A DNA stretch of 45,134 bases from the NCBI GenBank assembly GCA_947588755.1, contig CANPZB010000010.1, forward strand, positions 1-45,134. Reading direction: 5' to 3'. Positions 1 through 45,134 of the stretch are shown one piece after another; positions within the stretch are counted from its first letter, which is position 1, and every line of letters starts with the position of its first letter. The translations under genes were made by a program, and so were the position numbers. Below the pieces are notes generated by a model, which was given only the letters and a program-made list of their open reading frames with translations, was not told where the DNA came from and did no database searches. The stretch comes from Candidatus Gastranaerophilales bacterium. Lineage in GTDB: Bacteria; Cyanobacteriota; Vampirovibrionia; Gastranaerophilales; Gastranaerophilaceae.

Positions 1-159
1 TTTACCCCCCCCCCGTTTGTGTGATTTTACACATCACATGTATGTTTTTCCCGCTCTTTTTCGTTTCCATATATTATTCTTATACCCTATCTTTGCGTTT
101 TATAAACATAATTATATGCATTTTTTAAGTTTTGTCAAGAAAAATAAATTTATTACGGA

Positions 160-188
160 TATTCATCACCCGCATTTTAGTGTATAAT
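160..188 (+). promoter_or_regulatory. Possible promoter of the alpha/beta hydrolase gene
   Basis: A perfect TATAAT lies at 183-188, about 45 bp before the start codon. The -35 position (160-165, TATTCA) is weak, so only the -10 element is convincing. The rest of bases 1-182 holds no gene that I can support; it begins with a run of ten C at 5-14. Confidence 0.35.
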
Positions 189-234
189 ATTTCGGTAAAG
201 TGTTTAATTACCATATTAATATCAGGAGCAAATA

Positions 235-1266
235 ATGATAAAAAAAATAATTTTGTGTTTAACAGCAATATTAGTAACAGGAGGAATTTTTATGTGCATA
301 TTCGGAAATTGCGGTTGGGACAAGACTTTTAAGAAAAGCGATAAAGTTATCGTAAAAAAAGTCCATTTTAAAAACAGATACGGTATAACACTTGCAGGCG
401 ATTTATATTCGCCTAAAAACAAAACGGAAGATAAATTTCCCGCAATAGCGGTATCAGGGCCTTTCGGTGCGGTAAAAGAACAGGCATCAGGGTTATATGC
501 ACAAAAAATGGCGGAAAACGGTTATATCGCATTAGCATTTGACCCGTCATTTACGGGTGAAAGCAAGGGACAGCCGCGAAATGTTGCTTCCCCCGACATT
601 AATACGGAAGATTTTAGTGCAGCAGTTGATTTTTTGAGCAATCAGCCGAATGTTGACCCTGACAAAATAGGTATAATCGGAATTTGCGGATTTGGCGGAA
701 TGGGATTAAACGCTGCCGCAATGGATACGAGAATTAAAGCGACCGTTACATCGACTATGTACGACATGAGCAGGGTAAATGCTTACGGATATTTTGATGC
801 TACGGATGAAAATGCAAGATATGAACTTAAAGAAAACCTTAATAAACAACGGAGTGAGGATTTTAAAAATAACAAATACGCAAAAGCTGCGGGTTTACCC
901 GACAAATTGACAGGTGAAGAACCGCAATTCGTACAGGATTACTACGGTTATTACAAAACAAAACGCGGATATCATAAGCGTTCAATAAATTCCGCAAGCG
1001 GCTGGAATATGACTTCTTCACTATCATTTATAAATATGCCGATTTTAACATTCAGCAACGAAATCAGAAATGCGGTATTAATGATACATGGTGAAAACGC
1101 CCACAGCCGTTACTTTAGCGAAGATGCGTTTAAAAAGTTAAAAGGTGATAACAAAGAGTTATTTATTGTTAAAGGTGCAAATCATGTTGATTTGTACGAC
1201 AATTTAGAAAAAATTCCCTTTGATAAAATAACGGAATTTTTTAATAAATACCTCAAAAACAATTAA
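235..1266 (+). CDS. Exported alpha/beta hydrolase (dienelactone-hydrolase/YcjY-like)
   Basis: A 343-aa protein with a hydrophobic N-terminal stretch at about residues 4-23, so it is probably exported or membrane anchored. The rest is an alpha/beta-hydrolase fold. The strand-turn motif around G149-I-C151-G-F-G-G puts Cys151 where this family places its nucleophile, as in dienelactone hydrolases, and GANH (His317) fits the catalytic histidine near the C-terminus. The acid residue is probably in HGENAHSRYF. An AGGAG ribosome site lies just before the ATG at 235. The substrate cannot be told from sequence; related proteins are annotated as esterases or acyl hydrolases. It is followed after 20 nt by tcdA on the same strand, perhaps only by co-transcription. 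The family is sure; the physiological role is not known. Confidence 0.8.
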   Translation: MIKKIILCLTAILVTGGIFMCIFGNCGWDKTFKKSDKVIVKKVHFKNRYGITLAGDLYSPKNKTEDKFPAIAVSGPFGAVKEQASGLYAQKMAENGYIALAFDPSFTGESKGQPRNVASPDINTEDFSAAVDFLSNQPNVDPDKIGIIGICGFGGMGLNAAAMDTRIKATVTSTMYDMSRVNAYGYFDATDENARYELKENLNKQRSEDFKNNKYAKAAGLPDKLTGEEPQFVQDYYGYYKTKRGYHKRSINSASGWNMTSSLSFINMPILTFSNEIRNAVLMIHGENAHSRYFSEDAFKKLKGDNKELFIVKGANHVDLYDNLEKIPFDKITEFFNKYLKNN

Positions 1267-1286
1267 TTTCACGGTAATAAAAAGAC

Positions 1287-2024
1287 ATGCCAAACGAATT
1301 TTCAAGAACAGAATTACTTTTGGGCAAGAACAATATGGAAAAACTTGCCGCTAAGCGTGTAGCCGTATTCGGAATAGGCGGTGTAGGAGGTTATGCGGCG
1401 GAAGCACTTGTCAGAAGCGGACTGGGCTGCATTGATTTAATCGATAACGACAAATTCACCGTTACTAACCTTAACAGACAAATTTACGCACTGCAAAGTA
1501 CTATCGGAAAATACAAGGTTGATGCTGCAAAAGATAGGATAAAAGATATTAATCCGAATATTTTCGTTAATACTTTCAAAATATTTTTTACTCCTGATAC
1601 TTCCTCAATGTTTGATTTTACGGGGTATGACTATATAATTGACGCAATAGACACAGTTACGGGGAAAATTGAACTTGTCATGCAGGCAAAAGCCCATAAT
1701 GTGCCGATAATATCCTCTATGGGAACGGGAAACAAAATGCATCCCGAAATGCTTGAAGTTTCGGATATTTACTCAACTTCCGTATGTCCGCTTGCAAAAG
1801 TTATGCGTCAGGAATTGAAAAAACGGGATATAAAGTCATTAAAAGTCGTTTATTCAAAAGAACCTCCTATTAAACCGGCTAAAAGTGACGAAATAACGGG
1901 CAAAAAACAAATTCCCGGCAGTAATGCTTTTGTTCCGCCCGCTGCGGGTTTAATTCTTGCCGCCGAAGTTGTAAAAGATTTAACTAATGCCGAGGGGATT
2001 TTTGGGGTGAAAAGGGAGAAGTGA
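1287..2024 (+). CDS. tcdA: tRNA threonylcarbamoyladenosine dehydratase
   Basis: A 245-aa ThiF/E1-like enzyme that cyclises the threonylcarbamoyl group of t6A37 to ct6A in ANN-decoding tRNAs, using ATP. The N-terminal Rossmann loop GIGGVGG (residues 29-35) binds ATP. It is followed by the DNDKFTVTNLNRQ segment typical of E1-like enzymes, and by CPLAKVMRQELKKR, which matches the TcdA-specific region (PLAK-x-x-R-x-ELKKR). Length is normal for TcdA/CsdL (about 240-270 aa). No sulfur-transfer partner (csdA/csdE) is nearby. ThiF or MoeB would be the alternatives, but the conserved central region fits TcdA better. Confidence 0.88.
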   Translation: MPNEFSRTELLLGKNNMEKLAAKRVAVFGIGGVGGYAAEALVRSGLGCIDLIDNDKFTVTNLNRQIYALQSTIGKYKVDAAKDRIKDINPNIFVNTFKIFFTPDTSSMFDFTGYDYIIDAIDTVTGKIELVMQAKAHNVPIISSMGTGNKMHPEMLEVSDIYSTSVCPLAKVMRQELKKRDIKSLKVVYSKEPPIKPAKSDEITGKKQIPGSNAFVPPAAGLILAAEVVKDLTNAEGIFGVKREK

Positions 2025-2241
2025 AAAGTGAAAGCGGATTGCGAGCTGAGGGCGAAGGCTTGAGTGTGAAAGAATGAAATTCTGCAACACTCAACCGCAG
2101 ACCCGTTAAACGCGAGCAACCAAGCAGGTTCTTATCGGGTGCTAAAGCACCAAGACAATACCTAAACCAAGACTTGTCATGCTGAACAGTAATGTCATCC
2201 TGAATTTATGAACAGGCAAAGTGAAAACATCAAGAAATGCA
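2025..2241 (+). other. Gene-free stretch with hairpins and repeat fragments
   Basis: No gene is visible here. The stretch is more GC-rich than its surroundings up to about 2160. It can form a long hairpin at 2060-2094 (arms TTGAGTGT/ACACTCAA with an inner AGAAT/ATTCT pair) and a small one at 2138-2151 (GGTGCT/AGCACC). Neither has a T run, so they are not obvious terminators. Fragments of the dispersed TGTCATCCTGAA-type repeat occur at about 2175-2210. Confidence 0.5.
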
Positions 2242-2280
2242 GAACAGACAAAATTGATTGATACATCGGAAGAATAATTT

Positions 2281-2314
2281 AAAAAAAAAGAAGCGGTCTT
2301 ATTTTAAGACCGCT
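2281..2314 (-). terminator. Intrinsic terminator downstream of sigma-28 promoter A
   Basis: Perfect 10-bp stem (2292-2301 with 2305-2314, AGCGGTCTTA/TAAGACCGCT) and a 3-nt loop. Read on the minus strand it is followed by nine T (complement of A 2281-2289), a strong intrinsic terminator. It lies only about 35 nt after the predicted start site of sigma-28 promoter A. Confidence 0.8.
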
Positions 2315-2344
2315 AAAATTATTAATTTCCCTTTTGTTCCCATA
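2281..2344 (-). ncRNA. Predicted short sigma-28 transcript A (about 60 nt)
   Basis: This is the segment between the sigma-28 promoter at 2351-2377 and the terminator at 2281-2314. It would give an RNA of about 60 nt that is mostly the terminator hairpin. It also holds a 14-codon reading frame (MGTKGKLIILAVLK) running into the hairpin, with its ATG almost at the predicted start site and no separate ribosome site. It may be a small RNA, a leader left behind after loss of a downstream gene, or simply a blocked promoter. An almost identical copy is at 16507-16570. Confidence 0.35.
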
Positions 2345-2350
2345 TTGTAA

Positions 2351-2377
2351 TTATCGGCAAAAATTTTTTAAACTTTA
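2351..2377 (-). promoter_or_regulatory. Sigma-28 (FliA/SigD-type) promoter, copy A
   Basis: On the minus strand: TAAAGTTT (2377-2370), an 11-nt spacer, then GCCGATAA (2358-2351). This equals the published enterobacterial FliA consensus TAAAGTTT-N11-GCCGATAA at every defined base. The same sequence recurs at 16577-16603, and two variants sit before the large genes at 16943-19267 and 21620-23584. Confidence 0.8.
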
Positions 2378-2400
2378 ACACATTACACCCGAGCCGAGCC

Positions 2401-2430
2401 ATGCTATGCTATGCTATGCTATGCTATGCT
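2401..2430 (-). repeat. Pentanucleotide array, six ATGCT units (copy A)
   Basis: Six perfect tandem ATGCT units (AGCAT on the minus strand) between the sigma-28 promoter (23 bp away) and the GTAAA/TTTAC inverted repeat (30 bp away). The other three modules have four, five and four units with identical 23-bp and 30-bp flanks, so unit number is the only length variable. Confidence 0.9.
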
Positions 2431-2460
2431 ATGAGCAGTGTAGCAAGGGTTTCGGGGTTT

Positions 2461-2504
2461 GTAAAATAATATTTACAATTCGTTATATTTGATGTAGGAC
2501 ATCA
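2461..2504 (-). promoter_or_regulatory. Conserved double inverted repeat upstream of sigma-28 promoter A
   Basis: Two dyads: GTAAA-N6-TTTAC at 2461-2476 and TGATGT-N3-ACATCA at 2490-2504. Both occur in all four modules at fixed spacing from each other, which suggests operators for one or two DNA-binding proteins. The protein is not identified. Confidence 0.5.
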
Positions 2505-2550
2505 CATTTGTTGATGATTTAAAATATTTATCCGCAAAATATAATTATAA

Positions 2551-2587
2551 AAAAAAGTAAGTAAGCGGTTATTCACTTACTTACTTT
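2551..2587 (-). terminator. Terminator of the murA-mfd-prsA operon
   Basis: Stem GTAAGTAAG/CTTACTTAC with A/T-paired extensions and a loop around 2566-2574. Read on the minus strand it is followed by a T run. It lies 16 nt after the stop codon of the foldase gene. Confidence 0.8.
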
Positions 2588-2602
2588 TATACGCATAAAT
2601 TA

Positions 2603-3745
2603 TTATTTTTGTTTGTTATTTTTTTCTGTTTCCTGACTTTTTTTACTGCTTTCTTCAATTGACTTTTGCAAAGAATTTTTCATTGCGTCGGGGGAATATT
2701 CAGCATTTAAGTATTCTATTTTGGCATTTTTCTTCAAAGATTCAGTAAGCTTGTCAAGCAGTTCAAGCTGTTTTTGATTTTCCAAATACGCTTTTATATC
2801 ATTTTTAACATTATCATAAGAGTCCGTTACTGCTTCGGCTCTGTCCGTAACCATTATGATATGATAACCGTATTGAGTTTTAACCACATGGTCGACTACG
2901 GAATCAGGTTTGGTTGAAAATGCCGCTTTCGAAAATTCGGGAACCATTTCTTTTTCCGCAAAAAATCCCAAGTCACCGCCTTTAACCGCCGTTGTCGTAT
3001 CGTCAGAATTGTCTTTTGCCAATTTTGCGAAATCTGCCGGATTAGCTTTTATCTGTGCAAGAAGTTTTTGTGCTTTTGCTTCTTTCGCCTTTAATTCTTC
3101 TGATACTTTCGCAGACAATTTGTCTTTCGAAATATTTTTGTTTTCGGGTGAAGATTTAACTATCTCCTCAATTTCCACAGGGTTAGCGGAAATCAATATA
3201 TGTGAAGCTCTGACTCTTTGAGGATGTTTGAATTTATCAATGTTATCCTTATAAAACTTTTTGGCTTCCATGTCGGTAACTTTACTGCTTCCGAGAGATT
3301 CGGCAAGCTTTTTCATCTTAACTTCCTGTGCAAGGTCTTGTTTGAAATCTTTTGAGGAAATTCCGTTTTGTTTCAACAACGCATTAAGCTGTTCTTTGCT
3401 GCCGACTTTTGTAATAATGTCTTTGATTGCATTTTCCACATCTTCGTCGGTAACTTTTATTCCGCGTTTGGCAATTTCCTGCTCAAGAAGTGCTTTGATA
3501 ATTAATTCGTTTGTAACACGTTGTTTTATCAAAAGATACATAAACCCGTTTTTATCGTCTTTGATGTTAACGCCGAGTTGTCCGAGCATTCCGGCACCGG
3601 CTTGCTTGTCAAACGCTTTATCAAAATCGCTTTGAGTTATTGAAGTATCATTAACTTTGATAATAGCTTCATGAGATTTTAATCCGCACCCTGCACACAA
3701 AACTACCGACGCAGCAAGCGTTATTAATAATTTTTTACCGTTCAT
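2603..3745 (-). CDS. prsA: PrsA-like foldase lipoprotein (parvulin peptidyl-prolyl isomerase)
   Basis: A 380-aa exported lipoprotein: a short signal sequence ends in the lipobox LCAGC with Cys20 as the lipidated residue. A SurA/PrsA-type N-terminal chaperone region covers about 25-170. One parvulin (PpiC) domain spans about 177-301, with RASHILIS at its start, GGDLGFFAEKEMVPEF in the middle and YGYHIIMV at its end. A charged insertion rich in Lys/Glu sits at about 190-225. The C-terminus is a Lys/Ser/Glu-rich tail. It should help fold secreted proteins at the outer face of the inner membrane. Last gene of the operon, 21 nt after mfd. SurA is the alternative name, but a lipobox and a single parvulin domain favour a PrsA-like call. 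Confidence 0.85.
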   Translation of the reverse strand: MNGKKLLITLAASVVLCAGCGLKSHEAIIKVNDTSITQSDFDKAFDKQAGAGMLGQLGVNIKDDKNGFMYLLIKQRVTNELIIKALLEQEIAKRGIKVTDEDVENAIKDIITKVGSKEQLNALLKQNGISSKDFKQDLAQEVKMKKLAESLGSSKVTDMEAKKFYKDNIDKFKHPQRVRASHILISANPVEIEEIVKSSPENKNISKDKLSAKVSEELKAKEAKAQKLLAQIKANPADFAKLAKDNSDDTTTAVKGGDLGFFAEKEMVPEFSKAAFSTKPDSVVDHVVKTQYGYHIIMVTDRAEAVTDSYDNVKNDIKAYLENQKQLELLDKLTESLKKNAKIEYLNAEYSPDAMKNSLQKSIEESSKKSQETEKNNKQK

Positions 3746-3766
3746 AATGTCTCTCTTTCTTTTTTT

Positions 3767-6700
3767 TTAACAATTATATTCGTAACTTACCTTATAAATA
3801 TAATAAAACAAATCAGACAAAATGTTAAATACTTCATCAAAGTTTATATATGAATTATTTAAAAGCAAAATTGAATTGCCTTCTTCGCAAGACTTGGGAG
3901 CAACAGTAAATTTAATATACTTTTGGATTTCCTGCGGAAGTTCTTTTTTGATTAACTTCCATTCGGGTTCCGTGAAAGGAGTATAAATCCTTATATTATC
4001 AGCAGTTTCACGGATTAAAGGAATATTAACCTTTGTGGCGGCAAGTCTTATTTTAATAAGTTTGATAAGATTTTCAACACTCTTTGGCGGTTTTGCAAAT
4101 CTGTCTTTCCACTCCTCGGTAATATAATCCAGCTCCGCCTCGGAACTTACATCCGCCAGCCTTTTGTATTCAATCATTTTTTGGTCGCAAGAACCCACCC
4201 ATTCGTCGGGTATAAATGCTGTTACATTTATATCCACAATGGTCGGCTGTGATTTATCGGTATAATTCCCCTGTAATTCCTGTACGGTTTCTTCCAGTAA
4301 ACGGCAATACGTGTCAAAACCTACATTAACCATATGTCCATGCTGTTTTGTACCCAGAATATTGCCTACACCTCTTATTTCCACATCTCTGAGTGCTATT
4401 TGATACCCGCTGCCCAATGTCGTGAATTCCTTAATAGCCTTTAATCTCTGAACCGCTTCCTGCGTAATTTCTTTAGATTTTGTATAGAAACAATAACAGT
4501 ATGCCTGTCTTTGAGAACGTCCCACCCTGCCTCTTAATTGGTACAACTGTGCAAGACCGAATTTGTCCGAATTATGTATAATCATAGTATTGGCATTGGG
4601 AATATCAATACCGTTTTCAATAATCGTAGTCGCCAGAAGAACATCATATTCATGGTTTGAAAAGTCAACAATAACTTTTTCCAGAGTTTTTTCGTCCATT
4701 TGTCCGTGACCGACTGCAATACGTGCATTCGGTACAAGCTTTTGCAGCTGCATTTTAAATTCGTTTATGGTTTCCACTCTGTTGTAAAGATAAAAAACCT
4801 GACCTTCTCTGTCCAGCTCGTGGATAATGGCATTTTTTACCGTATTTTCATTCCACTCGCCGACGTAAGTTTTTACGGGCAACCTGTTTTTAGGCGGTGT
4901 ATTTATAAGCGACATATCCTTTATTCCTGATAACGACATATAAAGCGTTCTGGGAATAGGCGTTGCCGACATGGTAATAATATCAATATTTTCCCGCATT
5001 TGTTTCAGTTTTTCTTTATGTCTTACCCCAAAACGATGTTCTTCATCAATTACAAGCAAACCTAAATCTTTAAATACTATCCCTTCCTGCAAAAGTTTAT
5101 GAGTGCCGACAACAACATCACATTTTCCGGAAGCAAGTTTTTTAACTGTTTCTTTCTGCTCTTTGGTGCTTCTGAAACGGGACATCAATTCCACATCAAT
5201 TCCGAACGGCTTAAATCTTTCGAAAATCGTTTGAAAATGCTGTAATGCAAGAATAGTTGTCGGAACAATTACGGCAGCCTGTTTGCCCGAAGTTACAGCC
5301 TTAAAAATTGCACGCAACGCCACTTCCGTTTTCCCGAAACCTACATCACCGCATATTAATCTGTCCATCGGCTGAATACTTTCCATATCGGATTTTACTT
5401 CGTTAATAGCTTTCATCTGGTCAGGAGTTTCCGTATATTCAAACGCTTCTTCCATTTCCACCTGCCAGGTTGTATCGGGAAGAAACTGAATACCCGTTTG
5501 CATTTTTCTTTTCGCATACAAACGTAAAAGGTCATAAGCTACCTGTTCAACTTCTTTTTTTACTCTTGCCTTGGTATTATCCCAATCTTTACCGCCCATT
5601 CTCGATAATTTCGGCTTTACAGAACCCGAACCGCGATATCGTACAAGAAGGTTTATTTGTTCTGCGGGAATGTGTAATTTATCTTTATTTGCATATTCAA
5701 TTGTCAAATAATCTTTTAATTGCCCGTCTATTTCCTGCTGTGAAAGCCCTTTGTAAATTCCGACGCCATGAATACTGTGTACAACATATTCACCTTCTTT
5801 AATGTCGTTAATGCTTTCGATATATTCTTGTTTTTCCTTATAATACGACCTTTTAGACGAGGTAACTTCTTTGGACCTCCTGTTAAAAAGTTCTCTGTCA
5901 GTCAGGATGATTGTCTTGAAATCTTCCAATATTGAGCCTGATGAAGCAATACTCTGTATGAACTCAATGTCAAATATATCCCTCTCGGCTAAAAATTCTT
6001 TAACACGTTCCGGATAATCCGTTGAGATAACCATTTTATAGCCCCGTTTGGATTTAATATATTCGGCAATCTCGTCGGGGTTTGCCGAGAAATTTTGAAC
6101 AGGCTGTGACTCAAACTCTATTATTTCATCAAATTCACTGTCCAAAAAATTATTCAGGTTTATTTTAAAATTCGATGAAATTTTTTGAATAAATTCATCG
6201 CACGTTATATGATTTAATCCTTTTAAATCAATATTCATGCCGAGTTTTAAATTTTCTTCGATTTGTTTTTTGTAATTTTCATCCAGATTTTCATATCGGG
6301 AATAAATTTCCGAAGACTCATCAAAAATAATTACGTAATCTTTTAAATAATCGGTTACGGAATAAAAACTCTTTTGAAAATAATTTTGGTAAATATCAAT
6401 TCCTTCAAAATACTTTTCCTCCGCCAACTGCTCGTTAAGTTCGGGATTTTCCGCAAATATCAAAGAAGTATCCTGCGGAATAATAAATTTGTACAGCGGA
6501 AATATTTTGGCATTTTTTACTTTTTCGACGGATTTTTGGGTTTCATTATTAAAATACCTTAAATCGACAACTTCATCGCCCCAAAGTTCAATTCTCAGTG
6601 CGTTTTTATCAAGCGAAAACACATCAATAATATCGCCCCTGATACTGAATTCACCGATATCACTTACCATTGTCGAGCGTTTATACCCGAGGTTTACAAG

Positions 6701-7147
6701 CTTTTGAGCAAAATCTTTTACGTCGATTTCATCACCCGTTTTAATGTTTATCACGTTTTCGCGGAAAAAGGCTTCCGCAGGAAATTTTTCAGGTAAAGCC
6801 TTAACCGGAACCAGAACAATATCAGGTTTTTCCAAAAGTATTCTTATTTGTTCCGAATAATCATATCTGTTGGGCGGTACAGTTTCATAAAGAGAAATGT
6901 CCTGATACGGGAAAATTTGTGCTTCCGTATCAAATGCCTTGAATAAATCATTGCGGTATTTAAGTGCATTTTGCTCGTTTGAAGTTATCACAAGAACTTT
7001 TCTGCCTGTGATTTCACGAATTTTTTTTATCAAAAATAAACGCAAAAAAGCAGTTAAACCTGTTACGGTAAACGAAAACGACTTTTTTAAGCATCGTTCA
7101 AATAAAAAATAATTTTCATTATTTTCAGGGGGAATTATCTTGAGCAT
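3767..7147 (-). CDS. mfd: Transcription-repair coupling factor Mfd
   Basis: An 1126-aa ATP-dependent translocase that removes stalled RNA polymerase at DNA lesions and recruits UvrA. In order: a UvrB-like N-terminal region (about 1-350), the RNA-polymerase-interacting domain starting near 452 (GEYVVHSIHGVGIYKGL), and a RecG-like motor with Walker A GDVGFGKT near 599, DEEH near 700, SATPIPRTL, and motif VI around QLRGRVGRS. A C-terminal TRCF domain ends the protein. Length is normal (about 1100-1180 aa). It starts 2 nt after the stop of the small upstream gene, so it is translationally close-coupled. Confidence 0.97.
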   Translation of the reverse strand: MLKIIPPENNENYFLFERCLKKSFSFTVTGLTAFLRLFLIKKIREITGRKVLVITSNEQNALKYRNDLFKAFDTEAQIFPYQDISLYETVPPNRYDYSEQIRILLEKPDIVLVPVKALPEKFPAEAFFRENVINIKTGDEIDVKDFAQKLVNLGYKRSTMVSDIGEFSIRGDIIDVFSLDKNALRIELWGDEVVDLRYFNNETQKSVEKVKNAKIFPLYKFIIPQDTSLIFAENPELNEQLAEEKYFEGIDIYQNYFQKSFYSVTDYLKDYVIIFDESSEIYSRYENLDENYKKQIEENLKLGMNIDLKGLNHITCDEFIQKISSNFKINLNNFLDSEFDEIIEFESQPVQNFSANPDEIAEYIKSKRGYKMVISTDYPERVKEFLAERDIFDIEFIQSIASSGSILEDFKTIILTDRELFNRRSKEVTSSKRSYYKEKQEYIESINDIKEGEYVVHSIHGVGIYKGLSQQEIDGQLKDYLTIEYANKDKLHIPAEQINLLVRYRGSGSVKPKLSRMGGKDWDNTKARVKKEVEQVAYDLLRLYAKRKMQTGIQFLPDTTWQVEMEEAFEYTETPDQMKAINEVKSDMESIQPMDRLICGDVGFGKTEVALRAIFKAVTSGKQAAVIVPTTILALQHFQTIFERFKPFGIDVELMSRFRSTKEQKETVKKLASGKCDVVVGTHKLLQEGIVFKDLGLLVIDEEHRFGVRHKEKLKQMRENIDIITMSATPIPRTLYMSLSGIKDMSLINTPPKNRLPVKTYVGEWNENTVKNAIIHELDREGQVFYLYNRVETINEFKMQLQKLVPNARIAVGHGQMDEKTLEKVIVDFSNHEYDVLLATTIIENGIDIPNANTMIIHNSDKFGLAQLYQLRGRVGRSQRQAYCYCFYTKSKEITQEAVQRLKAIKEFTTLGSGYQIALRDVEIRGVGNILGTKQHGHMVNVGFDTYCRLLEETVQELQGNYTDKSQPTIVDINVTAFIPDEWVGSCDQKMIEYKRLADVSSEAELDYITEEWKDRFAKPPKSVENLIKLIKIRLAATKVNIPLIRETADNIRIYTPFTEPEWKLIKKELPQEIQKYIKFTVAPKSCEEGNSILLLNNSYINFDEVFNILSDLFYYIYKVSYEYNC

Positions 7148-7149
7148 TT

Positions 7150-7515
7150 TTAAGATTTAGAATCGACATTATCGGAATTATCGCTGCTGTTGGGACTGCG
7201 ATATTCAATACCCATTTCTTTAAGAGTTCTGATAAAATTTTGTGCACAAATTTTTTGAGCTTCGGGCGGCACAATCCTAAGTATTTCAACTGTTTTAGAA
7301 ATCACCGGATCTTTGTCATACCAACGATTATTGGCATTTACGGGTTTTACCATGGCATAAAACTTATCAATGGTTTCCTTTGAAACTTTTTCCTCAATTT
7401 TTTTCAGAAAAATTTCCGCTTGAGCCCTAAGTTCAGTTTGGTAATTTCTTAATAATTCTATAACCTCCAACAACAGTGGATCATGGTCATACCAGCGTTT
7501 ATAGGTAGGATTCAT
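7150..7515 (-). CDS. Unknown protein with two RWYDxDP repeats
   Basis: A 121-aa soluble protein that I do not recognise. It contains an internal duplication: RWYDHDPLLLEVIELLR at residues 7-23 and RWYDKDPVISKTVEILR at about 67-83, each followed by a predicted helical stretch with conserved E/Q/A positions. The C-terminus is a low-complexity Ser/Asn/Asp tail. Its start overlaps the end of murA by 17 nt and mfd begins 2 nt after its stop, so it is an integral member of this operon. No membrane segment or signal peptide is seen. The conserved operon position suggests a real gene. Confidence 0.8.
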   Translation of the reverse strand: MNPTYKRWYDHDPLLLEVIELLRNYQTELRAQAEIFLKKIEEKVSKETIDKFYAMVKPVNANNRWYDKDPVISKTVEILRIVPPEAQKICAQNFIRTLKEMGIEYRSPNSSDNSDNVDSKS

Positions 7516-8830
7516 TATGTATGCCCTCCGTTAGGTTTACATTCAGGTCGCCAGAGGAAATATCATTCTTTCTCTCTATCTTCCCTCCTAACAATCTTAG
7601 CTTACTTTCAAAATTTTCGTATCCTCTATCTATATGATGTAAGTTTTCAATAGTTGAATTACCTTCAGCCATCAAAGCCGCAACAACGAGTGAAGCACCC
7701 GCACGTAAGTCACTGGCCGCAAGAGTAGCACCCGTAAGTTTTTTTACACCTTTGATTATTGCGTGATTTCTGTCCTGATGAATATCCGCACCCATACGGC
7801 GAAGTTCAGGCACCTGCATAAATCTGTTTTCGTATAAACTTTCGGTAATAATACCCACACCGTTAGCCGTGGTTAAAAGTGTCATTGCCATTGACTGCAA
7901 ATCCGTCGGAAATCCCGGATATGGCTGGGTAACAAAATTTATTGAATTAAGTCTGTTTTTACAAGACACTTCCAGAGAATTAGGTTCAATGAGTTTTATA
8001 TTTGCACCCATTTTCAAAAGTTTATCCGTAAAGAAAGTTAAATGTGCCGGAAAAACATTTTTAATAATTGCTTTACCCTTAGTCGCAATTATGGCTGTCA
8101 TAAATGTACCCGCTTCTATTCTGTCGGGAATGGTTGTATATTCAATACTGCGAATGTTTTCCTGTTTAACACCGTTAATAACAATTTCGGAAGTACCCGC
8201 ACCGTTGATATCAGCACCCATGGAATTTAAGAAGTTTGCCAAATCAACAATTTCAGGTTCCTGAGCCGCATTTTGAATTTTAGTCGAGCCTTCCGCCAAA
8301 ACTCCCGCAAGCATAAGGTTTTCCGTTGCACCCACGGAAGGAATATCAAGATAAATATCCGCACCCGTCAATCTTGCGGCTTTGGCATGCACGTAACCGT
8401 TTTCAATCTTTATCTTTGCACCTAAAGCTTCAAGCCCGCGAATGTGAAAATCAACTCTCCTTTCGCCGATTGCACAGCCGCCGGGAAGTGCAACGATAGC
8501 TTCTTTACACCTTGATATTAAAGCACCCAGCACTATAAATGAAGCACGCATTTTGCTTACCAGTTCATATTTGGCTGTTACGCTGGTTATGTCGGTTGCA
8601 TCTATCGTAACTGATTTTTCCGACTTGTTATAAGATGTTTTTGCTCCGAGTTGTGCTATTACACTAAGCATAATCTCAACATCGGTTAAATCGGGGACAT
8701 TATATATTTTGGTTTCACCCTTTGCAAGAATTGCCGCCGCCATTAATTTTAAAACGGAATTCTTTGCACCACCTATCGAAACCTCACCTTTTAAAGGGGT
8801 ACCGCCTTTTATAAAATATTTTTCAGTCAA
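7499..8830 (-). CDS. murA: UDP-N-acetylglucosamine 1-carboxyvinyltransferase MurA
   Basis: First committed step of peptidoglycan synthesis: transfers enolpyruvate from PEP to UDP-GlcNAc. I chose the TTG at 8830 as start (443 aa), because AAAGG lies 8 nt upstream and the encoded start MTEKYFIKGG matches MurA N-termini; the ATG at 8875 would overlap the promoter and add 15 unlike residues. Active-site residues are visible: Lys23 in GGAKNS, Cys119 in PGGCAIGERRVDFH (the loop Cys attacked by fosfomycin), and the conserved TIPDRIEAGTFM region. Cys rather than Asp at the loop predicts a fosfomycin-sensitive enzyme. Head of the minus-strand operon. Confidence 0.96.
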   Translation of the reverse strand: MTEKYFIKGGTPLKGEVSIGGAKNSVLKLMAAAILAKGETKIYNVPDLTDVEIMLSVIAQLGAKTSYNKSEKSVTIDATDITSVTAKYELVSKMRASFIVLGALISRCKEAIVALPGGCAIGERRVDFHIRGLEALGAKIKIENGYVHAKAARLTGADIYLDIPSVGATENLMLAGVLAEGSTKIQNAAQEPEIVDLANFLNSMGADINGAGTSEIVINGVKQENIRSIEYTTIPDRIEAGTFMTAIIATKGKAIIKNVFPAHLTFFTDKLLKMGANIKLIEPNSLEVSCKNRLNSINFVTQPYPGFPTDLQSMAMTLLTTANGVGIITESLYENRFMQVPELRRMGADIHQDRNHAIIKGVKKLTGATLAASDLRAGASLVVAALMAEGNSTIENLHHIDRGYENFESKLRLLGGKIERKNDISSGDLNVNLTEGIHNESYL

Positions 8831-8866
8831 TGTTATTACCTTTTGATATGTATTTCTACTAAAATA

Positions 8867-8895
8867 ATAATACAATTTATTCTAAATGTTGTAAA
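8867..8895 (-). promoter_or_regulatory. Promoter of the murA operon
   Basis: On the minus strand TTTACA (8895-8890), a 17-bp spacer and TATTAT (8872-8867). The predicted start site lies about 30 nt before the TTG start of murA, which supports that start choice. Confidence 0.65.
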
Positions 8896-8973
8896 TAAGT
8901 TAAATTATGTAAAGATTGTGTTCAAAAATTTTTTGTTCGGGTTTTAAAAAAAATAAAAGGAGAAAAAATACCC

Positions 8974-9669
8974 ATGATACAACCGTTAAGTTTTAAAGGT
9001 ATTAAAAATATCGGATATGCAAAACTCACTTACACAGACGAAAACACACATACAAAAATAAATCGTAACATAATAAATATGCAACTTAATAACAAAAACG
9101 GTTCAAAAGATTTAGCCGAATACAAAAAACTTATAAGAAATTTCCCTGCATACGAAAATATAATAAATGAAAATTTTTTGCATTTTGAAATTGATACACA
9201 GGATAACCCCAATATAGTCAATCTGCTTGTGGAACCGAAATTAAACGGTGTGGGACTGCCTTGTAATAAAGAAACAAAACCTATTTATAATTTTATAGAA
9301 AGTTTGTTACAAAGAATTACCCGTATGAAAAAAAGTGAATTTACAAATGATGCTAAATTCATCGAATCTGAGGACGGTGATAATGCATTACTATTCGGAG
9401 ATGACATTGTCGAGTATTTGACGGGAGAACGAGGTCAGCCGGATTTCTTCGGAGAAACAACTTTGGCGGAAGAATTTGACAGATTTTACAATTGCGAAAA
9501 GTCCGCAAATTTGCCTGAAGAAGAAATTGATAAAGCAATTGACTCCAGCGAAAAAGTAGTGGATATCTTCTATAATCCTTCCTACGTTCGCGGCGGTGCG
9601 ATATATTTGGGTGCTCTTTCAAAAGGAATTTATAATATTTACAACAACTCAAACAGATACAATGCATAA
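8974..9669 (+). CDS. Unknown acidic protein with N-terminal SFKG motif
   Basis: A 231-aa protein without signal peptide or membrane segment that I do not recognise. It starts MIQPLSFKG; an F-x-G/A tripeptide within the first 16 residues is shared with two other unknown proteins of this window (24208-24489 and 40596-41204). The middle is Asn/Glu-rich and the last 40 residues contain aromatic-rich YNPSYVRGGAIYLG. An AAAGGAG ribosome site precedes the ATG. It is divergent from murA and followed by grpE. It is probably a lineage-specific protein. Confidence 0.7.
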   Translation: MIQPLSFKGIKNIGYAKLTYTDENTHTKINRNIINMQLNNKNGSKDLAEYKKLIRNFPAYENIINENFLHFEIDTQDNPNIVNLLVEPKLNGVGLPCNKETKPIYNFIESLLQRITRMKKSEFTNDAKFIESEDGDNALLFGDDIVEYLTGERGQPDFFGETTLAEEFDRFYNCEKSANLPEEEIDKAIDSSEKVVDIFYNPSYVRGGAIYLGALSKGIYNIYNNSNRYNA

Positions 9670-9755
9670 AATATTAAAAAATAATAAATAATCCTTGTTT
9701 ATTTGCGTTGATAAATTATAATGATATTATAATAAATTATGTGAGAGGGAATAAA

Positions 9756-10328
9756 ATGTCACACAAACACAGTCACGATAATAATCCGTTCAAAAATGAC
9801 TCGGATTTGTTTAAAGATAAATCGGAAGAAACTAAACAGGAAACCGAACAAGAAAATAAAAAATCAGACGATAATGACAAATTAACGGAACTGCAAGAAA
9901 AATATGATAACCTTAACCAACAATACATAAGGCTTGCTGCCGATTTTGATAATTACAGGAAAAGACAGGCTCAGGAAAAAGAAGAACTTTTGAAATACGG
10001 TGCCGAAAATGCTTTAAAAAAACTTATAGAAGTTCTTGATAACTTTGAACGCGGTCAAAAAGCACTGGAAAATGTTGATGACTGCAAACAGGTAAAAGAC
10101 AGTTTTAATCTGGTTTACAAGCAGGTTTGCGACAGTCTTGCAAAACTGGGGCTTGAAAAAATAGATGCGGAAGGGCAAAGTTTTGACCCCAATTTTCACG
10201 AAGCCGTAATGCGGACACCGACTGATGAACATCCCGAAAACACTATAATAAACGAACTTCAAAAAGGTTACAAACTGGGAGACAAGGTTCTTAGACCTTC
10301 ACTGGTAAATGTAGCGTCAGCAGGTTAA
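9756..10328 (+). CDS. grpE: Nucleotide exchange factor GrpE
   Basis: A 190-aa co-chaperone that releases ADP from DnaK. A charged, His/Asp/Glu/Lys-rich N-terminal tail (about 1-45) leads into a long coiled coil (about 46-100, with AADFDNYRKRQAQEKEE) and the four-helix/beta-wing head ending in GYKLGDKVLRPSLVNVA, the family hallmark. I chose the ATG at 9756 because GAGAGGG lies 7 nt upstream; an in-frame ATG at 9708 lacks such a site. It is followed 33 nt later by dnaJ. dnaK is not in the window, which is unusual for grpE-dnaJ pairs but not rare. Confidence 0.95.
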   Translation: MSHKHSHDNNPFKNDSDLFKDKSEETKQETEQENKKSDDNDKLTELQEKYDNLNQQYIRLAADFDNYRKRQAQEKEELLKYGAENALKKLIEVLDNFERGQKALENVDDCKQVKDSFNLVYKQVCDSLAKLGLEKIDAEGQSFDPNFHEAVMRTPTDEHPENTIINELQKGYKLGDKVLRPSLVNVASAG

Positions 10329-10361
10329 AATATAAATAAAGAACAGGAAAATTTTTAATAA

Positions 10362-11492
10362 ATGAGTGATTATTATGAAATACTGGGAGTATCAAAGGAT
10401 GCTTCAAAAGATGAAATAAAATCGGCTTTCAGAAAAAAAGCCCGTGTATTACACCCCGATGTAAATAAAGCACCCGATGCCGAAGAAAAATTTAAAGAAC
10501 TCGGAAAAGCTTACGAAACTTTGATGGACGAAAATAAGCGTGCTACTTACGACCGTTACGGTGAGGACGGGTTAAAGAATGCCGGATTTGACACAGGCGG
10601 CCCGTTTGCGGGCGGTTTTGGCGACTTAAACGATATTTTTAACACATTTTTTGGCGGTTTTGGAGGTTTCGGCTTCGGCGGCAGACCTGACCCCAATGCC
10701 CCGATTGACGGCGATGATTTAAGACTTGATATTGAAATAGAATTTGAACAAGCCGTTTTTGGCACTAATAAAGAAATCAAATTTAATCATACCGAAATTT
10801 GTCCCGAATGCGGCGGAACGGGCTGTGAAAAAGGAACAAAACCCGAAATTTGCGATACATGCCACGGAAGCGGTCAGGTACAGCAAGTTATGAGAACTCC
10901 TCTCGGTTCAATTACACAGATTGTAACCTGCCCGAACTGTAACGGTACGGGTAAAAAGATTAAAAAGCCCTGTAAAACCTGTTCGGGTAAAGGTTATAGT
11001 GAAAAAGAAAGAAAAATTGAAATCAAAATACCCGCCGGAGTTGATAATCTTTCCAAAATAAGAGTTTCCGGCGAAGGAGATTCAGGCATGAATGGCGGCA
11101 GACCCGGAGATTTGTTTGTTGTAATTCATGTCAAACCGTCAGATTATTTCAAACGTGACGGAAATGATATTTATACACAATTGGATATTTCACCCGCTCA
11201 AGCAGCATTGGGTGATGAAATAAGCATTAAAACACTTGAAGGCGAGAAAACAATTCAGGTTCCCGCAGGTGTACAAAGCGGTAATTCCGTAAAAATAAAA
11301 AATATGGGAGTCCCGTTTGTTTCAAGACCCTCACAAAGAGGAGACCATATCGTAATAGTTTCGGTAAAAACACCAACAAATCTCACCGATGAAGAAAAAA
11401 ATCTTTACAGAAGGTTGTATGAAGTACAAAAAAATAAAAAATCACACGAATCAATTATGGAAAAAGTTAAAGGAGTTTTTAATAATGCGTAA
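10362..11492 (+). CDS. dnaJ: Chaperone DnaJ
   Basis: A 376-aa class A Hsp40. J domain at 1-68 with HPD at 31-33; Gly/Phe-rich linker at about 75-115; four zinc-binding repeats starting at Cys147 (CPECGGTG), Cys164 (CDTCHGSG), Cys190 (CPNCNGTG) and Cys204 (CKTCSGKG); then the C-terminal substrate-binding domains. All HPD and zinc Cys residues are intact. It stimulates the ATPase of DnaK. It overlaps the next gene by 8 nt. Confidence 0.97.
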
Positions 11493-12915
11493 ATTGGCAA
11501 TTCTGACATTTGCATTTTTATTAATTTCCATGCCTGCATTTGCGGCAAAAATTCCTGACAATATAAAATCATTTATTGAAAATTCTTATCCCAAAACCGA
11601 TTTCAGATTTGACGGGGTCATAATATTGCCTGATGGTACCGTTTATTTACCGTTACTTCCCGCAAAAATTATCACACCAGAAACACTGGAAATTCAGTCG
11701 ACTTATCCTCAGAATAAAAAATTAACCGACAAACCGGAAATTATCATTTTCAATAATGACTATGTACTTTTAAAGGTTATTACTGACAGCAGAGGGAATA
11801 AAACCGTAAGCAGATTGGCAAATCCGCCCGTACAGGTGCGAACGGGGCTTTTACCTCAGGATATGCTTGTCCCGAAAGGTCTGGTTATTCCAGACAATTT
11901 GAAAAGCATTACGGGAAATCTTGAAATTAAAACCATAATAGACCCCGGTATAAAGGTTCATATTAATAATCTGAAAAAAGAAGCGGGCGGACTTCAGTCT
12001 TTAACTAATTTAGCGGCATTAAAAAACAAAACAATTTATGTAGCTTCCCCTTACACAAGAAAAATTCAGGTATATAATCAGGCAAGTAAATCCGCAAATT
12101 ATGCATTTGAACAAAAAAACGTTCCTATTACGATAAAGGCATACAATGACAGGTTTTTACTGGTAAGTGTTTATGATAAACCTTCGGTAGACGTTATTTC
12201 GCTTGCGGATGATCAGGTTATTAAACAAATTTTTACAAAAACACAACCTGACGAAATCCTTATAGACAAATCAAAAAAAATCGCCTACATATCAAGTTCA
12301 AAAGATTCTTGTATCTATATGGTAAATCTTGATACAATGACTCTTTTCCGCCAGATAAAAATAACGGGATTTTGTGAAAAACTCACGTTATCCGCAGACG
12401 GTTCAAAACTTTTCTATTATGACAAAAATACAAGCAAGATATGGGCAGTTGAACTTGACAACGAATATCTTTTAAAAGATATAGGAAAATTCCCGAATGT
12501 ATCCAAAATTCTTTATGACAACGGCAAAATATATATTCTGAGCAGAACGAAAAACCATTTGGCAATAGTTAATTACGATAAAGTAAGTCTGGTTGCTGAA
12601 ACGGAAGTTTCCGAAAAGCCCATAGATGCAGTAATATTTAACAATAAGCTCTATATACTCGGGGCAAAAGATAATGTTGTGGAAATCGTTGATACTTTGA
12701 CAGATACAATGACAGACAGAATATTCTTAAGTACGGGCGGGTTTTCCACAAAAATTTATCGAATAGAAGACACAAATATTGCATTAATTACCGATACAAA
12801 ATCATCGCTTTATACAATATTTGATTTGGACACAAAACAAGTAATAAAAACAATTCCGTTGGATATTCCCGTAAGTTCCATTGTTGTAACCGAAAAAATT
12901 AAGAAAATTAATTAA
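11485..12915 (+). CDS. Secreted beta-propeller protein (YncE-like)
   Basis: A 476-aa exported protein. The signal peptide is [20 protein letters not shown], with cleavage expected after AFA. After a poorly recognised N-terminal 170 residues come repeated strands of the YVTN/YncE beta-propeller type, for example [41 protein letters not shown] and [20 protein letters not shown]. Such propellers bind ligands or proteins outside the cytoplasm; no catalytic site is evident. The ATG at 11485 is preceded by AAAGGAG and lies within the last codons of dnaJ, so translation is coupled to the chaperone genes. Confidence 0.8.
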
Positions 12916-12917
12916 TA

Positions 12918-13487
12918 ATGATAAACAATTTTGATGAAACAACACGCAATATTTTAATTGATTTGGAAAAAACACAAAAGCAATTCTGGAATATATCAAG
13001 AGTAACAGCCGAATTTCTTTATATTTTGATAAAAGAAGAAAAAGCAAAAGAAGTATTGGAAATAGGGACTTCTAACGGATATTCGGGAATTTGGCTATCA
13101 AAGGCTTTAAAAGAAACAAAAGGTCATCTTACTACCATAGAATTTTACGATACGCGATTATCGACAGCAAAAGAAAATTTCAAAAAATGCGGAACGGATG
13201 ATATAATTACCCCGATACAGGGTTCTGCCTGCAAAATTTTGGAATGGCTTGCGGATGATTATTTTATTGATATCGCATTTGTTGATGCCAATAAATCAGA
13301 GTATATAAAATACTTTCAGTATATAGACAAACATCTTAAAAAAGGCGGACTTTTGATTTGTGACAATGTAATTTCGCATAAAGAAAAATGTAAACCGTTT
13401 ATTGATGCGATAAATGCACATCCGGATTATGAAAACACAATTCTTGCTTTACCCGCAGGGTTATCACTCGCAAGAAAAATACACTAA
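12918..13487 (+). CDS. SAM-dependent O-methyltransferase (class I)
   Basis: A 189-aa protein of the catechol/caffeoyl-CoA-type O-methyltransferase family. SAM-binding motif I is VLEIGTSNGYSGIWL (about 46-60), the acidic residue after strand 2 is in TTIEFYDTR, and the metal/substrate region is IDIAFVDANKSEYIKYF followed by KKGGLLICDNV. The YrrM/TrmR subgroup of this family methylates a wobble uridine in tRNA, so tRNA is a possible substrate, but small molecules cannot be excluded. It begins 2 nt after the propeller gene and is the last gene of the grpE cluster. Confidence 0.82.
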   Translation: MINNFDETTRNILIDLEKTQKQFWNISRVTAEFLYILIKEEKAKEVLEIGTSNGYSGIWLSKALKETKGHLTTIEFYDTRLSTAKENFKKCGTDDIITPIQGSACKILEWLADDYFIDIAFVDANKSEYIKYFQYIDKHLKKGGLLICDNVISHKEKCKPFIDAINAHPDYENTILALPAGLSLARKIH

Positions 13488-13511
13488 AATTAAAAAAAAT
13501 TAACATGCTGC

Positions 13512-13539
13512 TTGATTTATATAATTTTTAATATATTAT
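13512..13539 (+). promoter_or_regulatory. Promoter of rpmB
   Basis: TTGATT (13512-13517), a 16-bp spacer and TATTAT (13534-13539). An AAAGG ribosome site follows before the ATG at 13574. Confidence 0.55.
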
Positions 13540-13573
13540 TTAATTATACAAAAGTCTGAAAAGGAAAAATATT

Positions 13574-13765
13574 ATGTCTAAACAATGTGAAATATGCGGT
13601 AAAAAGCCGATTAAATCAGCAAAACTTACATTTTCTCATAAACAAATCGTTAAAACGCAAGAACCTAATTTACAAAAGGTAAAAGCGGTAGTTAACGGTT
13701 CCGTAAAAAGAATTAATGTATGCACATCTTGCTTAAGAGCAGGAAAAGTACAGAAAGCCGTATAA
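13574..13765 (+). CDS. rpmB: Large ribosomal subunit protein bL28
   Basis: A 63-aa ribosomal protein, normal for bL28. It starts MSKQCEICGKKP and ends with CTSCLRAGKVQKAV. The two Cys pairs (residues 5/8 and about 50/53) make it the zinc-binding C+ form. Single-gene transcript with its own promoter. Confidence 0.97.
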   Translation: MSKQCEICGKKPIKSAKLTFSHKQIVKTQEPNLQKVKAVVNGSVKRINVCTSCLRAGKVQKAV

Positions 13766-13791
13766 AACAGAATTCCCATTAAATATAAGTG

Positions 13792-13860
13792 CACCCTGAG
13801 TTGACTCCTATTTATTATTATATCCACTTTATAATTATGCTTTTCAGGGTGTATCTTTTT
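13792..13860 (+). terminator. Probable rpmB terminator with a long loop
   Basis: CACCCTGA (13792-13799) can pair with TCAGGGTG (13844-13851), followed by TATCTTTTT. The 44-nt loop is unusually long for an intrinsic terminator, so a second function such as a structured 3' end is possible. Confidence 0.45.
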
Positions 13861-13889
13861 GTCTATATAATGTAAAGATTAGTTTATAA

Positions 13890-13919
13890 TTGGTAAAAAG
13901 CTTATATTTGTGGTATAGT
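13890..13919 (+). promoter_or_regulatory. Promoter of gyrA
   Basis: TTGGTA (13890-13895), an 18-bp spacer and TATAGT (13914-13919). GGAGG at 13941-13945 then precedes the TTG start at 13954 by 8 nt. Confidence 0.55.
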
Positions 13920-13953
13920 ATAGCCAGGGATAGGACTATCGGAGGATAAAAGA

Positions 13954-16503
13954 TTGACTCAACAGAATATATTTGATGACGGGAAAATTATTCCCGTAAA
14001 CATCAGGGAAGAAATGAAACGGTCATATATTGATTATGCCATGAGCGTAATTGTCGGCAGGGCGTTACCTGACGTAAGGGACGGATTAAAACCCGTACAC
14101 AGACGTATTTTATACGCAATGAACGAACTTGGCATGACCCCCGATAAACCGTTCAGAAAATGTGCACGTATCGTCGGTGAAGTTCTCGGTAAATATCATC
14201 CGCACGGTGACAGTTCCGTATATGAGGCACTTGTACGCCTGGCTCAGGATTTTAATACAAGATATCTCATAGTGGACGGACACGGGAATTTTGGTTCCGT
14301 TGACGGCGACGGTGCTGCTGCTATGCGTTATACGGAAGCAAGAATGCATAAAATTACAACCTCAATGCTTGCGGATATAGATTGTGAAACGGTTGAATTT
14401 GAACCTAACTTTGACGGTTCTTTGCAAGAACCTTCGGTTCTTCCCGTAAGATTACCGATGCTGTTGTTAAACGGTGTTTCCGGTATCGCTGTAGGTATGG
14501 CAACAAATATTCCGCCGCACAATCTGGGTGAAATAGTTGACGGAACAATTGCACTTATTGATAATCCTAACATAACCGTTTCGGAATTAATGGAATATAT
14601 CAAAGGTCCTGATTTCCCGACTGCCGCAACAATCATAGGTATTAATGACATAAAACAGGCTTATGAAACGGGCAGAGGTTCAATAAAAATGCAAGCCGTT
14701 GCTAATATTGAAGAAATCGCAGGCGGTGCGGGCAGACAATCCCGTACGGCTATAATTATTACCGAAATACCGTATCAGGTTAATAAAGCGGTTCTTATCG
14801 AAAAAATTGCCGAATTGGTAAAAGACCAGAGAATAACAGGGATTTCGGATATAAGAGATGAATCCGACAGAGAAGGTATGCGTGTCGTAATTGAATTAAA
14901 ACGTGACGCAAAACCTGACGTTGTAAAAAATAATTTGTTCAAATTTACTCAGCTTTCAACAACTTTCGGTGTAAATATGCTTGCACTTTGCGGCAAACAG
15001 CCCCGACTGCTTAACCTTTATGAAGTTTTGTCGGAATTTGTTGAACACAGGGTGGAAATTGTTACACGAAGAACAATATTTTTCCTCAAAAAAGCCAAAA
15101 TCAGAGCACATATCTTGGCGGGTTTAATTATTGCACTTGGTTCTATTGATGAAGTAATAGAATTAATCAAAAGTTCAAAAACCACTGATGATGCAAGAGT
15201 AGGGCTTATGAGCCGTTTCGGACTGGATACGGATCAGGCAAATGCTATTCTGGAAATGCAATTAAGAAGGTTAACGGGACTTGAACAAGACAAGGTTAAA
15301 GCTGAATACGACGAACTTGTTAAGAAAATTGCCGAATATGAAGAAATTCTTGCAAGCCGTCAAAAAATTCTTGATATTATTAAAAAAGAATTGCTTGAGG
15401 ACAAAGAAAAATACGGTGATGACAGAAAAACTCAAATTCTTCCCGAACAAGGCGAAGTAACTATCGAAGATTTGACTCCCAACACGCCTATGGCGGTATT
15501 TATTACTCATCAAGGGTATTTAAAACGTATTTCACTTGATACGTTTGAACGTCAAAACCGTGCCACACGAGGCAAATCAGGTATAAAAACCAAAGAGGAT
15601 GACGATATTCAGCACTTCTTTACTGCAATGATGCACGATAAAGTTCTGTTCTTCTCGTCAAAAGGTACGGTATACAGCCTGAATGTATATGATTTCCCCG
15701 AAGGCGGACGTCAGGCTAAAGGTTTGCCCATTGTAAACGTACTTCCGATAGAACAGGACGAAAAAATAACGGCAGTAGTTCCGATTAGCACATTTTCAAA
15801 AGATTTAAACCTTATAATGCTTACCAAAAAAGGTTATATAAAACGTATTGAACTTGATAATTTTTCAAATATAAGAAGAAACGGTATTATAGCTATCGGT
15901 TTAGAAGAAGACGACGAGTTATGCTGGGTAAAACTTGCCACAGCGAGAGATGAAATCATTATAGGGACTTCCTGCGGTATGGCAATAAGATTTCCGATAC
16001 AGGATTTACGACCGTTAGGCAGAAGTGCAAGAGGAGTAACTTCCATGAAGTTACGCAAAGGAGATACTATTGTAGGCTGTGATATAGTTCCGAAAGATTA
16101 TGACGCGGACTTATTGGTAGTAACTTCCGACGGTTTCGGTAAACGCACAAAATTATCCGAATTCAGAAGCCAGAACAGAGGCGGAATAGGTCTTATAGCT
16201 ACAAAATTCAAATCCGCACAATCGAAACTTGTTGCACTGACTATTGTACAGGATTCTGACGATATAATGATGGTTACGGCAAACGGAGTTGTAACCAGAT
16301 TAAACGCAGGCTCAATTTCCCGTCAGGGACGTCCGGCAACAGGCGTAAGGGCACAAAATCTGGTTGAAAACGACACCGTTGTTTCGGTTAACAAAATTGT
16401 TAATCCCGATGAAGATGAACAAATAAAAAAAGATGCAGAAGGAATGGATAACGACCTCGAAATTGCCGAACAGACAAAATTGATTGATACATCGGAAGAA
16501 TAA
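13954..16503 (+). CDS. gyrA: DNA gyrase subunit A
   Basis: An 849-aa type IIA topoisomerase subunit that cuts and rejoins DNA. The start is TTG, supported by a strong GGAGG. The catalytic tyrosine is Tyr126 in AAMRYTEAR. The quinolone-resistance region reads [10 protein letters not shown] (82-91), with Ser87 at the E. coli Ser83 position and Glu91 at the Asp87 position, both wild-type-like states. The C-terminal domain contains six-bladed pinwheel repeats and a gyrase-box variant QNRGGIG, which supports GyrA rather than ParC. gyrB is not in the window. The last eleven codons are duplicated at 2242-2274. Confidence 0.96.
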
Positions 16504-16506
16504 TTT

Positions 16507-16540
16507 AAAAAAAAAGAAGCGGTCTTATTTTAAGACCGCT
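16507..16540. terminator. Terminator between gyrA and sigma-28 module B
   Basis: Perfect stem 16518-16527 with 16531-16540 (AGCGGTCTTA/TAAGACCGCT). On the minus strand it is followed by nine T (A 16507-16515), a strong terminator for the sigma-28 transcript. On the plus strand the tail is only AAAATTATTAATTT, so it may end gyrA transcription less efficiently. Confidence 0.8.
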
Positions 16541-16570
16541 AAAATTATTAATTTCCCTTTTGTTCCCATA
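16507..16570 (-). ncRNA. Predicted short sigma-28 transcript B (about 60 nt)
   Basis: The promoter at 16577-16603 points at the 3' end of gyrA, and transcription would stop at the hairpin after about 60 nt. The sequence is the donor of copy A (2281-2344) and differs by one base in the leader. It includes the same 14-codon frame (MGTKGKLIILAVLK). It could be a small RNA or an empty promoter site. Confidence 0.35.
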
Positions 16571-16576
16571 TTATAA

Positions 16577-16603
16577 TTATCGGCAAAAATTTTTTAAACT
16601 TTA
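16577..16603 (-). promoter_or_regulatory. Sigma-28 promoter, copy B
   Basis: Minus strand: TAAAGTTT (16603-16596), an 11-nt spacer and GCCGATAA (16584-16577), a full match to the FliA consensus. No gene follows; the terminator lies about 37 nt beyond the promoter. Confidence 0.8.
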
Positions 16604-16626
16604 ACACATTACACCCGAGCCGAGCC

Positions 16627-16646
16627 ATGCTATGCTATGCTATGCT
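16627..16646 (-). repeat. Pentanucleotide array, four ATGCT units (copy B)
   Basis: Four perfect ATGCT units, 23 bp from the sigma-28 promoter and 30 bp from the GTAAA/TTTAC dyad. Confidence 0.9.
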
Positions 16647-16676
16647 ATGAGCAGTGTAGCAAGGGTTTCGGGGTTT

Positions 16677-16720
16677 GTAAAATAATCTTTACAATTCGTT
16701 ACATTTGATGTAGTACATCA
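16677..16720 (-). promoter_or_regulatory. Conserved double inverted repeat, copy B
   Basis: GTAAA-N6-TTTAC at 16677-16692 and a perfect TGATGTA-G-TACATCA dyad at 16706-16720. Homology with module D (23647 onward) extends some 45 bp further, through ATGATTTACTGAACAACATG. Confidence 0.5.
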
Positions 16721-16723
16721 CAT

Positions 16724-16942
16724 TCGGTCGGATTTTAATGATTTACTGAACAACATGTTACGAAAATTCTAAGATTATGCCCGTGTTAATGCTGTATATA
16801 AAAGAGCCTGAAACAATAATAATGTCATGCTGAACTTGTTTCAGCATCTTATTTGTGCAGTACCTATACATACATGACCCTGAAATAAATTCAGGATGAC
16901 ATGAGGGTGTTCGGGATGGCAAAGGGCAACACAGAGAAAACA
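16724..16942. repeat. Gene-free stretch with palindromic dispersed repeat
   Basis: Holds the tail of module B and two palindromes of the dispersed repeat family: ATGCTGAACTTGTTTCAGCAT near 16825-16850 and a related one near 16875-16905 next to TTCAGGATGACATG. A short frame here would encode CHPEFISGS and MLKQVQHD, the well-known translation of such repeats; I do not count it as a gene. Confidence 0.6.
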
Positions 16943-19267
16943 TTATGAAAATGCTTTGAATGAACGTTCTATGTTTTTGTCAATTACACTTTTCAAAGAA
17001 TCATATTCCGTTTGAAGTGCCGTATGTTCGGTTTCAAGACGTTTTAAGTCAGAATCGTATTTTTTATCTTCGATTTCAATTTCATTTAACGCATTTTTGT
17101 ACTTGGTTTCCGCTTTTGCAATGGCAATTTCATTTTGAGTTGTGGAAATATCAGCCGCGTTGCCGTATTCAATTGAAGTCCAGTCATAAGTACCCATTTT
17201 GGGGTAGGTTATTGAACCTTTTTCGTTAAACGATACCTGTTCAAGCGTAATTACACCGTGTTCAAGTGCAAATTGAATCCATTCAGCATTATTCATAAGG
17301 TTGGAATCAAGTTCTTTGCATTTATTGACTGTTGATTTAGTAGTTTCCGTTAAACCCCCCATTCTGTACCAGAGGTTTTTGTACCATTGGTATTTCGGGT
17401 CATCGGTATTAAAATTAAATTCTGTTTCAGGTGCCGGTTCTGTACCTATTTCTTTTAGCTTATTCTCGGCAATTTTTTGTTGACTTTTTAAATTATCGTA
17501 GTCGTTCAGCCATTCTTGGTATTTGGTGTAAAAATCGTTGTATTGTTTAATACAATTTGCAGCCCAAGTAGCAAATTCTCTGTTATAATTTTCTCTTTCT
17601 TCCTGTTGTATGGTAGCCGCTATAGCATCTAAATTTTCACCAACGGCAATACCGCTGAAAATATTATAACTAAACATATCATCTGCAAAATATCTCATCC
17701 ATGATGTTTGCGTTGCATGGTCATATTCCCAATCCTGTTTGGACTGTTCATTCATTTCCCAAATAGTCTTTTTAGTGGTGCTTTCTAAACCTGTTACGGG
17801 ATCTAATTCTGTTACTTCAAAAATATGATTAGGATCGTCCGTTTCGGGATTATTATATTCCATATCAACCGGTCTGCAATTATTACCCGAGTTATCAGTA
17901 AAATCGGCAAACATATGATAATAACTGCTTGTAGAGGTATCTGAATTTACAATATCAATTATTTCCATTACGTAAGCAAAAGTATCAATAATGTTTGCAA
18001 CTAAGCTTTTTGCAGAATTTGGATTTTCGCTGTTTAATTTGGTCAAATTATTAATAAATTCATGATATCCCGGATCCATAACATTTATTGATTCGGTACC
18101 GTTTGCAACCTGAGCACCGATATTTTCACCCGGTACCAAATTGGTATGCAATTCAATTTCACTTAAATGTCCTGTCCCGAAATTATCACTATAGCCCAAT
18201 TGGCTGCCTAAAGTCGAAAAATTCAAAGTACGTCCGGATGTCACACCTACAATATCAAGTATACTGCCTTCTAAAGCATTACCATATCCGAAAATAAGTG
18301 CGGAAAGAAGGTTAGCCAAATTACATAATTCTTTTATGGTTGTTTCTTCGTGCCAATGGTCATCACCGGAGTTAAAAAGAACTTCCGCATTATCCAATGA
18401 ATTCCAGTATTTACTGAAATTAGCATTACTATCAATTTTATTATTTTTTGCGTATTCTGCTTTTATATCATCCAACTCGCGAGGCTTAACCGCCGTGCAT
18501 CCGCTAAATGCATTAAGTTGCGGAGAACAGTTAAGTTTATCTTTATATTTAGTAGTGTCTTTTCCTGCTTCAATTGTATTGCCGTTACTATCTTTACCGT
18601 TATTAATTTGTGTTAAAGCACTATTGATATTGCTGACCCAACTCGGATAATAACCGCTATTATCAGAATTCTTATATATTTGATTTAAAGTATTTAAAAA
18701 GGCTGTTTGATTAGCAGTATTGTCAGCACCAAAAGTAGTATTATCAGTATAAGTCAAACTTGCAGGAAATGTTCCTTTAGGAAGATCGGGAAGATACAAA
18801 TTGGCTGTATTCTGTAATTCTTCTATGGTTTTGCCACCTAAAATTATTTCCTTTTGTCTGTTATATTCATCAATTTCAGCCTGATTAGTAATTACTTCTT
18901 TTGATTTTCCAATACCGTATTTAGATAGAAAATCTTCTAAAGTTTTACTGTTTGTGTAATTGTTAAAATCCTGACTGCTTACGAGAAGCTGACCTTGTGA
19001 ATTTACAATACCGTACTGGTTTTTGAGTTCGCCGTAACTCGTTAATATTGAAGGAGTTAACAACTGATTTGTTCTCAAACCGTTTTGGTCATAGCTTACG
19101 TAAGTAAATTGATTATCGTTTAACGCCGCCATATAATCGCTGCTGGCTTCGCTTGATTTGTCGGCAAGACGGAGTTTTGAATTTGTTATCAATTGAGAAC
19201 GCATTTCGTTGTCCGTTAAACGAGCCGTTATACTTAATAATCTTGCTTGTGCTGCCGACATTCCCAT
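16943..19267 (-). CDS. Large sigma-28-controlled protein with conserved helical ends (paralogue 1)
   Basis: A 774-aa protein of unknown function. It starts MGMSAAQARLLSITARLTDN, followed by a helical, Ser/Ala/Lys-rich stretch to about 70. The middle (about 100-620) is Asn/Thr/Tyr/Asp-rich. The last 65 residues form a heptad-like helix ending TEYDSLKSVIDKNIERSFK. There is no Sec signal peptide and no membrane segment. The 654-aa protein at 21620-23584 shares both ends and a region before the final helix, while the middle differs. Helical ends around a variable core and a sigma-28 promoter 30 nt upstream are features of axial flagellar proteins, so export by the flagellar type III apparatus is a reasonable inference, not shown. 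AAAGGG precedes the ATG. It is not recognisable as flagellin, FlgK or FlgL. Confidence 0.85.
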   Translation of the reverse strand: MGMSAAQARLLSITARLTDNEMRSQLITNSKLRLADKSSEASSDYMAALNDNQFTYVSYDQNGLRTNQLLTPSILTSYGELKNQYGIVNSQGQLLVSSQDFNNYTNSKTLEDFLSKYGIGKSKEVITNQAEIDEYNRQKEIILGGKTIEELQNTANLYLPDLPKGTFPASLTYTDNTTFGADNTANQTAFLNTLNQIYKNSDNSGYYPSWVSNINSALTQINNGKDSNGNTIEAGKDTTKYKDKLNCSPQLNAFSGCTAVKPRELDDIKAEYAKNNKIDSNANFSKYWNSLDNAEVLFNSGDDHWHEETTIKELCNLANLLSALIFGYGNALEGSILDIVGVTSGRTLNFSTLGSQLGYSDNFGTGHLSEIELHTNLVPGENIGAQVANGTESINVMDPGYHEFINNLTKLNSENPNSAKSLVANIIDTFAYVMEIIDIVNSDTSTSSYYHMFADFTDNSGNNCRPVDMEYNNPETDDPNHIFEVTELDPVTGLESTTKKTIWEMNEQSKQDWEYDHATQTSWMRYFADDMFSYNIFSGIAVGENLDAIAATIQQEERENYNREFATWAANCIKQYNDFYTKYQEWLNDYDNLKSQQKIAENKLKEIGTEPAPETEFNFNTDDPKYQWYKNLWYRMGGLTETTKSTVNKCKELDSNLMNNAEWIQFALEHGVITLEQVSFNEKGSITYPKMGTYDWTSIEYGNAADISTTQNEIAIAKAETKYKNALNEIEIEDKKYDSDLKRLETEHTALQTEYDSLKSVIDKNIERSFKAFS

Positions 19268-19296
19268 GTTGTTTTCCCTTTCTTGTTACATGAATA

Positions 19297-19324
19297 CTAT
19301 CGGCATATCCCTCAAAAGTCTTTA
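19297..19324 (-). promoter_or_regulatory. Sigma-28 promoter of the 774-aa protein gene, copy C
   Basis: Minus strand: TAAAGACT (19324-19317), a 12-nt spacer and GCCGATAG (19304-19297), which is TAAA-N16-GCCGAT, within the sigma-28/sigma-D range. The predicted start site is about 22 nt before the ATG, leaving room for the AAAGGG ribosome site. Confidence 0.75.
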
Positions 19325-19347
19325 GCAGAGTACACCCGAGCCGAGCT

Positions 19348-19372
19348 ATGCTATGCTATGCTATGCTATGCT
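19348..19372 (-). repeat. Pentanucleotide array, five ATGCT units (copy C)
   Basis: Five perfect ATGCT units, again 23 bp from the promoter and 30 bp from the dyad. The odd unit number puts the upstream dyads about half a helical turn away from their phase in modules B and D. Confidence 0.9.
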
Positions 19373-19402
19373 ATGAGCAGTGTAGCAAGGGTTTCGGGGT
19401 TT

Positions 19403-19446
19403 GTAAAATAATCTTTACAATTCGTTACATTTGATGTAGTACATCA
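19403..19446 (-). promoter_or_regulatory. Conserved double inverted repeat, copy C
   Basis: GTAAA-N6-TTTAC at 19403-19418 and a perfect TGATGTA-G-TACATCA at 19432-19446. Homology with the other modules stops at about 19449, which marks the outer edge of the module. Confidence 0.5.
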
Positions 19447-19495
19447 CATGCACGCCTGCATTTTTGATAAAAACTTTTTCGAGAATGAAAAAATA

Positions 19496-19846
19496 TTAAA
19501 GATTAATTTGGGACAAAATATATTCCAGCCGCTTTTTATCGTGAAGATACCACATGCCGATAAGTGTTTCAAACGCAGTGGCAAGGCGGTATTCGGCTTG
19601 ATTTGAACGACGTCCGACGGGTATGGGCAAATTTCTGCCGCGGCGGGATATTTCTTTTTCTTCTTCCGTTAAAAGGGGTTCTATTTTATCCAAAAGTACC
19701 GCCTGAAACTCCGTCTTAACTTTTTGGGTTGTAATTTCGTGCAGTTTTTTGGAATTGTTTGTCATAAGTATGGTTTTTTCGCGGACAATAAGTTCCCATA
19801 CCGCATCCCCAAGATATGCCAAGTTTCTTAAATTCATTTCCTGCAT
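19496..19846 (-). CDS. mrnC: Mini-ribonuclease III
   Basis: A 116-aa RNase III catalytic domain without the double-stranded-RNA-binding domain. It matures 23S rRNA precursors in the organisms where it is known (Firmicutes, cyanobacteria). NLAYLGDAVWEL carries the catalytic Asp14, and RRGRN plus ATAFETLIGMWYL correspond to the second acidic motif. Slightly short against a usual 120-145 aa. The ATG at 19846 lies 8 nt after a TATAAT (19860-19855) and has no Shine-Dalgarno sequence, so it may be leaderless. An alternative start at 19837 has AGGAA only 2 nt upstream. Flanked by module C. Confidence 0.88.
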   Translation of the reverse strand: MQEMNLRNLAYLGDAVWELIVREKTILMTNNSKKLHEITTQKVKTEFQAVLLDKIEPLLTEEEKEISRRGRNLPIPVGRRSNQAEYRLATAFETLIGMWYLHDKKRLEYILSQINL

Positions 19847-19889
19847 AAAATCATATTATAATAAAAAAGCCTGCAGACAAATTTTTTTA

Positions 19890-19918
19890 TTGAAATTCCG
19901 TAAATTGTATGTGATAAT
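19890..19918 (+). promoter_or_regulatory. Promoter of the Spy/CpxP-like gene
   Basis: TTGAAA (19890-19895), a 17-bp spacer and GATAAT (19913-19918). The predicted start site lies about 15 nt before the ATG and AAAGGGA lies between. Confidence 0.65.
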
Positions 19919-19940
19919 TTTTTGTGGAAAAGGGAAAATT

Positions 19941-20546
19941 ATGAAAAAATTAACTATATTATTTGTTTTGGCAATTCTTATAAGTTCATCCGTAATTGCA
20001 GCCGACAAAAACAACTATCCGACGGGAAAATATCAGGTTCACACCAAATGTCTTGATTTAATGACTTCAATGTACAACGAACGCGAAACCATGTACAATG
20101 TTTTAAACCTGACTCAAGACCAAATTAAATGTAAAAATCAAATTGACAAAGAAAGATATCAGGAACTTGACGTTGTTTTTAATCAGTTAATGCAAGAGAA
20201 ATATGTTCTTAAAAAACTTTGTGAAAACGGAGCCGATACCGCTTCCGTAAAGAAGCAGGAAAAAATTATAGACACTTATGAAAAAAAATTAAAAGACACT
20301 GCTGACAAATATGATGAAGAATTTTTGTCAATATTGAACAGCGAACAGCGTTCCAAATACAAAACCGTTAAAAAAATGGCAAGAAAAGAAATAAAATATT
20401 GTCAAAAAAATAAAGCTTTTTACAAACGCGACCCCAAATTAAGACCTTTCGGGCAAGCCATGTATACCACTGACAACGAAACATCTTTGTGTCCCAAGCA
20501 TAAAATTTGGCACCTTTTCGGAAGAAAATGCCGACCCGAAGAATAA
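19941..20546 (+). CDS. Periplasmic Spy/CpxP-like protein
   Basis: A 201-aa exported protein. Signal peptide MKKLTILFVLAILISSSVIAA. The mature part is a long, charged helical protein with two LTxxQ-like motifs, LNLTQDQIKCKNQIDKE near 57-73 and LNSEQRSKYKTVKKM near 135-150, as in Spy/CpxP chaperones of the periplasm. Eight Cys residues, including the C-terminal CPKHKIWHLFGRKC, suggest disulfides or metal binding, which classic Spy lacks. I chose the ATG at 19941 because it starts the signal peptide and has AAAGGGA upstream. Confidence 0.75.
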   Translation: MKKLTILFVLAILISSSVIAADKNNYPTGKYQVHTKCLDLMTSMYNERETMYNVLNLTQDQIKCKNQIDKERYQELDVVFNQLMQEKYVLKKLCENGADTASVKKQEKIIDTYEKKLKDTADKYDEEFLSILNSEQRSKYKTVKKMARKEIKYCQKNKAFYKRDPKLRPFGQAMYTTDNETSLCPKHKIWHLFGRKCRPEE

Positions 20547-20607
20547 ATTTGAATTAAATAAGATAAATAAATGATGATTTTTGGGTAATTATTATTATAA
20601 TTGAGTT

Positions 20608-21249
20608 ATGAAAAAGTTTGTTATCCTATACTTTTGCTTTTTACTCACGCTGAGTCCTTGTTTTGCATTCGGAAAGAAAAAAGTTTCCTCTGCAAGTTCT
20701 CAAAACAAAGGATATGTCGGAAAATTGCCCGATATTGCAAAAGATTATAATGCGGACGGGCAAAAAACCAACAAACCTGTTTATGAATATTCCGAAGATT
20801 TTAATTCCGCAAACGAAATCAAACCTGTTCCGAGGGAAAATCCGGCATTTGTAAACATAATTTTAAAATCCGATAAAACTTCACAATATGTAAATGATAT
20901 AAACGAAATTATCCCAATATTGGAAAATTTATATGACATAATCGAAAATGACGAAAGTTTACAGTTATTTGCGGCAAAAGTATATTTTTTGAACAAGAAC
21001 TGCGATTGGTTGAGAGAAAAATATCTTGAAAAACCCGAAAGCAGTTCGGTATCTTTCCAAAAACTAATGGAATTAAATCTGCATACCCGTTCGGTATCGA
21101 TATTACGGACCGAAGCCGTCAAGTATAACCCTTATCTGGCGTACGGCGGAAGCGGTTCGATTTATGAAGCAAATAATATAAATCAGCAGCTTGAATATTT
21201 AAAAACGGAAATTGAAGAAACTATAGTTGTTTTAAAAGATGCGAAATAA
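20608..21249 (+). CDS. Secreted protein of unknown function
   Basis: A 213-aa exported protein. Signal peptide MKKFVILYFCFLLTLSPCFAFG, then a Lys/Ser-rich linker, a Pro/Asn/Glu-rich region to about 90, and a helical C-terminal half (IIPILENLYDIIENDESLQLFAAK; EYLKTEIEETIVVLKD). I do not recognise a family. TATAAT at 20596-20601 lies only 6 nt before the ATG and there is no clear ribosome site, so the mRNA may be leaderless. It follows the Spy-like gene on the same strand after 61 nt. Confidence 0.72.
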   Translation: MKKFVILYFCFLLTLSPCFAFGKKKVSSASSQNKGYVGKLPDIAKDYNADGQKTNKPVYEYSEDFNSANEIKPVPRENPAFVNIILKSDKTSQYVNDINEIIPILENLYDIIENDESLQLFAAKVYFLNKNCDWLREKYLEKPESSSVSFQKLMELNLHTRSVSILRTEAVKYNPYLAYGGSGSIYEANNINQQLEYLKTEIEETIVVLKDAK

Positions 21250-21619
21250 TATTCGTTCGGGATGTCATGGTGGGGGTGTTCGGGATGACGTGCGGGTAGT
21301 GTATTGTTTGTCATAAACAGACAAAATGCGACTAAATAAGATCCTGAAACCGTCTTGGATTTGCTCCACGCTCACAGAGTTTCGCATTTGTGGCTTCGCC
21401 ACAGTATGCTCAATCTGTTCGCTATCCGGACTCGTTACCACTCCGTCCGTACGCAAATCCGCAAGTTCAGGATGACATGGTGGGGGTGTTCAGGATGACA
21501 TGAGGGGGGTAGTTAAGGGTGACAATTATTGTTCGGGATGTCATGGTGGGGGTGTTCAGGGTGACGTGGTGTGGGGCATGTGGAAAAATGACGAAAAACG
21601 CACGAAATGCCGCGAAAAA
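21250..21619. repeat. Gene-free repeat stretch downstream of paralogue 2
   Basis: Built from repeat fragments: several copies of GTGTTC(G/A)GGATGAC and GATGTCATGGTGGGGGTG, a poly-G tract of six at about 21503-21508, and a segment matching the block at 44530 (GCGGATTTGCGGACGGACGG family). No gene is supported. It includes the 60-bp direct repeat at 21291-21350. Confidence 0.6.
21291..21350 (+). repeat. 60-bp perfect direct repeat, left copy
   Basis: Identical over 60 bp to 23931-23990 (begins TGCGGGTAGTGTATTG, ends AAGATCCTGAAAC). The two copies lie in the same orientation on either side of the 654-aa gene and its sigma-28 module, 2640 bp apart. Reverse-complement relatives occur at about 44780-44840 and 44900-44955. 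Confidence 0.9.
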
Positions 21620-23584
21620 TTATGCACTGTACCGTTTGAATGTTTTTTCAATATTTTTAGTCAAAAGGTTTTTGACCGTATCATATTCCGTAGTTAATGA
21701 AGTTATTTCGGTATCCAAATTTTTCATTTTTAAATCTATTGTTTGTTCTTTAGCACTCAGACGTTCTTTTACGGTGTTATATTTCGCTTCCGCTTTGGCT
21801 ATCGCTTCGTCGTCACTTATTTCTTTAACGTATGTATATGTAGCGTAGTTTCTTTGATAATAATAATCATCGTCTGATATTGTTGTAATAAACATAGAAC
21901 CGTTTTGTATCATTTCCTGTAAATAATCAGGCTTACTAACTTCATCATTGCGAGACCAGCCGGATAAACAAATCTGATTAAATAATGTATCATAAAAGAC
22001 TACATCTTTGTAAGTATCGTCAAGTTTGACAGTATCAGTGTAAGTACATGAAAATATATCATCTACAAAACAACTTCCGCCAACATCACCGATTTTTACC
22101 TGATATCTGCTATTATTTAAATTTGCCAGTCCGCCTGTCATAAATTGTGCAAAATACGTCAGATAGGATTTTGCCATATTATTCATATTAATAATAACAG
22201 TACTTTCATTGTTTCTATCCCTACCGTTTCGCCCTTGGTTTGCAGCCGTAAATAAAAAGCCGATATGATTTTCCTTTTCCGTAAGTTCTTTAAATCTTAC
22301 ATCTTCCACATCATTAGCAAAAGAATATCTGGTACCGACCTTATCAAGGGCATTGCTTGTACCGCCGTTATTTTTTATACCGTTTTTATCTTTGCTTGAA
22401 GAATAAGACGAAAAGACATCTAAATCAGTACTATAATCATATAATTCGTTATATTTTCCGTTTTTAAATAAATCACCTTTTACGCCTGTCGCTTTGGCAA
22501 TTTGCCCCGGAGTATACTGAGTACCGTTTATATCATATACTTGAACTCCGTTACCGGTAATTAAATTGGCAAGAGCCTGTGAAGCATAATTCAACGCTGT
22601 TTGAATGGTTGCATTATCCCCGAAAATTTTTGTGAATTCGTCGTGAAGCCAGCTGATAAATCCGCCTTCCTCAACAAAACTGTTTTGAATAAGTCCGACA
22701 CCGGTAACGGGAGAGTTTTCGGAAGATATCCCCGCACAACCCGAATAATATTGCGTTGTATTATTACCAAAATTGAGTAAACTAGCCAATGTCATTCTGT
22801 CATAATAATTGGTAAGGTTTTTATAATTATCTTCCGTACGGTTTTCATTGCCATCCGGAAAATTTGAGCCAATACTGCCATCTTCGCTTTTTGTCCATGT
22901 AATTATTTGTAAGTATGTTGATGCTTCATGCTCACCATCAATATGGTCGGTATCGTTTTTAATATCATCATCACATTCATCACCATAGTATTTGCCGCTT
23001 AATTGGATGTTATCAGCCGGTTGATAAGCTTTCATTTCATCGCCTTTTGCCAAAATATCCGCATAGATAGAATCTAAAGTAATTTCCTTTGTTATCTGAA
23101 ATTCCAAACCGGATGAACCAAATCCCGCATTCTGGTTATAAGGTACAGAAATAGCTTTGTTGTAAGTACTTGGACCTATTTTATTATTATTTTTTAAAGC
23201 TTCAAGAAACTTGTCTCTGACATCAGAAGAAGGCAATGTCCCGAAACCTTCGGGAGGAATGTCCGCAGCTGCTGCCGCCTCAGCAAATTCTTTATCTAAC
23301 ACAATACCGCCTTTACTATTGGTTATAGTAACAGGTAAAAAGTTATTCAAAGTCGACGGAGTCATGAGCATTGCATAGTTTAATCGGTCGGTACTCGTAC
23401 CCGTTCCGTAGTAATCATATATCAGTTTTGTCTGACCTAAGGAATTTTGGTATTCGTTCGAAATGTTTTCCAAATCACGTGCTATAGATAATTTTTGATG
23501 TGATAAATTCATTGACTGAAATTCACAATCCGACTTCCTCGATGTAATTGTTAATAATCTTGCCTGTGATGCCGATAATCCCAT
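21620..23584 (-). CDS. Large sigma-28-controlled protein with conserved helical ends (paralogue 2)
   Basis: A 654-aa paralogue of the 774-aa protein. It starts MGLSASQARLLTITSRKSDC and ends with the helix AIAKAEAKYNTVKERL to TEYDTVKNLLTKNIEKTFKR. A pre-C-terminal segment also aligns (YLQEMIQNGSMFITTIS against WIQFALEHGVITLEQVS). The central 450 residues, rich in Asn, Gly, Tyr and Asp, show no obvious similarity. No Sec signal peptide or membrane span. ATAAAGGA precedes the ATG, and the sigma-28 promoter is 36 nt upstream. The cassette is bracketed by 60-bp direct repeats. Function unknown; exported surface or filament-associated protein inferred. Confidence 0.85.
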   Translation of the reverse strand: MGLSASQARLLTITSRKSDCEFQSMNLSHQKLSIARDLENISNEYQNSLGQTKLIYDYYGTGTSTDRLNYAMLMTPSTLNNFLPVTITNSKGGIVLDKEFAEAAAAADIPPEGFGTLPSSDVRDKFLEALKNNNKIGPSTYNKAISVPYNQNAGFGSSGLEFQITKEITLDSIYADILAKGDEMKAYQPADNIQLSGKYYGDECDDDIKNDTDHIDGEHEASTYLQIITWTKSEDGSIGSNFPDGNENRTEDNYKNLTNYYDRMTLASLLNFGNNTTQYYSGCAGISSENSPVTGVGLIQNSFVEEGGFISWLHDEFTKIFGDNATIQTALNYASQALANLITGNGVQVYDINGTQYTPGQIAKATGVKGDLFKNGKYNELYDYSTDLDVFSSYSSSKDKNGIKNNGGTSNALDKVGTRYSFANDVEDVRFKELTEKENHIGFLFTAANQGRNGRDRNNESTVIINMNNMAKSYLTYFAQFMTGGLANLNNSRYQVKIGDVGGSCFVDDIFSCTYTDTVKLDDTYKDVVFYDTLFNQICLSGWSRNDEVSKPDYLQEMIQNGSMFITTISDDDYYYQRNYATYTYVKEISDDEAIAKAEAKYNTVKERLSAKEQTIDLKMKNLDTEITSLTTEYDTVKNLLTKNIEKTFKRYSA

Positions 23585-23619
23585 TAATTTGTCCTTTATT
23601 TAAGTAAACTGTATATTTA

Positions 23620-23647
23620 TTATCGGCATATCCGTCAAAAGTCTTTA
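23620..23647 (-). promoter_or_regulatory. Sigma-28 promoter of the 654-aa protein gene, copy D
   Basis: Minus strand: TAAAGACT (23647-23640), a 12-nt spacer and GCCGATAA (23627-23620), with a perfect -10 consensus and TAAA at 16 nt. Confidence 0.78.
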
Positions 23648-23670
23648 GCAGAGTACACTCGAGCCGAGCC

Positions 23671-23690
23671 ATGCTATGCTATGCTATGCT
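23671..23690 (-). repeat. Pentanucleotide array, four ATGCT units (copy D)
   Basis: Four perfect units with the same 23-bp and 30-bp flanks as in the other modules. Confidence 0.9.
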
Positions 23691-23720
23691 ATGAGCAGTA
23701 TATCAAGGGTTTCGGGGTTT

Positions 23721-23764
23721 GTAAAATAATATTTACAATTCGTTACATTTGATGTAAGACATCA
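23721..23764 (-). promoter_or_regulatory. Conserved double inverted repeat, copy D
   Basis: GTAAA-N6-TTTAC at 23721-23736 and TGATGT-N3-ACATCA at 23750-23764, with one substituted base pair next to the centre of the second dyad, as in copy A. Confidence 0.5.
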
Positions 23765-23767
23765 CAT

Positions 23768-24207
23768 TCGGGTCGGGTTTTAATGATTTACTGAACAACA
23801 TGTCATGAAAATTATTTAAAATATTGAAATGTATTGTTGCGGTTATCGGTTTGCGGCAGCAATGTATGTAAAAGATCCTGAAACCGTCTTGGATTTAGTA
23901 TAAAAGATTTTGAAACGAGTTCTGGGTGGCTGCGGGTAGTGTATTGTTTGTCATAAACAGACAAAATGCGACTAAATAAGATCCTGAAACAAGTTCAGGA
24001 TGACATGGTGGGGGTGTTCAGGATGACATGGGGGGGGTAGTTAAGGGTGACATGGGTGGTGTGAGATGACAGGTTACAAGTCAATAATAGCAAGTAAAAA
24101 AGTAATTCTTTCTAAAGTTTTGTAAATATCTGACCTGAAAATTAGCAAAAAATCATGTTTTGAGGCATTAAAGAAATATCACAGATTTATGTATTAAGGA
24201 GTAAAAT
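23768..24207. repeat. Gene-free repeat stretch upstream of module D
   Basis: Contains about 45 bp shared with the outer side of module B, a GCCGTCTTGGAT-type fragment also present at 21350, the 60-bp direct repeat, GGATGACATG units and an eight-G run at about 24030-24037 whose counterpart at 21503 has six G. No gene seen before 24208. Confidence 0.6.
23931..23990 (+). repeat. 60-bp perfect direct repeat, right copy
   Basis: Identical to 21291-21350 and in the same orientation; together they bracket the 654-aa gene with its promoter module. Confidence 0.9.
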
Positions 24208-24489
24208 ATGAGAATTAACGCTATCACCAACACTAACTTTAACGGACTTATTAATATTGACAACGAAAAATATGTTAACACCGACTTTATTACTCAAATT
24301 AACAGCAGAAAAGATTTTCCGGTTAACAACAAATATGTTGAAATACATACGGTGAAAAATAATGACGAATATGGTGAGGTTATTAAAATTTACGATACTC
24401 CGATAGAAGAAGTAATTGAAGCGTACAAAAGAGCATGCGAATCACCGAGAACTATCTCAAATTTGTATACAAAAGAAAAGAATTTTTAA
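24208..24489 (+). CDS. Small unknown protein with N-terminal NFNG motif
   Basis: A 93-aa soluble protein that starts MRINAITNTNFNGLINID. The F-x-G tripeptide (11-13) resembles that of the proteins at 8974-9669 and 40596-41204. An AAGGAG ribosome site lies 7 nt upstream of the ATG. The rest (mixed strands and one helix, IEEVIEAYKRACESP) matches no family I know. It lies between repeat-rich DNA and the convergent yibE/F-like gene. Confidence 0.65.
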   Translation: MRINAITNTNFNGLINIDNEKYVNTDFITQINSRKDFPVNNKYVEIHTVKNNDEYGEVIKIYDTPIEEVIEAYKRACESPRTISNLYTKEKNF

Positions 24490-24495
24490 AAAAAA

Positions 24496-25608
24496 CTAAA
24501 ATTTAAAGTCCGTCTCATGCTTTGAGCGTTTAATCAGAACCGCCGCAATTATTGCGGTGAGAGGAACGCAGGCAAGAATTGCAATACTGCCCGTTAATGC
24601 CGATAAAATTTCCGTCGCAACCTGATTTAAATTAAAAAACTTGTTTAAATCTATGTTTCCCGAAAGCAAAACCAAAGGCAATGAACTGCCCAAATAAACC
24701 AGTATGAGAGTATTGGACATTGTGCCGATAATATCCCGCCCGACATTCATCCCTGACGTAAACAGTTGTTTAACCGAAAGACTTTTGTCGGTTTCGTTAA
24801 TCTCGTTAATGGTGCTTGCAACAGACACCGAGGTATCCATTAAAGCACCGAGTGCGGCTATTATTATTGAAGCGGAAAGTATTCCCGTAAAACTTAAATC
24901 AGGGCGAACGGCATACAAGAACATATTTTCTTCGCCCGCAAATCCGCTTAAATGAGCAAAATATATGGCTGCCAACGATAAAATTCCCGCTAAAATAAGA
25001 CTTAAAGCCGTACCTGCTATGGCGGAAGTGCTTTTTGCATTAAAACCGCCCACAAGGTAAACCGTTATCAAAGTCGAAAGTATTCCCGTAATTACGGAAG
25101 CTGTTACGGGGCTAAAACCGCTTAAAATTAACGGCATCATAACAAAAAATATTAATGCCAATGTCGAAATTATCGAAATTATGCTTGTAACACCTTTTCT
25201 TTTGCCGACCAAAACCAGCAGAGCAAAAAATATTCCCGTAAAAATCCATATTTGATTAACACGTTTTATGTCCGCAATATAAAAATTCACATCATCGGGC
25301 GAAACAACAATTTCCGATACGGGTTCGGTATGCAGAATTACTTTATCGCCGCGGGAAAGATTTATATCGTAAGCGGGATTACCCGTTAACATATTATCTA
25401 TAATTCTTTCCGTACCTTTAAAATTACCCGTCAGAACTTTTACCGTTACTTCCTGCTTGACATTGCCCTGATTTATGTCATCGGCATCTTCATAACTGAC
25501 ATTTTCCACAATACCCGTTTCCGATTTCATAATATTGTTTTGAGAAGCACACACAAAAACAGGACATACAAAAAATAATAATAAAATTAAAATTAAAAAT
25601 TTTTTCAT
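24496..25608 (-). CDS. YibE/F-family membrane protein
   Basis: A 370-aa inner-membrane protein. A signal-like helix (about 3-22) leads to an extracytoplasmic beta-rich region to about 120, then about seven membrane helices. FTGIFFALLVLVGKRKGVTSIISI, SVITGILSTL and LGALMDTSVSVASTINEIN are typical of the YibE/F family. The family is a putative transporter of unknown substrate. The ribosome site AGGAG precedes the ATG. It starts 18 nt after purB on the same strand and is probably co-transcribed with it. Confidence 0.85.
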   Translation of the reverse strand: MKKFLILILLLFFVCPVFVCASQNNIMKSETGIVENVSYEDADDINQGNVKQEVTVKVLTGNFKGTERIIDNMLTGNPAYDINLSRGDKVILHTEPVSEIVVSPDDVNFYIADIKRVNQIWIFTGIFFALLVLVGKRKGVTSIISIISTLALIFFVMMPLILSGFSPVTASVITGILSTLITVYLVGGFNAKSTSAIAGTALSLILAGILSLAAIYFAHLSGFAGEENMFLYAVRPDLSFTGILSASIIIAALGALMDTSVSVASTINEINETDKSLSVKQLFTSGMNVGRDIIGTMSNTLILVYLGSSLPLVLLSGNIDLNKFFNLNQVATEILSALTGSIAILACVPLTAIIAAVLIKRSKHETDFKF

Positions 25609-25626
25609 AAGTTCTCCTGAAATAAA

Positions 25627-26919
25627 CTAATTCAGTATTCGGGAATAAATTTTGTCTATATTTTTCAAATAATCATTTTTATCAAATATACGTTCAAACT
25701 CTTGATTAGAAAGAAGTTCAAGGACTTTCGGGTCATTTTTCAAATTTTCCCTGAAGCTTCCGTCATTTTCAAATGCCAGTAACGCATTTTTCTGCACTAT
25801 TTCATAGGCATCTTCTCTTGTAATGCCTTTTTGCATCAGTGTTAAAAGTGCTTTTTGAGAAAAAACTATTCCGCCGAACTTTTCGCAATTTTTAATCATA
25901 TTCTTTTCATGGACTACAAGATTTTTAACGATTTCACCAAACCTGTTAAGCATAAAATCCACGAGAATAATACTGTCAGGAAATATTATACGTTCTGCGG
26001 AACTGTGTGAAATATCTCTTTCATGCCACAACGGTATATTTTCCATAGCGGCAAAAGAGTTTGAACGCACCACTCTTGCAAGTCCGCAAAGGTTTTCGCA
26101 TAAAACGGGATTTTTCTTGTGCGGCATAGCCGATGACCCTTTTTGATTTTTGCTGAAACCTTCTTCGACTTCAAGCACTTCCGTTCTTTGCAAATGGCGG
26201 ATTTCGGTCGCAAACTGCTCAATAACACTCGCCGTAAGTGCCAATGACTGCATAAAGTATGCATGATAATCTCTTGCTATAACCTGAGTGGATATTTTTG
26301 CGGGTTTTAAACCGAGTATATAGCAGGTAATTTGTTCGATTTCGGGAGGTATATTACTGTAAGTTCCGACAGGACCTGATATCTGCCCTACACGAATTTG
26401 CTCCAATGCATTGATAAAATTCTCTTTTTGCCGTTGTAAAATATCAATCCAACTGCATATTTTAACCCCGAATGTCATTATTTCCGCATGAACACCGTGT
26501 GACCTGCCGATACATATTGTTTTTTTGTGCTTTTCAGCCAATTTTTTCAGCAGCAAAATTGTTTCTTCAAAATCTTTAAGAATAATTTTTCCGCTGTCGC
26601 GAATTTGCAATGACATTGCGGTATCTATCACGTCCGAACTGGTCATTCCGACATGCATATATTTCGATAAATCACCCAAACTTTCATTTACACAGGTAAG
26701 AAATGCGATTACGTCATGTTTAACTTCCGCTTCAATTTCGTCAATTCTTTCCACATTAAATACTGCTTTTTTCTTAAGCCGTTCTATATCTTTTTCGGGG
26801 AAAATGCCTGCCCTGACGTAAGCTTCACATACAGCGATTTCCACATCAAGATAATAACGAAATTTTGATTTTATATCCCATATTTTTTTGATTTCTTCAC
26901 GTGAATATCTGTCAATCAT
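25627..26919 (-). CDS. purB: Adenylosuccinate lyase
   Basis: A 430-aa fumarase-superfamily lyase acting twice in purine synthesis: SAICAR to AICAR, and adenylosuccinate to AMP. The signature GSSAMPHKKNP is at 261-271, GMTSSDV at 91-97 and GRSHGVHAE at 138-146 with His141 as a catalytic residue. Length is normal for the short bacterial form. Head of a two-gene unit with the yibE/F-like gene. A TAATAT ends 6 nt before the ATG and no Shine-Dalgarno sequence is seen, so translation may be leaderless. Confidence 0.96.
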   Translation of the reverse strand: MIDRYSREEIKKIWDIKSKFRYYLDVEIAVCEAYVRAGIFPEKDIERLKKKAVFNVERIDEIEAEVKHDVIAFLTCVNESLGDLSKYMHVGMTSSDVIDTAMSLQIRDSGKIILKDFEETILLLKKLAEKHKKTICIGRSHGVHAEIMTFGVKICSWIDILQRQKENFINALEQIRVGQISGPVGTYSNIPPEIEQITCYILGLKPAKISTQVIARDYHAYFMQSLALTASVIEQFATEIRHLQRTEVLEVEEGFSKNQKGSSAMPHKKNPVLCENLCGLARVVRSNSFAAMENIPLWHERDISHSSAERIIFPDSIILVDFMLNRFGEIVKNLVVHEKNMIKNCEKFGGIVFSQKALLTLMQKGITREDAYEIVQKNALLAFENDGSFRENLKNDPKVLELLSNQEFERIFDKNDYLKNIDKIYSRILN

Positions 26920-26981
26920 AACTTAATATTAACATAAAAACATATATTGTTTATCAAAAACATATATGATAATATAAACTT
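26920..26981. promoter_or_regulatory. Compact divergent promoter region of purB and rimI
   Basis: Only 62 bp separate the two start codons. Toward rimI: TTGTTT (26947-26952), 17 bp, TAATAT (26970-26975), ending 6 nt before the ATG. Toward purB: a TAATAT 6 nt before the ATG, with TTGATA upstream at a long spacing. A direct repeat AAAAACATATAT occurs twice, 21 bp apart, in the middle and could be an operator. Confidence 0.45.
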
Positions 26982-27521
26982 ATGGGAAAGAGTGCTTTAA
27001 CAGTATATATCAGACGTATGGTTACAGATGATATCGAATCCGTTATAGCCGTCGAGAAAAAAGCATACGGTGAACATCATTGGTCAAAAGAATCCTTTTA
27101 TAACGAAGTATCAAATGATTTGGCAAGATATTATACTGCCTTCAACGAGCAAAATGAACTTGTGGGATATGCGGGGTGCTGGCAAATACTGGAAGAAGCA
27201 CACATAACAAATCTGGCGGTAGATATTGATTTCAGAAAAAATCATATAGGAGAAGCTCTTTTAAAAGCGATTATTGATTCCTGTTATAATAACAAAGTAA
27301 AATATATTACTCTTGAAGTCAGAGTCAGCAACAATGCGGCAATAAAACTATATGAAAAATACGGGTTTAAGTCATTGGGCGTCAGAAAAGGGTACTATCA
27401 GAACAACAATGAAGATGCGTTGATAATGTGGACGGAAAACATTTTTTACGACAAATTCAAAAATATTTATAATGATAATATAATGAAATTGCGGGAGAAA
27501 ATTAATATTTATGAGCAATAA
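26982..27521 (+). CDS. rimI: GNAT acetyltransferase, RimI-type
   Basis: A 179-aa GCN5-related N-acetyltransferase. The order of motifs fits RimI: RRMVTDDIESVIAVEKKAY at the start, ITNLAVDIDFRKNHIGEALL with the acetyl-CoA loop (R-x-x-x-x-I-G), then LEVRVSNNAAIKLYEKYGFKSLGVRKGYY. RimI acetylates the N-terminal Ala of ribosomal protein bS18. It is about 25 residues longer at the C-terminus than E. coli RimI. No ribosome site precedes the ATG; a -10 hexamer ends 6 nt upstream. It overlaps bioY by 11 nt. Another protein N-acetyltransferase cannot be excluded. Confidence 0.82.
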   Translation: MGKSALTVYIRRMVTDDIESVIAVEKKAYGEHHWSKESFYNEVSNDLARYYTAFNEQNELVGYAGCWQILEEAHITNLAVDIDFRKNHIGEALLKAIIDSCYNNKVKYITLEVRVSNNAAIKLYEKYGFKSLGVRKGYYQNNNEDALIMWTENIFYDKFKNIYNDNIMKLREKINIYEQ

Positions 27522-28170
27522 AACGGTGCAAAATGTTAAAATAATTAAAAGGGAAATTGACGGTATAAGGCTTTCTTTGTCCGGTATTATTCTTGTTGTG
27601 TTTTGTACATTTTTGTTAATACTGTCGACATTTCTCATGCTGAATATAACGCATTTTATAATACCTGCGGGGCTTTTTCACGGTGAAAAATTAGTGCTGA
27701 AAGATTTTATTTTCACATATCGTTTTATCCCTCAAATTCCCGTAGTCATGTTTATTGCCGCATTTTTGGGCAGAAAATACGGAATAAGTTCAATATTATT
27801 ATACATCCTGCTTGGTTTATTTGTAATTCCGGTTTTTGCACTGGGAGGGGGATTAAAATACATATTTGAATACGGTTTCGGATATATAGCGGGGTACATT
27901 CCCGCGGCATTTTTTGCGGGTTCGATATTAAAAAGCGGATATTCAAACAGGAATATTGTTCATGCCGCACTGGTAGGTGTTCTGACAATACATATTATCG
28001 GTATATTTTATATGATGTTCATTGCAAGTCTGAAACATGAAGATTTAGCTTTTATAGCAAATTGGATAAATGCACAGAGCAGCATAAAAATCATTTATGA
28101 CTTTATTTTTTCTTTTGCGGCAATATTTTTGGCAAAATATTTGAGAATAATACTCTGGTTTTTTATGTAA
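27511..28170 (+). CDS. bioY: BioY-like biotin transporter S component
   Basis: A 219-aa membrane protein with about six helices. The core GRKYGISSILLYILLGL and VFALGGGLKYIFEYGFGYIAGYI carries the BioY signature (G-x-x-x-G near helix 3 and a Gly-rich loop before the FGY segment). It binds biotin and works with the ECF ATPases and EcfT, which are not in the window. It overlaps rimI by 11 nt. No biotin operator is seen. The N-terminal 25 residues look cytoplasmic and are longer than usual. Convergent with gshA, 6 nt apart. Confidence 0.78.
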   Translation: MSNKTVQNVKIIKREIDGIRLSLSGIILVVFCTFLLILSTFLMLNITHFIIPAGLFHGEKLVLKDFIFTYRFIPQIPVVMFIAAFLGRKYGISSILLYILLGLFVIPVFALGGGLKYIFEYGFGYIAGYIPAAFFAGSILKSGYSNRNIVHAALVGVLTIHIIGIFYMMFIASLKHEDLAFIANWINAQSSIKIIYDFIFSFAAIFLAKYLRIILWFFM

Positions 28171-28176
28171 AAAGAA

Positions 28177-29502
28177 TTATTTACTTACGTAGTCAAGAAG
28201 TTTTTTAATATCTTTATTCCACAAACCGTCCCAATTTCTGAGAATTACATCGGCAGGAGAAATTCCGGCGAGTGTATATTCTTTGATTGCATCGAGATAT
28301 TTTTCTTCGCCCGTATTCATTTCAATAAGCGACTTTTCGGCAATGTAAAGTATTTCTCCGGCAATGTCTTTTACGTAATAATCACCGATTTTAGTATTCA
28401 AAGCACTTTTAGGAACATTATATCTGAGTTCGGAAAAATCCTGATATGAGAACTCTTTAAAGAGATTTTCAATATCCTGTGCAGCCGAAGTGTTATACAG
28501 AATGCCTTTGTATATTGCAAGAATGGAATATTGCATACCTTGAGAAACACAATCGTGATTTCTAATCTCTATAAAATTTCTTAGTCTGACTTCGGGAAAA
28601 TAAAGATTTGCGTGCAAATCAAAATCATCCTCGCAGGCTTCGTAACCTTCCCAGCCGTTGTGCATAAATTCGGCAAAAGAAATTTTTCCGTTGATTTCCA
28701 TCGGGACATTTTCTCTGTTGATAAAAATCATGGGAGAATTAAGAACGTAATCAACATATTCTTCAAAAGAAAATTCTTCATCAATCTGACCTACAAAACC
28801 GCATCTGTCGTTATCGGTATTAAGCCAACTTAATGCTCTAAAGCTTTTATACCCTGTTTCCACGCCCCCTCTTATGGGTGAATTTGCAAACATAGCGGTC
28901 ATAAACGGGGTTAACTTGTTTGCTATTTTAAATTTAAACATTGCGTCATCTTCATTTTCATAGTCAAAACATGCCTGAATTCCCGCAGTTTCCCTCATCA
29001 TTACATCCGAAAGAATTCCCCACAGATATTTTGCCATTATTTTATAGCGTTTTTTCGGAATAAGATTAATGGATTTATGTGTCGAAACAGGTGAAACCCC
29101 GTATCCTATAAGATTTATTCCCGACTTATCCAAAATGGGTTTCATTTTTTTATTAAGTGAATTTATTTTCTTTTCCAAATCACTTATATTAAATTCGGGT
29201 TTAATACTTAGTTCAACCTGACATCCGGGTTCAAGTGTAATTGTATCGTGTTCTTGTTTTAAGCCGATTATATTGTAATCGTCGGTAATGTAATCCCAAT
29301 TTTCTTCGCGTGCAAAAGTTCTGAGAAAACTGCATATTCCGTTATCCGCATAATAACCGACTGCTTTTCCGCCTGACGCCGATACGGGAAGCCTTTCGTA
29401 CTCAATTCCCGTTCTGTGGCAATTTGAAGGTTTACATCCGCCGTAAAATTTCTTTAAAATATCTTTTTTTTCGAGTTTTTCTTTTGTTTGTACTTTACTC
29501 AC
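28177..29502 (-). CDS. gshA: Glutamate-cysteine ligase, plant/cyanobacterial-type (GCS2 family)
   Basis: Joins glutamate and cysteine with ATP, the first step of glutathione synthesis. I chose the GTG at 29502 (441 aa), since GGGGG lies 5 nt upstream and a promoter -10 (29527-29522) lies within the alternative longer frame from 29565. Family motifs: GIEYERLPV near the start, TITLEPGCQVELS, YGVSPVSTH, RYKIMAKYL, SVMMRETAG-like DVMMRETAGIQACFDYENE, and ETGYKSFRALSWLNTDNDRCGF. These match the plant/proteobacterial class. gshB is not in the window. Ergothioneine-pathway EgtA is a less likely alternative. Confidence 0.85.
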   Translation of the reverse strand: MSKVQTKEKLEKKDILKKFYGGCKPSNCHRTGIEYERLPVSASGGKAVGYYADNGICSFLRTFAREENWDYITDDYNIIGLKQEHDTITLEPGCQVELSIKPEFNISDLEKKINSLNKKMKPILDKSGINLIGYGVSPVSTHKSINLIPKKRYKIMAKYLWGILSDVMMRETAGIQACFDYENEDDAMFKFKIANKLTPFMTAMFANSPIRGGVETGYKSFRALSWLNTDNDRCGFVGQIDEEFSFEEYVDYVLNSPMIFINRENVPMEINGKISFAEFMHNGWEGYEACEDDFDLHANLYFPEVRLRNFIEIRNHDCVSQGMQYSILAIYKGILYNTSAAQDIENLFKEFSYQDFSELRYNVPKSALNTKIGDYYVKDIAGEILYIAEKSLIEMNTGEEKYLDAIKEYTLAGISPADVILRNWDGLWNKDIKKLLDYVSK

Positions 29503-29521
29503 TTTTTCCCCCGTAAGCTTT

Positions 29522-29550
29522 ATTATAACATCCACAAAATTACAGCGAAA
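29522..29550 (-). promoter_or_regulatory. Promoter of gshA
   Basis: Minus strand TTTCGC (29550-29545), a 17-bp spacer and TATAAT (29527-29522). It would give a leader of about 12 nt containing the GGGGG ribosome site and the GTG start at 29502. Confidence 0.6.
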
Positions 29551-29595
29551 TAATGTTTTAAACATTTACCTGTGTGTGTTATTATTATTGTCAGG

Positions 29596-30450
29596 ATGAA
29601 TTACTACGAAAGAGCAAGATACTTTAAAACAAAAAAACGTCTGGGGCAAAATTTTTTAATCGACGGTCAAATAATTAGCGATATTATTGATTTTGCAGAG
29701 ATTTCGCCTGACGAAACGGTAATGGAGATAGGTGCCGGTGTCGGGTTTGTAACCGAACAGCTTGTTAAATATGCCAAAAAAGTTATTGCGGTAGAACTTG
29801 ACGAAGAAGCAATTAAAGAATTGAAAAAACTCAACGCACCTAACCTTGAAATTATTCACAAAGATATCTTAAAAACTGATTTATCCGAATTTTGCGATGA
29901 AAAAATAAAAATTGTTGCCAATATTCCTTATTATATTACGAGTCCGATAATAGCACATCTTTTGGGCGAAATTGACGATTTGGATAACAAAAACCGCAAG
30001 AAAATTTCACAAATAATAATCATGGTTCAGGAAGAAGTAGCCAGAAGAATGACGGCAAATGAAAAATCACCCTCCAAACAATACGGGCTTTTATCAATTC
30101 TTTCGCAGTTTTGGGCGGATGTTAAATTATTAAAATCAGTGGGTAAAAAATCATTTTATCCCGCACCAAAAGTTAATTCAGCGATTTTAAAACTTAGCGT
30201 AAGAGAAGAACCCTTAATTTTTCTAAAAGATTACACACATTTTCGCAAAACAGTAAAAGCGGCTTTTTCACAACGCAGAAAAAACATTAAAAATTGTCTT
30301 ATCTCCTGCGGATTTTCAAAAGAAGCGGCTGCACGGGCATTGAAAGAAACGGGTATTGACGAAAATGTAAGAGGCGAAAAACTTTCGATTGAAACCTTTG
30401 CAAAGCTTTCGGAAAACTTAAAAAAAGGAACGGCAAATGAAAAAGATTAA
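29596..30450 (+). CDS. rsmA: 16S rRNA dimethyladenosine transferase RsmA (KsgA)
   Basis: A 284-aa SAM enzyme that dimethylates A1518 and A1519 of 16S rRNA. It starts MNYYERARYFKTKKRLGQNF; LGQNFLID is the conserved N-terminal signature. Motif I is EIGAGVGFVTEQL, and the catalytic motif is NIPYYITSPI (N-x-P-Y type). The C-terminal helical domain contains FRKTVKAAFSQRRKNIKN. I chose the ATG at 29596 because AGG lies before it and it gives the normal start; a start at 29572 adds eight hydrophobic residues. It overlaps ispE by 14 nt. Confidence 0.96.
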   Translation: MNYYERARYFKTKKRLGQNFLIDGQIISDIIDFAEISPDETVMEIGAGVGFVTEQLVKYAKKVIAVELDEEAIKELKKLNAPNLEIIHKDILKTDLSEFCDEKIKIVANIPYYITSPIIAHLLGEIDDLDNKNRKKISQIIIMVQEEVARRMTANEKSPSKQYGLLSILSQFWADVKLLKSVGKKSFYPAPKVNSAILKLSVREEPLIFLKDYTHFRKTVKAAFSQRRKNIKNCLISCGFSKEAAARALKETGIDENVRGEKLSIETFAKLSENLKKGTANEKD

Positions 30451-31249
30451 AATTACCTGTCCCGCGAAAATTAATTTGTCTCTTGAAGTTTTAGGCAAAC
30501 GTCAAGACGGGTTTCATAATATAAAAAGTATAATGCAAACAATTAGTTTGTTTGATTATCTGACAATAAGCACAAGCGATTTTAATCGTTACGAAATAAA
30601 TTTGTCAGGTACAAGCAGTGAAATTCCTTACGACGAAAAAAATCTGGTACACAAAGCAATAAGGCTTTTTATTGAGGCAACAAACATTCCGGCATGCAAA
30701 ACGGAAGTATTCATTGAAAAAAACATACCTGTCAGTGCGGGGCTTGCAGGCGGAAGCACGGATGCCGCAGGAGTAATATTCGGGTTAAACGAACTTTTTG
30801 GCGGAATTTTATCCGAAAAAAAGCTTCATGAAATGTGTGCTTCACTCGGTTCGGATTTGAATTTTTGCCTTGCGGGTGGCAAACAAATGACAAACGGCAG
30901 AGGTGAAATTTTGACTCCTATGGAATTTGAAGAATTCAATGTTTCGCTAATCAAGCCTAAAAATCTCGGTATAAGTGCAAAAGAAGCTTACACAAAGTTT
31001 TCCGATTTGATTAAAACGGCAGATAAAGAAAAACTGCAAACAAGACAAAATTACGTCAATGATTTGGAATGGGCATTGATTGATGATTACGAAGAACTTA
31101 AAAATATAAAAAAACTTTATCCGCAAGCCGTAATGTCAGGCTCGGGTTCGGTTTTTTATATAAAAGACAACACATTTTCAGCGGTAAAAAACTGTGAAAT
31201 CATAAATAACTTAAAATCAATTCCATACGGTGTAAGAATTTCACAATAG
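30437..31249 (+). CDS. ispE: 4-diphosphocytidyl-2-C-methyl-D-erythritol kinase
   Basis: A 270-aa GHMP kinase of the MEP isoprenoid pathway. CPAKINLSLEVLGKRQDGFH contains the substrate-binding start, PVSAGLAGGSTDAAG is the ATP-binding glycine-rich loop, and GSDLNFCLAGG is the motif with the catalytic Asp. Slightly short against 280-300 aa. The rsmA-ispE order is common in bacteria and supports translational coupling. Confidence 0.95.
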   Translation: MKKIKITCPAKINLSLEVLGKRQDGFHNIKSIMQTISLFDYLTISTSDFNRYEINLSGTSSEIPYDEKNLVHKAIRLFIEATNIPACKTEVFIEKNIPVSAGLAGGSTDAAGVIFGLNELFGGILSEKKLHEMCASLGSDLNFCLAGGKQMTNGRGEILTPMEFEEFNVSLIKPKNLGISAKEAYTKFSDLIKTADKEKLQTRQNYVNDLEWALIDDYEELKNIKKLYPQAVMSGSGSVFYIKDNTFSAVKNCEIINNLKSIPYGVRISQ

Positions 31250-31254
31250 CAAAA

Positions 31255-31285
31255 CAGACCCTATAGGGTCTGCCTGCTTGTTTTT
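31255..31285. terminator. Bidirectional terminator between ispE and the LysM protein gene
   Basis: Perfect palindrome CAGACCCTATAGGGTCTG (31255-31272), followed by CCTGCTTGTTTTTG on the plus strand and by TTTTGC on the minus strand. It sits between two convergent genes. Confidence 0.75.
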
Positions 31286-31300
31286 GTTATAGTATTTAAA

Positions 31301-32944
31301 CTATGCCGCATTTGTATATTTTCCGAAAGAGAATTTTTCATTAAGATGACCTTTGTATAAATTATCATATTCATCATTATATTTTTTCCCTTCGGGTCTT
31401 AGTATACTGTCTGACGGTAATTCCTTTGCGGGAACTTGTTTATTTTCCGGCTTGTATGTTGTTATAGAACCTAACCTGTCAGGACAATATTTATCTACAT
31501 TTCCTTTTGCCATGTCAGCATAATCCTTTTTAACTTGTTCAGGTGTTTGTTCTTTAGAGTCTTTTTCACAAGCACCATCAGGTAATTTAATGGTTTCACC
31601 GGCTAAAAATCCTAAAATAACCCGATTATCATCACAATTTGTTGCATGTTTAAACTTTTTAATTTTATCCTGATTTAATGCTATAAGTTCATCTATCGAA
31701 ACACCGAATTTCTTTGAAAGTTTAGATAAAGTTTCACCGTTTTGAACCACATGGAAGCAAGGTTCAGGTTTTGGCAATTCAGGTTCTTTCTTCGGATTAA
31801 CAGGTGCAGGTTGTTTTTTCGGTGATACGTTCGGTTGTACTTCTTGTTTTACTTCAGGTTTTTTATCAGTAAGTTCGTGATACATAGAGAGCAATTCTCT
31901 TTGAGTTACACGTTTACCTGTATTTTCACCGTAATGAGTTCTGAAGAATTCAACAATTTCTTCTTGCGGTCTGTCTTTAAGTTCGCTCAAGATAGCCTTA
32001 ACAAGCAGTTGATTTTCCTTGCCTTCAACACCTGCTGCTGCGGGATCGGATATTATTTTTTCCGTTGACATACCGTTAAATATGTCTTTTTCGCCTTTAT
32101 CATTTATAGCAAATGCTCCCGGTATTGCAAGAACGAAACCTGCTATTGCTCCTAACCAAGCAGCTTTACCCGCACTCGGCTTAATTTGTCTTGTAGCCGT
32201 ATCTTCATCTACATGAGTAGTTGATGAAAGCAGATTACCGTTTGGATCTATTACATTAACCGTTTCGGTGTTCGTTCCCGTAACATTGATATTGCGTTTG
32301 AATGCTTCCGTTCCCAAAGCATCTATGCTTGCTCCCACGCTTGCAGCTCCCAATAAGTAGAGTATGCGGTAAGCCCAGGTTTTATCTTTTTGTACTTCGT
32401 AATTACCGTATTTAGCAGATTTTCTTACAGTACGTGCTTTTACATCGTATCTTTCAGCTGCCGCACGGGATTCGCTTAAATCCAATTTATAATCTTCTTT
32501 ACCTGTCCAACCTCTGACCGTTGTATGGTATTTTTCTTCATTAAATTTACCGTCAACGTAAAATTCATCTTTGTTTTCTTCAATAAAATTACGTACTTTT
32601 TTATTCTTAATGTAATTTACATCAACAGTTTGTTCTTCTGCCTGATGTCTTGCAGCTTTTTTAGCTTTAAGTCTTCCCATGCCGTTTTCTCTGTTTTCGG
32701 CATACATAGCAGCGTAAGTCTTTTCATATTCTTGTTGAGCCTTTTGTTTTGCTGCTTCATATTCTTTTTTGTCCATGTAAACATCGGTATTTTCTACGCG
32801 TCTTTTTGTTAATTCTCTTTGAATTTCAGTACTCGCTGCCTTTTTAGCCTTTTTTTCGGACATACCGATTTTTTCTTGGTATTCTTTCACCAAAAATTCA
32901 TACCTTGCCTTGTCGTCAGCACTAAGCTTGTTAACTCGTGTCAT
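31301..32944 (-). CDS. LysM-domain membrane protein with a charged coiled-coil N-terminus
   Basis: A 547-aa protein. Residues 1-150 are a very Lys/Glu/Ala-rich helical region (for example EKKAKKAASTEIQRELTKRR). Two hydrophobic helices follow at about 191-212 (ILYLLGAASVGASI) and 260-280 (WLGAIAGFVLAIPGAF), with a Thr/Asn-rich stretch between them. A Pro/Lys linker leads to a LysM domain at about 398-453, starting HVVQNGETLSKLSKKFGVS, which binds peptidoglycan. Membrane anchor and LysM suggest a link between membrane and cell wall; no catalytic domain is seen. AAAGGAG before the ATG at 32944 sets the start, because a 39-codon extension upstream lacks such a site. Confidence 0.8.
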   Translation of the reverse strand: MTRVNKLSADDKARYEFLVKEYQEKIGMSEKKAKKAASTEIQRELTKRRVENTDVYMDKKEYEAAKQKAQQEYEKTYAAMYAENRENGMGRLKAKKAARHQAEEQTVDVNYIKNKKVRNFIEENKDEFYVDGKFNEEKYHTTVRGWTGKEDYKLDLSESRAAAERYDVKARTVRKSAKYGNYEVQKDKTWAYRILYLLGAASVGASIDALGTEAFKRNINVTGTNTETVNVIDPNGNLLSSTTHVDEDTATRQIKPSAGKAAWLGAIAGFVLAIPGAFAINDKGEKDIFNGMSTEKIISDPAAAGVEGKENQLLVKAILSELKDRPQEEIVEFFRTHYGENTGKRVTQRELLSMYHELTDKKPEVKQEVQPNVSPKKQPAPVNPKKEPELPKPEPCFHVVQNGETLSKLSKKFGVSIDELIALNQDKIKKFKHATNCDDNRVILGFLAGETIKLPDGACEKDSKEQTPEQVKKDYADMAKGNVDKYCPDRLGSITTYKPENKQVPAKELPSDSILRPEGKKYNDEYDNLYKGHLNEKFSFGKYTNAA

Positions 32945-33183
32945 TTTCTTTTCTCCTTTCGAATTTTCCCCGTAATAAGTAATTACAAATAACTTATTAT
33001 CCCCTATACTCTTATAAAGGATTTTTGAACATGAAAATTGCATGCCAATTTTGATTTTCAAGCCCTTTTATGCATTGTTTTCATTGATATAACAAGCTTT
33101 TCAGGGTTGTTTACAAATCGTAATATTTTTTATGACAGACTGAATTATATATACTCAGGTTATACGAATAATTTTTATTTATG

Positions 33184-33189
33184 TATAAT
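33184..33189 (+). promoter_or_regulatory. -10 element close to the start of the ABC ATPase gene
   Basis: TATAAT at 33184-33189 ends 10 nt before the ATG at 33200, with a weak TTATAC at 33160-33165. This implies a leader of only a few bases. Confidence 0.4.
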
Positions 33190-33199
33190 AGTAAATGTT

Positions 33200-34153
33200 A
33201 TGTCTGTTTTAGAAGTAAGTAATTTGAATTTGGGCTTTATGTGTGAATGCGGTTTTCGTCAGGCTTTGTACGATGTCTCTTTCAGCCTTGAAAAAGGAAA
33301 AACTCACGCTCTGGTTGGCGAATCCGGCTGCGGAAAAACCGTTAGTGCAATGAGCATTATCAAACTGCTTCCTAAAAATGCAAAAATTACCAAGGGACAA
33401 ATTATATTCGGCGGCAAAGATTTGTTGAAACTGAAAAACAAAGAACTACGCCCGATTAGAGGTGCTAAAATTGCTCTCATACCGCAAGAACCCATGACCT
33501 CTTTAAACCCCTTATATACAATAGGGAACCAGCTTTTAGAAGTTATAAAAATACATCAGGGTTTGCAGGGTGAACAGGCATATAAAAAAGCCGTCGAAGC
33601 ACTTGAAAAAGTACAAATTCCCTGTGCTGCCGAAAGAATGAAGGCTTATCCTCACGAATTTTCGGGCGGAATGAAACAAAGAGCCATCATTGCCATGGCT
33701 CTGGCCTGTAACGCCGAAATTTTAATAGCAGATGAGCCGACTACCGCTCTTGACGTGACTATTCAAGCACAAATTATGAAGCTTCTTGATGAAATTAAAA
33801 AGAATACCGATACCGCAATTCTTCTTATTACACACGATTTGGCACTCGTTGCGGAAAATGCGGACTGCGTTTCGGTCATGTATGCGGGAAGAATCGTCGA
33901 AAACGCCCCGAAGGATGAATTTTTTAAACATCCTAATCATCCCTATTCTTTGGCTCTGCTTCGTTCACTGCCGTCAAATTCCGATAAAAAACTTCAAACC
34001 ATATCGGGGCTGCCGCCGTCCATACAACAAGACATATTCGGCTGTAAATTTCATCCCAGATGTGAAAAATGTATGGAAATCTGCACAAAAGAAGTTCCCG
34101 CACAATTCAAAATAAAAGATAATCACTACAGTGCTTGTTTTTTAAATAAATAA
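33200..34153 (+). CDS. Oligopeptide/dipeptide-type ABC transporter ATPase
   Basis: A 317-aa ATPase of the OppD/DppD group. Walker A GESGCGKT, Q-loop PQEPMTSLNPLYT, signature SGGMKQRA, Walker B ILIADEPTTALDV, then the OppD/F-specific C-terminal region (NHPYSLALLRSLPS and a Cys cluster CKFHPRCEKCMEIC; such clusters bind an iron-sulfur centre in some homologues). I chose the ATG at 33200 because the encoded MSVLEVSNLNLGF matches family starts. There is no permease, binding protein or second ATPase beside it, so its partners must be elsewhere. Nickel or dipeptide import are both possible. Confidence 0.87.
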   Translation: MSVLEVSNLNLGFMCECGFRQALYDVSFSLEKGKTHALVGESGCGKTVSAMSIIKLLPKNAKITKGQIIFGGKDLLKLKNKELRPIRGAKIALIPQEPMTSLNPLYTIGNQLLEVIKIHQGLQGEQAYKKAVEALEKVQIPCAAERMKAYPHEFSGGMKQRAIIAMALACNAEILIADEPTTALDVTIQAQIMKLLDEIKKNTDTAILLITHDLALVAENADCVSVMYAGRIVENAPKDEFFKHPNHPYSLALLRSLPSNSDKKLQTISGLPPSIQQDIFGCKFHPRCEKCMEICTKEVPAQFKIKDNHYSACFLNK

Positions 34154-34191
34154 AAGGCGTAATGTGCTTATATTCATACACATCACGCCTT
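34154..34191 (+). terminator. Terminator of the ABC ATPase gene
   Basis: AAGGCGTAATGTG (34154-34166) pairs with CACATCACGCCTT (34179-34191), with one mismatch and a 12-nt loop. It directly follows the stop codon. The T tail (GTTTATC) is weak. Confidence 0.65.
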
Positions 34192-34443
34192 GTTTATCGA
34201 CTGCCGTCAAACCGACATTGTTCAGCGATGTGACTTTGCCGTAAAGCAGCCGTTCGTATCCCGCCGCTAATTTCGCGGTGTTATCGGGCTTGATGCCCGA
34301 ACCGTCCATACTCTGCAAATACATGCAATCTTGTTACGGTGAGTTATTCAACTCATGCCCGAAGATGAAAGACTTTTCTTTCAAGTATGCGGACTTGCGA
34401 CCATACATATCATGGATAATTCGGCTTTAAGATACGAAATTTG
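34192..34443. other. GC-richer stretch, possible gene remnant
   Basis: No intact gene is seen. The first 140 bp are clearly more GC-rich than their neighbours. On the minus strand a fragment reads IKPDNTAKLAAGYERLLYGK before running into the terminator hairpin, and on the plus strand a short frame begins at about 34355 (MPEDERLFFQVCGLATIHIM). Neither has a ribosome site or a family I recognise. This may be a decayed gene or recently acquired DNA. Confidence 0.35.
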
Positions 34444-34950
34444 TTATTTTTCATCATCTTTGTGTTCTTTTTTGTCTTTAATTTCAAGTTTTTTAGGTTC
34501 TTTGTTTTCTATCTGAATTTTAGGAATATTTATTGACAAAATTCCGTTATCATACACTGCGGTTGCTTCATCAGACTTTACGGGCATATCAAAAGATATT
34601 GTTCTTTTATATTTGCCGTATCTGAATTCACTTGTGTGATAGCGTTCATTTTTGGCTTTTTCTTCCTTTTCTTCGGTTTCTTCTTGAATTTCCGCGGATA
34701 TTGTCATAAATTCGTTATCGATTTCAACCTCAATATCATTTTTATTTACTCCGGGAAGCTGAACTTTTACTTTATATTCCTTATCGTTTTGCTTAACTTC
34801 AACGGCAGGACGCCATGTGGATATCTTTTTTAAATTAAGAGGATTAGCCATTGAATGTATTAAAAACGTATCACGTAAAAAATTATTTAATTCCTGATGT
34901 ATGCTGTCAAAATATAATTCGGGTTCACGAATAATAATTTCATTTTTCAT
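34444..34950 (-). CDS. Small heat-shock protein Hsp20
   Basis: A 168-aa ATP-independent holdase. N-terminal arm about 1-50; alpha-crystallin domain about 50-145 beginning WRPAVEVKQNDKEYKVKVQL and including the classic PGVNKNDIEVEI and the YDNGILSINIPK motif; C-terminal Lys/Glu tail. I chose the ATG at 34950 because AAAGGAGA lies 6-7 nt upstream. No CIRCE element is visible upstream. Confidence 0.93.
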   Translation of the reverse strand: MKNEIIIREPELYFDSIHQELNNFLRDTFLIHSMANPLNLKKISTWRPAVEVKQNDKEYKVKVQLPGVNKNDIEVEIDNEFMTISAEIQEETEEKEEKAKNERYHTSEFRYGKYKRTISFDMPVKSDEATAVYDNGILSINIPKIQIENKEPKKLEIKDKKEHKDDEK

Positions 34951-35118
34951 TGCAGTCTCCTTTCGCATATTTCCAAAATAAAACTTTTTTTACCCGTTTT
35001 CATTCAACGCGGGATTAATTTATTAAACAGTTATTTTGTACTTTCGTGTAATAGATTAAATATCCCTTCGGTTAATAATAGGTTTGAAAACAATACCAAA
35101 TATTTACGGAGAAAAAAA

Positions 35119-36147
35119 ATGGCGATAAAAATGTTAATTTTTGATTTCAGAGACAGTGAAAAAAATTTTTTTGAACAAAATAAATTTGAACATTTTGATA
35201 TAAAATTCTATCCGTTCAGCCTTAACGAAAATACGGTTGAAGAACTTCCGCGGGAAGAACTTGAAAATACTTTTGTGATAAGTGTTTTTGTACATTCCGA
35301 GGTAAACGAATATGTAATAAATAAATTCAAAAATCTTAGAATAATTTCAACCCGCTCAACAGGTTTTGACCATATTTCAAAAAAAACCGTTCAGGAAAAG
35401 AATATAGCCGTTATCAACGTAGATTCATACGGCTCAAAAAGTGTCGCACAATTTACGATAGGCTTAATGATAGCGTTAGTCAGAAAACTTGTTCCCGCCT
35501 CGCAGTATTTGAAAAGAAATAAAGGATTTTGTACGGATTTTCTCGGGAAAGACCTGTCAAATTTAACTCTGGGAGTAGTCGGCACGGGTGCTATAGGCTC
35601 AAGTGTCGCAACCGTTGCAAAGGCATTTGGAATGAATATTCTCGCTTATGATTTAAAAGTCAGACAGGAACTCATTGAAAGCATTGAAATGCAATATGTT
35701 AATCTTGAAGAATTACTGCGTAATTCGGATATAGTATCACTTCATTTGCCATACACAGGAAAAAATTATCACATGTTTTCAACAAAACAATTTGATATGA
35801 TGAAGCAGGGAGCTTATTTTATAAATACATCAAGAGGAGAAGTTGTTGATACACTTGCAATATATGACGCACTGGTATCGGGAAAATTTGCGGGTGCGGC
35901 ACTTGACGTTGTGGGCTGTGAAGATATAAGCTTCAAATGTGACAGATTTGCAAATGACCTTCCCGGAGTTACTTTGAACTGCGTAAAAGAACTTGATACG
36001 GTAAAAAAGCTTGCCGAACTCGATAATGCAATTATTACGCCTCATGTTGCTTACGAAACACAGGATGCGATTGATTACATACTGCAGCAAACTTTTAAAT
36101 CAATCAGAGAATACATTAAAGGCAGCAACGAACACAGAGTATATTAA
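35119..36147 (+). CDS. D-2-hydroxyacid dehydrogenase (D-lactate dehydrogenase-like)
   Basis: A 342-aa NAD-dependent oxidoreductase. The Rossmann motif is GVVGTGAIGSSVA, followed by an Asp at the end of the next strand (AYDLKV), which favours NAD over NADP. Catalytic candidates: Arg in NTSRGEVVDT, Glu in the GCEDISF region and His in ITPHVAYET. The substrate-side RSTGFDHIS is typical of D-lactate dehydrogenases, which make D-lactate from pyruvate in fermentation. The ribosome site GGAGAA precedes the ATG. Its last codons overlap ubiE tail to tail by 4 nt. Confidence 0.85.
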   Translation: MAIKMLIFDFRDSEKNFFEQNKFEHFDIKFYPFSLNENTVEELPREELENTFVISVFVHSEVNEYVINKFKNLRIISTRSTGFDHISKKTVQEKNIAVINVDSYGSKSVAQFTIGLMIALVRKLVPASQYLKRNKGFCTDFLGKDLSNLTLGVVGTGAIGSSVATVAKAFGMNILAYDLKVRQELIESIEMQYVNLEELLRNSDIVSLHLPYTGKNYHMFSTKQFDMMKQGAYFINTSRGEVVDTLAIYDALVSGKFAGAALDVVGCEDISFKCDRFANDLPGVTLNCVKELDTVKKLAELDNAIITPHVAYETQDAIDYILQQTFKSIREYIKGSNEHRVY

Positions 36148-36818
36148 ACTGATTTTTGTAAAATTTGGCATGAAATTACTCCGAAAAAATAATCTTTTCT
36201 TGCTCTAAGTTTAAAATTCTTCTTTTCAAAATGTTTTATTAAATCTTCCGGTGAAGCAAATTCGTCTATTGATTTCAAAAGATATTCATAAGCTTTATCG
36301 TTTCCGCAGAAAAATCTGTTTATAATTTTTACGGTACTTTTATATAAAAACCCCCAAAACCCTTTTGCATAAAAATCGATATTCATAAAATATCCGCCAT
36401 TTTTTAAAACACGACAAATTTCTTCAATTGTTTTATCAAGATAAAGAATATTTCTTAACCCGAAGCCCACCGTAACAATATCAAAATCGTTATCATTAAA
36501 GGGTAAATCGGACACATCGGATTTAATAAATTTTATATCCCGTGACTTTTTTTCGGCGATATCCAGCATGTTTTGCGAAAAATCGACTCCCGTAACATTT
36601 GCCTGCGGTTGTATTTCTTTTATAATACGCGGTAAATCACCTGTTCCGCAGCATAAGTCCAATACTTTGTATCCAGATTTAATATCAACGGCTTTAATAC
36701 AGTCACGTTTAACCGATTTATGCATGCCAAAAGATATTATCGTGTTCATACAGTCATATTTTGCCGAAATACGGTCAAACATACGGCGTATAATATCGGG
36801 CTTTTTATCAAGTGTCAT
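36144..36818 (-). CDS. ubiE: Demethylmenaquinone / 2-methoxybenzoquinol methyltransferase
   Basis: A 224-aa SAM methyltransferase of the UbiE/MenG family. Signature pieces: MFDRISAKYDCMNTIISFGMH at the start, VLDLCCGTGDL as motif I, and VTVGFGLRNI followed by VLKNGGYFMNIDF. It methylates the quinone ring at the last step of menaquinone synthesis (or of the related quinone of this organism). It implies a respiratory quinone. AAAGG precedes the ATG. Confidence 0.92.
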   Translation of the reverse strand: MTLDKKPDIIRRMFDRISAKYDCMNTIISFGMHKSVKRDCIKAVDIKSGYKVLDLCCGTGDLPRIIKEIQPQANVTGVDFSQNMLDIAEKKSRDIKFIKSDVSDLPFNDNDFDIVTVGFGLRNILYLDKTIEEICRVLKNGGYFMNIDFYAKGFWGFLYKSTVKIINRFFCGNDKAYEYLLKSIDEFASPEDLIKHFEKKNFKLRARKDYFFGVISCQILQKSV

Positions 36819-36832
36819 AATTTGTAACCTTT

Positions 36833-36860
36833 TTGATTATATTTAATGATAACATATAAT
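36833..36860 (+). promoter_or_regulatory. Promoter of the DUF4127 gene, overlapping the ubiE promoter
   Basis: TTGATT (36833-36838), a 16-bp spacer and TATAAT (36855-36860), which ends 6 nt before the ATG at 36867. On the other strand a TATAAT for ubiE covers 36841-36836, so the -35 of one promoter overlaps the -10 of the other and the two polymerases would compete. Confidence 0.6.
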
Positions 36861-36866
36861 ATAATA

Positions 36867-38210
36867 ATGAACATAGTATTTATTCCCATAGATGACAGAC
36901 CTGTATGCTACGGCTTGCCAAAATTAATTACCGATATTGACAAAAGTCTGAATATTTTCATGCCCGAACGAAATTTGCTCGGCAATTTGAACAAACGTGC
37001 GGATGTTGAACAAATTTTTAAATGGCTGGAAAATCTCCGTGATATCGATGCTATAGTTCTTTCTTTAGACACCGTTGCTTACGGAGGTCTGATTTCTTCA
37101 AGAAGATGTAATGACTCTTTTGATGAAATAAAAATACGTATCCGAAAACTTTATGATATTCTCACCCGTAAAAATGCGGATATATATGCTTTTTCCAGCA
37201 TTATGAGGATTTCAAACAACAATATCAACGAAGAAGAAAAGGAATATTGGAGCAAGTGGGGCAAAAAAATTTTTGATTACTCTTACCGTTCCCATAAGAA
37301 CGGATGTAAAAGCCGTATAGCAAATACTATTCCCTCCGATATTCTTGAAGATTACGTGTTAACGAGAAAAAGGAATTTTGAAATAAATAAAATTTATTTG
37401 GAATGGCAAAAACAAGGGTTTTTTAAAACACTTATTTTTTCAAAAGACGACTGTGCGGAATACGGTTTTAATGTACGGGAAGCACAAGCCCTGCAAGATA
37501 TGGGAGGTTTTGTTAAAACAGGTGCAGATGAAATACCGTTAACACTGCTTGCAAGAGCAATTAAGGGAGAAGTTAAAATCTTTCCGATTTATGCACAACC
37601 CGAATGTAAAAATTTGATATCAAATTATGAAGATATTTCCATACAAAAGTCGACGGAAAGCCAAATTGAATTGGCAGGATGCAAAGTCGTTAATTCCGAT
37701 AAAGAAGCCGATATCATACTCTATGTCAATAATTTTATTGACAAACAGGGTGAAATAGTTATGAAGATTTCAACCAAACCTTTTCACAGCAAATGGAATA
37801 TTCCCGAAAAACCCTATATGATTGCCGATGTGCGTTTTGCAAACGGTTCGGATAATTGTTTTATTAAAGAATTATTCAAAGCCGGAACAGGAGAAAATTT
37901 TTACGGTTACGCCGGTTGGAATACTTCTGCAAATACCCTCGGAAGCCTTATTTGTGCCGCTAAAATAAAATTTCTTGCGAAAAAATATGACGAAACAGCT
38001 TTTAAAAAACTCGAAACAGTCCGATTTCTCGACGATTGGGCATATCAGGCAAACGTAAGACAACAAATTAAAACACCAAACGAAACGGCAGTAAAAGAAA
38101 AAATGCATAATTACGAAAAAGAAATTTCCGAAATCTTAAATTACAAGTTTAATACAAAATATTGCTTCCCGTGGAAAAGACTGTTTGAAATCGAGGTGGT
38201 ATTATCATGA
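36867..38210 (+). CDS. DUF4127 family protein
   Basis: A 447-aa protein. Its start MNIVFIPIDDRPVCYGLP and the segment AIVLSLDTVAYGGLISSR are the hallmarks of the DUF4127 family (Pro-x-Asp-x-Arg-Pro and Ser-Leu-Asp-x-x-x-Tyr-Gly-Gly-Leu). Later, NGSDNCFIKELF and YGYAGWNTSANTLGSLICAAK are also conserved in the family. The role is unknown; the Asp- and Gly-rich motifs suggest an enzyme with a metal or phosphate site. The ATG at 36867 is preferred over one at 36846 because it yields the family start and sits 6 nt after a -10 box. Its stop overlaps mntP (ATGA). Confidence 0.85.
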   Translation: MNIVFIPIDDRPVCYGLPKLITDIDKSLNIFMPERNLLGNLNKRADVEQIFKWLENLRDIDAIVLSLDTVAYGGLISSRRCNDSFDEIKIRIRKLYDILTRKNADIYAFSSIMRISNNNINEEEKEYWSKWGKKIFDYSYRSHKNGCKSRIANTIPSDILEDYVLTRKRNFEINKIYLEWQKQGFFKTLIFSKDDCAEYGFNVREAQALQDMGGFVKTGADEIPLTLLARAIKGEVKIFPIYAQPECKNLISNYEDISIQKSTESQIELAGCKVVNSDKEADIILYVNNFIDKQGEIVMKISTKPFHSKWNIPEKPYMIADVRFANGSDNCFIKELFKAGTGENFYGYAGWNTSANTLGSLICAAKIKFLAKKYDETAFKKLETVRFLDDWAYQANVRQQIKTPNETAVKEKMHNYEKEISEILNYKFNTKYCFPWKRLFEIEVVLS

Positions 38211-38749
38211 GTTTGGGCGAAATAATTTTTCTTGCAATTGCACTGGGAATAGATTGTCTTGTCGTATCGTTTTCACAAGGATTAATCTATCTTTCAAACA
38301 GAATAAAAAACTCGTTCGCATTGGCATTAACAATGGGGCTTTTACAAGGTTTAATGTCCTGTGCGGGATACTTTTTTGCCGAAACAGTAGCACGTTATGT
38401 ATCCCCTTTCAGTAATCTGATTGTATTTATAATATTTATATTACTGGGAATTAAGTTTATTACGGACGCTTTTATTCAAAAGGAACAAAAAATATGCTGT
38501 ATCAATTTCAAATGTCTTATTTCAATGGGAATAGCGACAAGTATTGATGCTCTGGCAGCGGGTGCAAGTTTGGGATTTTCATCCGTACAAATACTTAAAC
38601 CCGCAATTATTATAGGAATAATGTCATTTATAATGTCTATTACGGGCTTTTGGTTCGCAATATTTTTCAAAAAACTGCCCTCAAAATATCTGGAAATTTT
38701 TGGCGGAATAATTTTAATAATTTTGGGCATAAAAGCATTTTTAGTTTAA
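38207..38749 (+). CDS. mntP: MntP/YtaF-family manganese efflux pump
   Basis: A 180-aa inner-membrane protein with six helices. Two internally repeated motifs carry conserved Asp: ALGIDCLVVSFSQG near residue 11-24 and GIATSIDALAAGASLG near 105-120, exactly the family pattern. MntP exports Mn(II). The start overlaps the DUF4127 stop in an ATGA, so the two are translationally coupled. No Mn-riboswitch (yybP-ykoY) is seen upstream of the pair. YtaF-type homologues act in other settings, so the metal is inferred. Confidence 0.87.
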   Translation: MSLGEIIFLAIALGIDCLVVSFSQGLIYLSNRIKNSFALALTMGLLQGLMSCAGYFFAETVARYVSPFSNLIVFIIFILLGIKFITDAFIQKEQKICCINFKCLISMGIATSIDALAAGASLGFSSVQILKPAIIIGIMSFIMSITGFWFAIFFKKLPSKYLEIFGGIILIILGIKAFLV

Positions 38750-38963
38750 AAGGCATGCCCGTAAATCGGCTAAAACGAGAATTATTTACAATTCTTAATA
38801 ATTTTGTTAATCATTGAAAAGCATGTGTTAAGCATGATTTCATGAATTAATTTCCGTTAATCATGTACTTGAGTGTTTTTCAGCAAGAGTAAAGTGCCGA
38901 AATCGTTTATATAAAACATTATAAAGGTATTGTTACAAATGTTAATAATCTCATGTTTCGCCC

Positions 38964-38991
38964 TTGAAAAAATATCCTTATTTTCTATAAT
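38964..38991 (+). promoter_or_regulatory. Promoter of the Cys-rich small protein
   Basis: TTGAAA (38964-38969), a 16-bp spacer and TATAAT (38986-38991), the best sigma-70-type match in this part of the window. The start site is expected near 38998, giving a leader of about 110 nt. The region 38750-38963 shows no gene. Confidence 0.7.
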
Positions 38992-38997
38992 GTTATT

Positions 38998-39106
38998 AAG
39001 AAAAGGCATTGAGGGGTTTAAAACCTTTCAAAAGGGGATTATAACAGATTTTCTGTTTAGTTGTGCCTGAACTTGGGTAAGATTAAAATTATGGAGATTA
39101 TATAAA
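38998..39106 (+). promoter_or_regulatory. Structured leader upstream of the Cys-rich protein
   Basis: Roughly 110 nt of untranslated RNA with a self-complementary GGTTTAAAACC at about 39014-39024, GGGG on both sides, and a small hairpin AACAGA-TTT-TCTGTT at 39043-39057, then GGAG about 10 nt before the start. It matches no riboswitch class that I can recognise. Confidence 0.35.
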
Positions 39107-39328
39107 TTGTTTAGAAGCAGAGATATGGGCAGAGCCGTAGCAGTAAGAAGGTGGACACCTGCGGCTTTGGAATGTTATAAAAGAGGTTGTAATTGCGAAG
39201 GATGTTTTTATAAAGACTTCTTTAGCGGTTCATCTCAAAGATGTCAAATGAAAGCATCGGTACTTGAACTCGTAAGAGTTATAGGTACTCCGAATGTTGA
39301 ATTGCAACAATTTATTATTGAAGATTAA
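39107..39328 (+). CDS. Small Cys-rich protein, possible metal/DNA-binding
   Basis: A 73-aa basic protein starting with TTG (GGAG lies 10 nt upstream; an ATG at 39125 is the alternative). Its core is WTPAALECYKRGCNCEGCFY with four Cys at spacing C-x4-C-x-C-x2-C and a fifth in SQRCQMKASVLELV. The Cys pattern suggests a zinc or iron-sulfur site, and the C-terminal helix ASVLELVRVIGTP resembles part of a helix-turn-helix. I do not know a named family. It has its own strong promoter and lies 66 nt before the hibernation factor gene, so it may belong to the same stress or stationary-phase unit. Confidence 0.72.
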   Translation: MFRSRDMGRAVAVRRWTPAALECYKRGCNCEGCFYKDFFSGSSQRCQMKASVLELVRVIGTPNVELQQFIIED

Positions 39329-39394
39329 TTACAGACTTTTAATTTTTCTTTGCTTGTGTTATTATATATGGGCACATATTATATGGAGGTCTAA

Positions 39395-39754
39395 ATGCAC
39401 ATATACGTTAACGGAAGAAATATTGAAATTACAGATGCAATTAAAGCTTACGTAAAAGAAAAAGTAGGCAAAGTAGCAAATCATTACGACCAAATTCAGG
39501 GAATTGAAGTCGTTCTCTCCGTGATTAAAAATCCGTCCGCTTCAGGCAAACATGTTGCCGAAGTAAACTGCAAACTGAATACGGGAACGGTCAGATGCGA
39601 AGAAGCGGCAGATTCTATGTACGAAAGTATTGATTTACTTGCCGATAAACTCGACAGACAAGTTAAAAAATTCAAAGATAAAAGTCTCGGTTCGGATAAA
39701 TCTTCCATAAGAACCGATAATCACGACACTAAAGACTCCGAAGAAAAAGAATAA
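39395..39754 (+). CDS. hpf: Ribosome hibernation-promoting factor, short form
   Basis: A 119-aa protein of the HPF/RaiA family, which binds the decoding centre of idle ribosomes. Start MHIYVNGRNIEITDAIKAYVKEKV and DSMYESIDLLADKLDRQVKKFKDK are the two hallmark segments of the beta-alpha-beta-beta-beta-alpha fold. There is no C-terminal dimerisation domain, so it is the short form; the tail is Asp/Ser/Lys-rich. A full GGAGGT lies 6 nt before the ATG, predicting strong translation. Confidence 0.93.
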   Translation: MHIYVNGRNIEITDAIKAYVKEKVGKVANHYDQIQGIEVVLSVIKNPSASGKHVAEVNCKLNTGTVRCEEAADSMYESIDLLADKLDRQVKKFKDKSLGSDKSSIRTDNHDTKDSEEKE

Positions 39755-39807
39755 ATACTGATTTTGAGGTTGATTTTAATATATTCCTCGGAAATAAGAA
39801 GAAAAGT

Positions 39808-40590
39808 ATGATTAACGATAAAAAAGTTGTTGTTATTATGCCTGCTTATAATGCGGAAAAAACTCTTAAACAAACTTATGATGATATATACAAAGATTTT
39901 GTTGATGAAATAATTCTTGTTGATGATAACTCTCAAGACAACACAAAAAATATTTCAAAAAACCTTAATATAACAACAATAGTTCATAAAGAAAACAAAG
40001 GTTACGGCGGAAACCAAAAATCATGTTACAAAGCGGCATTAAAAGCAAATGCCGATATTGTTGTAATGCTTCACCCCGATTATCAGTACACACCGAAATT
40101 AATACCCGCAATAGTATCCATGATGGCTTTCGGAGAATACGATGCGGTTCTGGCATCAAGAATGCTCGGAAATTCCGCTCTTAAAGGCGGAATGCCTTTG
40201 TATAAATTTATGGCAAACAGGTTTTTAACGATTTTTGAGAATATTTTTACGGGCGAAAAATTGTCAGAATATCACACGGGATTTCGCGGTTTTACCAAAG
40301 AAGTTTTGAAAAGTTTACCGCTTGAAGAATGTAACAATGATTTCATTTTTGATAACGAAATGATAGCGTTACTGTTTTACAAAGGTTATAAAATAGGTGA
40401 AATTTCATGCCCCACCAAGTATTTTAAAGAAGCATCTTCAATAAACTTTTTACGTTCATGCAAATACGGTTTTGGTGTGCTTGCCGTAAGCATTAAATAC
40501 AGGCTTGCCAAATTGGGCTTGAAAACCGGAATTTTTAAGCCTGACGGGAAAAAACTGGATTTTTCATCCGAAATTGAATATTTTAAATAA
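39808..40590 (+). CDS. Family 2 glycosyltransferase (DPM1-like)
   Basis: A 260-aa GT-A glycosyltransferase without membrane helices. VVVIMPAYNAEKTLKQTYDDI is the nucleotide-sugar binding start and EIILVDDNSQDNTK the second acidic motif. MLHPDYQYTP takes the DxD position, HTGFRGFTKEVLK follows, and FDNEMIALLFYKGYKIGEI contains the catalytic ED-like region. Similar enzymes transfer sugars to polyprenyl phosphate or to surface glycans. It follows hpf by 53 nt with only a weak ribosome site. No other glycan genes are near, so the product is unknown. Confidence 0.85.
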   Translation: MINDKKVVVIMPAYNAEKTLKQTYDDIYKDFVDEIILVDDNSQDNTKNISKNLNITTIVHKENKGYGGNQKSCYKAALKANADIVVMLHPDYQYTPKLIPAIVSMMAFGEYDAVLASRMLGNSALKGGMPLYKFMANRFLTIFENIFTGEKLSEYHTGFRGFTKEVLKSLPLEECNNDFIFDNEMIALLFYKGYKIGEISCPTKYFKEASSINFLRSCKYGFGVLAVSIKYRLAKLGLKTGIFKPDGKKLDFSSEIEYFK

Positions 40591-40595
40591 AAAAA

Positions 40596-41204
40596 TTAAA
40601 TATTGTCAATTTCATTAAAAACGTACTTTTGGAAAGCTTTGTTGCGTTCGTAGCCGTATCCCGCCCGCTCAAAAACTAACTGTTGAATTTGATATTGTAA
40701 ATCGTCATATTGGTTTTCCAAATCCGAAATTAATTTATCCAATTTAGCAATTTTTGTATGTAAATGAGTAGTTTTCGTCGCTTCCATAAATTTCTTCTTC
40801 ACATTTTCCTGTTTTGCAGGTCTTAAAATAACCGATTTCTGCCCGAACAGAAGTTCATGATTTGCTTTATCATTACCCGAAATTATATCCGCCAGAGAAT
40901 GAGCAACTTCCTTTATGTATGTAAAATCAGGTTTTAAATTAATTTCCTGACCGTTATTTGAATTTTTTACATAATAATCAATATATTTCAAACCTTTTAA
41001 CTCGCCTTCCGTGTATCTGCCGGATTTTGTTTTCAAAGCCAGCGTATCATCAGGTTTAATTTTTTTTATGAATTTTAAAGCCACATGAATATCAAAAGGT
41101 GATTCCAGAGCGAATTCCTTTAAAATAGCCTTGGTTTTTCTGTCATCCGCAAACCTTGCTTTGAACAACGGGTTATAATCGGATGTAATTTTATCAACAT
41201 GCAT
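40596..41204 (-). CDS. Unknown protein with N-terminal F-x-A motif and coiled coil
   Basis: A 202-aa soluble, Lys-rich protein. It starts MHVDKITSDYNPLFKARFAD; the LFKA near residue 13-16 lines up with the F-x-G starts of the proteins at 8974 and 24208. The C-terminal third is a coiled coil (KIAKLDKLISDLENQYDDLQ and onward). GGAAAGGG precedes the ATG. No family is recognised. It is convergent with the glycosyltransferase gene. Confidence 0.68.
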   Translation of the reverse strand: MHVDKITSDYNPLFKARFADDRKTKAILKEFALESPFDIHVALKFIKKIKPDDTLALKTKSGRYTEGELKGLKYIDYYVKNSNNGQEINLKPDFTYIKEVAHSLADIISGNDKANHELLFGQKSVILRPAKQENVKKKFMEATKTTHLHTKIAKLDKLISDLENQYDDLQYQIQQLVFERAGYGYERNKAFQKYVFNEIDNI

Positions 41205-41238
41205 AAATATCCCTTTCCAAGACTAAAAATAAAATAAA

Positions 41239-41260
41239 GACAGCTGTATTTCAAGCTGTC
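41239..41260 (-). terminator. Terminator of the HEAT-repeat gene
   Basis: GACAGCT (41239-41245) pairs with AGCTGTC (41254-41260). On the minus strand the stem is followed by TTTATTTTATTTTT. It lies 36 nt after the stop codon. Confidence 0.75.
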
Positions 41261-41295
41261 ATTTTTATGAAAAAATCAAATTCAACAAAAAATCT

Positions 41296-42153
41296 TTAGA
41301 AAGTTGCAACCGGTTTTTTCTGAGCGGTAGCACCCGGAATTGACTGCCAGTTAGCTGCCATAATTTTCTTGAATGATTTCAAAGCCGTATCTTCAAGTTC
41401 ACCGAGTTCTTCAGCTTCCATAATCAATTCTCTTAACGGAAGCAATGCTCTTTGGTCTCTCAAGACACCTAAAGCTGCTGCAGCACCTGCTCTTACGAGT
41501 TCATTTTCGGAACGATTTTTCATAACATCAATTAATGCGGGAACTGCTTTAGTATCATTTAATTTACCCAGAGAAGTAACCGCATAAATTCTGACGTTAA
41601 CCCATTCATCGTAAAGCATGTTAATAACTTTATCAACAGCTTTTTTGTTGCCGATTTCACCCAAAGCACGGGTAGCATCACATCTTACATTAACTTTTTC
41701 ATGGTCAAGCGATTCAATCAAAGCATCAGTAGCGACATCACCGATTTCAATTAACGCATCGGTAGCCGTAATACACACTTGCGGGTTTTCGTCGTTAAGA
41801 GCTTCAACCAAAGGTTCAACAACAATTTCACCGCCTAATCTGCCTAATGCACGGGCTGCACGAACTCTAACATCGACATTTCTGTCCTCACGCAAAGATT
41901 CAATTAAATGAACCGTAGCTTTGCAATCACCGAGTTCGCCCAAGGCACGGGCAGCATAAAGTCTGACCGAACCGTTTTTGTCATGTTTCAATACTTCAAT
42001 CAAAGGTTCAACGGCTTTAGAGTCACCCATTTCACCTAAAATACGTGCAGCATTATATCTGACTTTTTCCGAATTACTTGTTTTCAAATCCGTCAATAAT
42101 TCGTCAAAAGTTTTCTTCACTTGTTTTTTCTTGCTGTTCACACTAATTGTCAT
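41296..42153 (-). CDS. HEAT-repeat protein, phycobilisome-lyase-like (CpcE/NblB type)
   Basis: A 285-aa alpha-solenoid of about eight HEAT repeats of 31 residues, each like VRLYAARALGELGDCKATVHLIESL (first 20 shown by motif: V-R-x-x-A-A-x-A-L-G-x-L-G-D). These match the PBS-lyase HEAT-like repeat, common in cyanobacterial phycobilin lyases and NblB but also in general protein-binding scaffolds. No bilin attachment genes are near and the host seems non-photosynthetic, so a scaffold role is more likely. I chose the ATG at 42153 for its CGGAGGAAAA ribosome site; an ATG 13 codons earlier lacks one. Confidence 0.85.
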   Translation of the reverse strand: MTISVNSKKKQVKKTFDELLTDLKTSNSEKVRYNAARILGEMGDSKAVEPLIEVLKHDKNGSVRLYAARALGELGDCKATVHLIESLREDRNVDVRVRAARALGRLGGEIVVEPLVEALNDENPQVCITATDALIEIGDVATDALIESLDHEKVNVRCDATRALGEIGNKKAVDKVINMLYDEWVNVRIYAVTSLGKLNDTKAVPALIDVMKNRSENELVRAGAAAALGVLRDQRALLPLRELIMEAEELGELEDTALKSFKKIMAANWQSIPGATAQKKPVATF

Positions 42154-42324
42154 CTGTTTTCCTCCGATGCCACAATAAAATATTCTACACACTTATGTCT
42201 CTATAAAAAATTTTCGAATATAATTATTGCCTTTTAACTTACTAATTATTACAAATTGTTTACAAAATATAAAATAATCTTTTATTTCCTTCTTTAGAAA
42301 CTCTATTAAGGGTAATACTTACAC

Positions 42325-42354
42325 TTTATACTAATAATATAACATATTTTTCAA
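42325..42354 (-). promoter_or_regulatory. Candidate promoter of the HEAT-repeat gene
   Basis: Minus strand TTGAAA (42354-42349), an 18-bp spacer and TATAAA (42330-42325). It predicts a leader of about 165 nt. The gap 42154-42465 is otherwise AT-rich and shows no gene. Confidence 0.4.
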
Positions 42355-42465
42355 TAAATTTAATAGTTTAAACGTATTATTTTAAAAAATACACTAATTG
42401 TTTTTTTAAAAATAACTGTAATTGAGCAATATCGAAATCAAGTTTGTAACAAAACTTAATATTTA

Positions 42466-44124
42466 TTACTTACCTAAGATAGTAATAATGAACTCACTGC
42501 CCTTGCCTTCCTCACTGTTTACAATAATTTCGCCCCCATGCTTTTCAATTATTTTTGTGCAAATAGCAAGACCAAGCCCTGTACCGACACCCGCACTCTT
42601 TGTCGTAAATCCTGCCGTAAATATCTTCCCGACTATGTTTTGGGGTATTCCTTTGCCGTCATCTTTTATCTTTACCACCACCTTATTTTTTTTGTAACAG
42701 GTAGTTATTTCTATCGTACCCTTACCCTCTATAGCCTGACATGCATTAATTAATATATTGGTAAACACCTGATTTAACATGTTCGGAAAGCATTGAATTA
42801 AGGGGATTTTACCGTAATTTTTTACGATTTTAATCCGGTTTTTTGTTTCGTGTCTGATTAAATCAAGAGTCAAATCTATTTCTTTATTAATATCTGCATT
42901 TTGAAGTTCCGCTTCGTCGAGACGAACAAATTTTTTCAAACTTGTAACGATATTATTAATTCTTTGAACGGCTTCTTTATCGATATTATTAATCTCGACG
43001 AGCATATCTTTAATTTCGCTGTCCTCAGCTTGCTGCAATAGTTTTGCCGCAATTTCATTGTTTGATTTTATTGAAGCCGTCGGAGTGTTAATTTCATGTG
43101 CCACACCTGCGACAAGCTGACCGAGAGATGCCATTTTTTCGGAATTTATCAGTTGAACCTGAGTTTCTTTCAACTCTTTTAAAGCGGCTTGAAGTTCTTT
43201 TACGGTTTGAATATTTTTCTGATAAAGTTCGGCACCGTTAATAGCGTTTGAAAGTTGAGAAGAAACAGCTTCCAAAATTTCTATTTCGTCACTCAAACCG
43301 CGTTTGTTATAACTCAACAAAACTATTATCCCCATAAGGTTTTGCATGTGATATACAGGGACAATTATTCTCAAAACAGGCTGTTTAAACGGCTGAGCGT
43401 TAAGGTATTCCAAAAGACAATTTGTTATGGAAATCTTTTTGTCTTTAATTGTTTGAAAAGTATTTTCGTCAAAACTTACCGTTTTAACATTTTTATTTTT
43501 TTTGTTGCCGTAAATTTCTTTAACGGTAAAACTGTTTTCTGTTCCGACAGCATAATAAACTTTGTACGCCCCGAACATAACCGCCAGTTCCTTCAAAGTG
43601 GACTGTAAAATCCTTGAAATATCAAAACTTTCTCTTATAATATTTGAAACCTTGTTAATAAGTGCGATACGAATGGCTTGACTTTGAGCCTTTTGTTTAA
43701 TTTTTTGTAAATCGTCATTTTCTTCCAAAAGCACATTGTATTGTTCTTGAAGTCTCCGGTTTTCTTTAAACACATCATCCAGTTTGTTTTTAGCACTTAC
43801 ATCGGTTAAAAACAAAATAGTATAATTTCCTTTTTTAACAGCCGTCAAATCGTAATAAAAAACTCTGTTAAGATTAGCCTGATAAGAAATATGTGCGAAA
43901 AAATTTTCTTTGGACTGCACCGCATGATAGATAGGGGAATATATTTCAATGTTATCGCTTGCAAGCGGACAAATATCAAAATTAGTATTATGAGAAAGTT
44001 TTTTAATATTATCAATATCTTCAAACCACCTGTTGAAAGTATGATTTTTATAAACAATCTCATATTTACGATTAACGATAATAACCGCATCGGTGAATTG
44101 CCTGAAGAAATCAAATTTTTTCAT
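42466..44124 (-). CDS. PAS/GAF sensor histidine kinase, soluble
   Basis: A 552-aa cytoplasmic kinase without membrane helices. A PAS-like sensor at about 5-120 (DAVIIVNRKYEIVYKN) is followed by a coiled coil (about 120-165), a GAF-like domain at about 165-305, then HisKA with the phosphorylated His343 in AGVAHEINTPTASIKSN. The ATPase domain has the N box NQVFTNILINACQAI, DDGKGIP and GTGLGLAIC. VAHEINTP places it in the HK4-type group. No response regulator gene is adjacent, so it is an orphan kinase. The TATAAT at 44136-44131 lies 6 nt before the ATG and no Shine-Dalgarno sequence is present, so a leaderless mRNA is likely. Confidence 0.92.
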   Translation of the reverse strand: MKKFDFFRQFTDAVIIVNRKYEIVYKNHTFNRWFEDIDNIKKLSHNTNFDICPLASDNIEIYSPIYHAVQSKENFFAHISYQANLNRVFYYDLTAVKKGNYTILFLTDVSAKNKLDDVFKENRRLQEQYNVLLEENDDLQKIKQKAQSQAIRIALINKVSNIIRESFDISRILQSTLKELAVMFGAYKVYYAVGTENSFTVKEIYGNKKNKNVKTVSFDENTFQTIKDKKISITNCLLEYLNAQPFKQPVLRIIVPVYHMQNLMGIIVLLSYNKRGLSDEIEILEAVSSQLSNAINGAELYQKNIQTVKELQAALKELKETQVQLINSEKMASLGQLVAGVAHEINTPTASIKSNNEIAAKLLQQAEDSEIKDMLVEINNIDKEAVQRINNIVTSLKKFVRLDEAELQNADINKEIDLTLDLIRHETKNRIKIVKNYGKIPLIQCFPNMLNQVFTNILINACQAIEGKGTIEITTCYKKNKVVVKIKDDGKGIPQNIVGKIFTAGFTTKSAGVGTGLGLAICTKIIEKHGGEIIVNSEEGKGSEFIITILGK

Positions 44125-44130
44125 AACAAC

Positions 44131-44159
44131 ATTATAAATAATATGCCCTGTTAATGCAA
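44131..44159 (-). promoter_or_regulatory. Promoter of the histidine kinase, leaderless type
   Basis: Minus strand TTGCAT (44159-44154), a 17-bp spacer and TATAAT (44136-44131). With 6 nt between TATAAT and the ATG, transcription would start at or next to the start codon. Confidence 0.65.
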
Positions 44160-44221
44160 TTTGTAAAAAAAGGATTTGAAAAAAATAAAAAATAAATCAC
44201 AATGTTGTCGGGAGAGAAAAT

Positions 44222-44434
44222 ATGCGAGAAGAATTTAAAAAATTAGGTAAAAACATCAGATATTACAGAGAAAAGAAAGGGTTAAGCGTTTGTGATTTAG
44301 CGAAGTTAATCGGCAAACGGGAACGAATAATGTCGGAAATTGAAAGCGGAACAAGGATTATACAGTTAAAAACACTGGAAAAAATTTCGATTGCATTAAA
44401 TACTCCTATGGATACACTGCTTGATTTTGATTAA
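44222..44434 (+). CDS. XRE-family helix-turn-helix regulator
   Basis: A 70-aa protein that is a single Cro/C1-type helix-turn-helix domain: LGKNIRYYREKKGLSVCDLAKLIGK, then EIESGTRIIQLKTLEKISIALN (each shown by family motif positions 8-32 and 40-61). GGGAG precedes the ATG. Such stand-alone domains are repressors of phage, toxin or metabolic genes; none of these are adjacent. It is divergent from the histidine kinase, so autoregulation or control of the kinase is possible. Confidence 0.88.
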   Translation: MREEFKKLGKNIRYYREKKGLSVCDLAKLIGKRERIMSEIESGTRIIQLKTLEKISIALNTPMDTLLDFD

Positions 44435-45134
44435 TAAACGGGAATTCAGGGTTTTAAATCAATATTGAACGAACAATAGTCACCCCGAACACCCACATGT
44501 CACCTTGAACTCTCACCATGCCATACTGAACTGCGGATTTGCGGACGGACGGAGTGAAAGGGCAGGGGAAGTGACACCTACACATGTCACCCTGAACACC
44601 CCCATGTCATCCTGAACTTGTTTCAGGATCTTATTTCGTCGCATTGGTTCAGTATCTTATACATACAGCATTGATACGGGAAGGTTTTAAGCCATGTAAG
44701 ACTTGATATGGCTAAGATGCTGAAATAAATTCAGCATGACATGGCGGGGGAAGTAATACCTACACATGTCATCCTGAACTCGTTTCAGGATCTTATTTCG
44801 TGGCATTTTGTCCGTTTATGACAAACAATACACTATTCCTATGTCATTCTAAACCCTTCATGTCATCCTGAACCCTCACATGTCATCCTGAACTTGTTTC
44901 AGGATCTTGTTTCGTGGCATTTTGTCCGTTTATGACAAACAATGCACTATTCCTATGTCATTCTAAACCCTTCATGTCACCCTGAATTTATTTCAGGGTC
45001 TTATTTCGTCGCACTGGTTCAGTATCTTTTACATACAGCATTGATACGGGCAGGTTTTAAGCCATGTTAGACTTGATATGGCTAAGATGCTGAAATAAAT
45101 TCAGCATGACAGAATTTTCGTGTTCTTGTTATCA
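44435..45134. repeat. Block of palindromic dispersed repeats
   Basis: No gene. The block is made of hairpin units such as TCCTGAACTTGTTTCAGGA (44610-44628, 44886-44904; variant 44772-44790), ATGCTGAAATAAATTCAGCAT (44717-44737 and again near 45087-45107) and CCCTGAATTTATTTCAGGG (44980-44998). Two larger periods are visible: about 110 bp recur at an offset of 370 bp (44631 against 45001), and about 100 bp at an offset of 114 bp (44772 against 44886). Pieces are shared with the stretches at 16800-16910, 21250-21580 and 23870-24070. Confidence 0.85.

Follow-up and report, generated by a model that had tools for sequence, protein, structure and literature searches.

Genomic setting of the two units

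The window, the whole stretch of 45,134 nt that was analysed, belongs to a 1.83-Mb Gastranaerophilales genome and carries two minus-strand units, copies A and B, in which a sigma28 promoter leads into a terminator hairpin. Unit B extends from 16603 to 16507 and unit A from 2377 to 2281. The features of the two units and their surroundings are as follows.

13954..16503, plus: gyrA, convergent neighbour of copy B
16688..16703, minus: copy B HLR1-like box TGTAACGAATTGTAAA, by motif resemblance
16653..16681, minus: copy B sigma70-like promoter TTTACA-17-TACACT, read from the sequence and conserved in related elements
16626..16649, minus: copy B pentamer repeat (CATAG)n, immediately 3' of the sigma70-like -10
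16577..16603, minus: copy B sigma28 (FliA) promoter, reading TAAAGTTT-N11-GCCGATAA
16541..16576, minus: copy B leader with AAAAGGGAAA box, without conserved ORF
16518..16540, minus: copy B terminator hairpin, perfect 10-bp stem, AGCGGTCTTA-TTT-TAAGACCGCT
16507..16515, minus: copy B nine-T run, read from the sequence
2235..2508, minus: copy A duplicated block, matching 16461-16724 and including the last ~40 bp of gyrA
2472..2487, minus: copy A HLR1-like box with an altered half-site (TATAAC)
2351..2377, minus: copy A sigma28 promoter, identical to that of copy B
2292..2314, minus: copy A terminator hairpin, perfect 10-bp stem
2281..2289, minus: copy A nine-T run, read from the sequence
19298..19324, minus: copy C sigma28-like promoter, serving a 774-aa gene (16943-19267)
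23621..23647, minus: copy D sigma28-like promoter, serving a 654-aa gene (21620-23584)

The sigma28 promoter pattern occurs twice in the window, at A and B, versus no match in 100 shuffles, and both promoters agree with the FliA-type consensus at 16 of 16 positions. In each copy 36 nt separate the -10 from the hairpin. Both strands of the window were scanned for perfect stems that are 8 bp or longer, contain 4 GC or more, and are followed by 5 T or more; strong terminators were found only at A and B. On the gyrA strand the hairpin has no T-run and is therefore oriented with the sigma28 transcript and not with gyrA. A plain gyrA terminator was rejected on these grounds, and the sequence that follows gyrA is unrelated in the 36 relatives listed.

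The A and B blocks align over 274 bp at 94.2% identity, with six mismatches and one 10-nt gap. Their similarity is explained by the copying of one block, and the ~40 bp of gyrA coding sequence in the A block identify A as the derived copy. An earlier sequence-only reading, which had described a sigma28 promoter running into a hairpin with nine T and two nearly identical copies of it, was accurate on both counts. It had also placed two genes and an empty site next to each other on the minus strand; gene C does adjoin B, but other ORFs (19496-21249) lie between C and D.

The large proteins encoded at 16943-19267 and 21620-23584 begin with MG(L/M)SA(A/S)QARLL, and the genome encodes paralogs at other places (L003, L008, and L011). 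Searches of Pfam at E<=0.001 and of NCBIfam at E<=0.1 matched neither protein. Palindromic repeats of the ATGTCATCCTGAACTTGTTTCAGGATCTTA type are dispersed in both orientations at 16822-16903, 21248-24071, and 44555-45111.

Across the genome that holds the window, the sigma28 pattern matched 14 times versus two matches with the reversed pattern. Besides A and B, an ORF of 60 aa or more begins within the next 200 nt at nine of 12 matches; the other three (L001, L002, and L010) have no such ORF in that interval, each with an ATG nearby. No ORF follows the promoters of A and B. The FliA gene of this genome scores above its curated cut-off, and the FliA-type promoter and its sigma factor are found together, as in a sigma28-dependent unit.

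The upstream promoter element

A 129-nt element upstream of the A and B units also precedes genes C and D. It contains a sigma70-like promoter, (CATAG)n repeats, and, ~95 nt 5' of the sigma28 -35, a box resembling the HLR1 motif. RpaB/HLR1 promoters of cyanobacteria (PMC6331805) are alike in that the box here reads TTTACA-N4-GTTACA on the opposite strand, and differ in that binding by an RpaB homolog is putative here. Homologs of RpaB are reported in melainabacteria (PMC3787301), which makes the HLR1 reading possible, if unproven.

A five-base tandem repeat starts 3-5 nt after the -10, at the transcription start, in nearly all promoters with an HLR1-like box. Within the window it occupies 16626-16649, 2400-2433, 19346-19375, and 23670-23693. 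It is present in 41 of 49 distinct candidate elements, gathered by similarity to the element of the window, and an equal run was reached in two of 2450 shuffles. The repeat unit varies (AGGAT, ATGGT, AGCAT, ATATG, ATGTT) while the period stays at five. Many of these promoters precede genes for unknown, effector-like proteins.

Distribution and layout of the unit

A search for the element in 191 genomes of the family returned some match at E<=0.001 in 70, many of them short. Two matched loci have the same ORF-less layout: in L116 (G067) the unit again converges on the 3' end of gyrA, and in L104 (G137) it converges on a gene read by eye as proA. Further ORF-less units were found in G137 and in genus g38. 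Two sequence-only models, whose E-values are rough, were built from 11 units including A and B (R1) and from 14 units of other species with A and B left out (R2). R2 recovered A and B at full length in the window (E 5.7e-9 and 1.1e-8); a third, partial match (E 0.013) falls on the leader of gene C.

When 383 genomes of the order were searched, R2 matches at E<=3e-6 turned up in 13. By our reading, ten of these contain ORF-less full-length units (G000, which holds the window, G137, and eight g38 genomes); in the remaining three the matches are gene leaders only. The spread is patchy, with full-length matches at this threshold in 10 of 383 genomes; the unit is present in eight of the 16 species of g38, and the genus of the window is represented by one genome in the comparison set. 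In total, 16 ORF-less units were counted in 10 genomes from three genera (g1, g7, and g38): three each in G137 and G197, two each in G000 and G133, and one each in G067, G193, G037, G095, G177, and G151. This count includes the G151 unit, whose stem is only 7 bp long and contains one mismatch, and a G137 unit cut by a contig end. It excludes three weaker candidates (G082, G101, and G026), a weak R1 match (L244), and a GCCGWWA pattern search in g38 that proved too loose, with matches near the reversed-pattern control.

The layout is nearly constant: an HLR1-like box, a sigma70-like promoter, a sigma28 promoter, a AAGGAAAAAAGGGAA-type leader, and a hairpin. When the 16 units and the three weaker candidates are tabulated together, 16 of 19 have a hairpin that begins 58-68 nt after the -35 starts; the others are one unit cut by a contig end, G101 (at 81), and G026, which has no clean hairpin. 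The HLR1-like box lies 82-109 nt upstream in 16 of 19, with A (changed half-site), G082, and G026 missing from the tally, and 11 of 19 have a five-base repeat between the box and the sigma28 promoter. Promoter, absence of a conserved ORF, hairpin with T-run, and conservation across species are thus found together, as in a free-standing, intrinsically terminated small RNA gene. RNAalifold returned no base pair from an 11-row alignment, which we attribute to poor alignment of hairpins that differ in sequence. An Rfam search of six sources found nothing above the gathering score inside the units; the sole match was a tRNA in L104, outside the unit.

Loci occupied by the unit

A locus between mutL, whose gene end was read by eye, and a gene beginning MKVDKTQ is retained in five species (G197, G095, G193, G177, and G133). 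Identity there amounts to ~0.85 for the box, 0.70 for the leader, and 0.74-0.81 for the terminator, versus ~0.4-0.5 across most of the intervening sequence. G197 has two diverged units in tandem at this locus, one of which was excluded from the five-species alignment. The pentamer repeat is unconserved here, so it is inessential to the unit. On G137:C52 (L124), a 940-aa gene is flanked by two ORF-less units on the same strand, with near-identical promoters; the contig ends within the last unit of the row.

The earlier reading had suggested that the region downstream of gyrA in relatives be searched for an occupied version of the site. No large gene behind a sigma28 promoter was found at the gyrA site in 80 relatives. 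In four of the 80 (L071, L079, L083, and L091; further pattern matches in L034, L070, and L080 are not counted), a sigma28-type promoter converging on gyrA drives an ORF of ~51-67 aa. Three of these small proteins are similar by eye and of the MINNxGNNLINT... type. With the ORF-less unit of G067, the end of gyrA is a place repeatedly used by sigma28 units.

Homology to the leaders of sigma28 genes

Those R2 matches of less than full length (E<=3e-6) that were inspected stop after ~55-84 positions and are the leaders of sigma28 protein genes. The proteins behind them mostly begin MGMA(A/S)SQARFL...; one is flagellin-like by eye and one begins MVADFSI.... The ATG lies 61-65 nt past the -35 in 10 of 15 inspected leader loci, the other five being cut by contig ends, and this position is that of the hairpin in the ORF-less units. 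By sequence comparison, genes and predicted small RNAs share promoter and leader and diverge at the start codon. Most sigma28 genes of the window's own genome share the leader poorly, a point against reading the RNA as a mimic of these leaders.

Regulators in the host genomes

FliA scores above the curated cut-off in nine of nine genomes, and FHIPEP (the FlhA family) does so in 11 of 11; a flagellar-type export system is therefore likely. Complete flagella occur in only some Gastranaerophilales, according to PMC4040986. Beside the full-length FlhA-type protein, each of the 11 genomes has one more FHIPEP-family match, a divergent one that covers profile positions ~307-655 in a frame of 484-502 aa; it lies at C26:4899-5933 in G000 and at one place in each of the 10 others.

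CsrA is the obvious binder of GGA-rich RNA. CsrB/RsmZ-type sponges of CsrA are similar to the units in being GGA-containing RNAs made together with a regulon whose leaders carry similar motifs. They differ in their partner: CsrA (PF02599) is absent from nine of nine genomes and was detected in three of 14 controls. CsrA is thereby excluded as the partner in these genomes, and a CsrA sponge was rejected.

Interpretation

We consider it more likely than not that A and B are copies of one conserved small RNA gene, dependent on sigma28, whose product mimics the leaders of sigma28 mRNAs. From its position, the sigma28 promoter would yield a transcript of ~65-70 nt, an A/G-rich leader that would end at the intrinsic terminator. 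The sigma70-like promoter could give a longer RNA of ~130-140 nt ending at the same hairpin. Judged by homology, the RNA would correspond to the 5' leader of a sigma28 protein gene with a hairpin in place of the start codon. It would be made together with sigma28 mRNAs and could titrate whatever binds their leaders, be it a protein, another RNA, or the ribosome, and in this way adjust the output of the regulon. For an RNA that is a leader without its message, a decoy for leader binders is the simplest function to propose. The hairpin may also partly serve neighbouring genes, such as mutL on the same strand.

Somewhat improbable, in our estimate, is a stand-alone small RNA that base-pairs with target mRNAs and resembles the leaders by shared ancestry only. 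The conserved box and the intrinsic terminator would suit such an RNA, and pairing is the usual mode of small RNAs (PMC10578931). However, the box resembles a ribosome-binding site in being rich in purines and could not pair with other such sites, and the structure predicted for A and B pairs it in part with the RNA's own U tail.

Of the two options first offered for A and B, a sigma28-dependent small RNA is strongly favoured by ORF-less units in two further genera and at several unrelated loci. The other option, an empty expression site, leaves the conserved leader, the constant spacing, and the islands at the mutL locus unexplained. As a scar of gene loss, it would have formed when recombination between near-identical promoters removed a coding sequence and left a refillable promoter, leader, and terminator. 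Homology to sigma28 gene leaders is what such a scar would also show; the derivation of A and B from one duplicated block, the row of units around the 940-aa gene, and the similarity of promoter elements within a single genome point the same way. Against this, leader, spacing, and hairpin are retained at separate loci and in separate genera, conserved islands persist at a syntenic locus in five species, and no large sigma28 gene was found at the site in the 80 gyrA relatives. We regard the scar as an unlikely account of the units, and recurrence of the layout in other genera makes a merely empty slot unlikely. The cassette idea survives chiefly as a likely evolutionary origin, for which it may hold given the homology of the 5' part to sigma28 gene leaders and the 940-aa gene between two ORF-less units in G137.

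It is very doubtful that transcription itself is the only function, with promoter and convergent terminator insulating gyrA or soaking up sigma28: units at gyrA (in two genera) and at proA (in G137) do converge with the neighbouring gene, but those at mutL and further loci share its strand, and a decoy promoter needs no conserved leader. A tiny peptide gene can be practically dismissed: the 14-codon frame (ATGGGA...) proposed near +1 exists in A and B, where its ATG falls about at the transcription start expected from the usual distance to the -10, but it is not kept in other units, whose frames differ, are longer, shorter, or missing, and in most of which the ATG falls 5' of the expected RNA start.

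The leader mimic may, more tentatively, exemplify a new class of regulators. Such leader-only RNAs would consist of a regulon's 5' leader that is terminated at the start codon and retained to act in trans as a decoy. Their control would be dual, by sigma28 and by an HLR1/sigma70 promoter of cyanobacterial type that carries a five-base repeat where transcription starts, and they would spread by copy-paste of a ~270-bp block.

Relation to known systems and significance

Compared by description, the units resemble the sigma28-dependent small RNAs UhpU, MotR, FliX, and FlgO of E. coli in their control by the flagellar sigma factor. Those RNAs are derived from UTRs (PMC10578931), whereas the units here stand alone, each under its own promoter(s) and closed by its own terminator, imitate sigma28 leaders, and at gyrA and proA lie opposite to the neighbouring gene. 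CJnc170 (FlmR) of Campylobacter jejuni, again compared by description, is likewise a FliA-dependent small RNA; leader mimicry, as proposed here, is unmentioned in the abstract of PMC11187230.

A literature search on promoters and sigma factors of Gastranaerophilales found no papers. If real, this would be the first small RNA gene that we found described for Gastranaerophilales, judging from titles and opening lines of abstracts on Melainabacteria small RNAs. It suggests a route by which small RNAs may be born, in which the coding part of a gene is lost, a terminator comes to stand where the start codon was, and the remnant is retained. It would also let one ask whether the leader of a message alone can persist as a regulator. 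For these largely uncultured gut bacteria, the sigma28 regulon would gain a post-transcriptional arm that operates without CsrA.

Follow-up and report, generated by a model that had tools for sequence, protein, structure and literature searches.

Four related promoter modules on a Gastranaerophilales contig

We analyzed a stretch of 45,134 nucleotides (hereafter the window), which is contig C10 of a draft genome of 1.83 Mb in 89 contigs that is 99.8% complete. On its minus strand lie two large genes of the MG[ML]SASQAR protein family and, by sequence inspection, all four copies of the module that a first-pass annotation of this DNA had described as two inverted repeats, a pentanucleotide array and a promoter. 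Each copy (A to D) is about 150 bp long and is composed of dyad 1 (TGATGT-N-TACATCA), dyad 2 (TTGTAAA-N6-TTTACAA), a (CATAG)n array of 6, 4, 5 and 4 units in A, B, C and D, each plus CAT, and a TAAAG...GCCGATA sigma-28 box. This box reads TAAA-N15-GCCGATAA in A and B and TAAA-N16-GCCGATA[G/A] in C and D; the copy C promoter, which ends in GCCGATAG, has the -35 TAAA, the -10 GCCGATA and a spacer within 15-16 nt. From the promoter end to the ATG of the large genes we count 30 nt for C and 36 nt for D, matching the 30-36 nt given in the annotation. Its statement that no flagellar gene is in the window also held among those window ORFs that were scanned with Pfam. The features are listed below, with the fit of HLR1, an element described further on, given as matches to the published consensus (PMC11633204).

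2351-2507, minus strand: module copy A
2351-2377, minus strand: copy A sigma-28 promoter, gene-less; sequence duplicates B, gyrA 3' end included
2401-2433, minus strand: copy A (CATAG)6 CAT array
2472-2489, plus strand: copy A HLR1 element, 15/16
16510-16576, minus strand: copy B leader, about 67 nt, with a terminator-like hairpin at its end (z -3.6)
16577-16723, minus strand: module copy B
16577-16603, minus strand: copy B sigma-28 promoter, gene-less, directed at the gyrA 3' end
16627-16649, minus strand: copy B (CATAG)4 CAT array
16688-16705, plus strand: copy B HLR1 element, 16/16
16943-19267, minus strand: family member, 774 aa, MGMSAAQARLL..., with conserved ends and a hypervariable middle
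19297-19449, minus strand: module copy C
19297-19324, minus strand: copy C sigma-28 promoter TAAAGACTTTTGAGGGATATGCCGATAG, 30 nt 5' of the ATG of gene 16943-19267
19348-19375, minus strand: copy C (CATAG)5 CAT array
19379-19407, minus strand: copy C predicted sigma-A-like promoter, TTTACA-N17-TACACT
19401-19420, minus strand: copy C dyad 2, TTGTAAAGATTATTTTACAA
19414-19431, plus strand: copy C HLR1 element TTTACAATTCGTTACATT, 16/16
19432-19446, no strand: copy C dyad 1, TGATGTACTACATCA
21620-23584, minus strand: family member, 654 aa, MGLSASQARLL...
23620-23767, minus strand: module copy D
23620-23647, minus strand: copy D sigma-28 promoter TAAAGACTTTTGACGGATATGCCGATAA, 36 nt 5' of the ATG of gene 21620-23584
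23671-23693, minus strand: copy D (CATAG)4 CAT array
23697-23725, minus strand: copy D predicted sigma-A-like promoter, TTTACA-N17-TATACT, 5' of the array
23719-23738, minus strand: copy D dyad 2, TTGTAAATATTATTTTACAA, overlapping HLR1
23732-23749, plus strand: copy D HLR1 element TTTACAATTCGTTACATT, 16/16
23750-23764, no strand: copy D dyad 1, TGATGTCTTACATCA

The annotation had overlooked three things here: that the module contains HLR1, that it also contains a predicted sigma-A-like promoter, and that A and B form one duplicated block without a gene of its own. This block of about 240 bp (window 2242-2485 and 16468-16701) includes the gyrA 3' end and a terminator-like hairpin, with stretches of 105, 76, 37 and 14 bp identical between A and B. 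With A and B being the same duplicated block, and all copies being so similar, the four are not independent evidence. Near the ribosome-binding site the B leader is similar to the D leader, and on this resemblance A and B may be relic leaders whose gene was lost; a small RNA from the B leader is a possible candidate. An Rfam scan of the window gave no match. Dyad 1, which adjoins HLR1, is conserved in all four copies (2490-2504, 16706-16720, 19432-19446 and 23750-23764) and only partly elsewhere, and short intergenic repeats such as caggatgacatggtgggggtgttcagg occur at window 21250-21600 and 23900-24060.

Sigma-28-type promoters precede a family of large proteins

The genome-wide search proposed by the annotation, run with the pattern TAAAN13-16GCCGATA, yielded 37 matches compared to 9 for the reversed pattern, many of them intergenic and 4-56 nt 5' of a gene. 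The sigma factor on which a sigma-28 reading depends is encoded in the genome (fliA; TIGR02479, 241.9 bits at a cut-off of 189.6), and the lack of fliA that the annotation named as refuting its proposal therefore does not apply. Targets include family members on contigs C4, C17 and C28, with near-matches at C51 and C61. Outside the family they include one LysM/EF-hand protein on C9, one CheD-like protein on C43 that carries an EF-hand, and small proteins of unknown kind. At the C43 locus (G000:C43:10061; L067:4130-4909) the pattern lies 41 nt 5' of the CheD-like/EF-hand gene, whose product shows weak similarity to XopAK-type effectors.

Relatives were retrieved with the window's proteins, and the named ones were mostly Candidatus Gastranaerophilales, a lineage within the cyanobacterial phylum that lives in the gut and does not photosynthesize. 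At 79 loci from these other genomes we scored TAAAG-N-GCCGATA within 120 nt of the start and found scores of at least 10/12 for 56/77 family genes and 11/517 other ORFs (Fisher p about 1e-49, a value that overstates independence since the genes share descent). The claim that sigma-28 promoters serve paralogous, uncharacterised large proteins is borne out by this enrichment, and the reading of the C and D boxes as putative sigma-28 promoters is supported. From C and D, FliA would transcribe the family genes. Like the sigma-28 (FliA/SigD) promoters of late flagellar genes, these sites combine TAAA-N15/16-GCCGATA with a cognate sigma factor and a short distance to the start codon; they differ in that the target is an undescribed family, while flagellin is absent here and seldom under such a promoter in the few flagellated relatives examined.

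The paralogues on C10 and C17 diverge in the middle but are near-identical over ~118 residues at the start and ~150 at the end. AlphaFold gave terminal helices (residues 2-49 and 713-773) mostly at pLDDT above 90 and a low-confidence middle. Long, coiled helices at the two termini flank the variable middle, as in flagellins. Searches with the family found no match at a meaningful level in Pfam and NCBIfam, nothing useful in PHROGs or among the sequences of solved structures, and nothing significant in a Foldseek fold search against solved structures. With the short model, several flagellar filaments were among the top Foldseek matches, all with E above 0.1 and poor superposition, which is only a hint. 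Pfam detected neither Flagellin_N nor another flagellar domain in the family proteins, and we rejected the family as a flagellin homologue after a profile comparison with flagellin returned a probability of 0.2% or less. The family resembles flagellins and other flagellar axial proteins in its helical, conserved termini, hypervariable middle, many paralogues and sigma-28 control, but differs in that neither sequence nor profile homology to them was found. Its role may resemble that of an exported axial or surface protein.

Flagellar export and rod genes in the absence of flagellin

Flagellin gave no match in this genome, whereas four flagellated control genomes gave matches, and the organism seems, from its gene content, to be without a flagellar filament. 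The genome retains a part of the basal body and export gate, with FlhA, FliE, FliF, FliH, a FliMN_C protein, FliO, FliP, FliQ and FliR, together with rod-type proteins (FlgB/FlgC-like and two FlgE/F/G-like). A second FHIPEP protein of 491 aa (G000:C26:4899-5933; L056:4494-5969) matches the C-terminal half of that family only; two flhA are also listed for ACD20 (PMC3787301).

We extended the comparison to 117 genomes of the same taxonomic family, each at least 90% complete and with the window's own genome included. FliA scored above its cut-off in 117/117 and the MG[ML]SASQAR family was present in 117/117, compared to flagellin in 47/117; the 70 genomes without flagellin are each at least 90% complete, the present one being a draft. 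Median copy number of the family was 10 without flagellin and 5 with it. Of the annotation's proposal that these genes belong to the flagellar regulon, the sigma-factor link therefore stands, and the flagellar part does not fit a genome, and 70/117 in its taxonomic family, that have no flagellin. The annotation had also proposed to check whether late flagellar genes share the promoter; a good sigma-28 match was found at only 1/10 flagellin genes examined in flagellated relatives. These flagellin genes (L173-L180) are mostly without a GCCGATA promoter.

We propose that the flagellar export gate, which is retained, would carry the family products out of the cell, where they would be surface or secreted proteins. 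A genuine, though minority, possibility is that the family is sigma-28-controlled and not exported by the gate, being either a cytoplasmic coiled-coil or a surface protein delivered by another route, with the basal-body genes as relics of a decaying flagellum. This reading agrees with the profile comparison, in which no homology to axial proteins was found, and with earlier authors, who read partial flagellar gene sets as non-functional (PMC4040986); it also has a precedent in Legionella oakridgensis, which lacks the entire flagellar system yet keeps FliA and FlgM (PMC5655016). What speaks against it is that FliOPQR, FlhA, FliE, FliF, FliH and the rod genes are intact open frames and that FliA is universal among the 117 genomes, unlike random decay. 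The FliA regulon of non-flagellated L. oakridgensis (PMC5655016) is similar in that FliA outlived the flagellum, but there the whole flagellar system is gone, whereas export gate and rod genes remain here and the lineage as a whole conserves a large family of targets.

An HLR1 element lies upstream of the sigma-28 box

The annotation assigned the TGTAAC-GAAT-TGTAAA stretch of the module to an inverted repeat; we find that it forms a perfect HLR1 element. In B, C and D, AATGTAACGAATTGTAAA is TTTACAATTCGTTACATT on the opposite strand and agrees with 16/16 defined HLR1 positions, forming two (G/T)TTACA(T/A)(T/A) direct repeats 2 nt apart (15/16 in A). The consensus (G/T)TTACA(T/A)(T/A)NN(G/T)TTACA(T/A)(T/A) is the RpaB site of photosynthetic cyanobacteria (PMC11633204, PMC9241938), in which RpaB activates from an HLR1 50-100 nt upstream (PMC11633204). 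The inverted repeats overlap this direct repeat, and of the two signals the direct repeat says more. For dyad 2, sites of CRP/FNR, Rex and NtcA were weighed on spacing and dropped for HLR1 by reasoning only.

HLR1 at 14/16 or better was found in 55/71 promoter regions of relatives, compared to 35/512 control regions and 25/710 shuffles, and 12/71 fit the consensus exactly; scrambled HLR1 motifs gave a mean of 2.3 and a maximum of 12. Among direct spacings from N3 to N9, only N5 (TTACA-N5-TTACA, the HLR1 spacing) stood out. In the present genome, 15/16 promoter-type sigma-28 sites had HLR1 at 13/16 or better versus 1/20 other pattern matches, the two classes having been assigned by hand and the 16 including gene-less A and B. 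Most family members carry HLR1 and the sigma-28 box only, and the four-copy dyad/array module is consequently not the defining unit. Most HLR1 centers are 25-27 bp from TAAA, and smaller groups sit at about 15 and 36 bp, a separation of ~10.5 bp or about one helical turn. Relative to the expected start, the main group would fall at around -60 to -70, inside the activation zone reported for RpaB.

Compared with HLR1/RpaB of photosynthetic cyanobacteria (PMC11633204, PMC9241938, PMC6331805), the consensus is the same and the array-less promoters likewise place HLR1 in the zone 50-100 nt upstream. The differences are that the hosts here are non-photosynthetic, that HLR1 is paired with sigma-28 boxes, and that in the array-bearing copies of the window it sits ~93-103 bp from the box. 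Reports of RpaA, RpaB and NblS in Melainabacteria go back to 2013, and a different, unknown function has been suggested for them there (PMC3787301); RpaB orthologues are reported in all orders of the class (PMC3787301, PMC4040986, PMC5877343). RpaB, or a close OmpR-type relative, would act on the family promoters from about -60 to -70. A motif search for an OmpR-type regulator in the loci collected from this and other genomes found none, a result that says little either way. It is unlikely, in our view, that the sigma-28 promoters are real and the upstream element belongs to a different OmpR/PhoB-type regulator (RpaA or PhoP-like). A PhoP-like regulator also uses TTAACA/TTACA direct repeats, the half-sites vary (TTAACA, TTTACA, GTTACA), and there is also enrichment of inverted arrangements with N7-8 (17-18/71 at 9/10 or better); the exact consensus in B, C, D and the 12 relatives, and the reported distribution of rpaB, favor RpaB instead. 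The minus-strand gene at window 42466-44124 encodes a histidine kinase that combines GAF, HisKA and HATPase domains.

A candidate regulon of FliA promoters with HLR1

Together our results suggest that C and D are probably FliA promoters with an upstream HLR1, in a conserved Gastranaerophilales regulon whose core is the MG[ML]SASQAR family and not flagellin. Promoter, HLR1, phased spacing and lineage-wide conservation can be read from the sequences; from these we infer the action of FliA and RpaB and export of the products. It is very improbable that the module is just a repeat element, or debris left by duplication, with promoter-like letters by accident: A and B are indeed gene-less and were duplicated along with gyrA sequence, and the array part of the module occurs without a sigma-28 box at C39:4342 and C45:1976, but family members lacking the module, here and in other species, have the same promoter and HLR1. 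As a main explanation, a mobile repeat was ruled out on the same ground, that promoter and HLR1 also occur without the module.

The HLR1 element, the lineage-wide conservation and the flagellin-independent regulon are new. The candidate regulon joins two puzzles, the RpaB system in Melainabacteria and the partial flagellar gene sets that were read as decay, and hints that what is left of the flagellar export machine may still be working. HLR1 with sigma-28 ahead of a universal family (117/117) makes a role of RpaB apart from photosynthesis testable. More speculatively, after flagellin loss the export gate and sigma-28 might have been redirected to a new set of exported surface proteins with a flagellin-like shape, controlled by RpaB, the ancestral light/redox regulator, and in certain members tuned by the slippage of repeats.

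A pentanucleotide array at some promoters

In A to D and in a diverged module copy with a sigma-28 box near C9:38504, a sigma-A-like promoter and then a pentanucleotide array lie between HLR1 and the sigma-28 box; in D, the sigma-A-like promoter TTTACA-N17-TATACT has GAAACCC in its spacer. The same layout with other 5-mers is present in other species (loci L109, L130 and L186, and L185 without an evident box), and C39 and C45 have it without a sigma-28 box. As an addition to the regulon of FliA promoters with HLR1, we tentatively consider the array a contingency repeat, in which slippage would change by 5 bp the distance of the sigma-28 box from both HLR1 and the sigma-A-like promoter and so alter expression, each unit gained or lost turning the site through roughly half a helical turn. 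Consistent with slippage, the distance from dyad 2 to TAAA in this genome is 76, 81, 86 or 91 bp, in steps of 5 bp, and different units occupy the same place (CATAG and ATATG here, TATGC and TATGT in other species); on the other hand, the arrays have 4-6 units only, and the copies compared are paralogues, not alleles. Only some promoters have the array as an addition, and the array-type variant is uncommon: the strict module pattern was found in 5/117 genomes, and 2 of the 4 matches in other genomes had an array.
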